Below, piece after piece: positions 1 to 64,000 of a stretch of 64,000 bases of DNA. The stretch spans positions 1-64,000 of the forward strand of contig JABXKC010000019.1 in assembly GCA_013375495.1 (NCBI GenBank), in the 5' to 3' direction. Within the stretch, counting starts at the first letter, position 1. Every line of letters starts with the position of its first letter. A program made the translations under genes and the position numbers. This stretch comes from Promethearchaeota archaeon (GTDB lineage Archaea; Asgardarchaeota; Lokiarchaeia; Sigynarchaeales; SOKP01). The notes under the pieces are model-generated. The model searched no databases, was not told where the DNA came from, and saw nothing but the letters and a program-made list of their open reading frames with translations.

Positions 1-627
1 ATAATCAACAAACAAAATAAAAATTTAGAGTATTTAAATAGTATTAGAGGGAGATTAAAGGAAATTCCATCAATTGATGACGCACTACATTGTATTGTAG
101 TAGCGGGATACCCTAATGTAGGTAAAAGTAGCTTCGTAAAACAAATTTCAACCAACAAAAAAATTGAAGTTCAAGAATACCCATTTACAACCAAAAAACT
201 AATAATGTCTCATTATACTATTGAAAAACGGTTTAATCAAATCAAATTACAATTACTAGACACTCCAGGAATTTTAGATCGCCCTATGTCTAAAAGGAAT
301 AACATAGAGTTACAAGCAATATTAGCATTAAGACTAATATCAGATTTAATCTTTTTTGTTTTTGACCCAACTCCCGCGTGTGGTTATTCAATAGATTCAC
401 AGTTGGATCTTTTTTACGAAATTAAAAACAAGTTTACGAAAGAAGGAGAAATCCAGATTGTAATAATATTTAATAAAATGGATTTAGCCAGCCCAGACGA
501 AATTAAGTTCCTTAGCGATAAATTAGATATAAATGAAAACCAGTATTTTTTAACCAACGCACTATCTGGAGAAAATTTAGAGTTACTAAAAGAATTTTTA
601 ACAAAGCGTTATGGGATTAAAGAATAA
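1..627 (+). CDS. Nog1-family GTPase, C-terminal part (5' end outside window)
   Basis: The frame is open from the first base, so the gene starts upstream of the window. It shows a P-loop GYPNVGKSS near nt 106-132, the G3 motif DTPG, followed by the Nog1 signature ILDRP...RN.IE.QAI and CGYSID, and a G4 NKMD. This order and the CGYS element are typical of archaeal/eukaryotic Nog1, an OBG/Nog GTPase linked to assembly of the large ribosomal subunit. The family assignment rests on motifs. The N-terminal helical domain expected of Nog1 is missing only because of the window edge. The protein ends soon after the G domain, as in archaeal forms, without the long eukaryotic C-terminal extension. Confidence 0.85.
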   Translation: MINKQNKNLEYLNSIRGRLKEIPSIDDALHCIVVAGYPNVGKSSFVKQISTNKKIEVQEYPFTTKKLIMSHYTIEKRFNQIKLQLLDTPGILDRPMSKRNNIELQAILALRLISDLIFFVFDPTPACGYSIDSQLDLFYEIKNKFTKEGEIQIVIIFNKMDLASPDEIKFLSDKLDINENQYFLTNALSGENLELLKEFLTKRYGIKE

Positions 628-723
628 AAAAACAATCTGTAAATCATCTTTTGGGATTAAGTTTTTATCATAGAAAAGCAATATTTAATTCTCTACGAGA
701 ATATTCATACTAGAAATTTTTAT

Positions 724-1218
724 ATGTTTTTACGAAGAAAAGATATTATGGAAGAATTTAAGATTAATTTAGGCAATTTAAAAGTCGATCAACTAGGATT
801 TGTGTATAAAGACATTGAAAAGCAAGCAAAAATAATGGAATCCATGTTTGGGTTTTCAAAATTTATCTTTGGTGATTGGGAAACGAAGACCATAAAATTT
901 CGAGGCAATATTTCAGAGGTGACTTCTAGAATAGCATTTAGTCGATTAGGCAGTACCCAAGTAGAATTAATACAATGGAAATCTGGAGATTGTTCATATA
1001 ATGAATTTCTTGATAAGGGTAATGAAGGCTTTCATCACATTGCTTGCTATATTGAGAATACGGATTCATATATAAAAGAATTCGAGAAAATTGGAATAGG
1101 AATTTTACAAGAAGTTGAAGTTTTATATACACGATGTACATATATGGATACTCGAGGCACTTTCGGTATTATTGTAGAACTATTAGAAAAAATTAAACGT
1201 AGAAAGAAATCGAAATAG
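724..1218 (+). CDS. VOC (glyoxalase/bleomycin-resistance fold) protein
   Basis: A protein of 164 residues with two beta-alpha-beta-beta-beta modules of the vicinal oxygen chelate fold: VDQLGFVYKD opens the first module and FHHIACY the second, ending in VELLE. The closest recognisable pattern is methylmalonyl-CoA epimerase, in which His, Gln, His and Glu bind the metal. Here the first His position reads Gln (DQLG), while the His of FHHIA and the final Glu remain, so the epimerase call is not safe. Start 724 gives eight extra residues before a second ATG at 748 (MEEFK), and the shorter form is equally likely. The gene lies 12 bp before mfnF on the same strand and may be co-transcribed with it. 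Confidence 0.7.
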   Translation: MFLRRKDIMEEFKINLGNLKVDQLGFVYKDIEKQAKIMESMFGFSKFIFGDWETKTIKFRGNISEVTSRIAFSRLGSTQVELIQWKSGDCSYNEFLDKGNEGFHHIACYIENTDSYIKEFEKIGIGILQEVEVLYTRCTYMDTRGTFGIIVELLEKIKRRKKSK

Positions 1219-1229
1219 AAAATTAAAAT

Positions 1230-2318
1230 ATGAAAAATAAATTCATTCTCGGTTTAGATATCGGAGGAGCAAACACAAAAGCCGCACTCGTTGAATTTTA
1301 TAATTCAAAAATTATTCATTCTTTTTCCTATATTGAATATTTTCCTTTTTGGGAAAACACTTTAAATGATATCCCCAATATGTTTAAACGAATTGTAGAA
1401 AATCTAATCATAAAAAATAATTTAAAATTAGATGATATTAATTATATTGCTATTACCATCACTGCCGAGCTCTCAGATGCGTTTCAGACTAAGCAAGAAG
1501 GAATTTTTACTATACTAAATGCTTTAGATCAAGTTTTTGAAAAGGGAAAATTGTTTTTTGTAAATAACAAAAAAGAATTTATCAGTTTCAATCAAGCTAA
1601 AACTGACCCAATTTCTGTAGCAGCAGCGAATTGGGTATCAACTTCTCTATTTTTAGGTAGATATGTTCCTAACTGCGTATTAATTGATGCAGGTTCAACA
1701 ACTATTGACATTATACCGATTCTAAATTCAGTACCCGTTGCTAAGGGAGAAAACGATATAGAAAGAATTATTAGCCACGAATTGGTTTACACAGGGGGTC
1801 TAAGAGCGACAATTCCTTCGATTACGCATTTTGTACCGTATAAAGGAAAGATGGTTAGGATTTCTTTTGAGAAATTTGCGCTTATTTCTGATGTTCATCG
1901 TGTATTAAAGAACATTTCTGAAGCAGAATACATTAATGATACTGCGGATAATCGCTCAAAATCCTTAAACAATTGTTATGCTCGTTTAGCGAGGATGATA
2001 TGTATGGATTTAGACTCAATTTCAATAAAAGATTTAGACTTGATCGCACAATATATATATAACAAGCAAATTAAGATTGTTTTAAAGGAGTTTTTAGAGT
2101 TTTTAAAAGGATTAACTGCAAGATATCCCGTTTTTAACAGAAATCCTCGATTTGTCTTAACTGGATTATCCGCTGATTTTCTTATCAAACCTGCATTAAA
2201 AGAATTAGGATATGAAAAAATTTTAAATTATGAGCTTATAACAAATATTCCTGATAATATTAGTTCTTCTGCTTTTGCTGTTGCAGGAGCATATTATTTT
2301 CAATCAATTAAAAACTAG
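1230..2318 (+). CDS. mfnF: MfnF-like hydantoinase/oxoprolinase-family protein (methanofuran synthesis)
   Basis: A protein of 362 residues with an ASKHA-type phosphate motif at the start (LGLDIGGANTKAA) and a second one in the middle (LIDAGSTTIDIIPI), followed by GLTARYP and GLSADFL. This is the pattern of the archaeal hydantoinase/oxoprolinase proteins linked to C1 transfer, which include MfnF. MfnF couples the aminomethylfuran phosphate/diphosphate to gamma-glutamyl-tyramine in methanofuran synthesis. The next gene is an amino-acid-kinase-fold protein resembling MfnE, the enzyme acting just before MfnF, and this pairing is the best support. The gene ends 4 bp before the mfnE start, indicating an operon. 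Confidence 0.75.
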   Translation: MKNKFILGLDIGGANTKAALVEFYNSKIIHSFSYIEYFPFWENTLNDIPNMFKRIVENLIIKNNLKLDDINYIAITITAELSDAFQTKQEGIFTILNALDQVFEKGKLFFVNNKKEFISFNQAKTDPISVAAANWVSTSLFLGRYVPNCVLIDAGSTTIDIIPILNSVPVAKGENDIERIISHELVYTGGLRATIPSITHFVPYKGKMVRISFEKFALISDVHRVLKNISEAEYINDTADNRSKSLNNCYARLARMICMDLDSISIKDLDLIAQYIYNKQIKIVLKEFLEFLKGLTARYPVFNRNPRFVLTGLSADFLIKPALKELGYEKILNYELITNIPDNISSSAFAVAGAYYFQSIKN

Positions 2319-2322
2319 AGCG

Positions 2323-3045
2323 ATGAATTTAGATATAGCTATTTTTAAGATAGGGGGACACATTTTAGGGAACCGAGAGTACCTTAACTCGACAATTTCC
2401 CAATTAACTAGTCTCTATGAGAGAAATCATATAAGAAAAATCGTAATAATAGCAGGTGGTGGATCTTCTGCGAATTTAATAAGAAAATTAGATAAGAAAT
2501 TTAATTTCGAAAACACCACATCCCATTTGATGGCAATTTATACCATGGACTTAAACGGAATAAAAATTAGCAACTACTTCCCAAAATTGTTGAAAACAGA
2601 TAATCTTAATCATATAATATCAGCAAGCAAAATTTTTACTGTATTTTTACCATATGAATATCTAAAGGAAACTGATGAATTACCACACAATTGGGAAATC
2701 ACATCAGATTCAATTACACTTTACTTAGCTTATAAATTTAAAATTGAAAACTGCTTTCTGATTAAAAATGTTGATGGGATAATCGTAAAAAATAATAAAA
2801 TCGTTAAAGATCTAACCACAAAAGAGTATATCGCTCTTAAGGAATCCGGTAAACTTGCTAACCTAAATCTTGATGATGAGAAAAAAGAGTCTAGACCAAT
2901 AGATCCTTATCTAATCAAATTAATAGATGAATTTAGGATTCCTTGCGTCATTTTAAATGGATCTTACTCAAGTCTGAGAATTTTGAAGTATTTTAAGATA
3001 TCAGATAATCAAAAAAAGATCTATACAAAAATTAAATTTAGTTGA
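2323..3045 (+). CDS. mfnE: MfnE-like aminomethylfuran phosphate kinase
   Basis: An amino-acid-kinase-superfamily protein of 240 residues. The N-terminal Lys/Gly loop (FKIGGHIL), the glycine loop (IAGGGSSANL) and the late ITSDSITLYLA and LIKNVDGI motifs match the small archaeal kinases that include MfnE, which phosphorylates (5-(aminomethyl)furan-3-yl)methyl phosphate in methanofuran synthesis. I chose the ATG at 2323, 4 bp after mfnF, over an in-frame ATG at 2275, because the kinase fold begins right after it. Insertions such as KKFNFENTT replace parts of the usual family sequence, so a related small-molecule kinase cannot be excluded. Confidence 0.7.
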   Translation: MNLDIAIFKIGGHILGNREYLNSTISQLTSLYERNHIRKIVIIAGGGSSANLIRKLDKKFNFENTTSHLMAIYTMDLNGIKISNYFPKLLKTDNLNHIISASKIFTVFLPYEYLKETDELPHNWEITSDSITLYLAYKFKIENCFLIKNVDGIIVKNNKIVKDLTTKEYIALKESGKLANLNLDDEKKESRPIDPYLIKLIDEFRIPCVILNGSYSSLRILKYFKISDNQKKIYTKIKFS

Positions 3046-3090
3046 TCTCTTTTCTAAAACAATTAATTAAATTTAATTTGTGAAATCATT

Positions 3091-3591
3091 ATGGATATTG
3101 AAGAAATGAAAAAAAATGCGGCCTTTTTAATAGAAAATGTAAAAGGATTAGATATTCCTGGATCTGCTTCATTTGGTATAAGATATAAGAAGTTAGTTGA
3201 TTTTGCTAAATTATATGGAATAACCGACCCAAAATATGTAGGTTCTGAGGAAGATGGCATAATTGCATGCCATGGGTTTGCCAATTTTTTTACTATTAAA
3301 GCGGTATATAAACTGCTTATTGGATTCACCGTAGTTCAAGATGGAAAACCACGAGGGATTATGCTCGATCCTGGATATTTATTACATACTGCTAATGTAT
3401 ATAACTGGGAAGAATGTATCAATGTAAAACCTAGTGATAGATTAACAGCGACTGGTAAATGTATCGATGCATGGCTAAATGAAAAGAATATGATGTTATT
3501 CTATAAATTTTTAGTAAAAGTCGTAAATCAAGATGAAGAGATTGTCTGTAAAGTGACAATTACAGCAGGTGTCAGGAAAGGAGGTTATTAA
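3091..3591 (+). CDS. MaoC-like / FAS1-type hotdog dehydratase domain protein
   Basis: A protein of 166 residues with the layout of N-terminal MaoC-like dehydratase domains: a helical start, then IRYKKLVDFAKLYGITDPKYV, which resembles the hotdog helix region, and a beta-rich second half with a hot-dog-like hydrophobic pattern. It lies immediately before a second hotdog gene, with 1 bp between its stop and that start codon. In archaea and bacteria such split pairs form heterodimeric (R)-specific 3-hydroxyacyl-CoA dehydratases in which the second subunit carries the catalytic residues. Substrate unknown. Confidence 0.65.
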   Translation: MDIEEMKKNAAFLIENVKGLDIPGSASFGIRYKKLVDFAKLYGITDPKYVGSEEDGIIACHGFANFFTIKAVYKLLIGFTVVQDGKPRGIMLDPGYLLHTANVYNWEECINVKPSDRLTATGKCIDAWLNEKNMMLFYKFLVKVVNQDEEIVCKVTITAGVRKGGY

Positions 3592-3592
3592 A

Positions 3593-4141
3593 TTGGTAAA
3601 AATTTCAGACCATAGTATTGATTTTATTATAAAGGATGAGTTTGAAGGGGTAACAAGGGAGTTATTAAAGAGTTATGCTAAAGCTTCAGGTGATACAAAT
3701 CCTATTCATACCACTGATGCGATCGCTGAACGAGCTGGCCTTAAGGGTGTTATAGCACATGGATTATTCTCAACTGGATTAATTACTAAATTATTTGAAG
3801 CCCATCTTGACCAAGGAAGAGCTGGTAACTTATTAGAAGTGAATATCGAAATGCGAGGGATGGTGCGTTGTGGAGATCGAATAATTACTGAAGCTACTGT
3901 AAATAAAATCGAAGGGAAGAGAGTATATTTCGATGTTTCACAGAGAACAATAACAAAAGTAGATATAAAAGATAGTAATGGAAATATTGTAGAGCAATTT
4001 GAAGCAGGAGAGAGAGGTTATATCTCTGAAAAAGACATCGAAAGGGGTTTAGTTAAAACAAAGGATGTTCCAGAGGGCATTCTTACCTATCGGGAAAGAA
4101 TTTCTACTCCCGGAACTGCAATAATTGAACTGTTTGAGTGA
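3593..4141 (+). CDS. MaoC-family (R)-specific enoyl-CoA hydratase
   Basis: The hydratase-2 signature is clear: YAKASGDTNPIH followed by GVIAHGL, containing the Asp and His used in catalysis by MaoC/R-hydratases. I place the start at TTG 3593 because a strong Shine-Dalgarno sequence (AAGGAGGT, ending near 3585) sits 7 nt upstream; a GTG in frame at 3569 would lie inside the preceding gene. Length 182 residues. It probably works with the product of the preceding gene on acyl-CoA substrates in fatty acid or amino acid breakdown. The direction and the chain length cannot be read from sequence. Confidence 0.8.
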   Translation: MVKISDHSIDFIIKDEFEGVTRELLKSYAKASGDTNPIHTTDAIAERAGLKGVIAHGLFSTGLITKLFEAHLDQGRAGNLLEVNIEMRGMVRCGDRIITEATVNKIEGKRVYFDVSQRTITKVDIKDSNGNIVEQFEAGERGYISEKDIERGLVKTKDVPEGILTYRERISTPGTAIIELFE

Positions 4142-4310
4142 TTATTAATCTTAAATTTTAAAATTTTTTAACCTATTTTTTTTTGTTTCTCATCTCATTA
4201 ATTTTAAAATAACAGAATTTTATGGTATTATTGAAAAACATTTTTAAATCTTAACAACAAAAAGATAATTGGTTAAATAATAGAAATACAATATAATAGG
4301 CTCTTAACTA

Positions 4311-7220
4311 TTGACCATTCTAACTCTAGATGTAAAAAAAGTTGAAGATTTAATTTTAAGTGGTAGCTACGAAAAAGCAGCTGTTGAACTATTTGAAATA
4401 ATCGAACACCCTGCGAATTCTGATAAAGAACTAATTTACGATAGTCTGACATTATTGAATAAAATCTGTGATAAATCTCCAGCAATATCGCTAAGAACGG
4501 TTAAAAATTTAGCAAACACGATAAACGATCTTAACTCCTGGGTTAGACTAGTGTCGTTGGAAATTCTTTATCAAATAACTATGTATCGCCCGAATTTACT
4601 AATTGATCTTATGCACGAAATTAGATTACGCTTATTTGACCAAGAATCTTCTATTAGACGTTTAGCAGTAAAGATTATGGGAAATTTAATTCTTTCGTTA
4701 CATATAGATAAAGAAGAATTACAAACCATAATCAAAGAATTTACAGAGAAATTAATGGATAACGACTGGAAAGTGAAGCTACAAGTAATTAAAACGCTTA
4801 AAAAAATCTTAAATCAAGATTATACAAAGATTCGTGAATATGAACCATTATTGTCTATTGTAATAGTAAACTTAAGAGACGAAGATGACGATGTTGCAAG
4901 ATCAGCAGCAGAGCTCCTAAAAATTATTGGTACGTATTTTCTATCCAAAGAAAAAATAACTTATGTTCTGTTAAATCTTCTTTACAATGAAGAATCGCGA
5001 GTTAAAGAGCTGATAATCTGGTTATTCGGAGAAATTGGAAAAGAAAAATCATCTGAAATAATCCCAATTATTCCAAAGTTGATAAATCTTTTAAAAGAGA
5101 ATAACTATCGAATCCAACTCCGCGTTATTGATTCTCTTGTAACTATCGCGGAGAATAATTTTGATCAAATTTGGGCAAACCTAATTACTGCTCTATATAC
5201 AGGTGACTCTGAATTCAGAAACATAGTTATTAACGCGCTATATCATTTATGTCAAAGTAATATTATGGAAATTTTCAATTATATCTTTGAAGAATTTGAA
5301 AATCCATCAGAAAATGTTAGAGACGGAGTCGCACTCGTTTTTAAACGCCTTTATGAAGAGTATCAGGTAGAAATTGAGAATGAGATCACAAAGATTTTAT
5401 ATATATTGGAATCTAAATATTGGCGCGAACGTAAAAAAACCATAATTCTACTCAGAAATATTTGCTTTATCTTAGAGAGTAAAAAAGTTGCAGTCTGGAT
5501 TTTTATTGAATTGGAGAAAAATTTGAAAATTGAAAACGATCCAGATGTAAGTGAAGAAATTATCTATACTATAAAAAACATTAAAGCAAACTTTCAAGAT
5601 ATTGACGAAATTATCGAGGAAGTTAACGAAGATCTTGATATATTTCTTAAAAAAATTCAAGAGTTCCAAAAAATACCTGCTCAATTTCGAGAAAAAATGA
5701 ACTTATACATAAAAGAATTCAAATTTCATCAAACTGAAATAGAGTTAGATAAGATTTATCGTAAAATCCTAAAAAAAATAAAGAAATTTAATAAAAGATT
5801 AAACAAATTCGAATACAAACGGTTAGCGTTTAATTTAATAGAAGATTGGGAAGAAACTAAAGTCACGATAATGGATGAACTCGGCATTATTAAAGCTTTC
5901 ATTTCAGAAGTGTTTGAAGAGAAGAAGGAAGAATTTACTTTAAATTTAAAATCAAGAATTAAACTTTTAGAAGATCGTATTAGTATCTTGAAAGCTCAAC
6001 ATGAAGATATACAGGAATACAACTTTCTTGGTCATTTGGATGATTTAATAATAGATAAAGTTGAAGATAAAGAACTTGAGGAAAAATTCACCCAAATTAC
6101 GCAATTAAGAAATTATATGTTTAAACTAGACGATGATATTCGTGATTTATTAGTTACAAATGTAGAATTCAACGAGATTTTTAAAACGCTTTTAAGTAAA
6201 TGGGTTGGTTTCAAAATTGAACTTCAAGAATTTCTAAGCGAGTTAGATCGGAAAATAAGATTTACAAAAGACCGACTTGTTGAAGAAATTCAGCGCTCAA
6301 ACGGGACCGATGAAACAGAGAAATTAAACTTGTTATCTTCAGTATTATTTCAAGGCCATATTCAATCAATAATAACACAAGGAATTGAAGGTCTTAAAAG
6401 ATTCAACGATAACTTCGATAAATTGAAAACGAAGTTGGAGACTCTACTTAAGAAGTGCGAGTTCTCAGACGCTAAAAAGCTTATAGAGATGAACACTAAT
6501 CAAATTCAAAATTATATTGAAGAATACGAAAATCAAATTGACAACCTTATTGGAAAAGTAACTGAAGAGAATGATGTATTTAACCTTTTTGCGAGACCGT
6601 CAGTTAATAAGTTCATTCTGGCGAAAAATATGTTAATAAACAAATTAAAAACCTTCACCCAGAGGAGTACCGACGAAATTATTTTAGGTCAAATCAAGTA
6701 CTATCTTGATGTTATAAATCCTATCAAATTAGAAAGTCTCGCTTCCTACATTGACATGGATATCAACCTTTTGAAAGAAAAGGTTGTAAAATTCGTAAAT
6801 AAGAATAAGCTCAATGCTAGAATTATAAAAGATGAACTCTATTCTCCAAAAAGAGAAGATATTATTGAACCGAGAGATATCCTATTTTTTAAAAACATAA
6901 AAACTCTTGGAAATAAGTTATACTTCAATTTTAAATTAAATAACCCTACAAATCTGTTATTTTCAGATTTACAAATCTCCTTCAAAACACCTGAATACCT
7001 CGTCTTCATTCGTAATGAAAGTTTCCCTAAATATCTCTATCTTAACGAATTAAAACCCGGAAATGTGTTTAAATTTAATTATGTCTTAAAATTAAAACAT
7101 AATATTAAAAAAAATTTATCAGATCCTTCAGTTGACGAAGTAAATCTTAATATTTATTATAAGGATCCTTTTGACATCACCCGTAAAATTACAAAAAAAA
7201 TTGATCTCCTTCTACCATAA
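4311..7220 (+). CDS. Large HEAT-repeat protein with winged-helix and C-terminal ear-like domain
   Basis: A protein of 969 residues with three visible parts. Residues 1-400 are HEAT/ARM-type helical hairpins (repeated I.D.N..V......L; units such as LRDEDDDVARSAAELLKIIG). Residues 400-780 are long charged helices, probably coiled coil. A winged-helix-like segment (NPIKLESLASYI.MDINLLKEKVVKFV) similar to PCI-type wings lies near 790-830, and the last ~115 residues are a beta-sandwich-like domain (LYFNFKLNNPTNLLFSDLQISF) resembling an appendage/ear. The start is TTG 4311, directly after an in-frame stop; there is no ATG nearby. HEAT solenoid plus ear recalls adaptin/COP large subunits, but this is architectural inference only. 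It is a single gene with its own upstream A/T-rich region. Confidence 0.6.
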   Translation: MTILTLDVKKVEDLILSGSYEKAAVELFEIIEHPANSDKELIYDSLTLLNKICDKSPAISLRTVKNLANTINDLNSWVRLVSLEILYQITMYRPNLLIDLMHEIRLRLFDQESSIRRLAVKIMGNLILSLHIDKEELQTIIKEFTEKLMDNDWKVKLQVIKTLKKILNQDYTKIREYEPLLSIVIVNLRDEDDDVARSAAELLKIIGTYFLSKEKITYVLLNLLYNEESRVKELIIWLFGEIGKEKSSEIIPIIPKLINLLKENNYRIQLRVIDSLVTIAENNFDQIWANLITALYTGDSEFRNIVINALYHLCQSNIMEIFNYIFEEFENPSENVRDGVALVFKRLYEEYQVEIENEITKILYILESKYWRERKKTIILLRNICFILESKKVAVWIFIELEKNLKIENDPDVSEEIIYTIKNIKANFQDIDEIIEEVNEDLDIFLKKIQEFQKIPAQFREKMNLYIKEFKFHQTEIELDKIYRKILKKIKKFNKRLNKFEYKRLAFNLIEDWEETKVTIMDELGIIKAFISEVFEEKKEEFTLNLKSRIKLLEDRISILKAQHEDIQEYNFLGHLDDLIIDKVEDKELEEKFTQITQLRNYMFKLDDDIRDLLVTNVEFNEIFKTLLSKWVGFKIELQEFLSELDRKIRFTKDRLVEEIQRSNGTDETEKLNLLSSVLFQGHIQSIITQGIEGLKRFNDNFDKLKTKLETLLKKCEFSDAKKLIEMNTNQIQNYIEEYENQIDNLIGKVTEENDVFNLFARPSVNKFILAKNMLINKLKTFTQRSTDEIILGQIKYYLDVINPIKLESLASYIDMDINLLKEKVVKFVNKNKLNARIIKDELYSPKREDIIEPRDILFFKNIKTLGNKLYFNFKLNNPTNLLFSDLQISFKTPEYLVFIRNESFPKYLYLNELKPGNVFKFNYVLKLKHNIKKNLSDPSVDEVNLNIYYKDPFDITRKITKKIDLLLP

Positions 7221-7372
7221 TATTTTATTTAATTTTCTTCAAAGTTGATACTAAAAATCGTTTATTTATCGAAAAAATTAATAATTTATAGCGAAAGAAT
7301 TAATATAACCTTTGTATCTTTAACTTTACAAATAATTAAGGTAGTAAAATATAGCTAGAATTCGTGAGGTGA

Positions 7373-8410
7373 ATGTTACAAGAAGAAGAGAGTTATCGAC
7401 TAACGCTCCAAACGAAATTATTCGGATGAAACTGTAAACTCGATTCCAAGAAATTAGACACGCTTTTGGCTAATGCTGGGTTGAAAGGGGATATCGAAGA
7501 TTCTGCTATAATACCGGTTCCTAATACTGACTTAGTGATGGTAAAAAATATTGACATCTTTACACCAATTATCGACGAACCAGAAATAGAGGGCGAAATA
7601 GCCGCAGCTAATGTAACTAACGATGTATTCGCGTTAAATGTTCCAGAGATCTCGGGAATGCTTGTATTTCTCGGGATGAAAAAGAACATGCCTATGTATG
7701 TCGCAGAAGGAATATTGGTGGGTATAAGAAATTTTATCGAGAATAAAATTGATTCGAAAGTACTTGGTGGTCATACAATCTACTCAGAATGGCCTCTTAT
7801 TGGCGGAGAAGCATCTGGTTTTATCAATAAAGACAAAATAATTAAAAAGAACTGCGTGAAAGATGGGGATAAATTAATACTAACAAAACCCGTAGGAAAC
7901 CAAGCAATCATGGCAGCATATCGGTTACAAAAAAATAACCCTGATCTCTTAAAGGCTTTTTTTAAAGAAGACATTGATGAATCAATAGATTTAGCCATAG
8001 AGTATATGACTATGCCGCTTCAAAGCGTTGTAAAAGCAATCCATTCTTATGAAGATATGTCTTTCGTGCATTCAATGACAGACATTTCAGGATTTGGGTT
8101 GAGTGGCCATTTAAAGGAGATGCTTCAAAATTCAAATTTATCTGCTTTTATCAAGAAGGTTCCGATATTTAAGCTTACTAAGGAATTGGCGTACGAATTT
8201 GGATACAAATTTGACGAATTAGAGATGCCTGAAACTGCGGGTGGAATGCTACTTTCTGTGGATCGTGATTATGCGGAGGAGTTCTCAGAACGACTAAACA
8301 ATGAGTTTCATGTGTCTAATTGGATTATTGGAGAGATCGATAACATAAATGAACCTAGACATGTTCGTGTTTCAAAAAATGTTGAATATGTCGAAATAAC
8401 TGATATTTAA
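7373..8410 (+). CDS. selD: Selenophosphate synthetase with selenocysteine (SelD, copy 1)
   Basis: SelD makes monoselenophosphate, the selenium donor for Sec-tRNA. The reading frame runs from ATG 7373 (after GTGAGGTGA) through an in-frame TGA at 7427-7429 (codon 19), giving LFG-U-NCKL. This aligns with the active-site Cys17 and Lys20 of bacterial SelD (U19, K22). The rest is typical: DSAIIP...D, VDIFTP-like NIDIFTP, ANVTNDVFALN, LGGHTIYSEWPLIGGEASG, TDISGFGLSGHLKEM, and METAGGMLL-like PETAGGMLLS. Length 345 residues, normal for the family. A stop at codon 19 would leave the conserved N-terminus untranslated, so UGA is read as Sec. A SECIS-like RNA follows directly (8411-8481). A close paralog lies 465 bp downstream. 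Confidence 0.92.
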
Positions 8411-8481
8411 CGATGTTAATGATGTAGGCAAAAACACTGTAAGTGAGTGCCTATGGAAAATTCCGTTGCACAACGGCATCG
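8411..8481 (+). promoter_or_regulatory. SECIS element of selD copy 1
   Basis: Starts right after the selD stop. An outer stem CGATG (8411-8415) with CATCG (8477-8481) encloses two hairpins. Hairpin 1 pairs TAGGCA (8425-8430) with TGCCTA (8448-8453), is preceded by ATGA (8419-8422), has AAAA at the start of its loop and an inner CACT/AGTG pairing, and is followed by TGGA. Hairpin 2 is CCGTT-GCAC-AACGG (8463-8476). AUGA on one side, GA on the other and unpaired AA in the loop are the core features of eukaryotic SECIS elements; Lokiarchaeal SECIS elements of this kind have been described. Confidence 0.85.
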
Positions 8482-8549
8482 AATCGTTTGTCCTTATTTT
8501 TCCATAAATTTATTTTAAGTTTTTGTTTTTTGTAAATTTCGTTTTTTCC

Positions 8550-8606
8550 ACTCTTTTAAGTACCAATTCAAGAAGTCATTTGTGACTCCTAAAGAGTTTT
8601 TTTTTT
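8550..8606 (+). terminator. Probable transcription terminator after selD copy 1
   Basis: A structured segment: ACTCTTTTA (8550-8558) can pair with TAAAGAGT (8590-8597), an inner hairpin AGTCA-TTTG-TGACT lies at 8574-8587, and a run of ten T follows (8597-8606). Archaeal termination needs mainly the U-run; the hairpin may stabilise the 3' end of the SECIS-bearing mRNA. No feature beyond A/T-rich promoter sequence is seen from here to 8874. Confidence 0.5.
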
Positions 8607-8874
8607 GATTTTGGAAATCTTCCAATTTTTTCTGTTTTAACCGAAAATTAAACATAAAACAAGATTGAGTAAGATTTACTTAGATAAACTCAAAATCAAA
8701 CCCTATTTATAAAGTGATGTAGCACAAGAATACTATATTTCGAATTGAAGTCTATACTATTATTACTTATCGAAAAAAATCATAATTATAATCGAAAAAA
8801 TTAATAAACATTAATTCATATCAAAATCGTATTAGATTTAAATAAAAACGAATTTCGTAAAAAGTGTGAGGTGG

Positions 8875-9906
8875 ATGACTGAAGAAAAAAAGGACTATCG
8901 ATTGACAAAGCAAGTTAAAATCTATGGTTGATCATGTAAACTTGGTGCTAATCAATTAGAAGAATTACTGGAGAAAACGGGGTTAAAAGGATTTATCGAA
9001 GATGCTGCTATTGTGCCCATTCCAAATTCTGACATGGTTCAAGTGAAAAGTATTGATATTTTCACACCTCTCGTAGATGAACCAGAAATAATGGGCGAAA
9101 TCGCTGCTTGCAATGTTACTAACGACATATTTGCAATGAATGTTCCAGAAGTTTCAGGAATGCTCGTATTTTTAGCTATCAATAAAAATACTCCAATGAA
9201 TATCGCAGAAGGAATTTTAAGAGGAATTAAAAGGTTTATGGAACAAAAAATAAATTCTAAAGTATTAGGAGGGCATACGATTTATAGCGAGTGGCCTCTT
9301 ATTGGTGGAGAAGCATCTGGTTTTGTAAATAAAAATAATTTAATCCGGAAACACGGAGTGAAAAAAGGTGATAAATTAATCTTAACAAAACCAATCGGGT
9401 TACAAGCTATTATGGCAGCATATAGGTTACAGAAAGATTCTCCAGAAATGTTGGAAGAATTATCTTCGAATGAACTCAACAATTCGATAAAACTAGCCAT
9501 AAACCTTATGACTACATCTAATCAAGGCGTAGTAAAGACTATTTACACATACAACGACTTCTCTTTTATTCACGCTATGACTGATGTCTCTGGATTCGGG
9601 TACGCAGGACATCTAAAAGAGATGCTTCAAAACTCTGGACTATCTGCAGTAATTGAAACAATCCCATCAATTAAACTCTCAGGAAGCCTCTCTGAAGAAT
9701 ACGGATATGCTTTTAACGATTGTTTATGTTCTGAAACGGCTGGAGGTATGCTTTTAGCTCTCGATCCGAGCAAAGTAGAGGATTTTTCTAACGCACTCTC
9801 CAGTCAAGGCGTTTCTAATTGGATTGTTGGTACTATTGATAACAAAGAAGCTGAACTTGTAAGGATATCGAAAAAAGTTGAACAGCTTGAAATAACTAAA
9901 ATATAA
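8875..9906 (+). CDS. selD: Selenophosphate synthetase with selenocysteine (SelD, copy 2)
   Basis: A tandem paralog of the preceding gene. It starts at ATG 8875 after GTGAGGTGG and passes through TGA 8929-8931, again codon 19, in the context IYG-U-SCKL. The same motifs follow (DAAIVPIP, IDIFTP, CNVTNDIFAMN, LGGHTIYSEWPLIGGEASG, TDVSGFGYAGHLKEM, SETAGGMLLA). Length 343 residues. The two proteins are clearly similar over their whole length but are not recent identical copies, since many substitutions occur in the C-terminal half. Both keep Sec19, Cys21 and Lys22, so neither looks inactivated. Its own SECIS follows at 9908-9975. Confidence 0.92.
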
Positions 9907-9907
9907 G

Positions 9908-9975
9908 GATGTCAATGAAATAGGCTAAAACACATATGTGGGTGCTTATTGAGAATATCGTTGCGCAACGGCATC
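9908..9975 (+). promoter_or_regulatory. SECIS element of selD copy 2
   Basis: Two nucleotides after the stop codon. The outer stem is GATG (9908-9911) with CATC (9972-9975). ATGA (9915-9918) precedes hairpin 1, AATAGGC (9919-9925) with GCTTATT (9944-9950, one G-U), whose loop starts TAAAA and has an inner CACAT/ATGTG pairing. GAG follows, then an 8-nt linker and hairpin 2, CGTT-GCGC-AACG (9959-9970). The primary sequence differs from the first SECIS in every stem while pairing is kept, which is good evidence for a selected structure. Confidence 0.85.
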
Positions 9976-10164
9976 AATATTTTACCAAACATCGTTTTCT
10001 CTCATTTTAATTAAACTGAAGATTAATCTATATTGATTAATTTTTTAAAAAGAAATGTATGAAAATACCTTTAGATTTAAAATTATTAGAGGTAATAATC
10101 GATAGTAACTCGACCTTAAGTTTATATTTCCTCATTATCTTCATATAAAAAAGGAAGAAGAATT

Positions 10165-10524
10165 ATGAATATGGAAAAGGATAAAGAATATTATAAAATT
10201 CTCGAAATCGAAGAAGACGCTTCCGAAGAGGAAATTAAACTGGCTTATCGGAGATTAGCGAAAAAATATCATCCCGACCTCAATAAGACCGATCCTAAGG
10301 CTAAAGAGAAATTTATTAAACTACACGAAGCCTACGATACACTAAGCGATCCTCAGAAAAGAAAAATTTATGACCAAGCAGGATACAATCCAAGAAATAT
10401 AGACTTAAGTGATATAATTTGGCGTAATAAATCCATCCGGTTTAGAGAAATTTTGAGACAAATATACGCGAATTATAATAGGGCTCCATATAATAAACCT
10501 CCTCCTGAAGGAATGTATACCTAA
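10165..10524 (+). CDS. J-domain (DnaJ-like) co-chaperone
   Basis: A protein of 119 residues. Residues 8-72 form a complete J-domain with the HPD tripeptide at 36-38 (KKYHPDLNK) and the closing [18 protein letters not shown]. The Gly/Phe region, zinc fingers and C-terminal substrate domains of full DnaJ are absent; only about 45 charged and aromatic residues follow. It should stimulate the ATPase of an Hsp70, with an unknown client or location. Start ATG 10165 has an upstream GGAAGAAG. It lies alone after the selD pair. Confidence 0.88.
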
Positions 10525-10554
10525 TCTTCTATCTAAAAGTATCAAATGCTAATT

Positions 10555-10860
10555 TTAACTATGATTTTTTGATAAGTTTTTTAGAGTGATAAACGCACTT
10601 CCGATTTGAACGCGGACTTTTTGTACTTCGTCTCTTTCAAATCCAGCAGAAAAGAATTTCTCTCCTCCATAAAAAATAACTGTTCTAATTCGTTTTTCTT
10701 CTTTGAGAGAGTTTAGAGCGTCTATGATTTCTGAACGCATGTCAGAACTAAGGGCATTTTTTTTATCAGGACGATTGAAAGTGATGATACAAATACCCCG
10801 TTTAAACTCTAAGTTAATATATCTATAATTTTTAGATTCAATAGAATCTATAATGTAAAA
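10555..10860 (-). pseudogene. Truncated enoyl-CoA hydratase/isomerase (crotonase) remnant
   Basis: The minus-strand frame is open from 10860 to the stop at 10555. It reads as the first third of a crotonase: IITFNRPDKKNALSS, then ALNSLKEEKRIRTVIF and the oxyanion-loop region GEKFFSAGFERDEV. Normal crotonases are about 260 residues; this stops about 20 residues after the SAG-type loop, and no continuation is visible in other frames. No ATG, GTG or TTG starts the conserved N-terminal part; an ATG at 10740 would begin inside the fold. I read it as a decayed gene, with a small truncated protein as the less likely alternative. Confidence 0.6.
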
Positions 10861-10872
10861 TCATTAATAATG

Positions 10873-11667
10873 CTATTTTCTCTCCCTTATCCTACCATTT
10901 AAGCTTAAAATTATTTCTCTTATTTCATCTAAAGCTTGTTCTGCTAATTCTTCTCCATTTTCAACGTTAAAAGCCGTTATTGAGATCTCTACTTCTAATG
11001 AAAGTCCAATTCTAGGATGAGTTTTAACCCATAGTCTGGGATATTTCTCCTCGAGTTTAGTAGTATAAGGAGCTATTTGTGATTCTCCAATACCCATAAA
11101 AAATAAACCTTTTTCGACAAATTTTCCTCTCTTCTCTTTTAAAATTGGTTTAATAACATTTAGAAAAATCGCTTTCATTTCTGAAGGAACACCTGGTAGT
11201 ATGAAAATAGATGTTTCTCCTTCTTTTAGTTTCACACCCGGGGCAGTTCCTCTTATGTTTGGTAGTGGTATCGATCCTTGAGGAAGATAACTCATTTTTT
11301 CTCTTTCTTTTGTCATGCCTTCTAGTTTTAGAATTCCTCTTTTATACGCGTTTTCATAAGCTCCCTTAATAGAATTATAGGCGTGTTGATTTAACTTTAA
11401 TTCTCGGTTTAATCCCTTTGCTATGCCCGCTAAAGTCATGTCATCAAATGTTGGTCCAAGCCCTCCTGTGGTAATTAGCATGTCTGGCTTACGTTCTAGA
11501 ATGGTTTGCAATGTTCTAGAAATAATCCCAGTGTCATCTTCTATCGTTGTAATTCTTTTTAATTTGTGTCCGTATTTAACTATTCTTTTAGCCATCCAAT
11601 TTGAATTAGTATCGAGTGTTTTTCCGATGAGTATTTCATTTCCAATTACTATGATCTCAACTTCCAT
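10873..11667 (-). CDS. CinA/MoaB-like molybdopterin-binding domain protein
   Basis: A protein of 264 residues that begins IIVIGNEILIG and continues with DTNS.W.A, TTGGLGPTFDDMT, YLPQGSIPLPNIRGTAPG and ILPGVPSEMK. This is the COG1058 (CinA N-terminal) domain. Bacterial CinA joins it to a nicotinamide-nucleotide deamidase domain, which is absent here, as in most archaeal members. COCH-type CinA domains hydrolyse ADP-ribose in some bacteria, but the archaeal function is not settled. Start ATG 11667. The crotonase remnant lies just downstream on the same strand. Confidence 0.85.
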   Translation of the reverse strand: MEVEIIVIGNEILIGKTLDTNSNWMAKRIVKYGHKLKRITTIEDDTGIISRTLQTILERKPDMLITTGGLGPTFDDMTLAGIAKGLNRELKLNQHAYNSIKGAYENAYKRGILKLEGMTKEREKMSYLPQGSIPLPNIRGTAPGVKLKEGETSIFILPGVPSEMKAIFLNVIKPILKEKRGKFVEKGLFFMGIGESQIAPYTTKLEEKYPRLWVKTHPRIGLSLEVEISITAFNVENGEELAEQALDEIREIILSLNGRIRERK

Positions 11668-11796
11668 TTTTTCATCAATTGAATACAGATTGGGTTTATT
11701 ATTATGGTAATCGTTAAGTGTTCAAAGGTAATTTAAATTATTCTTAATATCATTATATAATCAGTAATTTTAATAAAAACTTATGAATACAAGACA

Positions 11797-12354
11797 ATGA
11801 CTATAGAAATAGACGATAGCGGAACTGGTGATTTAGTTGGAGACGCATTTATTGGGTTTTATCGTAAGGATATCAATAAATTAATTTTTAAGAATCTTTC
11901 CGTAGATTTGTTTAAGGGAGAAAACTGGAAGAATAAAATGCCCTTAAAGAAAACTGTCGATCTTGTAAAAGAAGGTTTAGAAGAGCTAAAATTTGATAAA
12001 AAAAGAGAAAAAGTTTTGCTCTGCCGTGGAAATATCTTCGATGACGTAAGAGCTTACTTTATTGAGGAAGGAATTTTATACGAAGACGCAATTATTGAGG
12101 GAAAACTTCAAGATGCTGTCGAGTGGAGATTAGTTAATCATTTAAGATACGATTTAGGAATTAGGTCAAAAAAATTAACTATTAAAAGCGGTGCAAAACG
12201 CTACTTTGTTCTTTTCAATTGGATATCTTACGATTTTTATAAGAGAGAGAAGTATGTTAAATCGGGATTCAAAAAATGGAATACTGTTTGGCGAGAAAGA
12301 GCTATTGAGAAGTATGAAGAAAAAAACTCAAATAGGAAAAGAAATAATTATTAA
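11797..12354 (+). CDS. Uncharacterised protein, possibly RNase H-like fold
   Basis: A protein of 185 residues that I do not recognise. It begins IEIDDSGTGDLVGDAFIGFYR, resembling the first strand and acidic turn of RNase H-fold enzymes, and has a further strand-like KVLLCRGNIFDDV and an acidic DAVEW later on; the C-terminal 40 residues are very basic. The RNase H idea rests only on this pattern. The gene ends 9 bp before the convergent stop of the two-TM ectodomain gene. Confidence 0.55.
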   Translation: MTIEIDDSGTGDLVGDAFIGFYRKDINKLIFKNLSVDLFKGENWKNKMPLKKTVDLVKEGLEELKFDKKREKVLLCRGNIFDDVRAYFIEEGILYEDAIIEGKLQDAVEWRLVNHLRYDLGIRSKKLTIKSGAKRYFVLFNWISYDFYKREKYVKSGFKKWNTVWRERAIEKYEEKNSNRKRNNY

Positions 12355-12362
12355 TTTATTAC

Positions 12363-14003
12363 TTATTGTCTTAATTTTTTCTTTAAAATTATGCTTCTTG
12401 TGATACCTACTACCGCAAGACTTATCAAAACTCCACCTGTTAAACTCATACTTAATTGAATTGTGTTACCTAATGATGTTGAGTCCATTATTAAATTCAT
12501 TTCCTCCTGCGCTAAATATGGCATCACATTGTTTCTAAATTTAGGTAGCCAGGAAAGAATCATTGCAATTTCGTCATCCTCTAATTGATTTGCCATCTTT
12601 AAACCAAAGTTAGTAGCTGAATCAGGGTTTTCCACTGCGTAAAACCATTCTTCTAATCCCTTTTTATTGACGAGTGAAAATTCATTTGAAACATTCCAAA
12701 GATATCTAGCTGACTCAAGAGATATATTAGAGGGGATTACTGACATGTGTTGATTTTGATATCCCACCTCAAATCCATACACCGTAGTAGTTTTTAATTC
12801 TAGAGGGAACCCATAGGGATATAATGACTTTCCATCAGCAGTACCGTTTGCCCAAACTTCTAAGAAGATAACTTTAGCATATTCGCTTAAAGGCATTCCT
12901 TCCCCGTCTGGAGGGGGAAGTGTGATTAATACAGGTACAATGTCCCATTTAAACGATTCATTCCACAACCAATTTAAAATCATGTTAATTTGGTATTCTT
13001 CTAAGCTAAATTCTATTCTTAATTCTTCCTTGATTGTAATATTTTCAGCAGCTGCAATCCAGTAATTAATTCCGGAATCATTCGTGAGTGATTTTTCATT
13101 ATTATCGTCCCAAAGGGCATTTATTGAGAATCTAGAGATATTTGATGGTTCTAAGCGACCAGCTTCAAATCCATAAAGAGGATCGTCTATCTCATCAAGA
13201 ATCTCGCTGAAATCGTATCCATCTTCATAAACTGTACAATTAGCCCATTGGTCATAGAAATACATTTTTGTAATATCCTTCGTGTCCATTCCAGTATATT
13301 CTGGCATAACGACTGACATATTTGCGACAATCATTGGAATTGCAATGGGGACAAAATAATCATTGTAATAATCAGCTAATTTAACTAATTGATTCCATGT
13401 AGCATTATACCCTGTAACTAATTCTTGCTCTAATGTTGAATTTCCTGTAGCCTTTTCGCACAATTCAAGGAATTCTAAAACGCCGGTGCCCATCGTATTA
13501 TTCCCTACCAAACCTGGAAGCGTTTCGGTTCCTTCTATTATACGAAATTTCGCAGCTCCATACCATAGATTTTGCTGATAGTATTCAGATATTCCCTTAA
13601 TTGGGGGATAACCCATCCCATTAAGTGAGGAACTGTAGGTAACAGGAATGATTAAAACCCAATGTATCCATTTATCAAAAAGCATCGTTAATGGAACTAC
13701 TCCTAACACGGGTTCAGTATGTAACGTCATATTTATTAAAAACATGAAGAATGTCGCGTTAACTATTGTTTCTAACTCGGAAAGTCCTTTCTTTCTGATA
13801 TCTCTTAACGCTCTTGGAATCCCTAACTCAGCGATCATAGATTCAACTAACGGAAGCGCTTCTTCTTCAATACCTAATAGACCTTCATCAACAGAACTCT
13901 CAACCATTTCATTAATAGAAGTGTTAACTAGCATTCCACTAGGTATTAAAACACCCCCTATTGCAATTAGAACTATTGAAGATACTATAATTTTTTTCGA
14001 CAT
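12363..14003 (-). CDS. Two-TM ectodomain protein with internal repeats, CD36-like topology
   Basis: A protein of 546 residues with an N-terminal TM helix (residues 4-27), a ~480-residue external part rich in N-x-S/T sequons, and a C-terminal TM helix (about 515-540) followed by KKKLRQ. The first helix, with IAIGGVLIPSG, resembles the GG.L.P.G start of CD36/scavenger-receptor family proteins, which share this topology. The ectodomain contains a repeated unit (WAN.T...YGFE.G....PSNIS....LW...SL.N..G...W..A.EN...I.MIL.WL), clearly twice and perhaps a third time at lower similarity. Function unknown; lipid or surface binding would be inference. The promoter region holds repeats at 14022-14046 and 14051-14104. 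Confidence 0.55.
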   Translation of the reverse strand: MSKKIIVSSIVLIAIGGVLIPSGMLVNTSINEMVESSVDEGLLGIEEEALPLVESMIAELGIPRALRDIRKKGLSELETIVNATFFMFLINMTLHTEPVLGVVPLTMLFDKWIHWVLIIPVTYSSSLNGMGYPPIKGISEYYQQNLWYGAAKFRIIEGTETLPGLVGNNTMGTGVLEFLELCEKATGNSTLEQELVTGYNATWNQLVKLADYYNDYFVPIAIPMIVANMSVVMPEYTGMDTKDITKMYFYDQWANCTVYEDGYDFSEILDEIDDPLYGFEAGRLEPSNISRFSINALWDDNNEKSLTNDSGINYWIAAAENITIKEELRIEFSLEEYQINMILNWLWNESFKWDIVPVLITLPPPDGEGMPLSEYAKVIFLEVWANGTADGKSLYPYGFPLELKTTTVYGFEVGYQNQHMSVIPSNISLESARYLWNVSNEFSLVNKKGLEEWFYAVENPDSATNFGLKMANQLEDDEIAMILSWLPKFRNNVMPYLAQEEMNLIMDSTSLGNTIQLSMSLTGGVLISLAVVGITRSIILKKKLRQ

Positions 14004-14021
14004 TATTCTAATGGATTTAAT

Positions 14022-14046
14022 AATTATTGATCACAATTATTGATCA
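14022..14046. repeat. 12-bp tandem direct repeat AATTATTGATCA
   Basis: AATTATTGATCA occurs at 14022-14033 and 14035-14046, separated by one C, just upstream of the minus-strand start at 14003. TGATCA is itself a palindrome. The position suggests a regulator binding site in the divergent promoter. Confidence 0.55.
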
Positions 14047-14050
14047 AATA

Positions 14051-14104
14051 TATGCTATCTTTTGATAAATTAATATATAAATATTTCTTTTGAAAGATAG
14101 CATA
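14051..14104. promoter_or_regulatory. Inverted repeat flanking a TATA-like box in the divergent promoter
   Basis: TATGCTATCTTT (14051-14062) and AAAGATAGCATA (14093-14104) are a perfect 12-bp inverted repeat with 30 bp between. The spacer contains TAATATATAAATATT, a TATA-like sequence readable in both directions. Its place between the ectodomain gene and the wHTH gene suggests an operator, possibly for the wHTH protein itself. Confidence 0.6.
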
Positions 14105-14128
14105 TCAATATTGAAAATTAGTAATAAG

Positions 14129-14837
14129 GTGTTAAACTGTTACAGTAAACAAAAAAGGTCCTATAAATCACGAATTTAAGATTTTAGAATGCGTTAGAGA
14201 TAAACCTGGAGGAGTTACTGTTTCAGATATATCAAATTTTACGGGATTTTCGAGAAATACGGTTTCTAAATATGTGTCTATATTGGAACTTAAAAAGCAA
14301 ATCTTTAGCAAGAAGATTGGGGCTTATCGATTGTTTTTTGCTACGAAAAGAAATTACATCCCCCTTGAGTTAGCAATTTCTTATTATAAAGCTCTCATCT
14401 CTCGTTTTAAAAAGCACATCCCTGACACAGGTGGTTTAGCAAAAAAAATCGGTAAAGAAGCAGTAGCAGACATAAAATTCACTTTTGGACCTAATGTATA
14501 TAAGCAAATGAAAAGTTTAAAAGATAATCCTATTTCAAGAGTCCATTTGGAGAGTTTTAGAAGTTTCTATCCCGTATACGACCCATTTTCCCCTGAAATT
14601 GAAATTTCAATAGTGAACATCGATCCCAAAGGAAAAAGTGCTACTTTCCGGTTTAAGAATTCCCCTTTCCTAAGCGATACGAAAGATTTTGATTACCATA
14701 TTTATATAATATGTGGAATCACTGAGGGTATACTCGAAAGAGAACTAAAAACAAAAGTTTCTTGTGAGATTAAAGAAATTCATCCTTCAAAAAAGAAGGA
14801 GGATGCTTTTTTTGATGTTATTATTAAATTGACTTAA
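14129..14837 (+). CDS. Winged-helix DNA-binding protein (start needs a 1-nt correction)
   Basis: The conserved part begins with an HTH: KILECVRDKPGGVTVSDIS followed by FTGFSRNTVSKYVSILE, a clear helix-turn-helix. About 185 residues of unknown alpha/beta sequence follow. The HTH frame opens after TAA 14133-14135 but has no ATG, GTG or TTG before the HTH; the first is GTG 14274, inside the domain. A GTG at 14129 would join the frame if one A of the A6 run 14151-14156 were missing, giving a natural N-terminus. A sequencing or assembly indel, frameshifting, or a rare start codon are the options. It probably controls the divergent ectodomain gene. Confidence 0.6.
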
Positions 14838-14875
14838 AATACATTCTAATTATTATTTTAAAAAAATGTGAGATT

Positions 14876-15559
14876 ATGAAAATAGTTGTATTTGCACCTC
14901 ATCCTGATGATGAAGTTTATGGAGCAGGAGGATCTATATTAAAATGGATGGAAGAGGGACATGATGTACATATTGTATATGTTACAGACAATCGCGCTTT
15001 AATAACATGGGGGAAACAACACGATCAAATAATTGAAGAAGAAATTGGGGATTATATTAACCTAAATGAAGAAGAAATTGGTAAAATCGGATTAGAAGAA
15101 GCTAGAAATGTTGCAAAAGCCTTTGGTTTTCCGGATGGTAATGTTCACTTATTTGAATTCCACGATCAAGATGCAATGAACCAAATAGATAACGGAGTGA
15201 AGTTATCCAAAGATATTATCAAAGATGCGGATAGGATAGTTATACCCAGTGATAATAATAACCATCCAGATCATCAAGCTACACATACTATAGCTAAAAA
15301 TACAGCAATAGAACTAAACCTTGTAAATACAGAATTTTATGTATACGCAATATATAATCTGATGAAAGCCCCAATGGATAGGCAAAAAAAAGTAAGAATC
15401 TCCGAATACAGATTAAAAGTTTTTGAAATTATGAAACTTTATAAAACTCAACTATTGTTTAAAGACACTAGACTTGGTTGGCAAACACTAACAAGAAAAC
15501 GATCTGAAAGATTTGGTGTCTTTTCCTTAAAGGATGTGGGAAATTTTTATAATTTTTAG
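14876..15559 (+). CDS. PIG-L / LmbE-family deacetylase
   Basis: A protein of 227 residues with the zinc motif APHPDDE at residues 7-13 and the second motif HPDHQATH. The family removes N-acetyl groups from sugars such as GlcNAc-inositol lipids, bacillithiol precursors or diacetylchitobiose. In archaea, chitobiose-type or glycolipid substrates are both possible, and the sequence does not decide. ATG 14876 follows a GTGAG-type sequence. Cytosolic: no signal peptide. Confidence 0.88.
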   Translation: MKIVVFAPHPDDEVYGAGGSILKWMEEGHDVHIVYVTDNRALITWGKQHDQIIEEEIGDYINLNEEEIGKIGLEEARNVAKAFGFPDGNVHLFEFHDQDAMNQIDNGVKLSKDIIKDADRIVIPSDNNNHPDHQATHTIAKNTAIELNLVNTEFYVYAIYNLMKAPMDRQKKVRISEYRLKVFEIMKLYKTQLLFKDTRLGWQTLTRKRSERFGVFSLKDVGNFYNF

Positions 15560-15575
15560 TAAGAAGAAACGACCT

Positions 15576-16223
15576 TTATTTTAAATTAGTACCGCAGCTG
15601 GAGCATACTTCAGAATTAGCTGGTATCTCACTACCACACGCAAAACAAATATTTTTAGTCTTATCTAAAGGTTGATCTGGCGGGGTTTGACTCTGATCTT
15701 TCACTTCTTTATTGTCATTAGTAAATATGCTCATATCATGATCTTGATTTAGTATTTTTTTAACATAATTTTGATCGTGTGGAGTTATAATTTTAAAATC
15801 TTCTGGAGCTTCAATTTCTTTAAATCCTATAGGTAAGTTTTTAATTTCACTGTTCTCAATAATTTTAGCCTTATCTATATCGCTTAAAGCTTCTATATCA
15901 CTAGACAATTTTGGATCTTCAGATGGTTCAGAATGTGAAATTCTTGGCGGAGGGATAACTTCTTGTCTTGAAATCTGTTCGCTCCCTTTTTGGTCATATA
16001 ATTTTGATTTGAGATCTTTAATGTGGTTAATAATTTGTTTGGTTTTTTCAATAATCATTGATTTATAGTACACTTCTATATTTGGTGTTTTAGAAGCATT
16101 TAAAGCCATTTCAGAGATGTCTAACCATAGATCAATAGCTTCTTGAAATCTTTTATGTTTTTCTAACCCATTTGCCTTAGCAACTTTGTAACTTAGTTCT
16201 TGGTTGAATTTTGCGATATCCAT
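15576..16223 (-). CDS. Zinc-ribbon protein with N-terminal MIT-like helical bundle
   Basis: A protein of 215 residues. Residues 8-75 form three predicted helices (AKANGLEKHKRFQEAIDLWLDI, then a long helix ending IKDLKSKLY) with the spacing of MIT or TPR-like bundles. A low-complexity linker with PPPR and many Asp/Glu/Ser follows, and the C-terminus is a zinc ribbon (CFACGSEIP...CSSCGTNL). MIT domains bind ESCRT-III tails in eukaryotes and Sulfolobales; that role here is only a suggestion. It is convergent with the PIG-L gene. Confidence 0.5.
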   Translation of the reverse strand: MDIAKFNQELSYKVAKANGLEKHKRFQEAIDLWLDISEMALNASKTPNIEVYYKSMIIEKTKQIINHIKDLKSKLYDQKGSEQISRQEVIPPPRISHSEPSEDPKLSSDIEALSDIDKAKIIENSEIKNLPIGFKEIEAPEDFKIITPHDQNYVKKILNQDHDMSIFTNDNKEVKDQSQTPPDQPLDKTKNICFACGSEIPANSEVCSSCGTNLK

Positions 16224-16369
16224 TATTAAAAAAATTACATTTTTTATTAATTCTCAAAATTATCAAGTTAATTCAACTATTTATAGTTGCTAATATAAGG
16301 ATATGTATAAAAATTAATAATTGGAATTTTTATTACATTATTAAAGGAAATACTTTTCAATCATATTAC

Positions 16370-18259
16370 ATGTCGTTAAGACCTTTCTCTACTACTGAAT
16401 TAAATAATTTAAAAGAAGCGATTGAACGAAACGGGTTTAGTCTAAAGGGAACTATCGAAAATTATTTTAGATACAGCGTTAAAAAGAACAAACTAATCCT
16501 TTTTACGATAAAATTTCCGGTTTCGTTGCCTTTAAGGTTAAATTTTCCATTTGAAGTAGTGAGTTTTCGTATTTCTCTTGCTTTTAAATTATGGGATTTA
16601 AATCAAAATACGAATAAGGTCATTATTTTTATACTGAAAATGTTGCGAGATTTAGCCCTTCAGATCTCCCTAGAACATAATTTTCCAATCAAAGGTAAGG
16701 AGACTCCTTTGCTTGATCTATTAAATCAGCTTATGCCCGAAACTATCACCGATGAAATAGACAGTAGATGGCTAAATCGTATCCGAATATCTTTAATGAA
16801 TAAACAGGAAGCCTTCAAAGAACTTGATAGTTTATATACAAACAAGATTGTAAATGTACTAGATAATACTAGGTTAAAACCTACCTTTAAGCTACCTTGG
16901 GAATTAAAAGATGGTGTACCTAAACTTAGAACTTCAGAAACACTATTTTTCTCTAACGATGAAGAATTTGACGAGTTTTTTATATTTGAAAAAGGATTTT
17001 TCACGTTTTTCAAGGATTTAGAATATAATAAATTTTATATCAGGTCTTCATTTGATTGCTATACGCCTTATATTTTATTATCTTTATTTAAAGACACGGA
17101 TTTTAAGCTTGAATCTTATGTCGAGAACTGGATTAAATTCTCTAGAATGATGATTAATTCCATATTAGAAATAATTAGTTTGGCAGAGATTAACCAAACC
17201 GATTACATCCAATTCAATCCTAAAAATGAATTAGACACAGAAGATTTTGAATTTGAAAGCAATAACTTTCCTTTTTCTGCTTTACATTACGAAAGCTTAA
17301 TGTCAAAAGGAGATTTATATCAAATCCACAACGATTTATTTAATACACCACCTTCCAATTTTGAAGTAATTAAGTCTATTAATTCCTATATCGACGCAGA
17401 AGAATTAATTAAAAATTATCGATTTGATGAAGCTACTCTATTATTAAACAATTCTTTAAAAATTTTCAATAAAAATCGCCAGAAAAAAGTTGTTGTCTCA
17501 ATTCTTTTAAAGCTAAGAGAAGTTGCGTCTCTATTAAATCAGGATGAAGTTGCGTTTAATTATTTACAAAGTGCATTAGGAGTTGCCAAATCTGGAGAGG
17601 TACCAATAGAGTACATCATAAAAATTCACTATTATTTAGGGAAAAGATTTTATCAGATTGAAGAATACGAGAAAGCATTTTCGCACTTTGATATTATCGT
17701 TAACTTTTTAGAAAACGAAGAACCATCAATTAATAAAGATGAATTTCTTGGTATGGCATACCTGTATCTAGGTTTAATAAATATAGAACAGAATAAATTG
17801 GCTGATTCTAAAATTAATTTTAAAAATGCTCTTCAATTAGGAAATAATTCTACTAAAGTAAAACTGAATTACTATCTAATGCGAGCTAAACACTATAAAT
17901 CAAAGGGCGCTTTATCTCAAGCCCAAAAACTCTTGAAAACTGGTATTGATACAGTTGGTATAGAGTATGAGAAAAAGGAATTCGCTCCTATTCTATATGA
18001 TCTAGTTTTAGAATTAGCGGAGTTCTATATACATCATAGAGTTGATTCAAAGAAGGCGTTGTACTTAATGAAGAGTATTGAAAAACGACTTTCTCTTAAT
18101 TTAAAGAAAATTCATGGCATACGGAGAGCAATTCGATGGAGTTTATTAATGTGTGATTATTACGACATACTAGCGCGTGATAGCGATAAATCTACTCACT
18201 ATTATCAACAAAGTCAAGTATTAATTAACCAATTAAATAAGATTGGAGTAATTGCTTAA
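16370..18259 (+). CDS. TPR-repeat protein with novel N-terminal region
   Basis: A protein of 629 residues. I start it at ATG 16370 (MSLRPFST) because the upstream in-frame extension is promoter-like and strongly hydrophobic without pattern. The first ~330 residues are mixed alpha/beta and unrecognised. From about residue 340 there are tetratricopeptide-type hairpins (YLGKRFYQIEEYEKAFSHFDII, YLYLGLINIEQNKLADSKINFKNAL, HYKSKGALSQAQKLLKTGI). It is probably a scaffold or sensor; nothing identifies partners. Other TPR proteins in the window have no clear N-terminal similarity to it. Confidence 0.6.
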   Translation: MSLRPFSTTELNNLKEAIERNGFSLKGTIENYFRYSVKKNKLILFTIKFPVSLPLRLNFPFEVVSFRISLAFKLWDLNQNTNKVIIFILKMLRDLALQISLEHNFPIKGKETPLLDLLNQLMPETITDEIDSRWLNRIRISLMNKQEAFKELDSLYTNKIVNVLDNTRLKPTFKLPWELKDGVPKLRTSETLFFSNDEEFDEFFIFEKGFFTFFKDLEYNKFYIRSSFDCYTPYILLSLFKDTDFKLESYVENWIKFSRMMINSILEIISLAEINQTDYIQFNPKNELDTEDFEFESNNFPFSALHYESLMSKGDLYQIHNDLFNTPPSNFEVIKSINSYIDAEELIKNYRFDEATLLLNNSLKIFNKNRQKKVVVSILLKLREVASLLNQDEVAFNYLQSALGVAKSGEVPIEYIIKIHYYLGKRFYQIEEYEKAFSHFDIIVNFLENEEPSINKDEFLGMAYLYLGLINIEQNKLADSKINFKNALQLGNNSTKVKLNYYLMRAKHYKSKGALSQAQKLLKTGIDTVGIEYEKKEFAPILYDLVLELAEFYIHHRVDSKKALYLMKSIEKRLSLNLKKIHGIRRAIRWSLLMCDYYDILARDSDKSTHYYQQSQVLINQLNKIGVIA

Positions 18260-18275
18260 ATTTTTATAAAAGAAG

Positions 18276-18479
18276 TTAGCGTTTATAGCTTGCCCGCTTA
18301 GCTCCAAGAGAATCTTTTTGTCCTCCGTATTTACTTTTTATAATTCTCTGTACATAAAGTTGGCGAAATCTCATTCTTGGAGGCTTTTTCTTTTTTGAAT
18401 TTACTCCAGTTCTTTCAATTTTAGGAGTTTGTTGTTTTACTTTTCCAGCTTTAGTTAAACTTCCATGAGAACCTGGCAT
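18276..18479 (-). CDS. rps30e: Ribosomal protein eS30
   Basis: A protein of 67 residues starting MPGSHGSLTKAGKVKQQTPKI, the nearly invariant start of archaeal/eukaryotic S30e, followed by a lysine-rich linker and RMRFRQLYVQRII. It is a small-subunit ribosomal protein. Compared with other archaeal S30e it has an extended basic tail (KYGGQKDSLGAKRASYKR). In eukaryotes S30 is made as a fusion to a ubiquitin-like protein; here it is free-standing. Confidence 0.92.
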   Translation of the reverse strand: MPGSHGSLTKAGKVKQQTPKIERTGVNSKKKKPPRMRFRQLYVQRIIKSKYGGQKDSLGAKRASYKR

Positions 18480-18699
18480 TTCTTATATATCTCCTTTTAA
18501 ATGTGTTTTTTAAATTGTATACTTTAATAAATTATAGACTATAATTTCTAAAAATCGTAATAAGCACTTAAATTTTGTCATTATCAAGAAAAAAAATAGA
18601 TTTGAAGTAAAAATTGGACTCCAATATTTTTATAGATTCATCTTAACTTCTATTTTATTGAAGAATAAGTAAAAATAATTATTTATACTTGGACTTATT

Positions 18700-18879
18700 A
18701 TGCCAGAAAAAGAATTTACAGAGGAAACACACAAAATAGCGAAAGTTATAGATAAGAAAATCCAATACGGAGAAAACGAATACACATGCTTCGCCTGTGG
18801 GGAAAAAATTAAAGTTGAAACGAAAGTTTGCCCTTATTGCAGTACCTTACAAGATAAAAATGAATCAATATTAAAATAA
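18700..18879 (+). CDS. Small zinc-ribbon protein
   Basis: A 59-codon gene: ATG 18700, stop TAA 18877-18879. A charged N-terminal helix is followed by a single four-Cys ribbon (YTCFACGEKI....VCPYCST). The Cys spacing is CxxC-x(10)-CxxC. It lies 53 bp before a membrane zinc-ribbon gene on the same strand. Function unknown. Confidence 0.65.
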   Translation: MPEKEFTEETHKIAKVIDKKIQYGENEYTCFACGEKIKVETKVCPYCSTLQDKNESILK

Positions 18880-18932
18880 TAAAATCTTACTAAAAATAGA
18901 AACTAAATAATACAAAATCAAAATATTATCAA

Positions 18933-19430
18933 ATGAGTATCCGAGATTACAATCGCAAGAGTTTTTCCATAATCACTGGATTTCTTGTGTTTCTAACTCT
19001 TTTATTTTTAACTATTGGACTATTTTTGGAAATTGGCATCATATTGCTGATAATTTTTCCTCTAATTGTTTTTACTTTAATTGGTTTATTAATATATCGC
19101 TATTCTGGAGGATCCAAAAAGTATTGTCCTCGTTGTAACATCCCAATTAGTATTTATACTGAGTATTGTCGTAATTGTGGGATTAAGCTAATAAATAAGT
19201 GTCCAAACTGCAACATCTACACAGACGGAAAACTTAATTATTGCGATAATTGCGGGTATGAGTTTCCGAAATATGAAGGAGAGAAGTTACCGTTTGAGTA
19301 TAAAGTTCATGAAAAAGGAGAACCAGCTCCTAAAAAACCAAACTTTTGTCCTACTTGCGGAGCTACATGGAAGAATGTTGAAAATCTTAGATTTTGTGAA
19401 TATTGTGGCTCGAAATTATCTAATAATTAG
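18933..19430 (+). CDS. Membrane-anchored protein with three zinc ribbons
   Basis: A protein of 165 residues. Residues 11-55 hold two closely spaced hydrophobic helices (a hairpin in the membrane). The rest has CxxC pairs arranged as double zinc ribbons: CPRCN...CRNCG, CPNCN...CDNCG and CPTCG...CEYCG. The ribbons probably face the cytoplasm and bind protein or nucleic acid. The gene ends 136 bp before tRNA-Trp. Confidence 0.7.
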   Translation: MSIRDYNRKSFSIITGFLVFLTLLFLTIGLFLEIGIILLIIFPLIVFTLIGLLIYRYSGGSKKYCPRCNIPISIYTEYCRNCGIKLINKCPNCNIYTDGKLNYCDNCGYEFPKYEGEKLPFEYKVHEKGEPAPKKPNFCPTCGATWKNVENLRFCEYCGSKLSNN

Positions 19431-19566
19431 AGTTCAAAAAACTTTTTAATCCTAAATTATTTAGACATTTCATAAAACTGAAATAAAATGAGTAATTAGA
19501 AAATTTAACAATTTGTTGATATTTAAAACAAATTATTTTACGCCACATCTTTTTAATTTATAACAT

Positions 19567-19670
19567 GGGGACGTGGCGAAGCCCGGTATAACTTAGCCAT
19601 TTCGGTTCAAAGTGCTGATCGCGGCAGGCTCCAGACTTGTTGGTCACCGGTTCAAATCCGGTCGTTCCCA
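19567..19670 (+). tRNA. tRNA-Trp (CCA) with an insertion in the D-loop
   Basis: Acceptor GGGGACG (19567-19573) pairs with CGTTCCC (19663-19669), discriminator A 19670. The D-stem is GCGA (19576-19579) with TCGC (19619-19622), the anticodon stem GCAGG/CTTGT with loop CTCCAGA and anticodon CCA at 19631-19633, and the T-arm ACCGG-TTCAAAT-CCGGT. The D-loop is about 39 nt instead of 8-11: after GGT there are some 28 extra nt that fold as ACTTAGCC-ATTTC-GGTTcAAAGT. I read this as a non-canonical intron. There is no intron at the usual 37/38 site. A T-run follows the gene. Confidence 0.85.
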
Positions 19671-20028
19671 TTTTTTCAAAAATTTTTTCTTAAAAGAGTA
19701 AAAAATATCTTCTGAGTGATATATTTGTGCGTGAAAGACTTGTTTCACGAATAAATAGTCATACTTGAATGATGCATAAATTAGATCTAACTTTGATTTT
19801 CTTGATTTCATCATCAAATCTTATTTAGTTATAAATATTAATGACACATAACATATACTTAAATACTAAAAATAAAAAAAAAGATACATAGGATGGAGAA
19901 ATATTGGTTTTAAGTGTGGAAATTCGAGATGCTACTTATTTAACCAATTTCCTCCTTTTTCTGTCTTTCAACCATCTTACATTTCCCGTTTAGTCTCCTT
20001 TAATTGGATTTCTAATGATTTTCTGAAT
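19671..20028. other. Intergenic region after tRNA-Trp
   Basis: No gene is seen. It starts with a T-rich terminator for the tRNA, has a 7-bp hairpin CGTGAAA/TTTCACG at 19730-19749, and from about 19900 shows sequence similar to the 3' flank of the next exported gene's paralog (AAGTGTGGAAATTC... versus AGGTGTGGATATTC... near 20866), a trace of the tandem duplication. Confidence 0.5.
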
Positions 20029-20745
20029 CTAATGAAAATTTATGGTACTTACTAATACTATCTCAAACAGACCTTGGAGGTTATAATATGGATTAGGCCC
20101 TGTATAGTCTTCACCTACTACAACCATATGGCTAATTACATGCATTTTTGCTGTGTCTCCCTCATCCCAACTGTCGTGTGGATTTAGAAACTCGCCTGAT
20201 CCATGGCCACATAAGAAAACTGATTCTAAGGTGAAAAGTTCCCAAACATAATAGTCCCATGTATGATATATAATGTTTCCTTCCTCATTATAGTCATCAG
20301 GTCCAAGTGTATCTAAGTCAATAGTAAATTTTAATTTATAAGTAAAATCCATAACTCCTTTAAATATAGGTATAGCACTAGGTATTGGTACCATATAAGA
20401 TGTAATATGGAATGGAACATCTTTTGCACGCATTTTGACGGTAACTAGTAGAATATTATTTTTTAGTTCCCTTTCAATCACACAACCTTTAGGATTGTAA
20501 TCCAATGCGGAAGCAAAATGTGGAATTGATGGCTTATCAAGAAAAGTCCATATGATTAGACCATCATCATAATCTGGCATTCCTCCTAGTGGATGAAATA
20601 TAACAGGAGCTAACCAATCTTCTATTGGTCTTGTTGTTACCCTACCATTCCCTGCATCCGCCACAACAAATGGAATACAACTAAGAGTTAAGATTCCTAT
20701 TATGACCACTAATGTTAGTTTTGTGTTAATACTCTGTCTTTTCAT
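20029..20745 (-). CDS. Exported protein, copy A of a tandem duplicated pair
   Basis: A protein of 238 residues with a signal peptide (basic start KRQSINTK, hydrophobic LTLVVIIGILTLSCIPFVVA, cleavage near residue 29). The mature protein starts GNGRVTTRPIEDWL, shared with the neighbouring paralog (GNGTVTKRPIEDWL). The rest is beta-rich, with no catalytic motif that I recognise and no C-terminal anchor. It is probably secreted or surface-associated. A T-rich tract precedes both genes of the pair. Confidence 0.65.
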   Translation of the reverse strand: MKRQSINTKLTLVVIIGILTLSCIPFVVADAGNGRVTTRPIEDWLAPVIFHPLGGMPDYDDGLIIWTFLDKPSIPHFASALDYNPKGCVIERELKNNILLVTVKMRAKDVPFHITSYMVPIPSAIPIFKGVMDFTYKLKFTIDLDTLGPDDYNEEGNIIYHTWDYYVWELFTLESVFLCGHGSGEFLNPHDSWDEGDTAKMHVISHMVVVGEDYTGPNPYYNLQGLFEIVLVSTINFH

Positions 20746-20964
20746 TTTTTTTCCACTTATTTTTTTTTTAATTCTGTTTTTTTTTTTTAGATTATATTGT
20801 CATGGCACTCGTTAATCACACAAAAATAAAAAAAATGTAATATAGAATAGAGGGGTCAGGGTATAGGTGTGGATATTCAAGATATCATTCATCTAAGCTT
20901 TTTCCTCCGTTTCTATATTAAAATTTAGAGCTTTTAACATTTAATTGGCTATTTTCTGTTACGC

Positions 20965-21723
20965 TTAATTGTTCCCTAATTCGTAAATTTCAACCGTCTC
21001 TATCGGCCATAAATCACCGTAATCTGGATCATATTTAGGGTGGTCTACTTTGAAATCGGGTTTGTAAAGGGAAATTTGATGATATTTTAGCATTCCCATT
21101 GCACCAGGTGTAAATCCTAAATCAGCGGCGTGGTCTGTCAGTATTCCATATCCCGTGCCAACTAAGTTTAATGATTTATAATCTTCAAGGGCATCCCAAC
21201 AAAACGGTAAAACATCTCCAGGTGCTTCGATGTAAAATTTAAAAACCATTTTATAATCTATGTAGCCATCTGCGTACGATCCTAAAATCGCTGAAGGTCG
21301 AGGGATTTCCCCCCAAAGATAATCAACGTACTCAGAGAAGACGAATACCGTTAAGGGAGCATTGGTTACTGTTAAATGCACTGTTATGAGAACTCGTCCA
21401 TCTTTTAACACTCTTTCAGTGATATGACCACCAAAAGTAGTTTCTCCGATCACCAAGCTATCTTCATCTGATAAAATAAATGGAAAGGGGAATCCCGTCT
21501 TTGCTATTAGGTTTGAATCAAGGCTTAAAAAATCACACATTCCCCAGTTTTTTACATTATATGGTAAAACAGCATTCCATTGAGCATCCAACCAATCTTC
21601 AATTGGTCTTTTTGTTACCGTTCCATTTCCATTACCCGCTGCGACAAATGGAATAAAACTAAGAAGTAAGATTCCTATTATAGCTAATAATGTTAGTTTT
21701 TTGTTAATTTTGTGTCTCTTCAT
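20965..21723 (-). CDS. Exported protein, copy B of a tandem duplicated pair
   Basis: A protein of 252 residues, with the same signal peptide type (MKRHKINKKLTLLAIIGIL...) and the same RPIEDWL segment after cleavage as the downstream gene. Similar elements follow in both (ERELK.N..LVTV versus ERVLKDGRVLITV; then a D.FTYKLKF versus D.KMVFKF strand). Divergence elsewhere is large, so the duplication is old or fast-evolving. Function unknown. Confidence 0.65.
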   Translation of the reverse strand: MKRHKINKKLTLLAIIGILLLSFIPFVAAGNGNGTVTKRPIEDWLDAQWNAVLPYNVKNWGMCDFLSLDSNLIAKTGFPFPFILSDEDSLVIGETTFGGHITERVLKDGRVLITVHLTVTNAPLTVFVFSEYVDYLWGEIPRPSAILGSYADGYIDYKMVFKFYIEAPGDVLPFCWDALEDYKSLNLVGTGYGILTDHAADLGFTPGAMGMLKYHQISLYKPDFKVDHPKYDPDYGDLWPIETVEIYELGNN

Positions 21724-22063
21724 TTTTTTTTCAACTTTTTTTTAAAATTGTGTTTTTTTTTAGAGTTATGACACATAGTATAAGAGCTAAATATGGATTT
21801 CGCACCCTCAAATTCTCTCTTATTACATATTTTATAATGTGATATTAACATCGTGCCATTATTGTATAAAACAGAACGTTTTGTATTTAAACATTTCGAT
21901 CAGATTTTTATATTCGAGATCACTATATATTATGTAGACTTAAAAATTAATAACATTCCTTACTCTAAATATTGTATAATCTTTACGAAAATTGTTACAT
22001 ATCGCTATTATAAAATTAAAATAAGAGTAATGCTAACAATTATAGTTATTTTATAAAGAGGGT
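21724..22063. other. Intergenic region between divergent genes
   Basis: Very A/T-rich; it holds the poly-T tract upstream of the exported protein gene and the promoter of the wHTH gene at 22064. A 67-codon open frame at 21853-22056 has no coding character (isoleucine/tyrosine-rich as expected from the base composition) and is not called. Confidence 0.4.
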
Positions 22064-22720
22064 ATGAAAATTTCGTCAGTTGCAGAAAGTAATTATGAAT
22101 TTGAAGAAGAATGGGATCAATTAATAGCTAAACATAAAATAAGGTCTGACATATGGGCTTTACTTGAACTTCATAACGAATTGAATGTTACTCAAATTTC
22201 TCATTATGTAGACCAAGGTAAAACAACGGTTGCTAGGCACCTAAAACTAATGGAACAAGACGGGCTTCTCCTTTGCAGAACACCAAAAAAAGTCATAAAA
22301 GGAAGAATCCCCCCCAAAATCTTTAGAATTAACCCGAAATTTAAAAAAGAAGAGGAAGAAGAGGAGAATTTTTACAAAAGAGTAATTACTCATTATCGCA
22401 AAACGGGATTTAATGTAAGCAAATTGTTGAGTTATTTAGATCCACTGCTAAATCTTCTTGAAAGCAAGCTAGATGATCCTGAGAGCGCTAAAACAATCTA
22501 CGACGATTATTTATCATTTATCCCTGCACCTGTTGTGTTCTATCTTGATAAAAAGCGAGCCGAAGCACTAGTGGATATCCATGCGGAATATATTTTAAAG
22601 TTGCAGAAGTTGGCAATGGAGGAAGATTTAAATACTGAGGAGGCTTTTGTTTATTTTGACATCTCTTTACCCCTCGCTGCTCTCTTCGAACTAAAAAAAA
22701 AATTAAAATTAAAAAAATAA
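22064..22720 (+). CDS. Winged-helix transcriptional regulator (ArsR/MarR-like)
   Basis: A protein of 218 residues with an N-terminal wHTH: IWALLELHNELNVTQISHYVDQGKTTVARHLKLMEQDGLL, followed by a basic wing (RTPKKVIKGRIPPKIFRI). The C-terminal half is helical and probably mediates dimerisation or ligand binding. ATG 22064 follows AGAGGGT. The TPR gene 66 bp downstream on the same strand may be in the same unit. Confidence 0.75.
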   Translation: MKISSVAESNYEFEEEWDQLIAKHKIRSDIWALLELHNELNVTQISHYVDQGKTTVARHLKLMEQDGLLLCRTPKKVIKGRIPPKIFRINPKFKKEEEEEENFYKRVITHYRKTGFNVSKLLSYLDPLLNLLESKLDDPESAKTIYDDYLSFIPAPVVFYLDKKRAEALVDIHAEYILKLQKLAMEEDLNTEEAFVYFDISLPLAALFELKKKLKLKK

Positions 22721-22786
22721 TCTTGAAGTGTCTTTGTTTAGAGGAGCTTAAAAGAACAGTACTTAAGAAATGAGATTAGGATTTAC

Positions 22787-24205
22787 ATGTTGCCAATAAT
22801 TTATAACCAAAAATTAAAACAGGCAGAAAAATTCAAAAATAATTGGAAATCCAAAGAAGCCCTCAATATTTTGAATACTATTGATGTTAATAAAAATCTA
22901 ACTACTCATGAAAGATTTCAGTTTTATTTTTTGAAGAGTTCTATTCTTTTTGATCTTTTCTTTTCTAAAGAAGCCATGAATTACGCTGAACTCGCCTATA
23001 AAGAAAGTAAAGAATTGGAATCAGAATATGAAATCATTAATTCTCTCATGTTAAAAAGCCACATTTTTGGTGGTATGGTTGAATCAGATAAGTCTTTGAA
23101 AGTGATTAATGAGGCTGAAGAAATTCTTGCAAGGAATAATCAAAAATCATCACAAGAATTCAAAATGATGAAAGGAAATGTTTTATTACGTAAAGGTTGT
23201 TGTTATTTTGGTTTGGGTGAACTTAATCTTTGTATGAAATTTCTTGGTGAAGCTTCTCAGCTTGCCAAAGACATTAATGATAAAAAGCTAATTTTGCAGA
23301 CTACTAAATGGTTAGGCTTCACGTATGGTATCAAAGGTGAAAGTGATCGTGCTTTAGAATATCAAAAACGATATTTAGCACTAGCTATCGAACTAAACGA
23401 TAAGCAAGAAATTATTGGAGCTCATAACACTTTGGGAATGAAGTTTACAGAAAAGGGTGAATTTAAGCGAGCAATACAACATTTGGAAGAAGGTTTATCG
23501 ATATGTGATGAAATTAGCAGTAGGAAGACTTTTGTTGTAAGTAGTTCTCTTTTTGAAGCCTTTATAGCAGAAAATTCTCTTGAAAAAGCTCAAAAATGTC
23601 ACGATCGAATGGGAATACTTGTTAAACAAGGAACCTATAAATTTAACGAGCAGATCTATCGTCTTCAAGAAGCAATATTACTCAAAAAAAAAACCAATGA
23701 GAATTCTCATTTGAAAGCAGAAAAAATCTTCAAGGAAGTTGCCGATAAACAGATTTCATTTGTAGAGTTTAAATTTGAAGCTTTAATAAATTTATGCGAT
23801 CTTTATTTAACAAGATTAAAGGAAACTAGCAACTTAAAAGAATTAGACAAGATACAACCTTATATTGACGAAATTCGGTTTATCGCTGAAAATGAAGGAG
23901 TTTTTCCGCTCCTAGTTGAAATGAACTCATTACAAGCTAAAATGCGGTTAGTTACTTTTGAATATAAAGAAGCTCAAGAGCTATTAACGAAAGCTTTGAA
24001 TGTCGCTGGTATGCATGGTTTAAATTTGCTAGCTCGACGAGTCGAAAATGAACAAGCTGAATTATCAAAAAATTATCTCAAATGGGAAAAACTAAGAACA
24101 TCAGGAGGAAAAATATCAGAACGAATGGATTTAGCTCGCGTAGATGAACAAATTCAAATTTTGCTCCAGAAGCGTAATTATTTGAAGCGAATTATTAGTA
24201 GCTGA
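22787..24205 (+). CDS. TPR-repeat protein
   Basis: A protein of 472 residues made almost entirely of tetratricopeptide-like hairpins, e.g. GCCYFGLGELNLCMKFLGEASQL, LGFTYGIKGESDRALEYQKRYL, LGMKFTEKGEFKRAIQHLEEGL. It resembles the helical solenoids of bacterial/archaeal signalling TPR proteins. No enzymatic domain is present. It follows a wHTH regulator, so a regulator plus TPR sensor pair is conceivable. Confidence 0.7.
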   Translation: MLPIIYNQKLKQAEKFKNNWKSKEALNILNTIDVNKNLTTHERFQFYFLKSSILFDLFFSKEAMNYAELAYKESKELESEYEIINSLMLKSHIFGGMVESDKSLKVINEAEEILARNNQKSSQEFKMMKGNVLLRKGCCYFGLGELNLCMKFLGEASQLAKDINDKKLILQTTKWLGFTYGIKGESDRALEYQKRYLALAIELNDKQEIIGAHNTLGMKFTEKGEFKRAIQHLEEGLSICDEISSRKTFVVSSSLFEAFIAENSLEKAQKCHDRMGILVKQGTYKFNEQIYRLQEAILLKKKTNENSHLKAEKIFKEVADKQISFVEFKFEALINLCDLYLTRLKETSNLKELDKIQPYIDEIRFIAENEGVFPLLVEMNSLQAKMRLVTFEYKEAQELLTKALNVAGMHGLNLLARRVENEQAELSKNYLKWEKLRTSGGKISERMDLARVDEQIQILLQKRNYLKRIISS

Positions 24206-24287
24206 TTTTATTACATTTTTATTTCTATTTTATTCCGCAAGTTTAAAACACTTAATTGGTTCTAACTTTTCGAGTTTATAATTTTTC

Positions 24288-24314
24288 AAGTTCGAAGTTC
24301 GATGGAAGTTCGAT
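24288..24314. repeat. Three tandem AAGTTCGA(T) motifs upstream of an MFS promoter
   Basis: AAGTTCGA starts at 24288, 24295 and 24306; the second and third extend to AAGTTCGAT. They sit directly before a TATA-like box (AACTATAAATAC, about 24320-24331). This is the usual position for an activator or repressor site in archaea; the core TTCGAA is palindromic. Confidence 0.5.
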
Positions 24315-24454
24315 ACTTTAAACTATAAATACTAATGTTCATTGTTTTAAACACCTTTTAAGAGATTATTAAAATATATTTTACGGAAAATATATTTCTA
24401 AAAATTATTTTTCAACCCTTATTAATTTTAAACTCTTAGTTAGAGGATGTATAG

Positions 24455-25705
24455 ATGTTTACAAAAATTAAAAGTGTATACAAGGAATATCCAGATGCAT
24501 TTAAAGTCTTGGTCTTGGCTACATTCATTGACCGCTTGGGAGCTTTTATATTATTTCCCTTTTATTCACTCTACATGACCGCGCATTTTGGGGTGGGTAT
24601 GGTTGAAGTAGGAATCATGTTTTCAATTTTTTCTGCGGGAAATATTTTTGGTAGTACGATCGGAGGAGCCTTAGCCGACAAATACGGTCGTCGGGCAATG
24701 ATCCTCCTTGGTTTGGTTGTAAGCGGAATATCAAATGTGTTCATGGGATTAATCAATGATCTCAATATTTTTTATCTAATTGCGACATTTTCAGGGTTTA
24801 TAGGAAATTTTGGAGGTCCTGCAAGACAAGCAATGATAGCAGATTTACTTCCAAAAGAAAAACGGGCTGAAGGATTTGGGATTATACGCGTGGCATTTAA
24901 TCTTTCAGCAGTGATAGGACCCCTTCTTGGTGGTTTTTTAGCTACTCAATCCTATATGTTATTATTTATTTTGGATGCTGTGAGCAGCATAATTACTGCT
25001 ATTATTGTGTATTTCGTCATTCCTGAGACCAAACCTCAAAAACTGGGCGATGAACCCGAAGAATCCATGATAAGAACTATAATAGGATATAAGGAGGTGT
25101 TAAAAGATTGGATATTCGTGTTATTTCTATCAATATCTGCCATAGTTGTGCTAGTATACATGCAAATGAATAGCACTTTGTCGGTATTCTTACGGGATGT
25201 CCATGGGTTCCCAGAGCAGGGTTATGGTTGGTTGCTGAGTATGAATGCGATTATGGTGGTTTTCTTTCAATTCTGGATTACAAAGAAGATTTCAAAATAT
25301 GCTCCCATGAAGATGATGGCTTTTGGAGCGTTGTTTCTTATGATTGGTTTTAGTATGTATGGTTTTATTTCTGAATCGTACTTGTTTTTCGTTGCTATGG
25401 CAATTATCACAGTAGGAGAAATGATTGTATTTCCGGTTGCACAAGTTGCAGTTGCGTCTTTTGCTCCCGAGGATAAACGAGGCCGATATATGGCAGTTTT
25501 TGCTTTTCAATGGGCTATTCCAAATCTATTTGGGGTTTTGGCTGCTGGATTAGTTATGGAATTGATTGGTCCTAACTGGGTATGGTATTTTGCAGGGATT
25601 CTATCTATACTTTCGGTAATAGGATTTTTATTACTTAATAATATTACTAAAAAACGCTTTACAGAAGAAATATTTCCTGTAGATGAGGTTTTAGTTGAAG
25701 TATGA
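24455..25705 (+). CDS. Major facilitator superfamily transporter
   Basis: A protein of 416 residues with about 12 membrane helices and the MFS loop 2-3 motif GGALADKYGRRAMI, and a second-half equivalent after helix 8. Motif GPLLGGFLA at helix 5 resembles the drug:H+ antiporter motif C, so an efflux role is likely but the substrate is unknown. Its upstream region carries three AAGTTCGA repeats. A second MFS gene of similar size lies at 29630-30883 but with different motifs. Confidence 0.88.
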   Translation: MFTKIKSVYKEYPDAFKVLVLATFIDRLGAFILFPFYSLYMTAHFGVGMVEVGIMFSIFSAGNIFGSTIGGALADKYGRRAMILLGLVVSGISNVFMGLINDLNIFYLIATFSGFIGNFGGPARQAMIADLLPKEKRAEGFGIIRVAFNLSAVIGPLLGGFLATQSYMLLFILDAVSSIITAIIVYFVIPETKPQKLGDEPEESMIRTIIGYKEVLKDWIFVLFLSISAIVVLVYMQMNSTLSVFLRDVHGFPEQGYGWLLSMNAIMVVFFQFWITKKISKYAPMKMMAFGALFLMIGFSMYGFISESYLFFVAMAIITVGEMIVFPVAQVAVASFAPEDKRGRYMAVFAFQWAIPNLFGVLAAGLVMELIGPNWVWYFAGILSILSVIGFLLLNNITKKRFTEEIFPVDEVLVEV

Positions 25706-25850
25706 ATTTTTCTTCCCCATTGAAACCATTGAAACTTCAGGATTTCTACACTTATAATGTTTCACGATCATAAATGTCCTAAAATCTCTCATATATCCTA
25801 AAAACCAGCACACCCTCTTTAATTTATAGTGTTTATGTTTATTTAGATTT

Positions 25851-26612
25851 ATGCTTGAAGCTGGAAAAGACGATAAATTCGTTGAACAAAGATTAACCGA
25901 AACTGCTTATCGCTCAAATAATTTTAATCTGATCCCTCCGATTATTGGAATAATTATTGCGGATCAGTATGGGAACACTATTACGGTCTTTGAGTATGAC
26001 TCAAATGACAACGATAAATATGGACCAATAAAATCTTATCTATCGAAAGATCACCAGAATTTTTTAGAGATTGACTTGGTTTCTATGTATTTAAGCTCGT
26101 TTAAGATTTTTGCCGGGCAAGCCAACATTAAAAACCTTTCTCACCTCGAAATTTACGGTTCCAACATTAAAGCTCAAATCTACTTCTTGCTTGAGAAATT
26201 TATGGCTATCATTTTTCTTAATTCCAACACAGACCTCAATTCAAAACAGAGAGCTCTCGTCATAAAGTATTGCGAAGATAAACTAATTAAGTATGATTCT
26301 GAATTTGGAAACTTTAACGACACAAGTTCTAGAGAAACCCTATCGATGCTTGAACAAAAGGGTAGAAAATGGTTGAAAAAATTCAATATCAGCTATATTC
26401 AGACTTATAAGAATTTATATTTAAGAAAACATGAAACAACTGAGGAATTAATGAACCAATTGGGTTTGATAATTGAGAGTGAGATAAATGAATACCTTAA
26501 CTATGTTCCGGATGATATAATTAATAATTTTTCTAAGGAATTAAAGAATAAAATACAAGATAAACTCTTTGAAATAAACCTAAATGAACCTGAGAAGTAT
26601 AAGAATGATTAA
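25851..26612 (+). CDS. Longin-like domain protein
   Basis: A protein of 253 residues. Residues 30-140 follow a longin-type beta-beta-alpha-beta-beta-beta-alpha order: GIIIADQYGNTITVFEY, a helix (LVSMYLSSFKIFAGQ), then LSHLEIYGSNIKAQIYFLLEKFMAIIFLNSN and a helix LNSKQRALVIKYCEDKL. The C-terminal 100 residues are charged helices. Longin and roadblock proteins pair with small GTPases in eukaryotes and Asgard archaea; the two Rab-like genes immediately downstream (convergent) fit this. The domain call is from pattern only. Confidence 0.5.
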   Translation: MLEAGKDDKFVEQRLTETAYRSNNFNLIPPIIGIIIADQYGNTITVFEYDSNDNDKYGPIKSYLSKDHQNFLEIDLVSMYLSSFKIFAGQANIKNLSHLEIYGSNIKAQIYFLLEKFMAIIFLNSNTDLNSKQRALVIKYCEDKLIKYDSEFGNFNDTSSRETLSMLEQKGRKWLKKFNISYIQTYKNLYLRKHETTEELMNQLGLIIESEINEYLNYVPDDIINNFSKELKNKIQDKLFEINLNEPEKYKND

Positions 26613-26660
26613 AATATTGAATTTATTATAATTGAATATATAAATATAAAATAAAGAATT

Positions 26661-27497
26661 TCAACCTTGAAATCTTAGTATTAGTGCAACCCCTATACCA
26701 TCAAGAATTTGCTGAAAGCGCTCATCTTCTATATTTCCTAATTCATAATAACTGGTTCCAATGTTCTTATTGAGAGCTAAAATTTCTTCGTAAGGCACAA
26801 CAGTTTTATTTCCCATAGCTATAAGTGCTACTGGTAGAGAAATTTCCTTCCGAAATTTTCCTTTGGTTTTAAATTTTAACCCTGTGCTTTCTTTAAGTTC
26901 ATTATAATATGTTTTAACCATATCAAAAGAATCTCGGTTTTCTTTATTAAACACTAGAATTGCCGCTGCTGCTCCCTTATAGAATTGGGGCCTTAAAAAA
27001 GCGAATCGTCTCTGACTTGTAACATCCCAGATCTGAAGTCTTATTAGGGATTTATCGTAAATTTCAATTAATTTAGTTAAAAAATTAACACCAATCACAT
27101 CTCTCTCAACTGCTATGAACGGTTTAGTTAAAGCACTAGGAAGATACTCGGATTGTTCTTTAGTTAGACCAAGAATTATTATTTTCAACTCGTGATCATA
27201 TTTTGTTCGCCATTCTCTAAAATTATTTAGAAATTTCTCATATCTCTGGATTTTTTTTCTTAGATCGTATAATTGGGTGCGTTGTTTCGGTGATAAAGGT
27301 ATTCCCATAACTCGACGCAGAACTGCTTCTGATTGCCCTGGGCTTATTGTCTTTTCATATATATCACTTATTTGAGAGGAAACCTCTTCAATATTAAACT
27401 CTTTAGATATTTTTGTGGTAGGAATACCGATTTTCTTAAAAAATACATTTAATTCATTTAATTGTTTATCGTTAAGTGTAATTATTTTAGAATTCAT
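26661..27497 (-). CDS. Rab-like pseudo-GTPase with N-terminal helical domain (copy 1)
   Basis: A protein of 278 residues. Residues 1-95 are helical (PGQSEAVLRRVMGIPLSPKQRTQL). The G domain follows Rab order: IIILGL, then GVNFLTKLIEIYDKSLIRLQIWDVTSQRRFAFLRPQFYKGAAAAILVF. The P-loop GxxxxGK[ST] is replaced by GLTKEQSEY, DxxG by DVTS, and NKxD by NKTV, so nucleotide hydrolysis and probably binding are lost. ATG 27497 is chosen because AAAGGAG precedes it; an ATG at 27548 lies in a repeat region. Related to the next gene. Confidence 0.7.
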   Translation of the reverse strand: MNSKIITLNDKQLNELNVFFKKIGIPTTKISKEFNIEEVSSQISDIYEKTISPGQSEAVLRRVMGIPLSPKQRTQLYDLRKKIQRYEKFLNNFREWRTKYDHELKIIILGLTKEQSEYLPSALTKPFIAVERDVIGVNFLTKLIEIYDKSLIRLQIWDVTSQRRFAFLRPQFYKGAAAAILVFNKENRDSFDMVKTYYNELKESTGLKFKTKGKFRKEISLPVALIAMGNKTVVPYEEILALNKNIGTSYYELGNIEDERFQQILDGIGVALILRFQG

Positions 27498-27528
27498 TTT
27501 TACGCTCCTTTTTTCTATTTTTTTCCCC

Positions 27529-27564
27529 ATTATTATTATTGACGTCAATTATTATTATTGACGT
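27529..27564. repeat. Direct repeat of ATTATTATTATTGACGT upstream of the pseudo-GTPase gene
   Basis: The 17-bp sequence ATTATTATTATTGACGT occurs at 27529-27545 and 27548-27564, 19 bp apart, just upstream of the chosen start at 27497. It may be a regulator site or a leader feature. Confidence 0.5.
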
Positions 27565-27750
27565 TTATTTATATAATTGACTATTAGATATTTAAATGTT
27601 TGTATAAAAAAATCAATGAAAAATAATATTGTTTATTGCAACAGAGTCATTTAGTATCCAAAAAAGAAGATTTGTTACTAATTTCAAGTATAAATATACT
27701 TAATAAAAAGTTAAAACTGATAATGGGGTTATTAATTTAATAAATAATTC

Positions 27751-28680
27751 TTAAAGTAATTGGTTTTGACACTTTACGAGCAATTCAAGAGATACTAGAT
27801 TAAATACATCATCAAATTCTTCTGCATTTATCTCTTTTTTATCAAAATATCTCGCACCTAATTCAATTGCTAAATAGGGCCCACCTTGCGAGGACATTAT
27901 TGGCTTCTCTCCTAAACCTACAAGAACCACTGGTGTATCAATTTGAATGTTTTTCATTTTCTTTAATTTAAACTTTAAGCTTGTTGCTTTTTTAAATTCC
28001 TCGTAGTACTTCTTAGTTAAAAGAAGGGAGTCTTTATTCCCTTTTTCGTAGATTAGGATAATAGCACTAGCTCCTTTATAATAGTGTTCTCTCAAGAACT
28101 CATATCTTTTATCTTCTGAGATATTCCAGAAATGCAATGTCGTCAGTGATTTATCGTAAGATTCTAATGTTTTTATATAAAAATCAACCCCTAATGTGTC
28201 TCTATGTCCCGATACTTTAGGGCGGAGAAGTACGTCAGAAAGTTTGTTTGATTGTTCATCGTTCAATCCAATTATAATCACTTTGAATACCTGATCAGGT
28301 TCTTTACCCCATGCTCCAAAATATGTTAGGAATTTTTCGTACCTTCTAATTTTTTTCCGTAATTCAGACAGTTGGGTACGCTCTGTATTAGCTAATTTTA
28401 TTCCCAGAATACGTTTTGTAAGTGCTTTAGCTTGTCCTTTACTAATAGATTTTTCATAGTTTTTAAATATAGTAGACGAAATTTGGGTTAATAACCAATT
28501 CATATTAACTTTTTGAATAGCAAGAGGAAGATTGTCTTCGAATTCTATTACTTTATCAAATTCAACTAATTCCTTATTTAAGTCAGTTATTAGTTCTTCT
28601 TTTGGATAATTAATTTTCTTTAAAAAATTTATTAACTTTGTTGCTTGAGAACCGTTTAGAGTCATGAAATTTTGGTTCAT
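27751..28680 (-). CDS. Rab-like pseudo-GTPase with N-terminal helical domain (copy 2)
   Basis: A protein of 309 residues, paralog of the preceding one: the helical region SKGQAKALTKRILGIKLANTERTQL matches that of copy 1, and the G-domain reads KVIIIGLNDEQSNKLS, GVDFYIKTLESYDKSLTTLHFWNISEDKRYEFLREHYYKGASAIILIY. The P-loop is lost in the same way (GLNDEQSN), DxxG reads NISE, and NKxD reads GEKP. ATG 28680 follows AAAGGTGA. Conservation of EQS in both copies suggests selection for a new function instead of decay. Confidence 0.7.
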   Translation of the reverse strand: MNQNFMTLNGSQATKLINFLKKINYPKEELITDLNKELVEFDKVIEFEDNLPLAIQKVNMNWLLTQISSTIFKNYEKSISKGQAKALTKRILGIKLANTERTQLSELRKKIRRYEKFLTYFGAWGKEPDQVFKVIIIGLNDEQSNKLSDVLLRPKVSGHRDTLGVDFYIKTLESYDKSLTTLHFWNISEDKRYEFLREHYYKGASAIILIYEKGNKDSLLLTKKYYEEFKKATSLKFKLKKMKNIQIDTPVVLVGLGEKPIMSSQGGPYLAIELGARYFDKKEINAEEFDDVFNLVSLELLVKCQNQLL

Positions 28681-28846
28681 TTCAATTTCACCTTTAATAA
28701 TTTTTAATTTCTCGTATTCGCCCATGCTACAAGTGGGCGCCCATAACTAGAATGAATGTTAAGATATTTAAATCTTTGTATTAAAAAATTTTCTCTGGAA
28801 AAAAAGCAAAAAAGGAGGCTTTCTCATCTAAATATTATCTATAGTA

Positions 28847-29041
28847 ATGAAAAAAACTATAAATAGTTTAGAAAATCTAGAAAGCTTGGAAAAACTTGAA
28901 AAGCTCTACGTTTTGTTTCTAGGTATGAATCCAATAGAGGGAGAAGACAAGCAATTCGCTAAAGATAATATTGAACGAGAAGAAGTAAAAAAATTGCTCC
29001 AATCTTACAGGGAATTGATGAAAGAAAAAGAAAGAGAGTAA
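28847..29041 (+). CDS. Small charged helical protein
   Basis: A protein of 64 residues, rich in Leu/Glu/Lys with a heptad-like start (INSLENLESLEKLEKL) and a charged C-terminal helix. A GGAGG lies about 25 nt upstream, too far to decide the start. It is likely a real small gene because the frame fills the space to the next stop, but nothing identifies its role. Confidence 0.4.
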   Translation: MKKTINSLENLESLEKLEKLYVLFLGMNPIEGEDKQFAKDNIEREEVKKLLQSYRELMKEKERE

Positions 29042-29050
29042 TTATTATTT

Positions 29051-29509
29051 CTATTTAAGGGGAAATAGGATTTCTGTTTGAAGTTCTTCGGGAGCTACCT
29101 CAGCAGGATCATTTAAATATATTTCGTAAGCAATTCCCGTTGCTTCATATCCTTTGTCTTGAATAAATTTAGCTAATGTTTCATACGCTGGCCTCATTTC
29201 ACTATATGGCCCTATATATAAGCCAGACGCATATTTTCCTGCTGGTATTTCACATGCTTCAATTTCATGCTTAGGAGGAATCTTCTTAGGGACAGGAACC
29301 CCAATCTCTATATCTAAATTTGCCATGTCCATGTTGTAATAGGCAACAAATGGAGGACCACTCATTTCTTCATTTAATTGACCGAGGTACTGCATGATTG
29401 TCCCCCAGTTCTTACCTAATACTTGGGGTAAATTCTGGACAGAACTAGTAGTTCTTATCGATAGAGTATTTTGAGCGACGCGCTCAATAATTTTACATTT
29501 AAAACTCAT
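29051..29509 (-). CDS. GyrI-like small-molecule-binding domain protein
   Basis: A protein of 152 residues with the SHS2-duplicated GyrI/AraC effector-binding fold: KIIERVAQNTLSIR at the start, GPPFVAYYN, DIEIGVPVP, CEIPAGKYASGLYIGPYSEM and a final ELQTEILFPL. Stand-alone GyrI proteins bind or hydrolyse small hydrophobic compounds. The downstream MFS transporter on the same strand might share a substrate, which is inference. Confidence 0.8.
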   Translation of the reverse strand: MSFKCKIIERVAQNTLSIRTTSSVQNLPQVLGKNWGTIMQYLGQLNEEMSGPPFVAYYNMDMANLDIEIGVPVPKKIPPKHEIEACEIPAGKYASGLYIGPYSEMRPAYETLAKFIQDKGYEATGIAYEIYLNDPAEVAPEELQTEILFPLK

Positions 29510-29629
29510 ACAATTAAACCTTTTTTTATGATAGTCTCTTTTAGTCTAATCTAATTATTATTTTTTGTTGTGATAAAAACTTTTTTAATTATATCTCAGT
29601 AATAAAAAAGTAATTTTTAAGTAAAAAAG

Positions 29630-30883
29630 TTAGTCCTTGAAATATTTTGCCAAAAACCATACTTCAATAACCAAACCTACTAGCCCTACAACAAAAGGAG
29701 CAGTGTAATTTATATTTTCGGCAAGAAAGCCTCCAATCGCTCCAGTAGGCAACATACCAATTCCTCTGATAAATGTTACAATTCCATAAGATAAAGCTTT
29801 CCTGTTATCATCTAAATTAGTTAATGTCATCTGCTCTGAGGGAATAAAAGTAGTAACTGCAATTCCAAAAAAGATTTGTCCGATGATCAATCCCGGAAAA
29901 AGGAATATTGTAATTCCTTGAGACCATAATATCGATGCTAAAATGTTCATGGAAAAAAATACCATTCCGAAAAATTGGCTTATAATTAAACATTTTTTTC
30001 TGCCAATTTTATCTGCAATTCTCCCAGCGGGAATTTGAGATACCATGTTTGAGATTTGAAACCATAGAGCTATAAATGCGATATTTGAATCTAAGAAGTT
30101 ATAATTAGCTTTTAGTCCAGCGTTATAAACAGATAATACTATTCCCCATACAAAAACATCAAAAGCAAAGAAAAAAGTTGCTACCTTTATTTTCGGATTT
30201 TGAAAGAGTCTAGTTGATTTTTTTTGATTAAAATCTATTGGCTTAGCATCCTCTCGTACAGAGGTAACATTCGAGGAATTTGGAGTTCTAATTATAAAAA
30301 TCAGGATAAACCATTCGATAATTAGAATGATACTAAAAATCATAAAATAAACTCTGGAATTTAAAACGAGGTTCAGCATTACGAAATACGTACCTCCAAT
30401 AGCTCCTCCAAAATATGCGAAAAATATAAGCCCGTACATAATTCCCTTCTTAGATCCACCACTGTTTTCGGATACGAAAATTTGAAAATTTAAACTATTA
30501 ACCATAGCTCCTAACACATAAATAAGGACTCCTACTATAAGAATTGGGATACTATTTGAGAAAACTAATATTGTTAATCCGAACGCAAAGATCGGAGGAC
30601 CAAATAGCCAAATTGTTTTAATCCCGTATTTATCAGATAGTTTACCTATAAGAGGCATAGGTAGAAACTGCATTATGTTTGAGATCGAAATTATAATACC
30701 GGTGTAAAAAAGGGATTCCCCTGTAAACTCATATATAAAAGGTTGGAGAACGACGTTAAATGCACTAAATCCAAATCCATGAATTAGATTCATAATGATC
30801 TGGGACCATAGATTTCTCATTTTTACCCCGTTTGATTTTTCCGATTTAGGAATGCTCTCCGATATTTTTTCTCCACTTTTCAT
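29630..30883 (-). CDS. Major facilitator superfamily transporter
   Basis: A protein of 417 residues with about 12 membrane helices, the loop 2-3 motif GKLSDKYGIKTIW and the equivalent in the second half GRIADKIGRKKC. An alternative start at ATG 30820 (MRNLWS) has GGGGT upstream and would remove a charged 21-residue leader. The promoter region contains the inverted repeat at 30915-30939. Substrate unknown. Confidence 0.88.
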   Translation of the reverse strand: MKSGEKISESIPKSEKSNGVKMRNLWSQIIMNLIHGFGFSAFNVVLQPFIYEFTGESLFYTGIIISISNIMQFLPMPLIGKLSDKYGIKTIWLFGPPIFAFGLTILVFSNSIPILIVGVLIYVLGAMVNSLNFQIFVSENSGGSKKGIMYGLIFFAYFGGAIGGTYFVMLNLVLNSRVYFMIFSIILIIEWFILIFIIRTPNSSNVTSVREDAKPIDFNQKKSTRLFQNPKIKVATFFFAFDVFVWGIVLSVYNAGLKANYNFLDSNIAFIALWFQISNMVSQIPAGRIADKIGRKKCLIISQFFGMVFFSMNILASILWSQGITIFLFPGLIIGQIFFGIAVTTFIPSEQMTLTNLDDNRKALSYGIVTFIRGIGMLPTGAIGGFLAENINYTAPFVVGLVGLVIEVWFLAKYFKD

Positions 30884-30914
30884 TAAATATTTAAATAGAT
30901 TATAGCTTAAATCG

Positions 30915-30939
30915 TTTGTCCTCTGCGAAGTTGGACAAA
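30915..30939. promoter_or_regulatory. Inverted repeat TTTGTCC/GGACAAA between divergent genes
   Basis: TTTGTCC (30915-30921) and GGACAAA (30933-30939), 11 bp apart, lie between the MFS gene (minus) and the small gene at 31035 (plus). A candidate operator. Confidence 0.5.
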
Positions 30940-31034
30940 TTCGATTATATGTACATATTTTTCAGTTCGAAATAAAAAAGTTAATATAAATGAAGTGTTT
31001 AAATTTAATTTAAAACTGAAGGATTGAAACTATT

Positions 31035-31412
31035 ATGTATCAAATTGAAAAAATTAATGATACCTGTTTTTATATAAAAGCAACTGGCACCTTTCCGCCT
31101 CCTGTAGCAGAAAGATTTATAAAAGAATTTGGGGATCTAACGAATAATATTCCCGATAAATTGAGTATAATTGTTGATGTAGCTGATGCAATCCTTTTAA
31201 GCATTGATTCCATTGAAATAATCTTAGAACTCTTAAAAAGAAATAATGAAAGACTTTTTAGATCTGCTTTTATAATCAAAAAAAATCCACCTTTAAGCGA
31301 AGAATTTAAATATCTCTTAGAGAGTGCGAAATCTCCTAAACGAAAAATTGTATCCAATATTGAGGAAGCGAAAGAATGGATTGGGATTGAAAAAATCGTG
31401 TTTAAGCAGTAA
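31035..31412 (+). CDS. Small STAS/SpoIIAA-like protein
   Basis: A protein of 125 residues with alternating strands and helices: CFYIKATGTF, a helix (AERFIKEFGDL), then LSIIVDVADAILLSIDSIEIILELLK and FRSAFIIKKN. This resembles SpoIIAA-like/STAS folds, but no phosphorylatable serine is clearly conserved. ATG 31035 follows AAGGATTG. Confidence 0.5.
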   Translation: MYQIEKINDTCFYIKATGTFPPPVAERFIKEFGDLTNNIPDKLSIIVDVADAILLSIDSIEIILELLKRNNERLFRSAFIIKKNPPLSEEFKYLLESAKSPKRKIVSNIEEAKEWIGIEKIVFKQ

Positions 31413-31437
31413 TGCTGAGATATTTTTATCTTCTGGA

Positions 31438-32241
31438 TTAATTATCGATTCCTAACCTTTTCTTGCACAATTCAATAGCCTTTGGATTATTATCTATCCC
31501 GATCCATTTTCTATTTAATTTTATAGCAGCGGCTATAGTTGTTCCAGATCCACAGAAGAAATCGGCAACAATATCCTCCTCTTTAGACGAAGCCATAATA
31601 ATTCTGTTAAGTAATTTTTCTGGTTTTTCGGTTGGATAACCATGATATTCTTTAGATCTTGTGATAGTTTGATATGAAAAGATATCGTTCCAGACATCGC
31701 CAACTAAAATTCCGGGACTTTCGTCCAAATACTGCTTTCCTTCTCTTCGTTTTCTATAGAGACGTCCATCTTCGTCTTTATATCTAAACATTTTTTTAAT
31801 ATAATCTTCTCGATAAGGTAGATATTGCTTATTAAATGTGAAATCGTCTGATTTCGAGTAATACAGAATTGTATCATGCTGACGCACCCAACCCTTCACT
31901 TGACTTTTAAAACCCGAAACGCTACCTACATTCCATATAATTTCCCTTCGAAAATTTTTTCTTTCAAAAATGTCATCACATATCAGTTTTAGATCGAATA
32001 CAGCATTAGCATCGCAATGTAAGTAAAAACTGCCAGTCCTTTTAAGGATTCGATGTATTTCTTTAATTCTTAATGTCATAAAATCTAAATATTCTGTTAA
32101 AGAGCTCCATAAATCAGAAAATTCTTTATAATCGACACCACTATAGAAAGGGGGATCAATATATATAAGATCGATTATTTCTGAATCCAACTTCCTCATA
32201 AATTCTAGATTTTCTGCCAGATAAACAGTATTTAATTTCAT
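31438..32241 (-). CDS. Site-specific DNA methyltransferase (N4-C / N6-A, beta-type order)
   Basis: A protein of 267 residues. The catalytic motif IDPPF (residues 28-32) comes before the SAM-binding motif DFFCGSGTT near residue 230, the circular order of beta-class enzymes. The middle region (HCDANAVFDLKLICDDIF, REIIWNVGSVSG, HYPTEKPEKLL-like YPTEKPEKLL) fits type II/III methyltransferases. No restriction enzyme gene is adjacent, so it may be solitary. Its start lies only 18 bp from the divergent start at 32259. Confidence 0.9.
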   Translation of the reverse strand: MKLNTVYLAENLEFMRKLDSEIIDLIYIDPPFYSGVDYKEFSDLWSSLTEYLDFMTLRIKEIHRILKRTGSFYLHCDANAVFDLKLICDDIFERKNFRREIIWNVGSVSGFKSQVKGWVRQHDTILYYSKSDDFTFNKQYLPYREDYIKKMFRYKDEDGRLYRKRREGKQYLDESPGILVGDVWNDIFSYQTITRSKEYHGYPTEKPEKLLNRIIMASSKEEDIVADFFCGSGTTIAAAIKLNRKWIGIDNNPKAIELCKKRLGIDN

Positions 32242-32258
32242 GCGAGAATTATATAAGA

Positions 32259-32663
32259 ATGAACATTAATATAATTATAATGAAGAAAGAAAGGTTAAAT
32301 AAGAATTTCTTGGATGAGTTTCAAGAATACAACTTCTCGATTATAAAGGAGACTAAAATCTTTTTAGTAGGTTCGATTCGATTTAAAGAATATTTTATTA
32401 AATTGGAGTCGATATTACAAATTATGTACAAAAAACTTGTAGGAATTTGTTCTGTCGATGGATTGTTAAATAAAGATAAGTTTAGTGAAGAAGAATGGGA
32501 CAAATTACAAGAGATAGCTTTAATGAAATTAAACGAGCAAGAAGCAATTTTAGTCATTGATGTTGATAACTATATCGGGGTTCAATCAAGAGAAGAAATT
32601 GAATATTTCAAGTTCACATTGCATAAACCGGTATATTATTTGTCTGGACTTAAAAATGATTAA
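32259..32663 (+). CDS. Nucleoside 2-deoxyribosyltransferase-like / TIR-like fold protein
   Basis: A protein of 134 residues with a Rossmann-like start (KIFLVGSIRFKEYF), a middle helix and AILVIDVDNYIGVQSREEIEYFKFTLHKPVYYLSG, the layout of small deoxyribosyltransferase-like proteins, with a Glu in the helix after the acidic loop. A second ATG at 32280 may be the true start. The promoter must lie inside the divergent methyltransferase gene. Confidence 0.5.
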   Translation: MNINIIIMKKERLNKNFLDEFQEYNFSIIKETKIFLVGSIRFKEYFIKLESILQIMYKKLVGICSVDGLLNKDKFSEEEWDKLQEIALMKLNEQEAILVIDVDNYIGVQSREEIEYFKFTLHKPVYYLSGLKND

Positions 32664-32825
32664 TTTCTGTAATTTAATATTTAGAATACCCTAAAATACT
32701 AATAATCTAACTCTCAAAAATCATTAATTTGGTAAAGTCGTAATTTATTAAAGGTTAAAATAGATTTTAATCATAATTAAATAAATTGGAAACATTAACG
32801 ACCACACTCACGGGTTAAAACTAAA

Positions 32826-33806
32826 ATGGAATTGTTCCAAGTGTTTTGGGACGATCAAAAGAAACTTTTTTTAGAATTCGAAAAGAACGATGAAGAGCAA
32901 GTTCTATTTCTTCCTGAAAAGATAAATAGGTTAAATATCCGATTTGAAATTTCAAAAATAGTCAAACAAGAGATTTACTTCAAGCAATCTCCATCGTTAG
33001 TTTCCATTAAAAAAATTTATCATTCAAATGATTATTTAGGTTTTTCTATCGAATTAGATGAGATTCACGGATATACAGATATCCAAATTAAGATTTTAAG
33101 ATTAACAATTTATTTATACTCCGGTCAGAGAATTGAGTATACTTTTTCAGAAAAATTCAATGTATCTGATATATGGATAAACGATGATTGCTATGCTGGT
33201 TTCCAATTCGTCGATTTAAGCTTACCTAAAAATCAGAGAAAAAAAATAACTCGAGAAAGAGTAGTTCAAGCAACAAAAACGGATTTTAATCAGAAGAAAG
33301 AAGAGAAAACAGTTATTTATGAGAAGAGGAGTGTTGAAAGCATTCCAACGGACCAGTCTGTAATTTCAATGATGAATGAGAGTAACATAACTTTAAAAAA
33401 TATTGAGAAGCATTTAGCAAGCCTTGCATTAACCTTACAGAACATGCCTGCCAATCCAATTTCTTACGGCCCACCCTCTGGAGTCCCTCAGAGAATTTCT
33501 GGGCCTGGTATCGAAAGAATTAAAGGACCAGAGGTACAATCGCTAATACAAGGTCGGGGATCCTCAGCCAAACTTCTAGTAATAAAGGAAATGAAAACAA
33601 TTTTCAGAGAAACCACTGAGAAAAATAGTGGTTTCAGTATTAAGGATATTCTAAAACCAATGGATGAAAAAGAACTTCAATCCATTACATTAAGCGAAGA
33701 AGAACTCATTAAAAAGGAAGAAGAATCAATTAATAACCAAATTAAACGATTTAGAAAACAACAAGAAGAAAAAATCAAGTTAGAGCAGTTAAAAGAACCC
33801 AAATAA
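32826..33806 (+). CDS. Uncharacterised protein with beta-rich N-domain and helical tail
   Basis: A protein of 326 residues. Residues 1-140 are strand-rich (LFLEFEKNDEEQVLFLP, LRLTIYLYSGQRIEYTF). The middle is low complexity with Gly/Pro/Ser (PISYGPPSGVPQRISGPG) and the C-terminus is a charged helix (KKEEESINNQIKRFRKQQEEK). No homology recognised. It precedes the GPN GTPase by about 110 bp. Confidence 0.5.
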   Translation: MELFQVFWDDQKKLFLEFEKNDEEQVLFLPEKINRLNIRFEISKIVKQEIYFKQSPSLVSIKKIYHSNDYLGFSIELDEIHGYTDIQIKILRLTIYLYSGQRIEYTFSEKFNVSDIWINDDCYAGFQFVDLSLPKNQRKKITRERVVQATKTDFNQKKEEKTVIYEKRSVESIPTDQSVISMMNESNITLKNIEKHLASLALTLQNMPANPISYGPPSGVPQRISGPGIERIKGPEVQSLIQGRGSSAKLLVIKEMKTIFRETTEKNSGFSIKDILKPMDEKELQSITLSEEELIKKEEESINNQIKRFRKQQEEKIKLEQLKEPK

Positions 33807-33915
33807 TCTTTTCAACCTTAATTCTTTAATTTCTATTAACGCTAATCATTGTTAGTTTTATTATAAATCTTTAATTAGCTTTAACTATTAAATAATAAAT
33901 GAGGACATAAAACTC

Positions 33916-34710
33916 ATTAGAGTTGAGAAAAAGATTTTATTAAATTACTTTATAGGGACAGCTGGCAGTGGCAAAAGTTCTTTAACCGGTTTATTTAAGG
34001 ATTATGTTACAAACCGAGATCCAGAAATCTCAGCAATAACTGTTAACTTAGATCCTGGTGTTAAAGTAATGCCATACAATCCAGATATAGATATTAGGGA
34101 TTTCATTGTTCTTGAAGAAGTAATGAATGAATATGGATTGGGTCCAAATGGTGCTATGATCTTAGCATCTGATTTAATGGTTAATTTTTTGGACGATTTA
34201 AGGGACGAAATTGACGAGTATAATCCTGATTGGGTCTTTGTAGATACTGCGGGACAGCTTGAGTTATTTGCTTTTAGAGAAACGGGACCATTGATAGCTA
34301 GTACATTAGGTTTTGGTTCGATTCAGCGGGCTGTATCTTTCCTTTTTGATTCAAATTTTGTGCTAAGACCGAACGGTTTTATATCAACTCTACTATTAGC
34401 TGCCTCTGTGCAATTTAGATTTAGAAATATATCCCAAATTAATGTACTATCTAAAGTAGACCTGTTAAGCGAAGATCAAATTGAAATGATAATAAATTGG
34501 AGCCAAGATTTTAAAGCTTTAGAGGATTCTACAAATGAAAGAGAAAGTGGACTGATAAGAGAACTATCTATGTTAATTTCAGATGTATTTACTCAATTGG
34601 GATCCACTTCTGAATTAATACCATGTTCAATAAAAGAAGAGAGAGGATTAGATCTCTTATTTGGTTATTTACAAAGATTATTTGATTCAGATAAATCAAA
34701 GTTTTATTGA
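33916..34710 (+). CDS. GPN-loop GTPase
   Basis: The frame shows all GPN GTPase marks: P-loop FIGTAGSGKSS, VNLDPGVK, the signature GLGPNGA, DTAGQLELF (G3) and SKVDLL (G4). In eukaryotes GPN proteins assemble RNA polymerase II; archaeal ones are single homologs. No ATG, GTG or TTG lies in frame before the P-loop (the next is ATG 34069, inside the domain). ATT 33916 is given as a nominal start. TTG 33923 would fit (MRKKILLNYF) if the A5 run 33928-33932 had one more A, so a sequencing indel is likely. Confidence 0.8.
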   Translation: MRVEKKILLNYFIGTAGSGKSSLTGLFKDYVTNRDPEISAITVNLDPGVKVMPYNPDIDIRDFIVLEEVMNEYGLGPNGAMILASDLMVNFLDDLRDEIDEYNPDWVFVDTAGQLELFAFRETGPLIASTLGFGSIQRAVSFLFDSNFVLRPNGFISTLLLAASVQFRFRNISQINVLSKVDLLSEDQIEMIINWSQDFKALEDSTNERESGLIRELSMLISDVFTQLGSTSELIPCSIKEERGLDLLFGYLQRLFDSDKSKFY

Positions 34711-34764
34711 ATTAGTGAATTTATATATCAAATAAGTTAATATAATATTGGTTTGAATCAAAGT

Positions 34765-35862
34765 ATGAAAATTATAGGTCCATGTGCCGGTATAGGGTCG
34801 AGATTACGCCCTTTTACGTTAAGTAAGCCAAAAACATTCATAAATGTTGCTGGAAAGACCGTTTTGGAACATATTCTTAATAAGTTTAGCGATACATTTG
34901 ATTCAGACACAGAATTAATTTTAATCGTCGGTTACAAGAAAAGACAAATAACAGAATTTGTCAAACAGAAGTATAGTGATAAATTTAAATTAACATTTAT
35001 CGAACAAGAGCCTCGTGGATATAATGACGATGTACCATTTTACTGGGGTTTAGGAGAAGCCGTTTATCTAGCAAATACGAGTTTTGAAGAATCTAGTTAT
35101 CCGAATAAAAAAACAGATAAGCGTGATGGGTCCTTAATTTTCTTAGCAGATATGATACCTATTGAGGAATATTCTTATTTAATGTATCGATATTATGAAT
35201 CTGATGTAGATGGAATAATTACTGTAATGGAAGTACCAGAAGAAGATGCAAGCTCATATGGTGTGGTTGTAGTTGATGAGAATTTATTAATTCAGAAATT
35301 AATTGAGAAACCCAAAGATTTCGTTTCAAATTTAGCAATTGCGGGTATTTATGCTTTTTCTAACTCCGCTACTAAGGCTCTCTTTGATATTATAAAGGGG
35401 TATTTAGATAAAAGAACTGAAGGTTCTAAAGAAATCTATCTGACAGAAAGTTTACAAGATTTAATAAAAAGTGGTTTTAAAATTGTAGCAATTAATTTAA
35501 AAAAGGGAATTTTGGATTTCGGTAGACCTTCTGAAGTTTTGAAGGGGAACAAGTATTTGTTAGAACAACAATCGGTAAAAGTTGAAGAGTATAAAAAATT
35601 CAACATCACTTCCGAAAAGTCGTATATAAAAAATCCAGTATATATTGGAGAAAATTCTAAAATTATTAATTCAGTAGTGGGGCCGTTTGTATCGATTGGA
35701 GCTGAATCAGTACTAGAAAACTGTATTTTAGAAAATTGTGTTATTGAAAGGAACGCTAACTTGAAAAATGTAATCTCTGAAAATTCTATAATTGGTAGTA
35801 ATGTAAAGGTTGAAAATATTAGTAAAAACAACCTAATTATAGGAGATAAAAGCACTTATTGA
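34765..35862 (+). CDS. Sugar-1-phosphate nucleotidyltransferase with left-handed beta-helix
   Basis: A protein of 365 residues. The N-terminal nucleotidyltransferase has a variant signature GPCAGIGSRLRPFTLSKPK instead of GG.G.RL.PLT, with LIFLADMIP and IEKPKD later. The C-terminal 80 residues are hexapeptide repeats (YIGENSKIINSVVGPFVSIGAESVLENC). This resembles GlmU or glucose-1-phosphate thymidylyl/uridylyltransferases that make NDP-sugars for glycans. ATG 34765 preferred; TTG 34753 is possible. Confidence 0.8.
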   Translation: MKIIGPCAGIGSRLRPFTLSKPKTFINVAGKTVLEHILNKFSDTFDSDTELILIVGYKKRQITEFVKQKYSDKFKLTFIEQEPRGYNDDVPFYWGLGEAVYLANTSFEESSYPNKKTDKRDGSLIFLADMIPIEEYSYLMYRYYESDVDGIITVMEVPEEDASSYGVVVVDENLLIQKLIEKPKDFVSNLAIAGIYAFSNSATKALFDIIKGYLDKRTEGSKEIYLTESLQDLIKSGFKIVAINLKKGILDFGRPSEVLKGNKYLLEQQSVKVEEYKKFNITSEKSYIKNPVYIGENSKIINSVVGPFVSIGAESVLENCILENCVIERNANLKNVISENSIIGSNVKVENISKNNLIIGDKSTY

Positions 35863-35977
35863 TAACTCTTTCATTTAACTGATAAATCATATTTGAGAGA
35901 TTTTAAGAAATTTTAATTAATGTCGTAAAATATATTTTTAATAGAATAAAATTATTTATGAGGAGATTTTGAAATAT

Positions 35978-37351
35978 ATGCCAAAATATAATATTGCATT
36001 TGATGTAGCACACAAACCTAGAGGTAAAATCGACGAGAATCTCACAGAACTAAGAGATTTCTTAAATTCAAATGACTTTCTTTGTTATAACTTCTTGGAA
36101 ACTCCTATTACTCAAAATTCATTGAAAGCGTTTGATATATTGGTATTTGTTTGTCCGGACTTTGCTAGAATTACATCTATGGAAATTACTGAAATTAATA
36201 ATTGGGTTAGACAAGATGGTGGTGGTTTACTGCTCTTATCTCATGCAGGTGGCGATAGAGGAAGGAATAGCAATTTGAGTGAACTTAGTCAAAATTTTGG
36301 CATAGTTTTTGAAAACGATCAAGTCCTCGATGAAACTTATAATCTAGGTATGGAAAATATGCCTATAATTACGGCATTTATACCACCACATCCAATTACA
36401 AACAGTTTAAATTCGATATGTTATAGATCTGGTTGCTCACTTAGTGTATTAGGAAGTTCGATTTCAGTCGTTTCTTCAAATGAGACTTCTGAACCGTTCT
36501 CATCTGCATTGGTTTGTGTTTCTGAGCCTGATAATGGTCGAATTTGTGCTATAGGAAGCTATGAAATATTTAGAGATAGAGTAGGTGGTGGATTTAGTCA
36601 CGATGAGCATCCCAATTTTGGGTATAACATTTTTTCGTGGTTAATCTCAGACTATAGGATGGAGTTACATTCGAGCGGTGCAATTCCCGAAATTATACCT
36701 CAAGAGGAAATAATTGTTCAACAATCTTCAGACTATGCTTCATCTCCTACTCAAGCTGGTTTAGGAGATAAACAAAAAATAGATATCAACTTTTCTATGA
36801 ACATATCAAAAAAGAGCGAGCTAGTAGAATTACTTAAAATATTTCAGAATCAAATTGATGTGATAAAAAATACTATTGACAAACTAATTAAAACAGCTGT
36901 ATCATCTGATAAAGATGTTACTGAGTTTAAAAAGAAGCAAGCAAAATCTAATAAGCCTTCAAAAGAGCAGATTAAAAAATCAATATCTAATGGATTTGAT
37001 GATTTATTAGCCCCACAAGAAGAATTATCTGATTTACCCCCAAAACCTGACAGTTTAAAGACGAAAAGCAGCGATGGTCTTATTGGATTACCAAAACTTG
37101 GCGCAGCAGATAAGTTAAAACCCGTACCAAAACCGAAATCTGGTAAGAAAAAAACAAAAAGAGATTTGATCGAGCACAAGAACGCGTTAGAAAATAAACG
37201 TGATTCAGTTAAAAATCTAATTGACTTTATAGAAAAAAAATACGCTTCGAAGCAAATGGATAAGAAATCTTACGAAAAACGTATTAGTCAATTGAAGAGT
37301 GATTTGAAAACAACGAAAGATAAAATTGACGATATCGATAAGAAATTATAA
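35978..37351 (+). CDS. GIFT-domain protein (IFT52-like) with coiled-coil tail
   Basis: A protein of 457 residues. Residues 1-235 resemble the GIFT domain of IFT52: NIAFDVAHKPRGKI at the start, then LVFVCPDFARITSMEITEINNWVRQDGGGLLLLSHAGGDRGRNSNLSELSQNFGIVFENDQVLDETY, matching the DAR.-F...E...L..YL..GG......GE.G....NIN.LL..YGI pattern. The rest is a Pro/Lys linker and a coiled coil (NALENKRDSVKNLIDFIEKKY). IFT52 belongs to eukaryotic ciliary transport; archaeal GIFT proteins have no known role. ATG 35978 follows GGAGAT. The stop overlaps the convergent gene by 6 bp. Confidence 0.6.
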   Translation: MPKYNIAFDVAHKPRGKIDENLTELRDFLNSNDFLCYNFLETPITQNSLKAFDILVFVCPDFARITSMEITEINNWVRQDGGGLLLLSHAGGDRGRNSNLSELSQNFGIVFENDQVLDETYNLGMENMPIITAFIPPHPITNSLNSICYRSGCSLSVLGSSISVVSSNETSEPFSSALVCVSEPDNGRICAIGSYEIFRDRVGGGFSHDEHPNFGYNIFSWLISDYRMELHSSGAIPEIIPQEEIIVQQSSDYASSPTQAGLGDKQKIDINFSMNISKKSELVELLKIFQNQIDVIKNTIDKLIKTAVSSDKDVTEFKKKQAKSNKPSKEQIKKSISNGFDDLLAPQEELSDLPPKPDSLKTKSSDGLIGLPKLGAADKLKPVPKPKSGKKKTKRDLIEHKNALENKRDSVKNLIDFIEKKYASKQMDKKSYEKRISQLKSDLKTTKDKIDDIDKKL

Positions 37352-38674
37352 TTTTTCTTTTTTTGGTTTAAATTCTTCAGAAACATATGGCTGAGCGTAT
37401 TTATTCACAATTTCGAAAAACTCTTTGTCGCCAACACCTTTAGAGATTTTATCCAATTCTTGCTTTATTGTATTAAACGATTTCCTTAATTCCTTCTTTG
37501 AAGTCTCTTCATGTACCCTTTTTACTTCGGAGACTATTTTTTTAATGATATCTTCAGGGATATCTAAATCCAAGACTTTAATTTTTTTTTGTAAAGCATG
37601 TAAGACAGATTTTGAACCCGAAAATTTACCTAAATAAAATTTTCTTCTTCTTCCTACCATATGGGGATTAATAGGTTCGTAAGTTAAGGGATGTGCTAAG
37701 ATTGCAGCTATATGCAATCCACTTTCGTGAGCAAAAGCGTGTTCTCCTACGATAGGTTTATTTAATGCTAAAGGTTGGCTAAAGTATTTTTCACAAACTT
37801 CACTAATCTCAGGTAATCGTGTCAAATCTATACCAGTGTTAATACCCATCCGTTCCAAAATTGTTACTACTTCTTCTAAAGCTGCATTTCCGGCTCTTTC
37901 ACCATACCCGTTAATACAAGTGTGAGGATACGTACAACCTTCAAATACTCCTGTTATAGTATTAGCAACAGCCAAGCCAAAATCATTATGAGTATGAATG
38001 CCCATAGGGACTTCTTTATTAAGAGGGATTATTATTTCATTTTTAATTCGTTTGATCAAGTGTGATGTTGAGAGTGGTGTTAAGATGCCTACTGTATCTC
38101 CAAGAACAATTCTTTCAGCTCCCGCTTCAATAGCCGTTTGGAAAACATTTGATAAATGCTTGAAATCACATCTCGTTCCGTCTTCAGAAACCCAGTTCAC
38201 TTTAAAGCCATTTTCAATTGCGTAATGAATAGCAGCTTTTATCATCTCCAATTGTTCTTCTGGTTTTTGCTTTAAGGTTTTCCTAAAAATTGGTGAAATC
38301 GGCATAAAAATGACGATTTCTTTTAAGTCTGCTTCTATACACGCATCAATATCTTCTTTCTTAGGACGTGCAATTCCCAATATAGCAGCATTAAAATTCT
38401 CGCTAACGATTGTTTTAACAATTTTCTTTTCTGATTTTGAGACTGCTGGAAAACCGACGGCAATCATTTTTACTCCGATTTCGTCCATTAATTTAGCTAA
38501 ATGAATCTTTTCATCCAAAGTAAGATATACTGTAGGACTTTGCTCGCCATCCCTTAAGGTTTCATCCCAAATACAAACTTTCGTTGGTATGTCTGATTTT
38601 TGTTCTTTTAAAGCAACCTCATTGTAATCGACTAATAATTGGGATAATTCCTCTTTAGTAAATTTATAGCTCAT
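37346..38674 (-). CDS. DRE-TIM metallolyase (isopropylmalate/homocitrate/(Re)-citrate synthase family)
   Basis: A protein of 442 residues with WDETLRDGEQSP (residues 36-47), GIHTHNDFGLAVAN, GYGERAGNAALEEV and GEHAFAHESGLHI. These give the acetyl-CoA condensing TIM barrel; members make homocitrate, 2-isopropylmalate or (Re)-citrate, which I cannot separate by eye. The C-terminal regulatory dimer domain of leucine-inhibited LeuA is absent, the last 110 residues being helical, which favours homocitrate or citrate synthase types. Confidence 0.8.
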   Translation of the reverse strand: MSYKFTKEELSQLLVDYNEVALKEQKSDIPTKVCIWDETLRDGEQSPTVYLTLDEKIHLAKLMDEIGVKMIAVGFPAVSKSEKKIVKTIVSENFNAAILGIARPKKEDIDACIEADLKEIVIFMPISPIFRKTLKQKPEEQLEMIKAAIHYAIENGFKVNWVSEDGTRCDFKHLSNVFQTAIEAGAERIVLGDTVGILTPLSTSHLIKRIKNEIIIPLNKEVPMGIHTHNDFGLAVANTITGVFEGCTYPHTCINGYGERAGNAALEEVVTILERMGINTGIDLTRLPEISEVCEKYFSQPLALNKPIVGEHAFAHESGLHIAAILAHPLTYEPINPHMVGRRRKFYLGKFSGSKSVLHALQKKIKVLDLDIPEDIIKKIVSEVKRVHEETSKKELRKSFNTIKQELDKISKGVGDKEFFEIVNKYAQPYVSEEFKPKKEKL

Positions 38675-38769
38675 TTCTAGTTCTAAAATAGTCTAAAATA
38701 AATAAATTCAATTATTTCTTTAGATTTAAAAAAGGATAAAAAAAACGATTTTAATCATAAAACATATGT

Positions 38770-39255
38770 TTAGTTATGCTCGCAACCACACCCACATTCG
38801 TGAGCCTCTGGTGGATCTAGTTCACAACCCGTTTCTAAAATTTTTATTTTAAAATGAAGAGTTTTTCCCGCAAGTGGGTGGTTCATATCAAGTATAATAA
38901 ACTCCTCATCTACTTCTTTAACCCAAGCCATTGAGTGAGTCCCGTTAGCGTCACCAACTCCGAGCATCATTCCTTCCTCGGGATCCAAATCTTCCGGTAG
39001 TTGATCCATACTGATTGTTTGTACTAGGAGGGGGTCAATTTCACCATATCCTTCAGAAGGGCTTAGCGTAATCTCGAACTCGTCCCCTATATTTTTACCG
39101 ACAACTGATTCATCAAATCCTTGAATTAACATTCTTGCGCCAACTTCAAATTTAATCGGGTCTCCTCCCTGAAGTTCTGTTGAATCGAATATGGATCTAT
39201 CTTCTAATCTACCTTCATATTCGACTTTGATGATATCGCCTTTCTTAATAGCCAT
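38770..39255 (-). CDS. FKBP-type peptidyl-prolyl isomerase (SlyD-like)
   Basis: A protein of 161 residues: IKVEYEGRLEDRSIFDST, KFEVGARMLIQGFDESVVGKNIGDEFEITLSPSEGYGEIDP, and an insert (IF) domain before LDMNHPLAGKTLHFKI, which is the SlyD order. The tail HECGCGCEHN is a metal-binding His/Cys stretch as in SlyD. Start ATG 39255 follows AAAGGT; TTG 39264 is weaker. It acts in folding and perhaps metal supply. Confidence 0.9.
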   Translation of the reverse strand: MAIKKGDIIKVEYEGRLEDRSIFDSTELQGGDPIKFEVGARMLIQGFDESVVGKNIGDEFEITLSPSEGYGEIDPLLVQTISMDQLPEDLDPEEGMMLGVGDANGTHSMAWVKEVDEEFIILDMNHPLAGKTLHFKIKILETGCELDPPEAHECGCGCEHN

Positions 39256-39264
39256 AAAATCCAA

Positions 39265-39500
39265 CCTTTGCTTATATTATAAATTTTATAAGATTTTATA
39301 AAATAATAGAATTATTGCTTATTACTTAACTGTTTATAATTTAGAAATTCTTAACCTGTTCTTGGACTATATTGACTAAATCTATTTAAAAATGAATTAG
39401 AAATTTTTCTACTTTGTAAATCTTGAAATTTTTTCAGATGTCTTGTAGGAGATTTATGGAAAGCAGAATCGATGGCTTTCATAAATTCAATTCCGTCTAA
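39265..39500. other. Intergenic region, mostly without features
   Basis: Promoter-like A/T sequence for the FKBP gene (minus). Some coding-like short frames just upstream of 39501 could be further decay products of the acetyltransferase-type remnant. No RNA gene seen. Confidence 0.4.
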
Positions 39501-39806
39501 ACAGAAGCTGCCTGGTTATCAAAAAAAAGCACATTCTACCCAATAAACAAAACTGAACAAAAACAATACTCTCAAGGAGCAACAATTATTTGCACAGATC
39601 AGTGTCCTTACATAACTGATCTTGTGGAAAAATTGAAAGATATTGATAAAAACGGCAATCTTAAAGCAATTAAGATTGATAAATGTAAGGAAGCGCAGCA
39701 AAATGGAATTTATTCCTATGGAACATATTGTATTATATGTGATGGAGAAAAATCTCTTTATAAACATACAACAAAAAAGGAACTTACTACTATATTAAAC
39801 AGCTGA
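39501..39806 (+). pseudogene. Remnant of a YoaP-like GNAT acetyltransferase (C-terminal domain)
   Basis: The frame is open after TAA 39498-39500 and reads IICTDQCPYITDLVEKLKDI...IKIDKCKEAQQNGIYSYGTYCIICDGE. This matches the thioredoxin-like YoaP C-terminal domain, with its conserved TDQCPY and C.EAQ. The N-terminal acetyltransferase domain of this family is missing, and only GTG 39624 starts a shorter 60-residue frame. I read it as a truncated gene; a stand-alone YoaP domain is the alternative. Confidence 0.55.
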
Positions 39807-39855
39807 AACTGTATTTTGAATAAAAGATATTAAGATACAAAGATATATTTAGAAA

Positions 39856-40842
39856 ATGAATGAAAGGAATTTTCAATTGTTTTTAGAAGAGAAAGAAATC
39901 GACAAAGATACAATAAGAAACTTTCTTTCAAAACTGAGAGCTTACGAAATTTATCTAAAAAAAGAAAACCTGAATCTAGATTCAGTAAATCCCAAAAAAC
40001 TAGTTGAATATACTGAATATTTGGTCTCTAAGAATAAAGATTCTGTTCTTGATTTTTTAAGATCCATCTTGAGTTATGCTAATTATTCCAAGAAGTATGA
40101 TTTTATCACTGAAACAATAGATATTGTTGAATCTTATAACGCTATGGATAATCTGTTTGCAAGAGTCGCTGAGGTTTATGGAGAACAAATGAATGACGAG
40201 ATTTTTAGAGATTTATCTATTCCTCCATTAGGAGTGCATCCAGAAAAAAAACCTGATTTTACTAAAAACATTATGAAAAGATTGGAAGATAATCTTGGAA
40301 ATGAAAAAACAATCGCACTTCTTTCACCTTGCCTTCATGGTCGTCCCCCTGACGATATTGAGGGAGATAAAAAAATTATCGCAGAATTAGGAATTGACGA
40401 ATTTTTACAAAAAAAACACCAGGACTTAATAGAAAGGCTTGAGAGGCATAGAGTTGAAGGAACATTAGAATTTGCGCAGATTGTGGACGATCAAGTAATC
40501 GAATTTGTAAGAAAGGACCAAATGATGGGTGCAGGAGTAAGAAAAGGAAAACTCATTTATATCAGCAAGTTGCCATATCAAACTAAGAAATTTTTAACTG
40601 CAAGGGATGAAAAAATGAAATTTTTTTATCTCTGCTACTGCCCTTGGATTCGAGGTGCTTTGAAAGAGGGAACTGATAATGAAATATTAAAAGATTTCTG
40701 TCATTGTAGTGCAGGTTGGTACAAACTTTATTGGGATCAGATTTTTGAACAACCCATCGTAGTTGAACCCGTTAAAACCGGTTTAAATGGAGATTTAGAA
40801 TGCACATTTGCAATCCACTTACCTACAAATATCAAAACCTAA
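39856..40842 (+). CDS. Uncharacterised protein with Cys-rich C-terminal motif (DUF6144-like)
   Basis: A protein of 328 residues. The first 90 residues resemble a helical core-binding-like bundle (DKDTIRNFLSKLRAYEIYL). The rest contains LSPCLHGRPP, and a Cys cluster FYLCYCPWIRGALKEG...FCHCSAGWYKLYWDQIF followed by VEPVKTGLNGD. The Cys/His arrangement may bind metal. I recall a similar motif in a domain of unknown function but could not check. No function offered. Confidence 0.6.
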   Translation: MNERNFQLFLEEKEIDKDTIRNFLSKLRAYEIYLKKENLNLDSVNPKKLVEYTEYLVSKNKDSVLDFLRSILSYANYSKKYDFITETIDIVESYNAMDNLFARVAEVYGEQMNDEIFRDLSIPPLGVHPEKKPDFTKNIMKRLEDNLGNEKTIALLSPCLHGRPPDDIEGDKKIIAELGIDEFLQKKHQDLIERLERHRVEGTLEFAQIVDDQVIEFVRKDQMMGAGVRKGKLIYISKLPYQTKKFLTARDEKMKFFYLCYCPWIRGALKEGTDNEILKDFCHCSAGWYKLYWDQIFEQPIVVEPVKTGLNGDLECTFAIHLPTNIKT

Positions 40843-40853
40843 GTCATATGAAT

Positions 40854-41192
40854 TTATGTCATCTGTTCAAATAAGGCTTGTAATTCCTCTTTCACATCAG
40901 TTAATCCTAAATCTTTTAGGAGCGCCTTAGAGCGTTCACTTAAAGAATAAAACGATCGTGGTTCAGAACGTTTATATTCTGAAACCTTCTTATTTTTAAT
41001 GAAATCATTCTCTTTTAGGATCTTGATATGGTAATTTAGGTTGTTTTCTGGAATTGACGGTAAAAGATCTCTTAATTTACTAAAGGAAAGTGGTTCTTTT
41101 GCTAAAAGCGTCAGTATTATTTTATATCTAGTTTTCTCAGATATAAATTCCAATCCTTTTCTTTTATTCTCAAATTTTAATGGAAGTTTCAA
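40854..41192 (-). CDS. ArsR-like winged-helix regulator
   Basis: A protein of 112 residues: RYKIILTLLAKEPLSFSKLRDLLPSIPENNLNYHIKILKENDFI is a wHTH, followed by the wing (SEYKRSEPRSFYSL) and a short helix. No metal-binding Cys pair of ArsR is present. GGAGG precedes the start. The inverted repeat GTCAAT/ATTGAC at 41288-41303 in the divergent spacer could be its target. Confidence 0.8.
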   Translation of the reverse strand: MKLPLKFENKRKGLEFISEKTRYKIILTLLAKEPLSFSKLRDLLPSIPENNLNYHIKILKENDFIKNKKVSEYKRSEPRSFYSLSERSKALLKDLGLTDVKEELQALFEQMT

Positions 41193-41287
41193 ATTATCTC
41201 CCTCCTATCATTTATATTAGTTTTTTCGTTTAGTTCCAAGGTAAATATATTTAATCGTATATTTAAATCTAACTCAAATCTAATAGA

Positions 41288-41303
41288 GTCAATTATCATT
41301 GAC
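41288..41303. promoter_or_regulatory. Palindromic site GTCAAT-TATC-ATTGAC
   Basis: A perfect 6-bp inverted repeat (41288-41293, 41298-41303) followed by ATATAATAATTTA, a TATA-like box for the gene at 41366. A candidate operator for the neighbouring wHTH protein. Confidence 0.55.
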
Positions 41304-41365
41304 ATATAATAATTTATAACATAAATGAATTTCTAATATGTTTAGTATATCTTAGGGGGAATTAC

Positions 41366-41854
41366 ATGGAGATCTCACACCATAGTGCATGGGATGAATT
41401 TTTAGATGAATTCATTAGCGTATTTTCAATTTTCGATCTTTTAAGGAATAAAATTTTCATTTGTGGGTCATACAGTGATGATACATTCGCTAATCTTCAG
41501 GAAGTGCAAAAAATAATAAACGAGAATGAAAATAATCTTGGATTTTTTGAAAAAGAATTTAGACGCACTCATCTTGAAAATCTCATTCTAAAATTTGATC
41601 TAATCGCGAAATTCTCTAATGAGATCATTATGATCATTGAACATGATAAGGGTGGGCATATGATTGAGATGGGTATAATCCTCTCCTTTAAAGAATATTA
41701 TGAAAAAACAAAGATATTTGTTCTGAAAGATGTAGAGATCACTGAAGTTTTAAAAGGAGGAGGATTACTAACTCCGTTCTTTAAGGAAAATATCAGTTTA
41801 TTTTATTTTGAAGATTTGGACCAATTAAAAAGATATATTGATGAAATTTATTAA
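41366..41854 (+). CDS. Nucleoside deoxyribosyltransferase-like / TIR-like fold protein
   Basis: A protein of 162 residues with KIFICGSYSDD as first strand, then ENLILKFDLIAKFSNEIIMIIEHDKGGHMIEMGIILSF and KIFVLKD. The Glu in HMIEMG sits where deoxyribosyltransferase/TIR NADases have their catalytic Glu. It could be a base or NAD exchange enzyme; activity not established. SD AGGGGGA precedes ATG 41366. Confidence 0.5.
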   Translation: MEISHHSAWDEFLDEFISVFSIFDLLRNKIFICGSYSDDTFANLQEVQKIINENENNLGFFEKEFRRTHLENLILKFDLIAKFSNEIIMIIEHDKGGHMIEMGIILSFKEYYEKTKIFVLKDVEITEVLKGGGLLTPFFKENISLFYFEDLDQLKRYIDEIY

Positions 41855-41865
41855 TTTAATAATTC

Positions 41866-42681
41866 TTAACTTTTTGAGAATCCTCCATGATGGAACTCTA
41901 TCTTGTAAGTGAGTTTCAGCTTTTTACAGTAAGATTCTATCTCAGACTCAATTAAATCCCATAGAGAAGGGTCCTTTCTGAACTCTTGATAAACAGATAC
42001 TAGGTCAGGATAGTGCTCTTTAATCACCTTAAGGATTCTGGGAACATTGTGAGGTCTGAAATTTAAATTTTCAAACATAAACGAATCAGCGAAGTCAATT
42101 GTCTCTTCAATTATAGCTTTATAGTCAGTAATCTGTGGGAAAAATGGTGAGATAAAAATATAAGTTTTGATTCCATTCTCGTGAACTTCTTTTAACGCTT
42201 TTAATCTTTCATGAGGTCTTGAAGCCCCTTTTTCAATTACCTTCGCAAAATTCGAATCTAAAGTATTAATTGATATCCCAACTTCAAGGTTTTCAAATTT
42301 TTTAAAAAGATCAATATCTCGGGTAACAAATTTAGATTTAGTTAAAACTGAAATCTCTGCTTTTGTACCAACGAGTCTTTCGAGAATCTTTCGAGTGTTT
42401 TCATATTTTAATTCTAACGGAAGATAAGGGTCGGTTACAGAGCTAAAAAGTACTCTTTTTCCATTATACCTCTCCAGTTTAATTCTATCGAAGTCGTAAG
42501 TTTTGATATCCAAGAATTCCCCCCATTTATCACCCTTATGACCAGTAAATCGTATCATAAATTCAGCGTAACAATAAATACAGCCATGCTGACAACCAAT
42601 GTAAGGATTAATAACAAAATCAATTTCAGGTATGTTACTTTTCGTTATGATACTTTTCGTTTCTCTAAGATTAATATCCAT
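41866..42681 (-). CDS. Radical SAM protein (SplB-like)
   Basis: A protein of 271 residues with INPYIGCQHGCIYCYAEF giving the CxxxCxxC 4Fe-4S motif at C30, C34 and C37. The KRVLFSSVTDPYLPLE and LTKSKFVTRDIDL segments are those of the Rv2578c/SplB-like radical SAM group often annotated as DNA photolyase-related. True substrate unknown. ATG 42681 is preferred over GTG 42696. Confidence 0.85.
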   Translation of the reverse strand: MDINLRETKSIITKSNIPEIDFVINPYIGCQHGCIYCYAEFMIRFTGHKGDKWGEFLDIKTYDFDRIKLERYNGKRVLFSSVTDPYLPLELKYENTRKILERLVGTKAEISVLTKSKFVTRDIDLFKKFENLEVGISINTLDSNFAKVIEKGASRPHERLKALKEVHENGIKTYIFISPFFPQITDYKAIIEETIDFADSFMFENLNFRPHNVPRILKVIKEHYPDLVSVYQEFRKDPSLWDLIESEIESYCKKLKLTYKIEFHHGGFSKS

Positions 42682-42913
42682 TCTTTCACACACCAATCTT
42701 CTTATAGTCTAAACTTCCCTCTTTCCAGAGATCATCAATAAATTCTCATAATTCTGCTTAAAACTCATTATGTTTTCTTATTAAGTATTAATTAATTGAA
42801 GCACAGTTAAAAACACTTATTTTATACAATATTAATAATTTCGAAATCAAAATGTATTTATTAAATAATGTAACTAGAAATAATATACAAAGCAAATCAA
42901 ACTTGGTTTTTTG
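42682..42913. other. Intergenic region before the candidate selenoprotein gene
   Basis: Holds the promoter of the radical SAM gene and, at about 42877-42886, a TATA-like AAATAATATA some 30 bp before ATG 42914. This spacing fits a leaderless transcript. Nothing else is seen. Confidence 0.45.
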
Positions 42914-43108
42914 ATGCCGATAAGACTATTAAAAAATGAGAGAACTAATAAAATCCTCCTTTATATTATTCTTATAGCTCTTATAATTACTTCTGCGATT
43001 CTCATCTCTATGATACTCTATCATTATATCTCTCTCGAAGATACTGGAGGAGGAGGATGATCTATATCATGCAGTATCTTTATAAATATATTTTTAACTT
43101 TAATGTAA
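42914..43108 (+). CDS. Candidate small membrane selenoprotein (UGA at codon 49)
   Basis: ATG 42914 begins a 48-codon ORF: basic start (PIRLLKNERTNK), one strong membrane helix (ILLYIILIALIITSAILISMILY), HYISLEDT and Gly4. TGA 43058-43060 follows, then 15 more codons beginning SISC and ending in TAA 43106-43108. Immediately downstream (43114-43163) is an RNA with the plan of the two selD SECIS elements. I infer UGA is read as Sec, giving GGGG-U-SISC in a 64-residue single-pass protein. Small membrane selenoproteins such as eukaryotic SelK and SelS have a similar layout, but no homology is claimed. If UGA is the stop, it is a 48-residue peptide. Confidence 0.5.
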
Positions 43109-43113
43109 AAAGG

Positions 43114-43163
43114 ATGATTTTTGCGAGAAAATATTAGTCGCAAGATGACTTACCCCGCACGGG
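43114..43163 (+). promoter_or_regulatory. Predicted SECIS element of the small membrane protein gene
   Basis: ATGA (43114-43117), hairpin 1 TTGCGA (43121-43126) with TCGCAA (43138-43143) and loop GAAAATATTAG, then GATGACTTA (9 nt), then hairpin 2 CCC-CGCAC-GGG (43153-43163). The selD SECIS elements have the same order: AUGA, hairpin with AAAA at loop start, GA, an 8-9 nt linker, hairpin with GCAC or GCGC loop. The outer stem is weaker here; TTTTTAAC (43091-43098) with GTTAAAAA (43163-43170) could close it. Confidence 0.5.
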
Positions 43164-43287
43164 TTAAAAAATAATACGAATAATAATATATATAGTATGT
43201 AGCATTAAGTACTATATTAATTAACAAAATTCTTATAAGTGTTTAAAACCTCTTTAAATACACAAATTTGATTAAAAACGCTGAATC

Positions 43288-44085
43288 ATGTCGAATGAAA
43301 CTCCCGATAATGTTAAGGATGCTTTACGCGCAATTGGACTTACCGATTACGAAATTGCTATTTACTTAACACTAATCTCTAAAGGACCAATGGATGCAAG
43401 GGAGCTTTCAGATGCATCATCGGTGCCGTATTCCAGAATCTATAACATCTTGACTCAATTAGAGAAAGAAAAGAAGTGGATTATCAAAGAAGAAGAATCT
43501 AGGCCTAGTCGGTATTTCGCAAAAAGTCCTGACGAGGCATTGATTATCGCAAAAAAGCAATATAGTGTTCGCTTTGACAAACATTCGAATAATATCATTA
43601 GAAATTTAACCCCTATTTATGAATCGCACGATACGCCAATAAAAGTTGCCTTATATATTCATCGTGGAAGAGATGTCTGCATAAATCGAAGTATGAATAT
43701 TATTGAACACGCTAAGAATTCTTTATATATCGTTGCACCTTATTATGAATTTCTAGAGCTTTTTTATGATGCAATCAAAAAAGCAAGGGCACGCGGAGTG
43801 ACGGATATTATACTATTAATAGAAGAGGAAGCCCTCAAAGACGAAAATTTTGAAGAAATCATAAAAAAATACTCAGATATCTGTGAAATTTGTTCCCGTG
43901 ATCAAGTATTTGGAACGAGTATAGTAATGGATGAAGGGGAAGAAGCCTTCATTATTTTAACACAAGAAATTTTTAAAGGATTGAGTTATTTCGGTGTAGA
44001 TACCGATCACATAGCGTTTGGTCCCGCTAGCAATTTCTACTTCAATTATCTCTACAAAACAGCTAAACCTTTAAAATTTGAATAA
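43288..44085 (+). CDS. TrmB-family transcriptional regulator
   Basis: A protein of 265 residues. Residues 8-75 form the wHTH (LRAIGLTDYEIAIYLTLISKGPMDARELSDASSVPYSRIYNILTQLEKEKKW), followed by SRPSRYFAKSPDEAL. The C-terminal part is a PLD-like regulatory domain as in TrmB proteins (RSMNIIEHAKNSLYIVAPYYEF). TrmB proteins sense sugars in Thermococcales; the ligand here is unknown. It is convergent with the S15 hydrolase gene. Confidence 0.88.
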   Translation: MSNETPDNVKDALRAIGLTDYEIAIYLTLISKGPMDARELSDASSVPYSRIYNILTQLEKEKKWIIKEEESRPSRYFAKSPDEALIIAKKQYSVRFDKHSNNIIRNLTPIYESHDTPIKVALYIHRGRDVCINRSMNIIEHAKNSLYIVAPYYEFLELFYDAIKKARARGVTDIILLIEEEALKDENFEEIIKKYSDICEICSRDQVFGTSIVMDEGEEAFIILTQEIFKGLSYFGVDTDHIAFGPASNFYFNYLYKTAKPLKFE

Positions 44086-44110
44086 GATTATTTTGGGATT
44101 ATAGTTAATC

Positions 44111-46117
44111 TTATTCATCTCCCACAAAAATAGGGAGTATCAAATGAGATGGATGGTCTTTATCATGAAATACCGTTTGAGATGCAATTATATAATTTTT
44201 TTCACTTTCCTTACCAGCAAGGTTAGAGTTTACGTCAAACCGAGGAAAATTACTGGATGTTATTTCTAACCGAATTTTATGGTCCTTAGGAAAATAAATA
44301 GCAGTTGTACCGATTACAATTTCAAACTTATATATTTCATTTGGAATAATTAACTTGGGATTATTTAAATCACCGTTAAGATAACGGGTCCTAACTCCTG
44401 AATCTATTATATTTACCGCTTTTTTATTATCTGGGTAAACATCAACCAATTTTACCATAAAGTCGGTATCTTCCACGGTGGTAGAAGCAAATAATATTAT
44501 TCTTATTTCACCTATAACTTCTAAACCTCTTTCGAGAGCTTTTGTGGTGTATACTAAAACATCATCCCTTTTCTCGATATTAGTCTGATCTTGAGGCCCA
44601 CATAATAAAAATAGGTTTCTTCCTCCTAGTGTTATTACTGGATCAGAGGGATCAAATTGATATACATCGTGGAGTTCTTCCTTAGGATATTTATTGGAAA
44701 GTATCCCATCTCCAAATAAACTATTACTCTTCCCATTTGAGTGAAGATATAACTTAAATTCCTTAGATGAAGGTGGCCATTTATTGAAAGCCCTCCAAAT
44801 GTTCTTATTTAATACAAATGCACGAATAGGAGGAATATTTGATAAATCTGACTCGTCTCTTTTCAAACATAATTCGTACCACCAAAATGGAAGTACATTT
44901 TGAAAAAAAGTTAAATCATCTCTTATGTGTGCGTATTTTAAAGGTTTGATGAAAAACTTATCCATATTAATATGAGACCAGGGACCTATAATCATTTTAA
45001 ATTTGTCTTTAAAAAAGGATGGAGCAGCATCTTGAATTAGTTTTACATCTCGCATCATATGCTCTATGAACATATCATACCAACCTCCAATAAACAACAT
45101 AGGAGAATTAAACTCATAATTAAGTCCAAAAGCGTATGGAGATAAATCGTGATTATGGAATAAATTTCTTTTGTAGAAAATCTCTTTGATCAGTTTTAAA
45201 AAAGAACCCTCATCCATTTTTGATATATCAACGTTTGTTTTATATACGCTATTCATCATTTTCATCGAATATTTAGGATTCTCTACACTTGCTAAGTCTG
45301 ATAACTTCGGTATTTTTGAGTTTAACGGTTCGTTGTAAATGCTATTTGATGGATTAAAATATAGTTGTCTATAATATCCATTTTTATCCCATTGATCAAA
45401 ATCCATTGTCGATAGATTTTGCATACTAGCCGTAGATATCATAATTAAATACAGAGCACCTGACAAACCTACTGGATACAATCCCCCTGGATGCCAAAAA
45501 ACATTCGAATAAGAACTGTGAATAGGACTTAAACAACTCAGCAAATTTTCATTATTCCATGATACAGCGAGTTGTGTAATGCCTAAATATGACAAACCCC
45601 ACATTCCAATTTTCCCGTCATACCAAAAACGTTTAGAAATCCAGCGTAATGTTTCTAATCCATCTTGTCGTTCGTACATATAAAGAGAATTAGTTCCATA
45701 TTCAATCGATCGTCCACTACCTCTAATATCTTGTATAACAACTACATAACCTTTAGAAGCTATGAAATATCCTAAAATACTTAGCCGATTTTTCCAATAT
45801 GGTAATCTAACTAGGATAGTAGGGGCTTTACTCTTATTTTTGTAAATTTCTTTAGGTAAATAGATGTCTGTAGCTAATTTTCCTCCATCTTCAAGAGGAA
45901 TTAAAACCTCTTTTAGTCTTGTCGAAGCATTTTCGGGTAATATGCTAATCCTTTGGAATCTGCGAGAACGCCCAATAATCTCAAATATTTTAAACAAGGG
46001 CGTATAGATGTAATCAACAAAAAATGCCATTCGAATAAATATTGAATTAAGGGGAGCTAAAAGGGTAGGTAACTTAAGACCAATTTTTATATCATTAGGA
46101 TTAAATTTTCGTTGCAT
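44111..46117 (-). CDS. CocE/NonD-family S15-type hydrolase
   Basis: A protein of 668 residues with an alpha/beta hydrolase core: TILVRLPYWKN, VVVIQDIRGSGRS, GKIGMWGLSYLGITQ (Ser176 in GLSYLG), later GGWYDMFIEHM and IIGPWSH for the Asp and His. A C-terminal jelly-roll domain (VYTTKALERGLEVIGEIRI) completes the X-Pro dipeptidyl-peptidase/cocaine esterase layout. The N-terminus is mildly hydrophobic but without a clear signal peptide. Ester or amide substrate unknown. Confidence 0.88.
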   Translation of the reverse strand: MQRKFNPNDIKIGLKLPTLLAPLNSIFIRMAFFVDYIYTPLFKIFEIIGRSRRFQRISILPENASTRLKEVLIPLEDGGKLATDIYLPKEIYKNKSKAPTILVRLPYWKNRLSILGYFIASKGYVVVIQDIRGSGRSIEYGTNSLYMYERQDGLETLRWISKRFWYDGKIGMWGLSYLGITQLAVSWNNENLLSCLSPIHSSYSNVFWHPGGLYPVGLSGALYLIMISTASMQNLSTMDFDQWDKNGYYRQLYFNPSNSIYNEPLNSKIPKLSDLASVENPKYSMKMMNSVYKTNVDISKMDEGSFLKLIKEIFYKRNLFHNHDLSPYAFGLNYEFNSPMLFIGGWYDMFIEHMMRDVKLIQDAAPSFFKDKFKMIIGPWSHINMDKFFIKPLKYAHIRDDLTFFQNVLPFWWYELCLKRDESDLSNIPPIRAFVLNKNIWRAFNKWPPSSKEFKLYLHSNGKSNSLFGDGILSNKYPKEELHDVYQFDPSDPVITLGGRNLFLLCGPQDQTNIEKRDDVLVYTTKALERGLEVIGEIRIILFASTTVEDTDFMVKLVDVYPDNKKAVNIIDSGVRTRYLNGDLNNPKLIIPNEIYKFEIVIGTTAIYFPKDHKIRLEITSSNFPRFDVNSNLAGKESEKNYIIASQTVFHDKDHPSHLILPIFVGDE

Positions 46118-46308
46118 TCTTCAAAAATAATATAAAGTTAAAGATTTTTGAATTTTACTGTTTAAAAAGTAATTGTTATTGCATTTTCGGGGCAAAAGTG
46201 TCTTTAATATGGCGAGTGGGTAATAGTAAATAATACTATTTCTATTTTGCAATCGCGCCCAATTACAACTTTAGCAGATAAAAAGCTCTAATTCCTTTCT
46301 AAAACACA

Positions 46309-46755
46309 TTATTTTAAAAAAGCTCTTTTTCCTAAGAATATAAAAAGTTCGCCTAATTCAAAAACCGTGAGTGGAAATATTAGGTTCGCCATATCGTTCC
46401 TTAACTCTTGCTTATCTTTCCCGGAGATAATTAATTTCTCAATATCTTCAACAAAATCGTCCATATTCAGGAAAAGAATCTCAATTTTATCGCAACCAGT
46501 TAATTCTTCGATTTCCTTATCTAGATGCGTTTCAACTTGATTTAATAATCCTATTTTTAACTTTGGATCTAATTCATATTTAGAGATAAGTTGGTTTATT
46601 TCCTCTAAAATAATATTTATCGTTAAATTCCAATCTTTATTGTCCTTATATTTTGGAATCAATACTTCACTAATTATAGCTTCATAAAGACTAATGGGTT
46701 CTTGTTCGTCAAATTCAACATCTAACCCATTCCTTAATTTTATTTCCTTGACCAT
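46309..46755 (-). CDS. Uncharacterised helical protein
   Basis: A protein of 148 residues, mostly helical (ISLYEAIISEVLIPKY, INIILEEINQLISKYEL) with a possible re-entrant hydrophobic segment near the end (IFPLTVFELGELFIFLG). Start ATG 46755 follows GAGGT. Not recognised. Confidence 0.5.
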   Translation of the reverse strand: MVKEIKLRNGLDVEFDEQEPISLYEAIISEVLIPKYKDNKDWNLTINIILEEINQLISKYELDPKLKIGLLNQVETHLDKEIEELTGCDKIEILFLNMDDFVEDIEKLIISGKDKQELRNDMANLIFPLTVFELGELFIFLGKRAFLK

Positions 46756-47279
46756 TTCCAACCTCAACTCAATAATTATTTTGCTTCTTATATATTAATA
46801 GACTATTTTTTTATAAATTTTATTAGACAGTAAAAATCTCAATTTAATAATACAATTTTAGAAATTTAAAAAGAATGAAAGAAACAAGAAGGGACTATTA
46901 TTTTTTTTATAATTCCGATCTTTTTTACTCTCCAATAAAAATTTGGACAAAAAGAAGTAAAATCGGAAACCAGGACGTTCAAAAATATAAAAAGAGGAGA
47001 CGTATTTATCTAATAACAGGGTTAAGGGTTGAGGTATTGAGTCCTTAGACTCTTTAGGTATAAGAATATATTATGTAATCATGGTTTCCAATTTTTTTTT
47101 TCTACTGTAATATTAACTGCATAACTATTTAAAGATATCTATATTTTCACATGACAAAAAGGAAAATCTAAACCGTGCTCAATTCACTTTATTAAATAAA
47201 GATTTTAAAGGAAATTACTAAAATATTCTTGGATATTTGAATTAATACGATTTTTCGTGAAATTAATCAATTAGAAATC
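46756..47279. other. Intergenic region with one possible small gene
   Basis: About 520 bp. Apart from the weak ORF at 46875-47048, only promoter-like A/T sequence and a short hairpin GAGTC/GACTC near 47039-47052 are seen. No tRNA, repeat array or SECIS-like RNA is visible on either strand. Confidence 0.4.
46875..47048 (+). CDS. Possible small very basic protein
   Basis: A 57-codon frame rich in Lys/Arg (KIWTKRSKIG, KYKKRRRIYLITGLR) after a T-rich promoter-like stretch. It fills part of an otherwise empty gap. No homology is recognised and no clear ribosome site exists; it could be chance. Confidence 0.22.
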   Translation: MKETRRDYYFFYNSDLFYSPIKIWTKRSKIGNQDVQKYKKRRRIYLITGLRVEVLSP

Positions 47280-48098
47280 CTAAAGTATCATTTTTTGAAT
47301 TTTTCTTATTATCTTCCGACAAAAATCAATTTTGTGTCTATTAATTAATTCAGTAATAGCATAATAAATCATATATTGCCCATATTTTTTCTCAAAAGCT
47401 CCTAATATTGCTTTAATTATTCTTTTTTCCTTGGTTTTCGCTTTTTTTTCCTTATAATAAATGGTAATTATTTTTTTTTTCAATACACTCTTTAAATTTT
47501 TATCGTAGAATCGAGCAATCTTATATCCAGAAAATTCTGTGCATAATAAGTTCCAATTGGGAATTTGAATGAAGACGGAATCTCTAAAAAAATAGCTGTC
47601 GTAGCGAGATTTGAAAATTCCTCTCAATTTCTTCTTAAATGGTTTTGAAAAATGAAGTGCAAATGGAGTCTGAAGAGAAGCTTTATTTTCACGAATATCT
47701 AGGTTTACATAATAAACACGCCCTCCGTAAATACGGTGTAAAATATTTTCTGCCAAACTTATCTTTACGAGCTTAGAATCATTTGGATATTTTGGGGATG
47801 CAACACATTTCCCTTCCCCATAAAGAATCCATAAAACATATACGCCTTGTTTATTGTAATCATTGAATCTATTGATTATTTCTTTAGGCGATATTTTAGA
47901 ATTCTGAACTTCTATTGCGATTTCTTGACCTGTTTTAAGTTTGAAATATACATCTGCGAATCGATTACCTAAGAACTTTTCAAGAGATCTTTTTTCGATC
48001 CTATTATCATTTTCATAGATGTATTTATATAAGAAGAGTTTAATTGCTCTATGGGAGTAAGACTCTGCGGGAGAGCTAATTAGTGAGATTTCTTTCAT
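47280..48098 (-). CDS. CoiA-like nuclease-fold protein
   Basis: A protein of 272 residues. After HRAIKLFLYKYIYENDN comes EKRSLEKFLGNRFADVYFKLKTGQEIAIEVQNSKISPKEIINRFNDYNKQGVYVLWIL, the CoiA nuclease-like core with the D-x(n)-E-x-Q catalytic arrangement of PD-(D/E)XK folds. CoiA acts in natural competence in Gram-positives; archaeal relatives are unstudied. The C-terminal half is basic and may bind DNA. Confidence 0.72.
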   Translation of the reverse strand: MKEISLISSPAESYSHRAIKLFLYKYIYENDNRIEKRSLEKFLGNRFADVYFKLKTGQEIAIEVQNSKISPKEIINRFNDYNKQGVYVLWILYGEGKCVASPKYPNDSKLVKISLAENILHRIYGGRVYYVNLDIRENKASLQTPFALHFSKPFKKKLRGIFKSRYDSYFFRDSVFIQIPNWNLLCTEFSGYKIARFYDKNLKSVLKKKIITIYYKEKKAKTKEKRIIKAILGAFEKKYGQYMIYYAITELINRHKIDFCRKIIRKIQKMIL

Positions 48099-48284
48099 TT
48101 GGCAATAAATAAGGAAATGTTAATTCTTTTCATAGTAATAGTTTCTTAGATTTAAAATATTCAAACAGTTTGACAGATTCTTGAATTCTTAAACCATTTT
48201 TTCTTTAAATATGATTAGAATATTAAAAATTCATTTAACTGTATACGATAAAAAAGTAGTTTTTACTATAAGAGAGTGATAAAA

Positions 48285-48998
48285 ATGGTAAATAAACATA
48301 GCCAAAGTTTTTTTGGGCAATCGACAGGGCTTACACTTGTTAGTTCATCAAAAACAGAACCGTTTATATTTTTGAAGTGTATTAAGAAAAAACCTGACGG
48401 TTCGTGGGAAAAACCGTCTTTGGGAGAAGGAAAAACAATTAAATGCAATCTAGACGAAATAGTGATGATTTTAGAGGTTTTAAAAAGAAAAAAAGATTCT
48501 TGGTCGAGCTATCATAATTTTAAAGACATAAAGACACAAATTTCCTTTAAATGGGAAGATGATACAAAGCAAAAACTTTTGATTTATATTGGTAAGTATT
48601 CTAAAATGCTAAATTATGCCCAAACTGAAATCTTTAGAATGTTGTTAAAACATATAATAAGAGAAAAAATCGAATTTGCTACAATCTCAAATTTAACCCC
48701 AAAAAAAAACCCTACGGAAAGTTCTAAAGAAAATAGCGGTAAAAGTAAAGTACGGAATTCAAAGGAGCTTCCGTCTGTTAAAGAATCTGTAGAACACAAC
48801 GAAAATGAAGTTAGTAACATAAATGGTGTAATTGAAGGAGAAACGGAAAAAGCTTTGCTTATCCAATTTGATAGCAATAAAGAAGTCTGGATCCCAAAGT
48901 CAGTAATCCGATCTAATTACAATTCAATTAATGAAATTGCTCAAAACTTCATAATTGATAATTGGATATTAAAAAAGAATAATATCATTCAAAATTAG
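48285..48998 (+). CDS. Uncharacterised protein, possible nucleic-acid-binding N-domain
   Basis: A protein of 237 residues. Residues 1-130 have strands and helices with many Lys/Trp/Phe (GSWEKPSLGEGKTIKCNLDEIVMILEVLK and SFKWEDDTKQKLLIYIGKY). A Ser/Lys/Glu-rich linker follows, then a small C-terminal domain (GVIEGETEKALLIQF...VWIPKSVI). The N-part might bind nucleic acid, but no family is recognised. ATG 48285 follows GAGAGTG; GTG 48276 is in frame. Confidence 0.5.
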   Translation: MVNKHSQSFFGQSTGLTLVSSSKTEPFIFLKCIKKKPDGSWEKPSLGEGKTIKCNLDEIVMILEVLKRKKDSWSSYHNFKDIKTQISFKWEDDTKQKLLIYIGKYSKMLNYAQTEIFRMLLKHIIREKIEFATISNLTPKKNPTESSKENSGKSKVRNSKELPSVKESVEHNENEVSNINGVIEGETEKALLIQFDSNKEVWIPKSVIRSNYNSINEIAQNFIIDNWILKKNNIIQN

Positions 48999-49009
48999 TA
49001 TTTTTTTAA

Positions 49010-50200
49010 TTATTGAGAAATATTTGGAATGAATTCATTATCGCATAGAGCTTTTAAGCTCTTATTATAATCAATCATTTTTTTTGTTAATTCTGGATGA
49101 GAAAGGAGTTGTACTTCAGTTCTATCATCTCTATCCCATAATAAATAAGGAACTTCTTCTTTTGGGGCTTCTTCTTTAACTTGCTGTATCCATTCGGGGG
49201 GAAGATTATTTTCTAAATTAACATCTAACATTCGCGCTAGGAATATAGACCATGCTCTAGGCACAACCGTCATTAAATAACCACCACCTCCCACAGCTAT
49301 CCATCTATTTTTACAGTAATCGTGAGTACAAGTGTAAAGCGTTTGGGCAATATCTTTGTAGGCTGATATAGAGACACCCATTTGAGTGAGTGGATCATTA
49401 AAATGCATATCTACACCTAACTGGGTAAATAAAACATCAGGAGCATAAGCTTCTAAAATCCTAGGTACACAATATCGGAATAATTTAACAAACATTCTGT
49501 TACTCGTATTAGGAAGTAATGGGAAATTTATTGAATAACCTTTTCCAGGACCCTCACCAACCTCATTGGAGTGGCCTGTACCTGGAAATAAAAAATTTCC
49601 ACTTTCATGAAATGATATTGTTAGAACATTAGGATCGTCGTAAAACAACCATTGTACGCCATCCCCATGATGACAATCGATATCTAAATAAGCAATTCTT
49701 ATATCTTTCTTTAATTGCTTAAGGTGATGAATAGCAACTGCAATATCATTGAAAATACAAAATCCTGAAGCTCTTTTCTTGTTGGCGTGGTGTAATCCTC
49801 CTGCGGGATTAAAACCGATCATAATATCGTCGTTTTTCCATACTAAATCAGCTGCTAGTGTACTTGCCCCGCACACTAAAGCTGATGCTTCATACATCCC
49901 TTTAAATATCGGATTATCCCCCGGACCCAATCCATATAAATATGGTTGAATTGAACTGTCATTCGGGTTTTCACTTAATTTTTTAACAACTTCTACATAC
50001 TCAGGATCGTGTGCCCGTTCTATTTGTTCTCTGGTAGCTATGAGAGGTTTTTTTATATCGATCCTTTCGTGCTTTAAAAGGTTCAATTTTTCCATAAGGT
50101 CATAAGTTAGTTTTAACCTAAGAGGACGAAGAGGGTGATCTGGGCCAAAATCGTATTTTTGGTATTGATCCGTATAAATCAAAGCGACCTTGTCTAGCAT
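49010..50200 (-). CDS. Histone deacetylase superfamily (AcuC-like) protein
   Basis: A protein of 396 residues with the HDAC fold: HDPEYVEVV, GGLHHANKKRASGFCIFNDIAVAI (His137, His138), YLDIDCHHGDGVQ (zinc ligands Asp175 and His177), GTGHSNEVG and QLGVDMHFNDPL. It removes acyl groups from protein or small amines; AcuC in bacilli deacetylates acetyl-CoA synthetase. Catalytic residues appear intact. Confidence 0.9.
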   Translation of the reverse strand: MLDKVALIYTDQYQKYDFGPDHPLRPLRLKLTYDLMEKLNLLKHERIDIKKPLIATREQIERAHDPEYVEVVKKLSENPNDSSIQPYLYGLGPGDNPIFKGMYEASALVCGASTLAADLVWKNDDIMIGFNPAGGLHHANKKRASGFCIFNDIAVAIHHLKQLKKDIRIAYLDIDCHHGDGVQWLFYDDPNVLTISFHESGNFLFPGTGHSNEVGEGPGKGYSINFPLLPNTSNRMFVKLFRYCVPRILEAYAPDVLFTQLGVDMHFNDPLTQMGVSISAYKDIAQTLYTCTHDYCKNRWIAVGGGGYLMTVVPRAWSIFLARMLDVNLENNLPPEWIQQVKEEAPKEEVPYLLWDRDDRTEVQLLSHPELTKKMIDYNKSLKALCDNEFIPNISQ

Positions 50201-50380
50201 AATATGAATAAGAATTAAATCGACTATTTATTTTTTGTAAGGATATTTTATAAATTAGTTAATTAAAAATTTTAAGAGAAAATCCTTTAGAATACAGAAA
50301 AATATATTATTGGAGTATCATATAAAGAAATATACATATTAGTAAATTGTACTAAGTAAATTATTCTTTTACTTTAAAAA

Positions 50381-50935
50381 ATGAGCCAAAGATTTAGAAA
50401 ATTCGTAGAAAGGGTAGCAAAAGACAACGAATTTAAACCGCTAAAGAATAAGCTACTATACTTTTTACAAAAGGAAAGCGAAAATAAATACAAAAATTAT
50501 CCCCGACTATTAGAACTAATGGAATCTTATTGGCCAAAATATAAAGAAGGTTCTCGAATTTCCTATTTACTCAGAGACCACTACGAAGAAATTTTCACTT
50601 TTTACCTTAACACGCTTTTTCCATTCAGAAAAAGAGGTTTAATGTTGACTCATCCTGAGGCTCCTACTCCTGTAGACTTTAAACTCGTCTACAATTACCA
50701 TTATAACTTAGCGGAAATTGAAGTAGTGCAAGATGTTATGAAGAATTTAAATATCAATGCTAAAGTAGAAAATATTTTGAAAAGGATTCTAATTTTTGCA
50801 GTAAGTTCATTTAGTCCTATGATTCAGCAAATTTTCGGAAGACCGTTTGCTTTTCAATTTTCAAATATTGACGCAAACGCATTTAACAACGGAGAATGGG
50901 AAGTAATCGCTATAATTTCTGCAAGAGAACAATAA
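50381..50935 (+). CDS. Uncharacterised protein
   Basis: A protein of 184 residues, helical at first (FRKFVERVAKDNEFKPLKNKLLYFLQKESENKYK), with a more mixed C-terminal half (GRPFAFQFSNIDANAFNNGEWEVIAIISA). No family recognised. It has its own promoter region and lies opposite the PDCD5-like gene (convergent). Confidence 0.5.
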   Translation: MSQRFRKFVERVAKDNEFKPLKNKLLYFLQKESENKYKNYPRLLELMESYWPKYKEGSRISYLLRDHYEEIFTFYLNTLFPFRKRGLMLTHPEAPTPVDFKLVYNYHYNLAEIEVVQDVMKNLNINAKVENILKRILIFAVSSFSPMIQQIFGRPFAFQFSNIDANAFNNGEWEVIAIISAREQ

Positions 50936-50964
50936 TTTTAACTATAAAGAGGACTTAATACAAG

Positions 50965-51393
50965 CTATTTAGTTAAGAAAGATCCCAAATCCATCATTTC
51001 ACCATCACCTTTCTTAACTTGGATCTTTCCCTTTATTCCTTTAACTTTTCGTTCTAAATAAATAATTGCGTCTAAATGAATCTTTCTTGGTACACCACCT
51101 TGACGATTAATAATAGCTATTAAGTAATCTATATTATTTATAACATCAGGGCTAACTAACTCATTAAAAATTGCTTGATATACCATTGGTTCGTTCGATC
51201 TTATCTTCTCTAAGTAAGAAAAAGCATTTGGTGCTAGAACAGCCTGCAATATGTAAACAATTTTATCATTAATCGAAATAACTCTCTCTTGTGTTGCTTG
51301 TTTTCTTTTTTGAGCGTCCACCAGAGCTTTCATTTTCTTCAAACGCAACTTCTCTAATTCGTGCTGTTCACTATCGTCGTTAGGTTCTTCCAT
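50965..51393 (-). CDS. PDCD5-like DNA-binding protein
   Basis: A protein of 142 residues. An N-terminal helix (LEKLRLKKMKALVDAQKRK) is followed by a three-helix core (IVYILQAVLAPNAFSYLEKIRSNEPMVYQAIFNELVSPD) and a basic tail ending IQVKKGDGEMMDLGSF, the order of PDCD5/TFAR19. The alignment is weak in the core, with an inserted segment before the last helix. ATG 51393 follows GAGGT. Confidence 0.5.
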   Translation of the reverse strand: MEEPNDDSEQHELEKLRLKKMKALVDAQKRKQATQERVISINDKIVYILQAVLAPNAFSYLEKIRSNEPMVYQAIFNELVSPDVINNIDYLIAIINRQGGVPRKIHLDAIIYLERKVKGIKGKIQVKKGDGEMMDLGSFLTK

Positions 51394-51428
51394 CACTAGT
51401 ACCTCATCGTTTTAAGTAAACCATAGAA

Positions 51429-52346
51429 TTAAGAATTTACGATTTTTAACGCAATATCTAATGCTCGGATACCATCATCTAAAGTAACATATTGTTCTTT
51501 TTCGTAGAGAAAATTATTAATCTCTCTCTTTAAAGGCTCGTCTCCTCTTAAAGGTGTAAAAGTAGTATCTTTCGTTATTGGATGTTCACCTTGTAAATCA
51601 ATTCCAGTTCGTATATTTATTTGTTGAGAGATAAAATCTGCAGAAATCCCTCCGAATTCACCATTAACGTACATTCTCCTAAATTTTGAGGGTGTGAGCC
51701 AATTTGATTCAATCTGGCCTATTGCAGTGCCGAAATCTAATATAATAAATGCCGCATCGGCGTGGATTGTGTCTTTATAACATTTTTTGAAGCCAAACGC
51801 GTTTTTAATCTTAATGTCTCCAAAGATTTTCTCCTGTAGATAAATATCGTGAATAGATAAATCTAATATTACACCCATATCCCATTCTCTTTTAGGATAC
51901 AATCCCACGCGTTTCGAGGCGACTGAGATGATCTCTCCAATTTCTTTAATATGATCAAGTACTTTATCAACCACAGGATTAAACAGTTCAATAAATCCCG
52001 GCATTATTCTAATGTTATCGTATTCTTTGAAAGCTATTAAATCTTCCAATTTTAAAGCCATCGGTTTCTCCATTAAAATATCTATTCCTGCTTGCGCAAA
52101 TTTCTTCGCAATTAGTGGAATCTGTTTTGGAGGAGTTACAATGCTCACAGCGTCTATGTTTTCGTTTTTAATCAAATCATCTATGTTGTTATAAGCATTA
52201 ACTCCTTCATATTCCCCAATTAATTGTTTTAATTTGGATTCGTTAGTATCGCATATACCTACAAGATCAGAAAGGTCGTCGAAATTTCTTATGTGTGCCC
52301 GACCAAACCATCCAGCACCAACAACAGCTGTTCTTTTCTTTTTCAT
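51429..52346 (-). CDS. Gfo/Idh/MocA-family oxidoreductase
   Basis: A protein of 305 residues with the NAD-binding start AVVGAGWFGRAHIRNF and the family motif ILMEKPMA (the Lys of EKP). The C-terminal sheet domain follows (GQIESNWLTPSKFRRMYVNGEFG), close to WlbA-like sugar dehydrogenases. ATG 52346 is chosen over TTG 52355. The sugar substrate is unknown; link to glycan synthesis is inference. Confidence 0.85.
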   Translation of the reverse strand: MKKKRTAVVGAGWFGRAHIRNFDDLSDLVGICDTNESKLKQLIGEYEGVNAYNNIDDLIKNENIDAVSIVTPPKQIPLIAKKFAQAGIDILMEKPMALKLEDLIAFKEYDNIRIMPGFIELFNPVVDKVLDHIKEIGEIISVASKRVGLYPKREWDMGVILDLSIHDIYLQEKIFGDIKIKNAFGFKKCYKDTIHADAAFIILDFGTAIGQIESNWLTPSKFRRMYVNGEFGGISADFISQQINIRTGIDLQGEHPITKDTTFTPLRGDEPLKREINNFLYEKEQYVTLDDGIRALDIALKIVNS

Positions 52347-52480
52347 TTCTCTCAATCAAACAATTTATATAGGAAAATAATGCTGGTCAAAATAAGAATT
52401 TTATCAAGTTATTAGAAGTGCCTAAAAACATTTATCAGTTTACATAACATAAAATATTAATAATAGGTGATTTAAAGAAA

Positions 52481-54439
52481 ATGAAGAAAAATAAGATTCT
52501 GATTTTCGGGCTATTAGTAACTATTTTTCTAGTTAATTGTGGGTTCAGTTCAAATCTATTTTTAACATCTAAAATCCCCCAAAAAAGAGATAATCTTAAT
52601 TTAGATATAAAAAACTCTGATGGTATAAATATTAATCCAAAATTAGCTCAAATTAGTGGAAATTTTTCAAAATATAATTTATCTGCAATCATGGACGAAG
52701 CAAATTCATTGGTTGAAGGTAATTTAACAGTGGATTTCTATAATAACGATAATGTAAATTTTACACGAATTCCTTTCCATATTTATTTGTCAGGGATGAA
52801 TTACAGTGCAAGACAAGGGAGTATTATAATTGTCAATGTAACTGATGTAAGCAACCCCAACATTTCATTCCCTTTTGATGTATATCCCCTTTCACAAATT
52901 ATGTGGGTAAACCTTTCAGAAACGTTAGAACCTCAAAAAAGGGCACAGTTCATAATTCAGTTTAATGCAACCCTTCCAGATGGAGGAATTGATAGAGCCA
53001 ATTCTCATGGAAGTGATGGAGCCCAATCGCGTATGTATAAGTTTACAAGTTTTTATCCTATACCTTGCGTTTATGACAACGAAGACGGTTGGAACACTGA
53101 TTCCTATTTGACTACGGGCGATCCCTTTTATTTTGATATGGCTTACTATAACCTTTTTATCGAAGCCCCTAACGGAATGATAATAGCAGCAACTGGAAAC
53201 TTAGACGAAAAACTAGATAAAGGGGCAACAACCTGGTACCATTTTAATCCCGTATATCCTGTTCGAGAGGTCACCTTTTCAGCCTCGCGATATTTTCAAA
53301 TACAATCAAAAATTTCAAATAGCGTAAATGTTTCAACTTACTTCCTTCCAAAAGACGCTTATTTATGGAACAATTATGCCTTGAATCACGCTGAAGCTTC
53401 CTTACTTCTATATAATAACTCTTTTGGAATATATCCTTACCCAACACTTAATGTTGTAGAAGAATACACGGATTTTGGTGGAATGGAATATCCCCTTCAA
53501 GTATATATTTCGGAAGCAATTGATAGCTGGGGGTATCCTCTCGATGTAGATAGGAGGCTCTTAGAAAAAATAATTGCTCACGAAGTATGCCATCAGTGGT
53601 GGTATAACTTAGTTGGAAATGACGAAGTAGATGTAGGATTTTTAGACGAAGGGCTAACTTGTTGGTCAAATGATTATTACGGAGAGTATTATCATGGGGA
53701 CTGGGAATTTTTCCAATATACGCGCTATATTGATGAAGTGAGAGTTTACTATGCAGAATATGGATTCAGTTCCAAAATAAATCAAACAGTTTATGAATGC
53801 CTAGCTACTGGTACTGATTATTGGTATGTCGCCTATCATAAAGCACCACTAATTTTTGAGAAATTACGCCAAACAATCGGACTTACAGACTTTTTAGACG
53901 GATTAAAGTTATACTTTGAAAGGCACCAATTTGAGCTCGTCCTATTATCAGATATTCAGCAGGCATTCGAGGATGTAGTAGGGCAGTCGTTAGATTGGTT
54001 CTTCTTCCCATGGTTCGATAACCTCTATCTTCCAAAATATTCAATTACAAAAAACACTTACAATTCTGAAACTCAGACTTTAGATATAACTATTGTAGAT
54101 CTAAACGAGCCATGGAACGATTACGAGTACTCCCAACAAGTTCCTTTATATGTATATGATGCTTCAAATTCTTTGATTTCTAGTCAAACAGTGTGGATTA
54201 ATGGAACAACCGAACTGTCTTTTAATATTTCAACCCGACCAAATCGAGTAAGCTTGAATTATAACAACTATGTCTTGGTTCAATTAGAAAATGAATTCGA
54301 TCTTGGCTTGGATTCACTCGTTCAAAATGCCGATCAAGCTATACCTGGCTATGAAATGGAGTTCTTACTGATGCTTAGTTTAATTTTAATTGGTTTTGTA
54401 ATAGTTGACCATAGAAGGAAGATTAAAAGCAAAATTTAG
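52481..54439 (+). CDS. Exported, membrane-anchored M1-family aminopeptidase
   Basis: A protein of 652 residues. The signal region (ILIFGLLVTIFLVNC) ends in LVNC and might be a lipobox, and a C-terminal TM helix (MEFLLMLSLILIGFVIVDH) is followed by basic residues. The catalytic domain has GGMEYP (variant of GxMEN) and HEVCH (His367, Glu368, His371) with Glu390 in FLDEGLT, the gluzincin zinc site. The ectodomain has many N-x-S/T sites. It probably degrades peptides outside the cell. GGTGATTT precedes the start. Confidence 0.85.
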   Translation: MKKNKILIFGLLVTIFLVNCGFSSNLFLTSKIPQKRDNLNLDIKNSDGININPKLAQISGNFSKYNLSAIMDEANSLVEGNLTVDFYNNDNVNFTRIPFHIYLSGMNYSARQGSIIIVNVTDVSNPNISFPFDVYPLSQIMWVNLSETLEPQKRAQFIIQFNATLPDGGIDRANSHGSDGAQSRMYKFTSFYPIPCVYDNEDGWNTDSYLTTGDPFYFDMAYYNLFIEAPNGMIIAATGNLDEKLDKGATTWYHFNPVYPVREVTFSASRYFQIQSKISNSVNVSTYFLPKDAYLWNNYALNHAEASLLLYNNSFGIYPYPTLNVVEEYTDFGGMEYPLQVYISEAIDSWGYPLDVDRRLLEKIIAHEVCHQWWYNLVGNDEVDVGFLDEGLTCWSNDYYGEYYHGDWEFFQYTRYIDEVRVYYAEYGFSSKINQTVYECLATGTDYWYVAYHKAPLIFEKLRQTIGLTDFLDGLKLYFERHQFELVLLSDIQQAFEDVVGQSLDWFFFPWFDNLYLPKYSITKNTYNSETQTLDITIVDLNEPWNDYEYSQQVPLYVYDASNSLISSQTVWINGTTELSFNISTRPNRVSLNYNNYVLVQLENEFDLGLDSLVQNADQAIPGYEMEFLLMLSLILIGFVIVDHRRKIKSKI

Positions 54440-54449
54440 AAAAAAATAG

Positions 54450-54605
54450 TCCCCCCTCTCGGATACTCATTGTTTCCTAAGTGGAAAACCCATTTGAGCC
54501 GAGGACCTCACGGTATCGGCTGACAATACTTCATAGGCAAAAACTTACCTTAGTATGCGATATTGATCTACAGCCGCGCGCTCTGACCAACTGAGCTAAG
54601 GGGGG
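54450..54605 (-). tRNA. tRNA-Tyr (GTA) with two introns
   Basis: On the minus strand: acceptor CCCCCCT/AGGGGGG with A73, D-stem GCTC/GAGC, anticodon stem CGCGG/CCGTG, loop CTGTAGA with anticodon GTA (plus-strand 54569-54571). C1-G72 is typical for archaeal tRNA-Tyr. An insertion of about 53 nt lies at the canonical 37/38 position (approx. 54515-54567). A second, about 29 nt, interrupts the T-loop between CTCAAAT and CCGAG (approx. 54463-54491) and contains a hairpin with TTTCC/GGAAA. Exact splice sites are not assigned. Confidence 0.85.
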
Positions 54606-54839
54606 TAGGACTTGATATATTTTTTAATTATTGTAGTAATATAATTTTTTCGATTTTCTTTTAGAAATCACATGAATAAGGGCAATTTATAATTTTTAAA
54701 AACAAAACTTTTCAATCTTGGTAGATTTTGCATTATGTTCTATTTATAATAAAAATCTAAAATAGCACAAATTTTTTTAAAGAAAACCCTAAATAATATT
54801 TAATATAATTTAAAAAATTCAAAATTAAAGTGAAATTTC

Positions 54840-55349
54840 ATGAGAGAAGAAACCGATTATACTGAGGCTATTGAATCGTATAAAAGCGATAGTAATGTAA
54901 TCATCGAACCGTGGGGGCGAAGTATCGACCATCTCCGACTTACAATCATTGGAAAGGAAGGAACTCCATATGCTAAAGGTAAGTTCATATTCGAGGTGAA
55001 ATTCCCTGAAAACTATCCATTTGCGCCTCCATACGCTTACGCTGTTACACTTATGTGGCACCCTAACATAGACAGTAGCATTCCTCCAGGAAAACTTAAT
55101 ATTTGTTTAGATTTGATTAATCCGGACCTAGTTGGTAAGGTAGATGCTTCTACTGGTGCATCAGGCTGGACTCCTTCAAAAACCTTAACCAATATAATAG
55201 AAGCCTTAAAAGGTATGATGCACGTTGAACCTCCCTTCTTTAACCCAGGAGACCCTCTTAACCACGAGGCGGGTGAGCAATATTTCAGAGCTCAAAAGAA
55301 GTTTGAGGCAAAAGCTAAGTCATGGACTGCTAAATATGCCATGGATTAG
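54840..55349 (+). CDS. Ubiquitin-conjugating enzyme E2-like (UBC fold)
   Basis: A protein of 169 residues. The UBC order is clear: FEVKFPENYPFAPPYAYAVTLMWHPN (His74-Pro-Asn), then NICLDLI with the likely catalytic Cys89, and WTPSKTLTNIIEALKGMM. The proline-rich insert SSIPPGKLN comes between HPN and Cys as in E2s. It should carry a ubiquitin-like protein from the E1 encoded at 58532-60109. No ubiquitin, RING E3 or Rpn11 gene is visible in this window. Confidence 0.88.
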   Translation: MREETDYTEAIESYKSDSNVIIEPWGRSIDHLRLTIIGKEGTPYAKGKFIFEVKFPENYPFAPPYAYAVTLMWHPNIDSSIPPGKLNICLDLINPDLVGKVDASTGASGWTPSKTLTNIIEALKGMMHVEPPFFNPGDPLNHEAGEQYFRAQKKFEAKAKSWTAKYAMD

Positions 55350-55498
55350 GATTAATTACTATTTTTTATTCCTTATTTTTTACTACGATTACTACGATTG
55401 AGTCGTACTACTATTGATGATAAAATATACGTAATTTGGGGTTCAGAAGAAAAATTTCTGATTTTAATTAATACAGCCTCGAATATCGGTTAAAAAAA

Positions 55499-56734
55499 TT
55501 ATATTGTCACATCAATTGCGTTGAGATTTGAGACAAGATTAACTACAGCTTGCTCTCTATCATTTAAAGCATTCAATGCAATTTCTAAATCTTCAGGATC
55601 TTTAATCCAGCCTTTAGCATCATCGATACTTTTATGAAAGTGATCTGCTAGATTTTCTAATATTTGGATGTACCAGCTTAAATTCTCGATAGATCCTGGA
55701 TAATTAACTTCAGTGTTATTATGTATATCATACGATAATTGATGTATTTTATTGTCAAGTTCCGTCATGACTTCAATACACTTTTCTATTCTCATCCCGC
55801 ATCTTTTTGAAAACGTGCGATTCATCCACTTTCTAGCCATTATTCCTAAATCGCTTATTTCAATTTGGATTTTTTCTACAATTCCGAGCACCTTCTCAGA
55901 ATAAATAACAGTATCCGAAATTTTCTCTTTAAAATCAATTTTTTTTCCAGGTTTAAGGTCTTTTGAACCGTTCCTTTTTTTCGGTCTTATTAATCCTTTT
56001 TGAAGGAGCGGTAGAAAGGGCTCTCCAACTTGACCATGATATTCTTGTGCGTTCACAATGCAATAAGCCCATCCAGCTGCGCAATGTTCTGCCGGCATTA
56101 GGCCTTCATATCCTGGATTGACTCCTTGAGTTTTGAATTCATGTTCTGTCATTCCGTATTTGGGAGCGAGAACTGGAATATATTCTTGCAATCCTGGTGT
56201 GTCAATCATTCCGGGAGCAAAAACGAAAACTGATATATTTGTGTCATCTAATTCCGATGCTAGTGATTTCCCTATCGACATTAGAGCAGTTTTTGTAGCA
56301 AAATATGGTGCCATATAGGGCCAGCCTTCGGCTGATGTGACCGTATTAATAACCCCTGCATTTTGCTTGATCATGTATGGCAAAAATGTTTTGATAGCAA
56401 ATATTGCCCCGCGAATGTTAACCCGATATACTTTATCCCAATCTTCCATTGAGATATTAAGAATTTCACCCGCCGATCCAACATATGCGTTATTAATCAG
56501 TATATCGACTCGTCCGAAGGTGTTGATAGCAATTTCTTCAAGATTTTTTATGTCTTCTTCATTTGATACATCGGTTTTTACGAAGAGAGCATTTCCTCCT
56601 TCTGATTTGATCAAATCTTCAACATTCTTTCCATAATCATTAATTTCAGCTATAATAACTGTAGCTCCCAACCAAGATAAAGTTCGGGCTAACTCCTTTC
56701 CTATTCCTCTACCCGCTCCTGTAATTATTGCCAC
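55499..56734 (-). CDS. SDR-family oxidoreductase with helical C-terminal extension
   Basis: The SDR domain spans about 240 residues: ITGAGRGIG (cofactor loop), NNAYVG (variant of NNAG), Ser in VTSAEG and YFATK (YxxxK). The last ~170 residues are helical and unrecognised. The GTG start at 56734 cuts the usual pre-strand; the frame continues upstream to 56785 with no ATG, GTG or TTG. TTG 56773-56775 would fit if the A5 run at 56768-56772 had one more A. Divergent from a TetR gene across a large dyad. Substrate unknown. Confidence 0.8.
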   Translation of the reverse strand: MAIITGAGRGIGKELARTLSWLGATVIIAEINDYGKNVEDLIKSEGGNALFVKTDVSNEEDIKNLEEIAINTFGRVDILINNAYVGSAGEILNISMEDWDKVYRVNIRGAIFAIKTFLPYMIKQNAGVINTVTSAEGWPYMAPYFATKTALMSIGKSLASELDDTNISVFVFAPGMIDTPGLQEYIPVLAPKYGMTEHEFKTQGVNPGYEGLMPAEHCAAGWAYCIVNAQEYHGQVGEPFLPLLQKGLIRPKKRNGSKDLKPGKKIDFKEKISDTVIYSEKVLGIVEKIQIEISDLGIMARKWMNRTFSKRCGMRIEKCIEVMTELDNKIHQLSYDIHNNTEVNYPGSIENLSWYIQILENLADHFHKSIDDAKGWIKDPEDLEIALNALNDREQAVVNLVSNLNAIDVTI

Positions 56735-56809
56735 TTTATTTGCAAGTAAATCGCGGGAGAGTCCTAATTTTTCAACTAATATAATATTTCACCTAATTTT
56801 TTTTCAAAA

Positions 56810-56898
56810 TGACTCTGTGACCAAATCGTTTTGAATAGTCATTAATCACAGATAAGATATATTAATATGACTATTTAAATATTTCGGTCAGAGAGTCA
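56810..56898. promoter_or_regulatory. Nested inverted repeats in the SDR/TetR divergent promoter
   Basis: Outer arms TGACTCTGTGACCAAAT (56810-56826) and ATTTCGGTCAGAGAGTCA (56881-56898) pair as an imperfect dyad. Inner arms AATAGTCAT (56834-56842) and ATGACTATT (56867-56875) pair perfectly. Both share a centre near 56854, where a TATA-like sequence (AGATATATTAATAT) lies. This is a strong operator candidate for the TetR protein. Confidence 0.65.
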
Positions 56899-56936
56899 GA
56901 AACCTTAAAAAGAACAAACTGCTAGTTATAATAATA

Positions 56937-57551
56937 ATGCCAAAATCTTTTACCCCAGAAGAAAAAGAAATTATTATCAACAGTTTAATTGGAAAGGGAA
57001 CAGAACTATTCGGAACGTATGGATTAAAGAAAACCAACATAGAGGATCTAACCAAAGCAGTGGGCATTGCTAAAGGTTCATTCTATAAATTCTATAAATC
57101 AAAAGAAGAACTGTTTTTTGAAGTATTAAAACACTCCCAGGATAAACTGATAAAGGAGATGCAAGATATAATATCAAAAATGAAGGAATCCCCCAAAGAG
57201 ACTTTCAAGGAATTTTTACGATTTCATTTTCGAGCTCCTAAGGAACATCCGATAATCAATCAAATAGCAGATAAGGTAACTAGAGATCATCTTATAAGAA
57301 AATTGCACGATAAATCCGATTTAAAGCAGATGTTGCAAACTTACGAGTATATTCCTCAATTCATCAAAACTTGGCAGAAAAAAGGCTGGATAATAAAAAA
57401 AGACCCTAAAATTTTGGCAGGAATGCTAAAATCTTTATTTACAATAGGAATCGATGAAGAAACCATCGTTTATATAGGGAAAGAAAACTATCCTGAAATA
57501 TTAGAAAATCTTATTGAGGTCATGGCTGATTACATGATAATATTGGAATAA
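56937..57551 (+). CDS. TetR/AcrR-family regulator
   Basis: A protein of 204 residues. The HTH KGTELFGTYGLKKTNIEDLTKAVGIAKGSFYKFYKSKEELFFEVL is canonical TetR (SFY.FYKSKEEL). The ligand-binding helices follow. It faces the SDR gene across a 200-bp spacer with nested dyads, the usual arrangement for a TetR repressor controlling its divergent neighbour and itself. Confidence 0.92.
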   Translation: MPKSFTPEEKEIIINSLIGKGTELFGTYGLKKTNIEDLTKAVGIAKGSFYKFYKSKEELFFEVLKHSQDKLIKEMQDIISKMKESPKETFKEFLRFHFRAPKEHPIINQIADKVTRDHLIRKLHDKSDLKQMLQTYEYIPQFIKTWQKKGWIIKKDPKILAGMLKSLFTIGIDEETIVYIGKENYPEILENLIEVMADYMIILE

Positions 57552-57892
57552 AAAAAAAGAAGTTTTAATGTTTATAATAAATTATTATATCAAATAAAAT
57601 GGTTTTGATTTCATATAGATTTTTTAGATCTGATGCATCAAGAAGATTTTCTGCCTTATCGGGGTTATATCCCGCATTCATGGAAGTTTCCCAATAATAT
57701 CTCATAATGGATAATGTGGTTGACAAGTATTACTATTGGATGCTGCGTATGTATAAAGGAGTGCCCCTTTATAAAATAGGTAATAAAGCTGTATATAACT
57801 CTCGATTATAAACCGATTAAAAACCTTTTACAAAACCTTAACTTCGATAATTTCTTATCTTAACTATTTATAAAGCTTAGTTTACTTGAATT
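57552..57892. other. Intergenic region
   Basis: About 340 bp with one possible 46-codon frame on the minus strand (57565-57705) whose residues (NAGYNPDKAENLLDASDLKNLY) look more protein-like than chance, maybe a decayed gene, and a small imperfect hairpin AAAGGAGTGCCCCTTT near 57757-57772. The end holds the promoter of the HAD gene. Confidence 0.35.
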
Positions 57893-58510
57893 ATGACTAT
57901 AATAGATGTCTTTTCCCTTAAAAGCAAGAAAGTGATTGTGTTCGATTTAGATGGTACGATTGTCAGATTAGCGGCAGATTGGCCTTCTTTGTTAAAAGCA
58001 TTAAATGCTCGCTATAGTGAAAAGTATAAAGAAAAAGGTCAGTTTAAAAGTATATCTAATCTTCTAAGTGATATTGTTGCTCGAGGAGACGAAGAGGAAT
58101 TACAGCATAATTTTAGCATCATACAAAAATACGAACTCAAAAAAATAACAAGGAACGAGCCTATTAAGGAAGTTATATATTTTATAAACAACAAAGAATT
58201 ATTTGGGGTGAACTCGGCAGTAAAATTAGCTATATTTTCTCTCAACACGAAAGCTACTATTATCAAGTCACTACAAATAGCAGGAGTAGTTGACAAATTT
58301 GAATTCTGTGTAGGACGAGAAGATGTAAGAGCATGGAAACCTGAACCAGAAGGTTTATTGAAAATTTCGGATTATTTTCAAGTACTCAATAAGGATATGA
58401 TATATTTTGGAGATTTAAAAAAAGATTTATTAGCAGGAGCAAACGCTGGAGTTGAATCGTATTTTATATTTGCTCTTAAAAGACTTGTTAAAAAAGTAAA
58501 ATTGAATTGA
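57893..58510 (+). CDS. HAD-family hydrolase
   Basis: A protein of 205 residues with motif I VIVFDLDGTIV (Asp18, Asp20), motif II in KLAIFSLNTK, the Lys of WKPEPEG and motif IV IYFGDLKKDLLAGANAG. A phosphatase such as phosphoglycolate phosphatase-type is likely; the substrate cannot be read. Motif II ends SLN instead of the usual SNS/T.N. Confidence 0.85.
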   Translation: MTIIDVFSLKSKKVIVFDLDGTIVRLAADWPSLLKALNARYSEKYKEKGQFKSISNLLSDIVARGDEEELQHNFSIIQKYELKKITRNEPIKEVIYFINNKELFGVNSAVKLAIFSLNTKATIIKSLQIAGVVDKFEFCVGREDVRAWKPEPEGLLKISDYFQVLNKDMIYFGDLKKDLLAGANAGVESYFIFALKRLVKKVKLN

Positions 58511-58531
58511 GCAAGAAAAGCTTAAGGAGTA

Positions 58532-60109
58532 TTACATGTAGGTTATTATTACGTTATATTTCTTGATTTCTGAATCGATCTTTGCCTGTCCTAATGGATT
58601 AAGAGTGACAATATCGTTACTTTTTATTTTAAGAGCTGTTAATTTTATAGTCGGATCTTTAAATTCTCCACTCATATAGGGATTCCAAAACATTTCTTTA
58701 TTAACTGGATTAGTAATCATCCACAATATAGGTTCCAATTCGTAGCCTGTTATTCTCATAGCTTTGAATACGTAGCCTATATCAGCATCAAATGGAACTA
58801 CTATTTGTACATTCTCCTCGCCTTCAATTTTCCCACAAGCAAGACAATCATCTCTTTTAATAATATCTAAATGATCAAATTGACCATATACGCCATTATA
58901 ATTAACATAAGGAGGATCCATTGGAGGACCGATATTTCTACCATGCAATCGAAACAATAGTTTTAAGGCTTCTTGGGATTGTATGCTAGAAATAATAGAG
59001 CTGACAGATTGGATGGCTGCAATTTTATTTCCTAAGATGTTTTCCATCTCTTCAAACTTGTAATCAGCACCAAATGTTTCTTTAATATTTTCTTTCCACT
59101 CTTGAATCTCTTCTGTGCTAAGGGTTTCTAATTTTTCCGGAGATACATTCTCATTAAATACTCTTGTTCGTAATTCTTCGAGTTCCTTCTGTGCTAATGC
59201 CTTTAGTTTTACTACATCGTCATCTACATTCATATCCGGTTTGAAACCGTATTCTTTTTCAAAGTTAACTTCTGCTTTTATAACGCAATGGTTTCTATTC
59301 CTTGGGAGTCCTTTTAAGGTGCACGCGGCCACCAATTTATCGTCTGCTGGGGGAATAGGAACCAAACAACGATAGCAAGGAGTAATATCCAATAAATCAT
59401 TAGCGTATTTTTTATCAAACTCCTCTTCAACCTGTTTTCTAACAAGTTTTCTAAAGGGCTCTAGTTTTTCTATTCTCAATCTTTCAATTAGATATTCTAA
59501 CTGTTCTATCTCTTTTTGAGCATCCAAATATTCTGGATTGTCAAATTCCCACATTTTAGTGTCTACAATTTTTTCGATTTCAGCTTCTCTATTTTTGTAT
59601 TCGAGCTTAGAGTCTTCAGGAATAACTACTTGAACATGCCCTTCAAATCCTACTGTTCCACCTTCTACCATGGGTTTTTTTAGTCTTAGACAAATTTTAT
59701 TTAAATCTAACCTTGCGTTAAAGTTATCCAGAGCAGCAATGACAACATCACATTCTTCGTATACTGACATTGGTAATTTTTGGAGTTTTTCAAAATAAAA
59801 ATCAACTTTTAAAAAAGGATTCATATCCTTTAGCCTTTCTGCAGCGACTTCTGCTTTAGGACGACCTTCATCGCCCGGTTTGAAAAGCATTTGACGCGAG
59901 AGATTGGAGGTTTCAATAGTATCTAAATCCACCAACACTATTTTTCCTATTCCCATTAAGGCGAAATCCTTAGCAATTTCGCAACCTAATGCTCCAACAC
60001 CTACGATCATTATGCATCCTTCATTAACGATTTCTTGATCCCACCCATCTATTAACTGCTGTCGAGCGTACATCCGGGATTTCTTGATTTCTTCCTTGTT
60101 TGCTGTCAT
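58532..60109 (-). CDS. Ubiquitin-activating enzyme E1-like protein
   Basis: A protein of 525 residues. The ThiF/MoeB adenylation domain has GVGALG (37-42), DLDTIETSNLSRQ and ALDNFNARLDLN. Zinc Cys pairs are CYRC (245, 248) and CLAC (422, 425). The context ACTLKGLPRNRNHCV places the likely catalytic Cys at 263, as in eukaryotic E1/Uba2/Uba3 (CT-I-x-P...HC). A helical insert (165-240) and a C-terminal ubiquitin-fold-like domain (435-525) follow. It should activate a ubiquitin-like protein and pass it to the E2 encoded 3.2 kb away. Confidence 0.9.
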   Translation of the reverse strand: MTANKEEIKKSRMYARQQLIDGWDQEIVNEGCIMIVGVGALGCEIAKDFALMGIGKIVLVDLDTIETSNLSRQMLFKPGDEGRPKAEVAAERLKDMNPFLKVDFYFEKLQKLPMSVYEECDVVIAALDNFNARLDLNKICLRLKKPMVEGGTVGFEGHVQVVIPEDSKLEYKNREAEIEKIVDTKMWEFDNPEYLDAQKEIEQLEYLIERLRIEKLEPFRKLVRKQVEEEFDKKYANDLLDITPCYRCLVPIPPADDKLVAACTLKGLPRNRNHCVIKAEVNFEKEYGFKPDMNVDDDVVKLKALAQKELEELRTRVFNENVSPEKLETLSTEEIQEWKENIKETFGADYKFEEMENILGNKIAAIQSVSSIISSIQSQEALKLLFRLHGRNIGPPMDPPYVNYNGVYGQFDHLDIIKRDDCLACGKIEGEENVQIVVPFDADIGYVFKAMRITGYELEPILWMITNPVNKEMFWNPYMSGEFKDPTIKLTALKIKSNDIVTLNPLGQAKIDSEIKKYNVIITYM

Positions 60110-60186
60110 TTTAAATATCCCTAAATTATATTATATTATATATAAATTATTCTTCAAGAAAATTTAAATTCTTTTAGTGTTCCTTT

Positions 60187-61722
60187 TTGAAAAAGCTATT
60201 TATTATTTTTTTCGTTATCATCGCGCTTCCGATAACCCAATTTGTATTTCTTGCCACCAGCAATTATGAGATTCCTCAATTTGTTGATTTAATTCATAAC
60301 AGTTCAAATAGAAATAATAATTTAGATCAATTTCTAAATGAAATAAAAATTAGTTCGGTTTACAATGCACAGGATCATATTGGTTTGCAAGATAGTGTAT
60401 GGGAGAACGGATTGACAGGAAAAAATATAACTGTTGTTGTGATAGACACCGGTATTTTTGGAAACCATAGTGCTTTTACTAACGATGGAAAATTAAATTG
60501 GTCAGATCGGATTATTAAATATTTCGATTTAATAACAAACACATCAAATATCCCCCAAGATGATAACGGGCACGGCACATGGGTAGCTTCAATTTTGGGA
60601 GGAAACTGTAGCGATTATCAAGGTGTAGCGCCTGGAGTAAACTTAGTTGTTTTAAGAATTTTTGATAGTAGTGGAGAAACAAATAGTTCCGTTTTTGAAA
60701 AAGCTATCAATTGGGTACTTCAAAATAAGAATATTTACAATATTAGGATAGTCAGCATGAGTTTTGGAGCAAAACCGGAGGCGGACAATTTACTTCAAAT
60801 AGCATATCTCCAACAAATTGTTAGAAAGCTCGTCGATAACGGAATATTAGTACTAGCTGCTGCCGGTAACGATGGTAGCACTTTGGAATCTGGTAGGGAC
60901 GGAACTATTAATACTCCTGCTTCAGATAAAAAGGTAGTTGCTGTTGGTGGAGTCGATTATGATGGAGAGATGTATCAGTTTAGCTCGGGAGGTCCAAGTT
61001 TTGAATTCGCTAAAAAACCTGATGTATGTGCTCCAGCGGTAAGTATATATGGTGCTGATATTGACTTTCCAGACGATTACGCATTTGGATCAGGAACTTC
61101 AGGAGCTACTCCATTTGTAGCGGGATTAGCAGCATTGATGTTAGAGAAAAAAGAAACATTAACTCCTTTGCAATTAAAAAACATCCTCTCCTTGACTTCA
61201 TATAAGACTATAAATCCGAGAATTTATCAAGATAATATTCAAGGATGGGGAGTTATTCAAGGATACGCCGCGTTGGAATCGTTAAATTCTCCTGTCTTAA
61301 TAAATGATAGCACAGAAATTGCAGTTTCTCTAACTCAAAACTATACTGTGTTCTGTTTGCCAATTAGACTTAAGCCAAATGACTATTATTTTGAGCTACT
61401 TCAGTTGAATATAGCACGTGCAGAGATGTATTTGTACAAAATGGAGCCTAATGAATATGGAATGCCGAATCTAGTCTCTCACACTGTCAATCGACTAATT
61501 CAAGAAAGTTCAGCAAAAAGAATGGGGGCATTTACTGCTACTGAACAAAATTATTTCTTAGTAGTAAAATCAATTCAGAGAGGAACAGGTAGTTTTTTAA
61601 TAAGATTAGTCATTGAATATAGAAATTTTATTTTTATCTTTTTATTTGGGATTAGTCTTGTGAGCTTAGTCTATATCGGAAAATTGAGTATAAATTTAAA
61701 AAATAGAGAAAAATTACAGTAA
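60187..61722 (+). CDS. Exported subtilisin-like serine protease, membrane-anchored
   Basis: A protein of 511 residues with a signal peptide (KKLFIIFFVIIALPITQFVFLA) and the complete S8 triad: Asp87 (VIDTG), His129 (NGHGTWVAS), Ser305 (GTSGATPFVAG), with Asn228 in AAAGNDG. A C-terminal TM helix (FIFIFLFGISLVSLVYIG) precedes a basic tail. The start is TTG 60187, the first codon of MKKLF. No propeptide-like long domain is seen. Confidence 0.9.
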   Translation: MKKLFIIFFVIIALPITQFVFLATSNYEIPQFVDLIHNSSNRNNNLDQFLNEIKISSVYNAQDHIGLQDSVWENGLTGKNITVVVIDTGIFGNHSAFTNDGKLNWSDRIIKYFDLITNTSNIPQDDNGHGTWVASILGGNCSDYQGVAPGVNLVVLRIFDSSGETNSSVFEKAINWVLQNKNIYNIRIVSMSFGAKPEADNLLQIAYLQQIVRKLVDNGILVLAAAGNDGSTLESGRDGTINTPASDKKVVAVGGVDYDGEMYQFSSGGPSFEFAKKPDVCAPAVSIYGADIDFPDDYAFGSGTSGATPFVAGLAALMLEKKETLTPLQLKNILSLTSYKTINPRIYQDNIQGWGVIQGYAALESLNSPVLINDSTEIAVSLTQNYTVFCLPIRLKPNDYYFELLQLNIARAEMYLYKMEPNEYGMPNLVSHTVNRLIQESSAKRMGAFTATEQNYFLVVKSIQRGTGSFLIRLVIEYRNFIFIFLFGISLVSLVYIGKLSINLKNREKLQ

Positions 61723-61732
61723 TTTAGCAGGA

Positions 61733-64000
61733 TTATTTCTTTGATATATCTTTGAGCATTTTCTTAATTTCATCTGCTTTTTCTTTGTCTTTCGCTAATT
61801 CGAGCTCTCTTTTTCGCTTCTTCTCCTCTTTCTTTGAGTCTGACAGTTCCTTCGTTAGCTCTTCTTTCAAATTAATTAAATCTTTCATATCCCGTTTAAA
61901 TTGTTTAGACTCTGAAATTAGTTTTTCTCTTTTCTGTTTTTCTTTAATTAAATCTTGAGCTTTTTTAATTTTGATAAGTTTCGAGACTTCACCTGCTAAA
62001 TCACCTGCTTCTTTAATGGTTACTTTTAATTTACTTTCCTTTAACTTACTTTGGCGTTCTTCCTTTCTTTTTTTCGCTTCTAATTCTTCGTGTATTTTTT
62101 GGATTTTAATATTATTCTCTTCTACCTGTTGCTCATAAAATTTAGTGTTTTCTATCTCTTTCTGAATATACTTCGTTTGTTCGCTCCAACCAATCTCATT
62201 AAATTTTTGAATCGCGCGGTTAAACTTTTTATAAGCTGCTTCAAAATCATATTTCATTGCTAGTTCCTTACCGTCATCTATTAGACTTAAACCTTCCTCC
62301 CTAGTTATCGCAGCATATTTTTGATCCTCATACAATTTCTTTAATTTTTTCTGTTGTTCTCGCTTTTTAATTTCGTTTTCCAATTGTTGTTTTTCAACTT
62401 GTTGTCGAAACACTTCATATTCTTGCTGTCTTTTAATTCTGGTTTCTGCTTCTAACTTTTTCTTCTCTGTGTATTTAGCCTTTTCTTGAACTAAATCATT
62501 AATTATTATATTTAAGTTATTGATCTCGGGCTCCCAACCAATTTTTTCAGCTAATAAATTTCTTGCTTGTAAGTATAAAGATATTGCTTTATCGTAATCA
62601 GGCGGTCTTTCTTTAAGAAATCTTGCTCCATCTTCAAGAAAAGAATAAGCAGCCTCTCTATAAGTAAGTTGATCCTGGATTATTCTTTCTCTCTGCTGAA
62701 GTGCGACCTGTTGAGCGATCTTTTTGTCTCTCTCTTGTCTTCGCCTTTCTTCTAATATTGCTTCTAAATTTTTTTCTTCTTTTAAATGTTCAAGCTCTCT
62801 TTTCAATTTTTGTTGTTCTTCTTGTTCTTTTTTCAGTTTAAGATCGTTTACTTTTATTATCATTTCGTTAAGTGAATCAGTTGGGAATTGGATTTCATTT
62901 AGAATTAGCAATGCTTTTCTATAACTCACAATAGCAAGTTCAAATTCAGAATTTTTAATATGGCGCTCTGCTTCATCTAAGATTTTAAAAGCCTCTTCTT
63001 TTTTCCTATTAATATTTTCTAACGATAATACTCGCTTTTCAACAGCTATTTGCTTTAATTTTAAACGCTTCTTTTCTTTAATAAAGTCTCCAGCAATTTT
63101 CCTCTGGAATTCAAACTCTTCTCTTTCTTTTTGAAGTTTAGTTTCGAGTTCTTTTTGTTTCAGCAATTCTTCTCTTCTTTTTCTTTCATTGACTTGAACA
63201 ATTTGCTCTTTAATGGAATTTGTTGGATAATTTATTTCATTTAATACCAATTCAACGCTTCTATAGTATTCAAGTGCCTTGTCGTAATTTCCTTGGTTTA
63301 CTAAATTATCGGCTTCATCAAATAAATCAAAAGCAACTTCTTTCCGTTTTTCCAGGTATGCTTTTAGGTCTTCTTGTTTTTTAAGTTCGATTTGTTTAGC
63401 TCTCAATTGTTCGTCCTCAAACTTCATTTTAATTGTAATCGTTTGTAGGAAAAGTTTTTCTTCTTCTTCTTTTCTAAGTTTAGCTTCTAACTCTTGTTGT
63501 TTTGTTATATCTGCTTTTCTCTTCTCTTCTTGTATTTTGCTAATTGCATCTTTAACAAGATCTGTTGGAAAATTGATCTGAATTAAAATTAGTTCTGCTT
63601 GATAATATTTACTAATAGCCTGTTCATAATTCCCTTGTTTTAATAACTCTTCTGCATTCTCCATTATTCTAAAAGCTTCTTCTTTTTGCGTTTCAGCTAT
63701 TTGTAGCACTTCTTCTCTCTTAAGAAGATCAATTTTCTTTGCTATCATCCTCTCTTTTTCTTTTTGAAGGTTCTGGGCTACTTCTTGCTCGAATTTTCTT
63801 TCTTCCTCTAATTGTGTTCTTAAGTTTTCTTTCTCCCGAAGAGTTCTTTGTTCTTTCTCTTTCTTTTTGAATTTGACATTCTGAATCGAATCTTCTAATA
63901 AACTAATATAACTACCAGTCCATCCAATGTTTTTTAAGAGATTAAGAGCCTTCTCGTATGCCCCTAAGGCTTCTTCAAAATTATCCTGTTTTAGATAATC
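61733..64000 (-). CDS. Large coiled-coil protein with repeated TPR/MIT-like hairpins (5' end outside window)
   Basis: The frame runs off the right edge: at least 755 residues. It is built from at least six units of a helical hairpin (A.ELL.QGNYEQAISKYYQAELIL..I.FPTD, then NQGNYDKALEYYRSVELVLNEINYPT and others) joined by long Lys/Glu/Gln helices. The hairpins resemble TPR or MIT motifs. Function unknown; a filamentous or scaffold role is inference. Charged low-complexity composition makes homology calls unreliable. Confidence 0.65.
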   Translation of the reverse strand, partial: DYLKQDNFEEALGAYEKALNLLKNIGWTGSYISLLEDSIQNVKFKKKEKEQRTLREKENLRTQLEEERKFEQEVAQNLQKEKERMIAKKIDLLKREEVLQIAETQKEEAFRIMENAEELLKQGNYEQAISKYYQAELILIQINFPTDLVKDAISKIQEEKRKADITKQQELEAKLRKEEEEKLFLQTITIKMKFEDEQLRAKQIELKKQEDLKAYLEKRKEVAFDLFDEADNLVNQGNYDKALEYYRSVELVLNEINYPTNSIKEQIVQVNERKRREELLKQKELETKLQKEREEFEFQRKIAGDFIKEKKRLKLKQIAVEKRVLSLENINRKKEEAFKILDEAERHIKNSEFELAIVSYRKALLILNEIQFPTDSLNEMIIKVNDLKLKKEQEEQQKLKRELEHLKEEKNLEAILEERRRQERDKKIAQQVALQQRERIIQDQLTYREAAYSFLEDGARFLKERPPDYDKAISLYLQARNLLAEKIGWEPEINNLNIIINDLVQEKAKYTEKKKLEAETRIKRQQEYEVFRQQVEKQQLENEIKKREQQKKLKKLYEDQKYAAITREEGLSLIDDGKELAMKYDFEAAYKKFNRAIQKFNEIGWSEQTKYIQKEIENTKFYEQQVEENNIKIQKIHEELEAKKRKEERQSKLKESKLKVTIKEAGDLAGEVSKLIKIKKAQDLIKEKQKREKLISESKQFKRDMKDLINLKEELTKELSDSKKEEKKRKRELELAKDKEKADEIKKMLKDISKK

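Follow-up and report, generated by a model that had tools for sequence, protein, structure and literature searches.

To our knowledge, the archaeal selenoproteins described so far comprise SelD, peroxiredoxin-like proteins and soluble enzymes that act in hydrogen and electron metabolism. For the Asgard archaea, the main text of a survey of 409 genomes, which searched from known families, lists seven selenoprotein families (SelD, FrhA/VhuU, HdrA, FrhD, Prx-like, AhpF-N and DsbA-like) and reports no eukaryote-specific family (PMC11227280). The type I Asgard SECIS is characterized in the same text by an AUGA_GA core, an upper stem of 7-15 bp, an apical loop of 8-20 nt, an unpaired A-run and a location in the 3' region. 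In the available part of a second paper, the largest archaeal selenoproteome is that of Lokiarchaeota isolate bin41, with 19 genes (PMC13188914). SelK and SelS form a family that is defined by its plan, the two having no significant sequence similarity; the portion of the source available to us describes in them a Gly-rich segment that is also rich in Pro and positively charged, and places their C-terminal part in the cytoplasm (PMC10650576).

Within a stretch of 64,000 nucleotides from a lokiarchaeal contig (the window, by which we mean the whole stretch analysed), one locus very likely encodes a 64-residue single-pass membrane selenoprotein with its own SECIS, judging from its sequence and that of its relatives. 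The family is very probably unreported in the Asgard selenoprotein literature searched, where the survey was represented by its main text; in that text, supplementary tables aside, the family is not listed (PMC11227280). The decoding mechanism is very probably ordinary, and the protein new.

The reading frame, its relatives and its tail

The features of the locus up to the end of the reading frame are as follows.

42882..42892, + strand: TATA-like element AATATACAAAG, 22-32 bp upstream of the ATG, a putative promoter element by its sequence
42914..43108, + strand: candidate selenoprotein coding sequence, 64 residues when translated with TGA as U; stop codon TAA at 43106-43108
42953..43009, + strand: predicted transmembrane segment, residues 14-32 (hydropathy, charge, AlphaFold2 helix)
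43046..43057, + strand: Gly4 linker, residues 45-48 (translation)
43058..43060, + strand: UGA codon, candidate selenocysteine 49; TGA at the same codon in 18 of 18 loci
43070..43072, + strand: Cys53, candidate partner of the selenocysteine (UxxxC)

Translated with TGA as U, the frame 42914-43108 reads MPIRLLKNERTNKILLYIILIALIITSAILISMILYHYISLEDTGGGG-U-SISCSIFINIFLTLM-stop. The four glycines before the UGA, the 15 open codons between it and the TAA, and the UxxxC arrangement had all been noticed in the preliminary description, and the translation confirms them. The TATA-like box reported there is likewise present; TTAATATATATAAA is found at a comparable distance upstream in several relatives of the UxxxC clade (defined below), and in some relatives an AGG stands about 10 nt before the ATG. 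It is plausible that the mRNA of the candidate is leaderless.

The membrane segment has a mean Kyte-Doolittle hydropathy of 2.89 over its 19 residues. An AlphaFold2 model of the 64-residue protein places a helix at residues 9-43, with block pLDDT values of 86 and 89 over residues 11-30; the mean for the whole model is 69.8, and the tail is of low confidence. Ahead of the selenocysteine, Lys and Arg number three to five on the N-terminal side of the membrane segment and zero on its C-terminal side in all 18 loci, from which we infer that the N-terminus would lie inside and the C-terminal tail outside. In an 18-row protein alignment, in which the starts of two members (L012 and L017) are non-ATG and uncertain, a Gly-Gly pair is invariant; the glycine stretch is GGGG in the window protein and mostly GGG among its relatives.

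Searches for a known family gave little. The window protein matches no Pfam family at E <= 1, and its best NCBIfam match has an E-value of 0.52; a PDB profile search with the family reached at best E 0.13, with matches to membrane segments only. Pfam searches with the 18 members, for which 17 families are listed, gave isolated weak matches to various unrelated families, the best at E 0.0067, and viral contigs contained no relative.

Relatives were found among the Lokiarchaea. A scan of a genome collection returned one (L001), 67% identical over residues 1-63 and thus spanning the UGA; the DNA of 43107-43159 is identical in this relative, and the adjoining DNA differs. A protein search through 79 genomes of one Lokiarchaeal order gave matches in 20 genomes at E <= 0.01, 17 of which have one TGA within the match, at the codon where the window has its UGA. 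Three weak genomes among the 20, which lack the features of the family, were set aside. In the window and its 17 relatives, hereafter the main loci, the codon is TGA in 18 of 18 and never TAA or TAG. A profile search through 227 genomes of the phylum found matches in 37, the same 17 among them, and added three loci (L036, L038 and L039), each with a TGA, a Cys at +2 and a SECIS element. It also returned four further candidates of related plan (L042, L044, L045 and L048). Weak protein matches at L020-L022, L037, L041 and L047 were read and discarded as not belonging to the family.

A protein database presents the family largely in a shortened form. Its proteins mostly end at 47-48 residues, and 80 clusters match the family profile, one of them being the short form from the window itself. 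Of these, 75 stop behind a GGG, GGV or GGI, at the place that the UGA occupies in the loci. The other five protein records read W at the selenocysteine position; two of them have further W residues that coincide with TGA codons of locus L010, which points to TGA having been translated as W. The preliminary description had suggested a search of relatives for a UGA or a Cys at this codon. The UGA is found, but none of the 80 clusters has a Cys at the position, even with a query profile that contained Cys, and so the Sec/Cys pairing that usually serves as proof is missing for this family.

Evidence on translation past the UGA comes from the tail, which divides the main loci into a UxxxC clade (10 loci, the window included) and a UxC clade (8 loci). 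The first residues after the UGA are kept, as UPSTCSI-like sequences in the one clade and as U-x-C in the other, and a Cys follows the UGA in 18 of 18 loci (at +4 in ten, at +2 in eight). Behind the stops of 254 long reading frames, taken as controls from the window and from the loci (some of them related to one another), a Cys stands at +2 in 10 cases and at +4 in 3. Among 18 further loci of the plan TM-Gly-Sec, a count that leaves out L042 and L048, 13 have a Cys at +2, one at +4 and four none, their tails being UPGA (twice), UPG-stop and UGY-stop. For translation of the tail, we regard the conserved Cys at +2 or +4 as the strongest indication. A column-permutation test over the whole tail gave p-values of 0.096, 0.011 and 0.22 in three groups, and 9-15% of the permutations likewise yield a stop-free tail. 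Taken over its full length, the tail is weakly supported as coding, and we count this outcome against its distal part. Conservation behind the UGA, which had been set in advance as a test, is seen in the first residues and the Cys and weakly in the tail as a whole.

The proteins of the main family would have 13-17 residues after the selenocysteine (15 in the window). At two loci (L008 and L010), the frame reaches a second UGA a few nucleotides before the AUGA of the SECIS, suggesting that, within one gene, the distance of a UGA from the SECIS may decide whether it is read as selenocysteine or as stop. In the Lokiarchaeia, UGA stops that overlap the AUGA of the SECIS have been described in the main text of the Asgard survey (PMC11227280).

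What such a protein might do can be suggested from its plan. The selenocysteine and the Cys at +2 or +4 could form a selenenylsulfide behind the flexible Gly linker, and the tethered selenol/thiol tail might then exchange electrons with a partner near the membrane or outside the cytoplasm. We put forward this membrane-tethered redox role tentatively. The residue may instead serve as a metal ligand or as a covalent attachment point, a reading that would sit well with the varying place of the Cys (UxxxC or UxC) and with the four of 18 further loci that have none, but one that we consider unlikely, given the Cys kept in all 18 main loci and the available part of a paper according to which most characterised selenoproteins are Trx-like and carry a redox-active motif (PMC13188914).

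Neighbouring genes and probable selenocysteine use

Two genes flank the candidate, and two others in the window bear on the use of selenocysteine by the organism.

43288..44085, + strand: TrmB-like transcription regulator gene (Pfam TrmB, E 7e-17)
41866..42696, - strand: radical SAM protein gene, the divergent upstream neighbour (Radical_SAM PF04055, E 3.2e-14)
7373..8457, + strand: selD copy 1, with UGA at 7427-7429 (GUNCK) and a type II SECIS at 8419-8457 (by eye)
8875..9952, + strand: selD copy 2, with UGA at 8929-8931 (GUSCK) and a type II SECIS at 9915-9952 (by eye)

The TrmB-like gene lies directly downstream in all 18 main loci and in L036, with products 73-94% identical (the contig of L008 holds 45 residues of it), and Cys131 is invariant in 18 of 18 aligned sequences of the regulator. 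The flanks examined at L038, at L039 and at loci that diverge further gave no TrmB-like match. On the other side, a radical SAM gene adjoins in eight of the nine other UxxxC loci, L009 having 28 residues of it; it was not found at L006. The closest NCBIfam model to its product is TIGR04470, at a score below the cut-off of that model. The conservation of both neighbours hints at a functional tie. The redox tail is perhaps tied to the TrmB-like regulator in particular, a connection that we find possible but doubtful. Elsewhere in the window, the protein at 38770-39264, which by eye we take to be FKBP-like, ends in a Cys/His-rich tail (HECGCGCEHN).

The conserved regulator also allows a reading in which both products of the gene matter: the UGA would be recoded only when selenium is available, the 48-residue form would be functional in itself, and the gene would report selenium status, with the TrmB-like regulator downstream. 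The membrane and Gly part is complete ahead of the UGA, and the adjacent regulator is conserved together with its invariant Cys131, as this reading would have it. TrmB-family regulators, however, are mostly known as sensors of sugars, and we judge it quite improbable.

The organism very probably uses selenocysteine, since the window holds two selD genes with an in-frame UGA. SepSecS was found in 75 of the 79 genomes of the order, so that this search barely separates genomes, and the main family is absent from most of the order genomes in which SepSecS occurs. Two of the 17 family genomes (G066 and G068) gave no SepSecS match; their assemblies may be incomplete.

The probable SECIS element and the covariance models

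Behind the reading frame, folding and alignment delimit two further features.

43110..43150, + strand: type I eukaryotic-like SECIS, with AUGA at 43114-43117, stem 43119-43126/43138-43145, loop GAAAAUAUUAG at 43127-43137 and GA at 43147-43148
43152..43164, + strand: second hairpin ACCC-CGCAC-GGGU, with stem 43152-43155/43161-43164 and loop CGCAC

With an 8 bp stem and an 11-nt loop on folding, the element agrees with the published type I Asgard form. From its position 56 nt downstream, this SECIS would recruit the archaeal Sec machinery; the ribosome would then decode the UGA at 43058 as selenocysteine, and the peptide would extend by 15 residues to the TAA just before the SECIS. Folded as a single sequence, the element is not significant (z -1.37, with 20 of 200 shuffles folding as well), and Rfam at its gathering thresholds found nothing across the window. 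The case for a SECIS rests for this reason on comparison.

The comparison covers 21 SECIS sequences, namely the window, its 17 main relatives, L036, L038 and L039. Across them the AUGA, AAAA, UAG and GA positions are kept; 98.0% of the paired cells are standard, 14 cells are changed on both sides, and the covariation score is 0.262, values that were each reached in 0 of 500 shuffles. As many pairs with two-sided changes occurred in 8 of the 500. The count of pair types shows no excess, at 8 against a shuffled mean of 8.9, with 499 of 500 shuffles as high. In the main stem, G-C has become A-U in 8 of the 21 sequences and C-G has become U-A in 4 of 21; compensatory changes, the other test fixed beforehand, are present there, and neither of the two tests refutes the selenoprotein reading. 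The spacing from the UGA to the AUGA is 51-60 nt in all 18 main loci.

A covariance model built from the 21 family sequences (R1) matched in 65 of the 79 order genomes at E <= 0.01. By construction, these matches include all the seeds but the window, 20 in number. Of 130 further matches among those listed, 107 fall at the 3' ends of genes from known selenoprotein families (FrhD 80, Prx-like 12, HdrA-like 7, SelD 5, hydrogenase C-terminal peptide 3), and the others belong to small TM-Gly-Sec proteins (15), two-TM proteins whose selenocysteine lies between the helices (5), an acidic CxxxU protein (1) and two unclassified loci. For 120 matches the sorting was done by a regular expression (75 FrhD and 1 SelD) and by eye for the remaining 44, with reading of the open frames for 9. 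One example per class was compared with Pfam; FlpD, AhpC-TSA, AIRS_C and Fer4 were matched, and the example of the hydrogenase-like peptide, which we name from its DCULSC motif and presume to be such, had no Pfam match. At the seven HdrA-like loci no Sec codon was found within the part of the reading frame examined.

For a second model (R2), only the SECIS of known selenoprotein genes were used, 64 in all (51 FrhD, 8 Prx-like, 3 SelD and 2 hydrogenase peptide). The starting set was the 93 loci, among the 120, that belong to known families, HdrA-like ones excluded; eight in which no exact AUGA stood at its expected position were dropped, 78 were left once duplicates and short ones had been removed, and 64 of the 78 were aligned. 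In the window, R2 scores 67.8 bits (E 2e-15) at 43110-43169, and the next best place in the 64 kb scores 10.6 bits. On 33 loci it gave 22 matches, comprising all 20 family loci as well as L044 and L045, and none at nine control loci (L020-L022, L037, L040, L041, L043, L046 and L047). L042 (PPPNGGG-UC-stop) and L048 (UG-stop), each with a SECIS-like hairpin by eye, were not matched; they are possible members of the family. Over the phylum, R2 matched at E <= 1e-4 in 73 of the 227 genomes, 66 inside the order and 7 outside it. The two models are not independent, as the members of R2 were recruited by R1 and R1 was trained on this family.

The preliminary description had suggested a covariance model made from the two selD elements of the window. 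The check as run, with the SECIS of known genes in their place, is strongly positive, and the view that the UGA is more than a chance stop codon is borne out by the gap between 67.8 and 10.6 bits and by the 17 relatives that keep both the UGA and the RNA. The likeness to the selD elements themselves fared less well. The common plan of AUGA, hairpin, GA and second hairpin is there, but the loop begins with GAAAA and not with AAAA; a linker of 9 nt between the GA and the second hairpin was not found, as we count 3 nt here and about 5 and 6 nt at the first and second selD; the GCAC loop is shared by the first selD, the second having GCGC; and the selD elements are of the longer type II form, which neither R1 nor R2 matches. 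A C-rich hairpin similar to the one at 43152-43164 (CC-NGCRA-GG) stands directly behind the SECIS at FrhD, Prx-like and SelD 3' ends. In an alignment of 64 sequences the outermost pair of this second hairpin is broken in 29. No U-run follows it in the window, and we found no description of such a hairpin in the main text of the Asgard survey (PMC11227280).

The locus could also encode a plain membrane peptide of 48 residues that ends at an ordinary UGA stop, followed by RNA that is unrelated or there by chance. The database proteins, most of which end at 47-48 residues, favour this reading, as do the single-sequence folding, which is not significant, and the weak coding signal of the whole tail. 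An ordinary stop would, however, leave unexplained a codon that in all 18 loci is TGA and in none TAA or TAG, a Cys at +2 or +4 in every one of them, the R2 match (67.8 bits, E 2e-15), the covariation in the SECIS and the spacing kept within 51-60 nt, and we consider this reading very improbable. That the hairpins act as regulatory RNA for the TrmB-like gene, which does follow in all 18 main loci, and are no SECIS at all is harder still to credit, as the same element occurs at FrhD, Prx-like, SelD, HdrA-like and hydrogenase-peptide 3' ends, and L038 and L039 carry the UGA and the element with no TrmB-like match in the flank examined.

Apart from the main family, R1 yields about 20 small membrane candidates that are not listed among the known families. 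Divergent small TM-Gly-Sec proteins, found through the RNA and not through protein similarity, occur at L067, L076, L088, L106, L112, L118, L125, L132, L133, L146, L161, L165, L167, L174 and L181. A second unlisted design consists of short proteins with two membrane segments, a selenocysteine at the end of the first (mostly as [AS]UG) and the same kind of SECIS behind (L077, L093, L108, L111 and L119); a profile of this design found 8 places in 7 of the 79 genomes, the five seeds and three new ones (in G037, G040 and G059), with one TGA each. L175, found by R1, and L044 combine a membrane segment, an Asp/Gly-rich stretch, a CxxxU-type motif (CDLPIU and CDIFU) and a SECIS-like element, and L045 encodes a membrane protein with CPPU and a SECIS-like element.

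Comparison with known selenoproteins

The protein that we propose, a membrane-anchored selenoprotein decoded through its own SECIS, may have been passed over in earlier counts. Its relative L001 belongs to a genome with the isolate name bin41, and the gene may therefore be missing from the count of 19 selenoprotein genes given for that isolate in the available part of the paper (PMC13188914). Most of the database proteins are truncated at the UGA. A membrane-anchored family with no known Cys form would mean that the survey of 409 Asgard genomes, working from known families, had missed a class. A much wider proposition, that small membrane selenoproteins of several unrelated designs, with the eukaryotic-like SECIS, form a large and so far unseen class in Lokiarchaeia and that the single-pass TM-Gly-Sec design is the archaeal antecedent of SelK and SelS, in plan though perhaps not in any sequence likeness that can be detected, seems to us a long shot. 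A search in Lokiarchaea that begins from the RNA is suggested to work, and a short gene with a clean SECIS is suited to reporter tests; the conversion of a bacterial reporter to an archaeal selenoprotein has been described (PMC9622424). Do small membrane selenoproteins of the SelK/SelS type have archaeal roots?

As in SelK and SelS, the candidate is small, with a single N-terminal membrane segment, a glycine stretch and a selenocysteine late in the chain. It differs from them in that the glycine stretch is short, with no Lys or Arg between the membrane segment and the selenocysteine in any of the 18 loci, and in the position of the selenocysteine, which is second or third from the C-terminus in SelK and SelS, whereas in the main family 13-17 residues follow it. 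Close to the SelK/SelS position are only L165 and L174 (UPG-stop/UGY-stop) and L048 (UG-stop), the last merely a possible member. The C-terminal part of SelK and SelS is cytoplasmic in the portion of the source available (PMC10650576), whereas the tail of the candidate is predicted from the charges to lie outside. The SelK profile (PF10961) gave 0 matches above the cut-off in the 79 genomes and 24 weak ones at E up to 0.1, and SelK is absent from the 17 Pfam families listed for the 18 members. With the Gly/Pro/basic segment and the late selenocysteine position both lacking and no SelK profile match above the cut-off, we do not file the candidate under SelK/SelS; the preliminary description had offered that likeness as an analogy only, and so it stays.

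The known Asgard selenoproteins share with the candidate the type I SECIS with its AUGA/GA core and A-rich loop, and a similar second hairpin at 64 aligned sites; the candidate stands apart from them in being membrane-anchored, in having no Pfam match to any of them and in the lack of a Cys form among the sequences found. As for the RNA, the element lies in the 3' region, as do the euryarchaeal (Methanococcales) SECIS, but where these have a GAA_A bulge according to the main text of the Asgard survey (PMC11227280), the core seen here by eye is AUGA/GA, as in eukaryotes.
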